Assembly (NCBI GenBank): GCA_937873285.1
Contig: CALMNV010000272.1
Span: forward strand, 1 to 5,599
DNA: 5,599 nucleotides
Origin: an uncultured Intrasporangium sp.
Lineage (GTDB): Bacteria; Actinomycetota; Actinomycetes; Actinomycetales; Dermatophilaceae
Direction of reading: 5' to 3'
Under the pieces are notes generated by a model, which searched no databases, had not been told where the DNA came from, and worked only from the letters and a program-made list of their open reading frames with translations. Position numbers and translations under genes: made by a program. Shown one piece after another: positions 1 to 5,599 of the stretch (its first letter is position 1; every line of letters starts with the position of its first letter).

Positions 1-1278
1 TGCTGCGCTGACGGGTGCGCGCGTGCCCTTGCCGACGCCCGGGTCGGTCGTGCCGACCCAGAACTCCGCGGCCTGCAGCCCCGGCTCGCTCACCGGCGCG
101 CTCAGCGTGACCGTCTCCGAGCCGGCCGTCGGGCTCGGCGACGCGGTGAGGCTGCCGAGCACCGGTGCCACCTTGTCGACGACGAGCGACACGCTTGCGT
201 TGGTGCCGGTGAGGCTTCCCCAGCTCCCGGCCGCGTCCTGCCCGCGGACGACGACGCGGTGCGTGCCGTTGGCGAGCGTGCGCACCTGGGAGAGGGGAAG
301 CAACCCGTAGACCGACTCCGAGGAGGAGTCGAGCGCCCCGTCGACGGGCAGCAGCTGCAGCCCGCTTCCGCCGGGAAGGTTCGTCGACGCGGGGTCGAGG
401 AACGCCTCGGCGTCCCTGACCACGCTCTGGGCACCACCCCTGGCGTCGAGGTCCTCGATGATCGCGGAGATGTAGAGATAGCCGGGGTTGCTCTTGTCGG
501 CGATGACACCGTTCGTCGGGTTGGGCCCGACGGAGGCGGCCACCACGCCGGGCGCCGTCAGGTCGACGGCCAAGGTGACGTCGAGCGGCGGCCCCCACAG
601 GCCGAGGGAGTTGCGGCTGTGCACGAAGACGTGGCTGTCACCCTCGCCGAGCGCCGCGACGGTGGCGGCCGGGATGCTGGCCGTCTCGCTGACGACGGTC
701 GCCGACCGGTTGAGGGCCATCGGCGTCCCGGTGCCGTTGCTGCCGACGGCGCCGAGGAAGTACTCGCCTGCGGTGATCGTGCCGCCGGCCGCGCTGTCGT
801 CGCCGGTGGCTCGCACCGTCACGTCGGCGGACCCGTTCGACGGCACCGGGCTCACGGAGCCGGCGGTCGTCGAGGGGCCGGTCTTGGGCAGGTTGAGCAC
901 CACCGAGCCGATGACGCCCCAGTTCCCGGCGGTGTCCCGGCCCCGGACATACACGACGTGCTTGCCTGCGTCGAGGCAGCTGAGGGCGACGGCCGGCGGC
1001 GTCGAGTCGCACGCGGCCGGCGCGACGGGGAGGGCGGGGATGGTGCCCGTCACCGCGACCGTGACGTCGGTGCCGAACGCGCCGGTCGTGGAAGAGGACT
1101 GCGCCATCGGGACTCCGAAGCCGGCGCCGGTCGTCACCGCGTCGTCGACGACGAGCTCGGCGGCATCCACCTTGCTCCCACCCGTGGTCGTGTCGCTCAC
1201 CCGGGCGGTGACCGTGACGTCCGCCAGCCCGTTGGAGGGGTTGGGCGAGGCCGCGATCGCCGTGGAGACCGGGCCGAC
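1..1278 (-). repeat. Ig-like domain repeats within MCO-C (at least four, last one cut)
   Basis: Within MCO-C the unit recurs at spacings of about 132, 106 and 130 residues. Starts to compare are AASPNPSNGLADVTVTA, GSVSPVPSNGSADVTVRA, ASVGPNPTNGVIAD and TASPSPTAGSETVTLSA. Ends to compare are HVVYVRGRDTAGNWG, HVFVHSRNSLGLWG and HRVVVRGQDAAGSWG. The copies are diverged at protein level. Such repeats usually space or anchor extracellular proteins or bind carbohydrate or other proteins. I cannot assign a named family with certainty. Confidence 0.7.
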
Positions 1279-2514
1279 GTCGTCGGTGCTCGGGGGTGGA
1301 GCCGCGGTGTCGAGGAAGGTCAGCATGCCCCCGAAGGCGACGCTGAGGGGGTCGTTGGTGGCCTGGCCGTTGTTGTCGAGGCGGCTCGTGGACTCGTAGA
1401 GCGCCACCTTCGCCTCTGGGCCCGTCGGCATGGTCACAGTGGCGTCGAGCGTCATCCCGGGCTCCACCGACGCGACCACGGACGGCTCGGGCTGGCGCAG
1501 GGCGTGGCCGTCCTCGGCGATCTGGGTCTGCGTGCCGCCGAGCAGGCTCATCGGGTGCGGCTCGGAGCCGGCGTTGACATAGCGCAGCAGCACCCTGCGG
1601 CCCTGGTCGGTCGCGATCGGGTCGCTGGACGGGAACGGCTTGCCGTTGAGCAGCCGGTAGCGCGAGCGGAACAGCCGCATGTCGAACCCCGCCGGGTTCG
1701 CGTTGAGCGCCGGGTCGATCTCGCTCAGCACGACGACCGCCTCGTCGTCGTAGGCCGCGCCGTAGGCGGTGCCTCCGGCGGTGCCGCCCTCCAGCACGAC
1801 GAGCGCTCCCGCCAGACCCATGGCCACCTGACGGGCACCGCCCGCGGTGTGGCCGGCCTCGTAGAGGAAGGTGCCCGCCCGGCTGGCGGTGAAGGTGTAT
1901 GCCGCCGAGCCCCCGGGCGGCACGCCGGCCTCCTGGGCCGCGGCCGAGAGGCCGGCCGTGATGGTCGATGCCCGCTGCCCGGGAAGGGCGAGCGACGTCG
2001 GCTCGGCCAGCGCGTTGTGCAAGGTGATGGTGACCCGGTCGCCCTGGGTGACGACGAGCACCGGCCCGGGTGCGTTCGCCGAGCCGGGCGCGCCGGTCGT
2101 GGAGTAGCCCCAGATCGGGATGCTCGTCCCGAGCACCTGGTTGGTGCCGGCCATCGCCCACAGGTCGCAGCCCACGGTGCCCGACCCACTGCTCGTGCAC
2201 CCGCTCGGCGCGAGCCGACCCACGGCCGCGGCGGCGGGCCTGGGGGCCACCGCCGGTCGCCCGGCCGGGATGGCCACCGGGCGGCGCGTCGACGCCACAA
2301 CGGGCCTGCCGGCCGAGGCAGCGACCCAGGGGGGGCCGGCGGTGTCGGGGTGCGGCGCCCCGACCGTGCCCGCAGCTGCCGCGGCGGGGCTCACGCCGGC
2401 GGCGAGCGCCATGGCACCGAGGCCGACGGCGAGCGCGGCCGCAAGGCGGCGGCGCAGCCGTCCCGGGACGTCGCCGCGACGGACCCGGCTGCTGGGCGAG
2501 GTGTGCGTGGTCAT
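1..2514 (-). CDS. Secreted copper-poor two-cupredoxin protein with C-terminal Ig-like repeats (MCO-C), 3' end outside window
   Basis: The frame is open from ATG 2514 to the left edge: 838 codons with no stop, so the C-terminus is missing. An Arg-rich n-region (10-23) and a hydrophobic stretch (24-42) ending in an Ala run form a Sec-type signal peptide. An Ala/Pro-rich linker follows to about residue 100, then C106 and C116. Cupredoxin domain 1 (about 110-245) shares the LHNxLxEPTS.x.PGQ pattern with MCO-B. Domain 2 (about 250-405) shares RYVNAG and ends FGGMLTFL. Copper ligands are nearly all gone: EPTSLALPG for HxHG, YEAG for HCH, HPMSLLGG (H320 only) for HPHG, and no HSH. Four Ig-like repeats follow, beginning near residues 413, 545, 651 and 781, the last one truncated. 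Each starts with a Pro-rich 'SPNPSNG..DVTV' strand, and the complete ones end 'G.H.V.VRG.D.AG.WG'. The protein looks like a dead paralogue of A and B acting as a structural or anchoring subunit; its cell-wall attachment, if any, lies off the window. Confidence 0.9.
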   Translation of the reverse strand, partial: MTTHTSPSSRVRRGDVPGRLRRRLAAALAVGLGAMALAAGVSPAAAAAGTVGAPHPDTAGPPWVAASAGRPVVASTRRPVAIPAGRPAVAPRPAAAAVGRLAPSGCTSSGSGTVGCDLWAMAGTNQVLGTSIPIWGYSTTGAPGSANAPGPVLVVTQGDRVTITLHNALAEPTSLALPGQRASTITAGLSAAAQEAGVPPGGSAAYTFTASRAGTFLYEAGHTAGGARQVAMGLAGALVVLEGGTAGGTAYGAAYDDEAVVVLSEIDPALNANPAGFDMRLFRSRYRLLNGKPFPSSDPIATDQGRRVLLRYVNAGSEPHPMSLLGGTQTQIAEDGHALRQPEPSVVASVEPGMTLDATVTMPTGPEAKVALYESTSRLDNNGQATNDPLSVAFGGMLTFLDTAAPPPSTDDVGPVSTAIAASPNPSNGLADVTVTARVSDTTTGGSKVDAAELVVDDAVTTGAGFGVPMAQSSSTTGAFGTDVTVAVTGTIPALPVAPAACDSTPPAVALSCLDAGKHVVYVRGRDTAGNWGVIGSVVLNLPKTGPSTTAGSVSPVPSNGSADVTVRATGDDSAAGGTITAGEYFLGAVGSNGTGTPMALNRSATVVSETASIPAATVAALGEGDSHVFVHSRNSLGLWGPPLDVTLAVDLTAPGVVAASVGPNPTNGVIADKSNPGYLYISAIIEDLDARGGAQSVVRDAEAFLDPASTNLPGGSGLQLLPVDGALDSSSESVYGLLPLSQVRTLANGTHRVVVRGQDAAGSWGSLTGTNASVSLVVDKVAPVLGSLTASPSPTAGSETVTLSAPVSEPGLQAAEFWVGTTDPGVGKGTRAPVSAA

Positions 2515-2520
2515 CGCCGA

Positions 2521-2524
2521 CTCC
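2521..2524 (-). promoter_or_regulatory. Ribosome binding site of MCO-C, abutting the MCO-B stop
   Basis: On the minus strand the MCO-B stop and the Shine-Dalgarno run together as TGAGGAG, then six bases (TCGGCG), then ATG 2514. Only 10 bp separate the genes, so translational coupling of B and C is likely. Confidence 0.7.
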
Positions 2525-3823
2525 TCAGTTCGCTGCGCAGCCGGCGGGCGGGTCGATGCGGAAGACCGTCATCATGCCGCCGAAGGTTGCGCCGTAGTTG
2601 GTCGCCTGCTGAAGCGCGTGGCTGTGCGCGATGTGGTAGTACTCGCCGCACTGGTTGAACGAGGTCATGTTGGCCGGCAGCGCGTTCTTCTTCCCCAGGT
2701 ACGGGCTCTCGCTGAACCACGAGTCCGTGCCGACGAGGAGCTGGTCGGTGATGACCGGCAGCTCGGTGGGGACGGGGTTGGTGGCGGGGTCCCATTGCTC
2801 GACGTCGCGCCAGTCCATGAGCGCGTCGAGGCTTTGGCCGGGCTTGACGTCGAGGAGGAACTTGGAGTACGAGAGGTCCTCCCCCGCCGTGCCCTCGAGC
2901 GGTCGGCCGTCCTTGTTGATCACCCGCTCGTCGCTGCCGTGCGGGTGGAACGGGTAGTTGACCGTGCCGGCGTTGACGTAGCGGATGACGGCCGGTCTCG
3001 GGTTGGTCGTGGCGTCCCAGGGCTGGATGTGCACGAGTGCGCCGTACGGCTGGTTGGGCAGCCACGACGCGTTGTTCGGCGCGAGGGTGTCGGGCATGCT
3101 GCGGCCGTTGATCATGAAGTAGCGGGGGTTGTATGCGCTCCAGTCGACCGGCTCTGCCCGCTCGACGGCCAGGTGCACCTCGGGGTCGACCTCGGAGAGC
3201 AGGAAGACATACTCCCGGCCCGGGTTGAAGACCGAGTCGGGTCGGTTGTTGACCTGACCGGGGCGGCCGGACGGGCGCACGACGAGCGCGCCGTAGAGAC
3301 CCATCTGCCGCTGCTTGCGCACATCCGTGCCGCTCGAGTAGAGGTAGGTGCCCGGGGAGCCGGCGGTGAAGGTGTAGGTGACCGACCCGCTGGCGGCGTC
3401 CGCCGCCTGCACCAGCGAGGTCAGCGACCCACCGGAGTCGAACTGCGGTTGGGCCGGGTTGCCGTCGGCCTTCACCGCGGTCTGCCCGGGAAAGATCATC
3501 GAGGTCGGCTCCGGCAGCCGGTTGTGGAGGATGACGGTGACCGGCTTGCCGGACTCGACGCACAGCGTCGGCCCGGGCAGCTGGAAGCTGCGGGTGCTCA
3601 TCCCATAGCTCCAGCTGAGGATCGAGTTGCCGTCGGGCGTGGTGACATAGCCGCTGCGAGCGGTGAGGGAGAAGGTCTGCTGGGCGTTGGCCTCGCAGAG
3701 CAGCCCCTCGGACGGTGCGGCGACAGCGCCGGTGGATGTGGTCAGGGCTGCGGCGGCAAGGGCGAGCGTGGCGGCCGCGGTGGCGGCGACGGCACGGGCG
3801 CGGCGGGTGCTGAGAAGTCACAT
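2525..3823 (-). CDS. Secreted two-cupredoxin protein carrying the complementary half of a trinuclear Cu site (MCO-B); nonsense at codon 2
   Basis: Counting from ATG 3823 there are 432 codons before the stop. Codons 3-35 give a Sec signal peptide (LLSTRRARAVAATAAATLAL, then AAAA and a GAVA-AP cleavage region). Domain 1 (about 55-190) keeps the cupredoxin framework but has lost copper ligands: PTSMIFPG replaces HTLHWHG of MCO-A, and YLYSSGTDVRKQRQMGL replaces its HCH motif. Domain 2 (about 205-425) has YPFHPHG (H293, H295) and YYHIAHSHALQQ (H397, H400, H402). By family knowledge these are the type 2/3 motifs of a laccase half that lacks type 1 copper. It ends FGGMMTVFRI, like MCO-A. Alone it could not act as an oxidase; with MCO-A the eight trinuclear His are complete. 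C43 and C88 may pair. Because codon 2 is TGA, the first standard start is ATG 3601 (codon 75), which has GGAG seven bases upstream. That 358-residue product would lack the signal peptide and the first strands. The gene may therefore be intact (if the TGA is an error), crippled, or cytosolic. Confidence 0.85.
3818..3820 (-). other. In-frame TGA at codon 2 of MCO-B
   Basis: The minus strand reads ATG TGA CTT CTC AGC ACC CGC CGC. The frame after the TGA encodes a textbook Sec signal peptide and continues without interruption into MCO-B, with no other ATG, GTG or TTG until codon 75. A single C-to-T change (CGA to TGA) would explain it and would restore an MRLLSTRRARA start. It could be a true null mutation, a sequencing or assembly error, or a minimal start-stop element. 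The sequence alone does not separate these. Confidence 0.85.
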
Positions 3824-3828
3824 CGAGG

Positions 3829-3834
3829 TCCTCC
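3829..3834 (-). promoter_or_regulatory. Strong ribosome binding site GGAGGA of MCO-B
   Basis: On the minus strand GGAGGA (3834-3829) lies five bases before ATG 3823-3821, in the 16-bp gap after the MCO-A stop. The ATG is in frame with an intact signal peptide and the rest of MCO-B, which marks it as the ancestral start. A GTG at 3821-3819 is also at usable distance but opens a different, non-homologous frame. Confidence 0.75.
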
Positions 3835-3839
3835 GGGCG

Positions 3840-5120
3840 TCACGTGTTGGGCAGGGCCTGGGGCGGGTAGGTGCCCGGTGGGCCCACGCGGAGGACGGTC
3901 ATCATCCCGCCCCAGCCCGGACCACCCCCGTTGCCGAGATAGGAGAAGCGCCGGTCGTAGAAGAGGAACTCGCCGACCCGGTCGGGGCGCACGAGCACGT
4001 CCCGGCTCTCGCCGGGGCCGACGTCGACGGTGTTGGTCACCCGGTAGCCGGACACCCCGTCCCTTCCGCGGAGCAGGCTGGCGTCCTTGGCGATGACCTG
4101 CAGGTCGACGTTGTCCATCGTCATGGCGTGGTTCTGGAAGCCGAGGTTCGCCAGCCGCAGCAGCACGGTCTCACCGACGTTGCAGGTCAGCAGCGAGGAG
4201 ATGGGCTGGTACTGCAGCCTGCCCGCCGTCGCCACAAGCGGGTCGCCGTTCGGCGCGGTCGTGTCGGGATATCCGCGGCCGTTGAGCAGCCAGAAGCTGG
4301 GGTCGTAGTCCGTCCAGTCGCTGACCTGGATGTGGGCGTCGCGGTAGTGTGCCGCCGACCACAGCTCCGTGAGCAGGAAGCCGAACTCGCGGTCGTAGCG
4401 GGTGCTGCCGTCGCCGTCGTTGTAGGCGTACTGCGTGCCGAGCGGGTCGTTGCCGACAGGCGACCGGTTCTGCTTCGGGCGCACGAACACCATGCCGGTC
4501 ATCCCCATCTGCACGTGCTCGACGTCCTCGAAGTGGCAGTGGTACATGTACGTCCCGGGGTCGTGAGGCCGGTAGAAGTAGGACAGGTCCCGGCCGATCG
4601 GCACCGCCATCGACAGTTCGGGCACCCCGTCGAAGAGCGGAATGGCGTTGCGGAAGCCGTGCCAGTGCAGGGTGTGCCCGTCGAAGAGGTCCGGGCGCTG
4701 CACGAGGCCGAGGTTGCTCAGCGTGATGGTGATGTCGTCCTCCTCGTCGAAGACGAGCATCGGCGCGCTGCTCTGGGCCTTGCCCCGCTGCGCGGCCACC
4801 TGGGCGTCCGACATGCCGGTGACGTCACGGAAGCCGAAGACGTAGGTGTCGAACCCCGACGGCGCCAGGCTGTCGGGAAAGAACGGCGGGTCTGCCGGCG
4901 AGCCCGACGGCATACTGACCCATCCGTCCGTGCCGGCCAGGTGGACGGTGCGGACCTGGCCCCCACCGGGGGTGGTCGCCGCCGCGGCGCCGGTTGATGC
5001 CGCCCTCGCGACGGGGCCGGTCATCAGGCGGGACCCGAGCAGTGCCCCGCCGACGGCGCCCGCGCCGCCGAGCAGCACGGCGCGGCGGCCCGGGCGGTGC
5101 GAGGAGAAGGTCTGGTCCAT
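3840..5120 (-). CDS. Tat-exported two-cupredoxin multicopper oxidase subunit with the type 1 Cu site and half of the trinuclear site (MCO-A)
   Basis: From ATG 5120 the product has 426 residues. Residues 8-13 (HRPGRR) followed by a hydrophobic, Gly/Ala-rich stretch (14-33) and an ARAAS-like cleavage region near 38-42 form a twin-arginine signal. This fits a copper enzyme folded before export. Cupredoxin domain 1 (about 90-215) carries HTLHWHG (H149, H152, H154) and YHCHFEDVEHVQMGM (H194, C195, H196, H202, M205/M207). By family knowledge these supply type 1 copper (H149, C195, H202, Met) and four His of the type 2/3 trinuclear cluster. Domain 2 (about 245-415) keeps the cupredoxin ending GGMMTVL but has NHAMTMDN where HxH is expected and FLFYDRRF in place of HCH/HSH, so it cannot complete the cluster. 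The protein is therefore incomplete as a laccase on its own. The likely partner is MCO-B, 16 bp downstream. The YVFGFRDVTG and FDGVPELSM segments resemble large metal-oxidase-type multicopper oxidases more than fungal laccases. The substrate is unknown. Confidence 0.92.
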   Translation of the reverse strand: MDQTFSSHRPGRRAVLLGGAGAVGGALLGSRLMTGPVARAASTGAAAATTPGGGQVRTVHLAGTDGWVSMPSGSPADPPFFPDSLAPSGFDTYVFGFRDVTGMSDAQVAAQRGKAQSSAPMLVFDEEDDITITLSNLGLVQRPDLFDGHTLHWHGFRNAIPLFDGVPELSMAVPIGRDLSYFYRPHDPGTYMYHCHFEDVEHVQMGMTGMVFVRPKQNRSPVGNDPLGTQYAYNDGDGSTRYDREFGFLLTELWSAAHYRDAHIQVSDWTDYDPSFWLLNGRGYPDTTAPNGDPLVATAGRLQYQPISSLLTCNVGETVLLRLANLGFQNHAMTMDNVDLQVIAKDASLLRGRDGVSGYRVTNTVDVGPGESRDVLVRPDRVGEFLFYDRRFSYLGNGGGPGWGGMMTVLRVGPPGTYPPQALPNT

Positions 5121-5126
5121 CACGGG

Positions 5127-5130
5127 CTCC
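5127..5130 (-). promoter_or_regulatory. Ribosome binding site of MCO-A
   Basis: On the minus strand GGAG is followed by six bases (CCCGTG) and then the ATG at 5120-5118. The spacing is good and matches that of MCO-C. Together with the Tat signal that begins directly after this ATG, it supports this start over upstream in-frame candidates. Confidence 0.65.
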
Positions 5131-5180
5131 ACGTGTGTCTCGGTGGTCGGCGCTGGCGGGGCCGGGAGGCGAGCACCTCC

Positions 5181-5200
5181 GGGCTGGGCTGGGCTGGGCT
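5181..5200. repeat. GGGCT x4 pentanucleotide tandem repeat
   Basis: Four exact copies of GGGCT run from 5181 to 5200 and are followed by GG. The tract lies between the upstream stop and the MCO-A ribosome binding site. A 5-bp unit would change the reading frame if its copy number slipped, which matters only if the longer MCO-A start is used. Short tracts like this also arise by chance in DNA of this composition, so no function is claimed. Confidence 0.6.
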
Positions 5201-5216
5201 GGCGCTGGGCGTCCGG

Positions 5217-5263
5217 CTCCCGGGGCGCGGGGGGGTGGTCATGGGGGACACGCGCCCCGGGAG
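5217..5263 (-). terminator. Perfect 13-bp inverted repeat just after the upstream stop codon (possible terminator, attenuator or operator)
   Basis: The arms at 5217-5229 (CTCCCGGGGCGCG) and 5251-5263 (CGCGCCCCGGGAG) are exact reverse complements around a 21-nt loop. The stem starts three bases after the TGA of the upstream gene and ends about 97 bases before the MCO-A start. No T-run follows it on the minus strand, so it is not a classical intrinsic terminator. U-less hairpins are proposed to terminate or attenuate transcription in high-GC actinomycetes. It could equally be an mRNA-stability hairpin or a regulator site. The repeat is seen directly; its role is inferred. Confidence 0.4.
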
Positions 5264-5266
5264 GGT

Positions 5267-5599
5267 TCATGGCTTCACCTGGTCCGACCCGGCGTCCCAC
5301 CGCGAGCCCGACGGACGCGGCTGGCCGTCGATGTCGGTGGCTGGAGCCGTCACGGTCTGGGTGAAGCTGGTGCCCCACACGACCGAGGTGCTGGGCTGCC
5401 CACGGCCCCACGCCGCGGAGGTCGACCCGGTCAGGTGGTAGTCGCCGAGCAGGCGGGGCGGGAGCAGCTCGGTGACGATGGCCGCCTGGCGGAAGGCGGG
5501 GTAGGTCCGGGAGGCGAGGACGCTGACGGACACGTCGAACGGGTCCTGCAGCCCCGGGGTGTCGGTCACCGTCGTCGCCTCGCCGCCCAGGGCGGCCAC
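5267..5599 (-). CDS. C-terminal end of a secreted beta-helix / choice-of-anchor-Q-like protein (5' end outside window)
   Basis: The frame is open from the right window edge to a TGA at 5269-5267, giving 110 residues of a protein whose start lies outside the window. Two stretches resemble the tail of right-handed parallel beta-helix proteins with a choice-of-anchor Q domain: GDYHLTGSTSAAWGRG, like the usual 'DYHL..GSPAIDAG', and DIDGQPRPSGSRWDAGSDQ, like the usual 'DIDGDPRP.G.G.DIGADE'. Such tails normally close large extracellular surface proteins. No transmembrane segment or sortase motif is visible here, and the protein ends ...DQVKP. It lies 146 bp upstream of MCO-A on the same strand, so co-transcription is plausible, although a strong inverted repeat separates the two. 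The family call rests on motif memory alone. The missing N-terminal part could hold any domain, including more cupredoxins. Confidence 0.7.
   Translation of the reverse strand: MAALGGEATTVTDTPGLQDPFDVSVSVLASRTYPAFRQAAIVTELLPPRLLGDYHLTGSTSAAWGRGQPSTSVVWGTSFTQTVTAPATDIDGQPRPSGSRWDAGSDQVKP

Follow-up and report, generated by a model that had tools for sequence, protein, structure and literature searches.

A trinuclear copper site predicted to be shared by the products of two neighbouring multicopper oxidase genes, with a third paralogue alongside

Can two neighbouring genes, each encoding a two-domain multicopper oxidase that has lost half of its copper site, build one enzyme together? The question is raised by genes A and B in the window (the whole stretch of 5,599 nucleotides that was analysed, from an uncultured Intrasporangium sp.), for which a hetero-oligomer with the trinuclear cluster between the subunits had been predicted. 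Sequence tests support this prediction, but it was incomplete in that it missed a third two-domain paralogue, C, which follows B in 72 of the 80 related loci examined (the best 80 of 285). The likeliest assembly is therefore A-B-C rather than A-B alone. We consider it probable that A contributes its domain 1 and B its domain 2 to one common trinuclear cluster. The complex would likely be an A-B-C heterotrimer, its ring closed by C as the inactive member.

Copper ligands of the three paralogues

Gene A (3840..5120, minus strand) encodes a protein of 426 amino acids with an RR (Tat-like) N terminus and two cupredoxin domains, as judged from the open reading frame and matches to Pfam Cu-oxidase_2/3 and Cu-oxidase. 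The solved structures nearest to it are the two-domain oxidases 3g5w and 2zwn, which we take to be type C two-domain multicopper oxidases. In domain 1 the sequence HTLHWH (4659..4676, minus strand; HTLHWHG is residues 149-155) provides H149, by position a type 1 ligand, and the trinuclear ligands H152 and H154, and HCHFEDVEHVQMGM (residues 194-207; 4500..4541, minus strand) provides the trinuclear H194 and H196 and the type 1 ligands C195, H202 and M205 or M207. H149, H152 and H154 are found in 80/80 relatives, as are C195, H196 and H202, followed by H194 (79/80, one locus, L024, having Leu instead), M207 (79/80) and M205 (76/80), a conservation that is partly by construction because part of the motif served as the retrieval pattern. 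Domain 2 of A has NHAMTM and YDR in place of the half-site, and at the lost positions a histidine occurs in 1 of 320 cells of the alignment.

Gene B (2525..3823, minus strand) encodes two cupredoxin domains behind a signal-like N terminus; the open frame spans 2528-3817 (430 codons) and ends with the stop codon at 2525-2527. Its pattern is the mirror image of that of A. Domain 1 has PTSMIFPG and YSSG at the half-site places, with zero histidines at these positions in the relatives, and domain 2 has the half-site, namely H291 and H293 in HPH (within FHPHG; 2939..2947, minus strand) and H398 and H400 in HSH (2618..2626, minus strand), where Ser takes the place of the Cys. Poor conservation of these histidines had been named as a finding that would speak against a joint site; they are invariant in the ungapped relatives (79/79 for HPH, 78/78 for HSH), and this invariance is independent of retrieval, the loci having been retrieved with A only. 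The middle residue of HSH in the relatives is S (40), N (34), D (2) or V (2) and never C.

The reciprocal loss was thus confirmed, with the motifs at the places originally given for them. The B histidines are the same residues as those listed in the original prediction, where they carried the numbers 293, 295, 400 and 402 since counting began at the ATG at 3823, two codons ahead of the open frame. The original prediction had also stated that the four HxH motifs, the Cys and the axial Met each occur once across the pair. The axial Met of A may be either M205 or M207, and for this residue the statement is valid only if it is M207, because a Met is retained opposite M205 in both B and C. A type 1 set in domain 1 with none in domain 2 is found in A only, the aligned rows of B and C having no Cys there.

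The start of B is ambiguous in this assembly, in which the ATG (3823-3821) is directly followed by an in-frame TGA (3818..3820, minus strand) as second codon; the window's copy of B may therefore be broken or mis-sequenced. In aligned B homologues the frame is open at this position. A single TAA reported for two Chloroflexota matches to B sits ahead of the start codon, unlike the TGA of the window.

Gene C (1..2514, minus strand) runs on beyond position 1, and its 5' 838 codons lie in the window. They encode two cupredoxin domains without either half-site (Pfam Cu-oxidase_3), followed by repeats. Two cupredoxin domains per chain hold for A, B and C alike by Pfam and profile comparisons, and the three are paralogues of common descent. 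A histidine just ahead of the lost HxH remains in domain 2 of A in 42/80 rows and in 59/72 rows of C. Often a small protein with no Pfam match is encoded near C.

Conservation of the division and of the gene set

B lies directly downstream of A in 78/80 loci. All but one of the loci in which B or C is missing lie less than 340 bases from a contig end; seven of the eight loci without C end within 340 bases, and in the eighth (L068) the frame after B leaves the contig before any C domain. The division between A and B recurs in diverged sets from Cupriavidus, Paraburkholderia and one more Pseudomonadota genome. Since across the 80 loci the four histidines of A and the four of B are invariant or nearly so, and the losses persist as well, the reciprocal pattern is not due to chance.

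The occurrence of A without B, which would have spoken against an obligate partnership, was not encountered: wherever a genome gave a strong A match, B was adjacent to it (17/17 in the family of the window and 7/7 in Chloroflexota). A, B and C are present in the identical 17 of 186 genomes of the family, the window's own included (for the association of A with B, Fisher P = 2e-24, or 2e-23 without the own genome), and in Chloroflexota the 7 of 251 genomes that match A strongly are also those that match B strongly, with 8 adjacent pairs (P = 9e-14, or 3e-12 without the centre genome, one of the seven, which had been selected for carrying the set); as these surveys score few first-look candidates per genome, the absences are less sure than the presences. 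No B was found for L047, whose genome is highly fragmented.

Upstream of A lies the 3' end (5267..5599, minus strand) of a gene for a giant surface-type protein of about 1,800 amino acids; a stretch of 113 residues is 58% identical to the C-terminal end of the counterpart in L033. Conserved neighbours were established by directed searches, an all-against-all comparison having been discarded because it was swamped by spurious frames. The giant gene was matched in all 64 loci whose upstream sequence is long enough, and in 63 of them it stops immediately ahead of A; CopC-CopD relatives are found in 39/56 loci.

Ordinary two-domain oxidases have both halves of the site within one chain (9/9 full-length controls, and likewise L083). 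The locus L084 from Chloroflexota genome G720 encodes one protein of 764 amino acids with two two-domain units, of which unit 1 has domain 1 intact and unit 2 has domain 2 intact. At its C-terminal end an additional cupredoxin-like stretch was seen by eye. In a tree whose alignment included the copper columns, A, B and C each form one clade, and A groups with L083 and L084 (96/77). Units 1 and 2 of L084 pair with each other as sisters (100/92) and adjoin L083 (100/98), apart from B. Joining unit 2 to B was rejected (P = 0.00045); joining unit 1 to A was not (P = 0.086), so that it is unit 2 and the support values that speak for an independent origin of L084. Apparently L084 is an independent duplication with the same division inside one polypeptide.

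P0242, found with a joined A+B query and at first sight a natural A-B fusion, combines a shortened A with a B whose reading frame is lost ahead of HSH (by eye), and is likely an assembly or sequencing artefact. Among the 120 listed of 3,376 matches to the same query there was no clean fusion.

The proposed joint enzyme and its alternatives

According to excerpts of PMC3192119 and PMC13151041, a two-domain oxidase consists of three copies of a single chain, and two protomers contribute residues to the cluster; in the latter account one monomer supplies domain 1 and its neighbour supplies domain 2. Because domain 1 meets domain 2 of the next subunit in these homotrimers, three interfaces of this kind would be expected in an A-B-C ring. 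Ligands would be present at the A1:B2 interface only, and none at B1:C2 and C1:A2; the ligand-free interfaces fit the fact that the other four half-sites have all been lost. The type 1 copper of A (H149, C195, H202 and M205 or M207, by position) would take up electrons from the substrate and pass them via the Cys-His link to the trinuclear cluster, at which oxygen would be reduced to water. As a prediction from sequence the common A-B site is strongly supported; for the A-B-C ring we argue from the homotrimers and, less firmly, suggest that C may tether it to the giant surface-type protein encoded upstream.

That A and B are decaying copies of an ordinary oxidase and thus pseudo-enzymes might be read from the half-site lost in each of them and from the second-codon stop in the window's B, but the same split, with ligands that hardly vary, is maintained in Actinomycetota, Chloroflexota and Pseudomonadota, and A, B and C are separate clades; we regard decay as extremely improbable. 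Somewhat less remote, though still unlikely, is a reading without any trinuclear cluster, in which A would carry electrons as a blue copper protein with a single (type 1) site and B would be an unrelated protein that binds copper or serves as a scaffold. The type 1 site is indeed complete in A alone, but a carrier would give no reason for the invariance across phyla of four A histidines that are not type 1 ligands and of four in B, and both sets align with the canonical trinuclear positions of ordinary two-domain oxidases.

A more serious contender is a site shared by A and B in a heterodimer or an A-B multimer that lacks C; C would then be an accessory adhesin or anchor merely co-transcribed with them. 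A and B alone could suffice, since the L084 chain has just the two active-half units, and the repeats of C together with two Burkholderiaceae records, in which a relative of the giant protein is fused to C, suggest an anchoring role. Against a purely accessory C stand its two retained cupredoxin domains, colinear with those of A and B in profile comparisons, and its position as sister to B in the tree. Moreover, short C proteins of about 290-405 amino acids (L078, L079 and L081) have room for little beyond the two domains, and C matches above 300 bits occur in exactly the 17 family genomes that carry A and B. We hold this alternative to be possible but rather doubtful, and prefer the joint A-B site within an A-B-C ring.

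Relation to known oxidases and meaning

A resembles the type C two-domain oxidases in having two cupredoxin domains per chain, the type 1 site in domain 1 and an expected intersubunit cluster. In contrast to these, in which every chain has both halves, the halves are here in different gene products, A having no domain-2 set of trinuclear histidines and B no domain-1 set, and a third paralogue has neither. L084 resembles the A/B pair in its reciprocal loss between two two-domain units, but is one polypeptide without a C-like unit in the chain.

Like A, B and C taken together, ceruloplasmin and hephaestin have six cupredoxin domains, at most one trinuclear site and sites lost elsewhere (excerpt of PMC3600357); by sequence, one set of eight histidines is spread over A, B and C. 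These oxidases differ in that six domains form one chain there and belong to three two-domain genes here. Mononuclear sites occupy domains 2, 4 and 6 of ceruloplasmin, whereas the sole full type 1 set is here in domain 1 of A.

The manganese oxidase Mnx (MnxE3F3G) is, like the enzyme proposed here, a multicopper oxidase that needs partner subunits. According to an excerpt of PMC5622069, however, MnxG is the sole oxidase and MnxE and MnxF are unlike characterised proteins, whereas here the partners would be oxidase paralogues that supply ligands. OmpB and MofA are alike by description, combining a surface oxidase with a repeat-type domain (fibronectin type III in OmpB, according to an excerpt of PMC5566968). 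With respect to such a relation, the A profile had two strong matches among 319 Pseudomonadota genomes, in frames of 513 and of 411 codons, and none was seen in one long frame. A possible connection with manganese oxidation was also considered, prompted by L051 (MnB_9, Mn-Methylococcaceae) and by the literature on such oxidases.

Taken as a whole, we lean slightly towards a heterotrimeric A-B-C multicopper oxidase, in which a ring of three diverged two-domain subunits would have one trinuclear cluster common to two proteins and a fully dead third subunit hooking the ring to the giant surface protein. Such an enzyme would be a present-day counterpart, in unfused form, of the six-domain plan of ceruloplasmin, and duplicates would have divided the site between them on at least two occasions. 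Multicopper oxidases in the excerpts cited have the cluster ligands in one chain or in three copies of one chain. Among titles and abstract beginnings of the open-access literature no description of an A-B-C system was found, by which absence from print is not claimed.

For annotation, the A, B and C subunits are now individually labelled 'multicopper oxidase', yet each alone should be inactive. If true, a site encoded by two genes with a retained inactive third paralogue would be a clear case of duplication and complementary loss leading to an obligate hetero-oligomer, and A-B-C would be a concrete intermediate between the homotrimers and the six-domain ring of ceruloplasmin.

Half-site residues in A, B and C

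The three paralogous genes follow one another head to tail on the minus strand, with A at 5120-3840, B from an ATG at 3823 to a stop codon at 2525-2527 and C from 2514 to beyond position 1, with spacings of 16 bases (A-B) and 10 bases (B-C); ahead of A lies the 3' end (5599-5267, minus strand) of the gene for the giant surface-type protein. A and B each comprise two cupredoxin domains in about 430 residues, and C begins with two such domains, followed by repeats. Profile comparison places all three in register (probability 99.4 for A with B, 100 for C with B and 99.8 for C with A). At 3818-3823 of the assembly an in-frame TGA directly follows the ATG of B, whereas the aligned B homologues have an uninterrupted frame at this place; the window copy of B may be broken or mis-sequenced.

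In multicopper oxidases, two domains each give four histidines to the trinuclear cluster (excerpt of PMC3600357). Domain 1 of A carries one such half-site (H152, H154, H194 and H196), together with H149, C195, H202 and M205/M207, and domain 2 of B carries one (H291, H293, H398 and H400). The four corresponding positions are occupied by Thr, Asp, Tyr and Arg in domain 2 of A (window copy) and by Ile, Pro, Ser and Gly in domain 1 of B. The reciprocal loss of half-sites stated in the original prediction, with A full in domain 1, B full in domain 2 and the other two domains without histidine at those positions, is thus borne out. The copper that each histidine would bind is assigned by alignment with known families and from general knowledge. 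The window copy of C has histidine at 0 of the 8 half-site positions, and in its relatives any one of the eight is a histidine in at most 1 of 73 aligned. A remnant histidine immediately ahead of the lost HxH is found in 42 of 80 A rows and 59 of 72 C rows.

Conservation, gene order and co-occurrence

A scan of one genome per species with the A profile matched 428 stretches, 285 of which encode a relative; the best 80 of these 285 were kept, B playing no part in the retrieval. Judged by record titles, the 80 loci belong to Actinomycetota, Chloroflexota, a few unclassified bins and two further MAGs, one of Methylococcaceae and one of Dormibacteraeota. In them, H149, H152, H154, C195, H196 and H202 of A are present in 80/80 and H194 and M207 in 79/80, the conservation from H194 to H202 being partly built in because the scan used the patterns GTYMYHC and HFEDVEH, and H149, H152, H154 and M207 being free of such bias. 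In L024, Leu replaces H194 (a real change or a sequence error). The domain-2 histidines of B, on whose conservation the proposed A-B partnership depended, proved invariant, H291 and H293 in 79/79 and H398 and H400 in 78/78 ungapped rows; the rows are 80 B frames from 78 loci, with B of one MAG in two broken frames (L048:2707-3722) and a second B frame at the edge of L062. At the lost positions, 1 of 320 cells in A and none in B is a histidine.

In 78 of the 80 loci, B stands immediately downstream of A on the same strand; at the two exceptions (L047, L061) no more than 310 bases separate A from the contig end. For L061, B is on a separate contig of the genome; in the L047 genome (at least 1,846 contigs) no B was found at E 1e-20. 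C follows B in 72 of the 80, and in 7 of the remaining 8 the contig ends within 340 bases; in the eighth, L068, a 987-codon frame with repeats first, as in C of L040, leaves the contig before any C domain. The architecture of C varies: in some Chloroflexota (L075, L068, L040) the gene after B is longer and begins with other domains or repeats.

In the window's family (186 genomes), A (at E 1e-20 or better), B and C (over 300 bits) were each found in 17 genomes, exactly the same ones and among them the window's own; the A-B-C sets number 18 in total and are adjacent by coordinates; the C search gave two further genomes at 75 bits, without A and without B. Among 251 Chloroflexota genomes, A and B gave strong matches (over 400 bits) in the same 7, as 8 adjacent pairs, one of the 7 being the centre genome, picked for carrying the set; weak matches were obtained in G779 with both profiles (about 110 bits) and in G720 with B (80 bits). 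Fisher values for A with B are 2e-23 (family, own genome excluded) and 3e-12 (Chloroflexota, centre genome excluded). The expectation that A and B always occur together thus met no exception among strong matches in the two surveys (17/17 and 7/7 genomes), which scored some first-look candidates per genome, absences being weaker than presences. In searches with A only, 3 of 346 genomes of an even Actinomycetota sample (the window's own included) had A, and 40 of 319 Pseudomonadota genomes matched, strongly only G1031 and the Methylococcaceae genome. With so few genomes containing A, the A-B-C system is uncommon.

Diverged members, ordinary oxidases and a tandem protein

In G1031 the giant, A, B and C stand in a row with the same half-site division. 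A search of plasmids with A gave 8 records, two from Cupriavidus and six from Paraburkholderia. The two examined, the Burkholderiaceae plasmids L115 and L116, share with the window the gene order A-B-C and the half-site division, A being 35-36% identical to the window's A over the matched part. Their C continues into a relative of the giant (164 bits in L115 and 149 bits in L116, in a one-sequence comparison with the L005 giant and with sizeable composition bias in both).

As controls ten weak matches were fetched (L119-L128), of which L125 is cut by a contig end; L127 contains an additional weak frame, left uncounted. All 9 full-length controls, which are closely related to each other, combine two intact half-sites in a single chain, HxH with HCH in domain 1 and HxH with HDH in domain 2. 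L083, behind the weak match in G779, is also a complete single-chain oxidase. A, B and C are of the two-domain multicopper oxidase kind, which is defined by both half-sites being present in each chain. None of the three has both; they are therefore not ordinary members of that class.

The weak match in G720 led to a 764-residue protein of two tandem two-domain units (L084:575-2866, minus strand). In unit 1, HTIHLH and HCHQNNVEHQQMGM are present and domain 2 is dead; in unit 2, domain 1 is dead and domain 2 has HAMHLHG and HDH. No second protein matching its whole length was found among the 251 Chloroflexota genomes. Two neighbouring proteins resemble cupredoxins by eye. An apparent 700-aa A-B fusion in the protein database (P0242) loses its frame before HSH and is probably an assembly or sequencing artefact.

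A tree of 54 rows and 317 columns, copper columns included, was calculated from 14 A, 14 B and 11 C of the 80 loci, the window's three, three each from L115 and L116, both units of L084, L083 and three further two-domain oxidases. A (100/100), B (98/87) and C (100/99) each form one clade; B is sister to C (100/99), and A groups with L083/L084 (96/77). The L084 units are sisters (100/92) adjoining L083 (100/98). Constraint tests rejected unit 2 within B (p 0.00045) but did not reject unit 1 within A (p 0.086). L084 is apparently an independent case of half-site division, and, most simply, complementary loss would have followed duplication on two occasions, the copies staying separate once and being joined once.

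A proposed ring and its surroundings

Two-domain oxidases are trimers with the cluster between two monomers (excerpt of PMC3192119), where domain 1 of one monomer meets domain 2 of its neighbour (excerpt of PMC13151041). The ligand pattern strongly supports a cluster that A and B would share. We infer that A, B and C would occupy the three places of such a trimer, domain 1 of A with domain 2 of B being the only interface with ligands. A sole ligand-bearing interface would explain why domain 2 of A, domain 1 of B and both domains of C are without half-sites, and a ring with three places why the dead C keeps both domains and stays beside A and B. A-B-C would function as a type C trimer does, but with one active interface, or as a ceruloplasmin in three pieces. 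No description of such a split system came up in the open-access literature searched.

A giant of the L005 or L050 kind was matched in 64/64 loci with at least 5 kb ahead of A and ends immediately before A in 63. It has about 1,800 aa, the L005 copy giving SdrD-type, TIG and weak beta-helix matches, and the ring may be tethered to it. Of the 56 loci in which at least 2.5 kb follows C, 54 match a small protein, about 155 aa long and with no Pfam match (e.g., L003:5758-6219); the match is clearly after C in 47, and in L046 and L062 the best one lies elsewhere. This protein perhaps has a role in assembly or copper loading. A CopC-CopD fusion was matched in 39/56 (clearly after C in 37) and an S8 protease in 21/56; sensor kinase relatives are found in 24/64 and regulator relatives in 27/64. 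An RR-hydrophobic stretch, by a loose pattern, precedes A in 70/80. The natural reading of these sequences is that A-B-C would be a secreted, copper-loaded, surface-bound enzyme.
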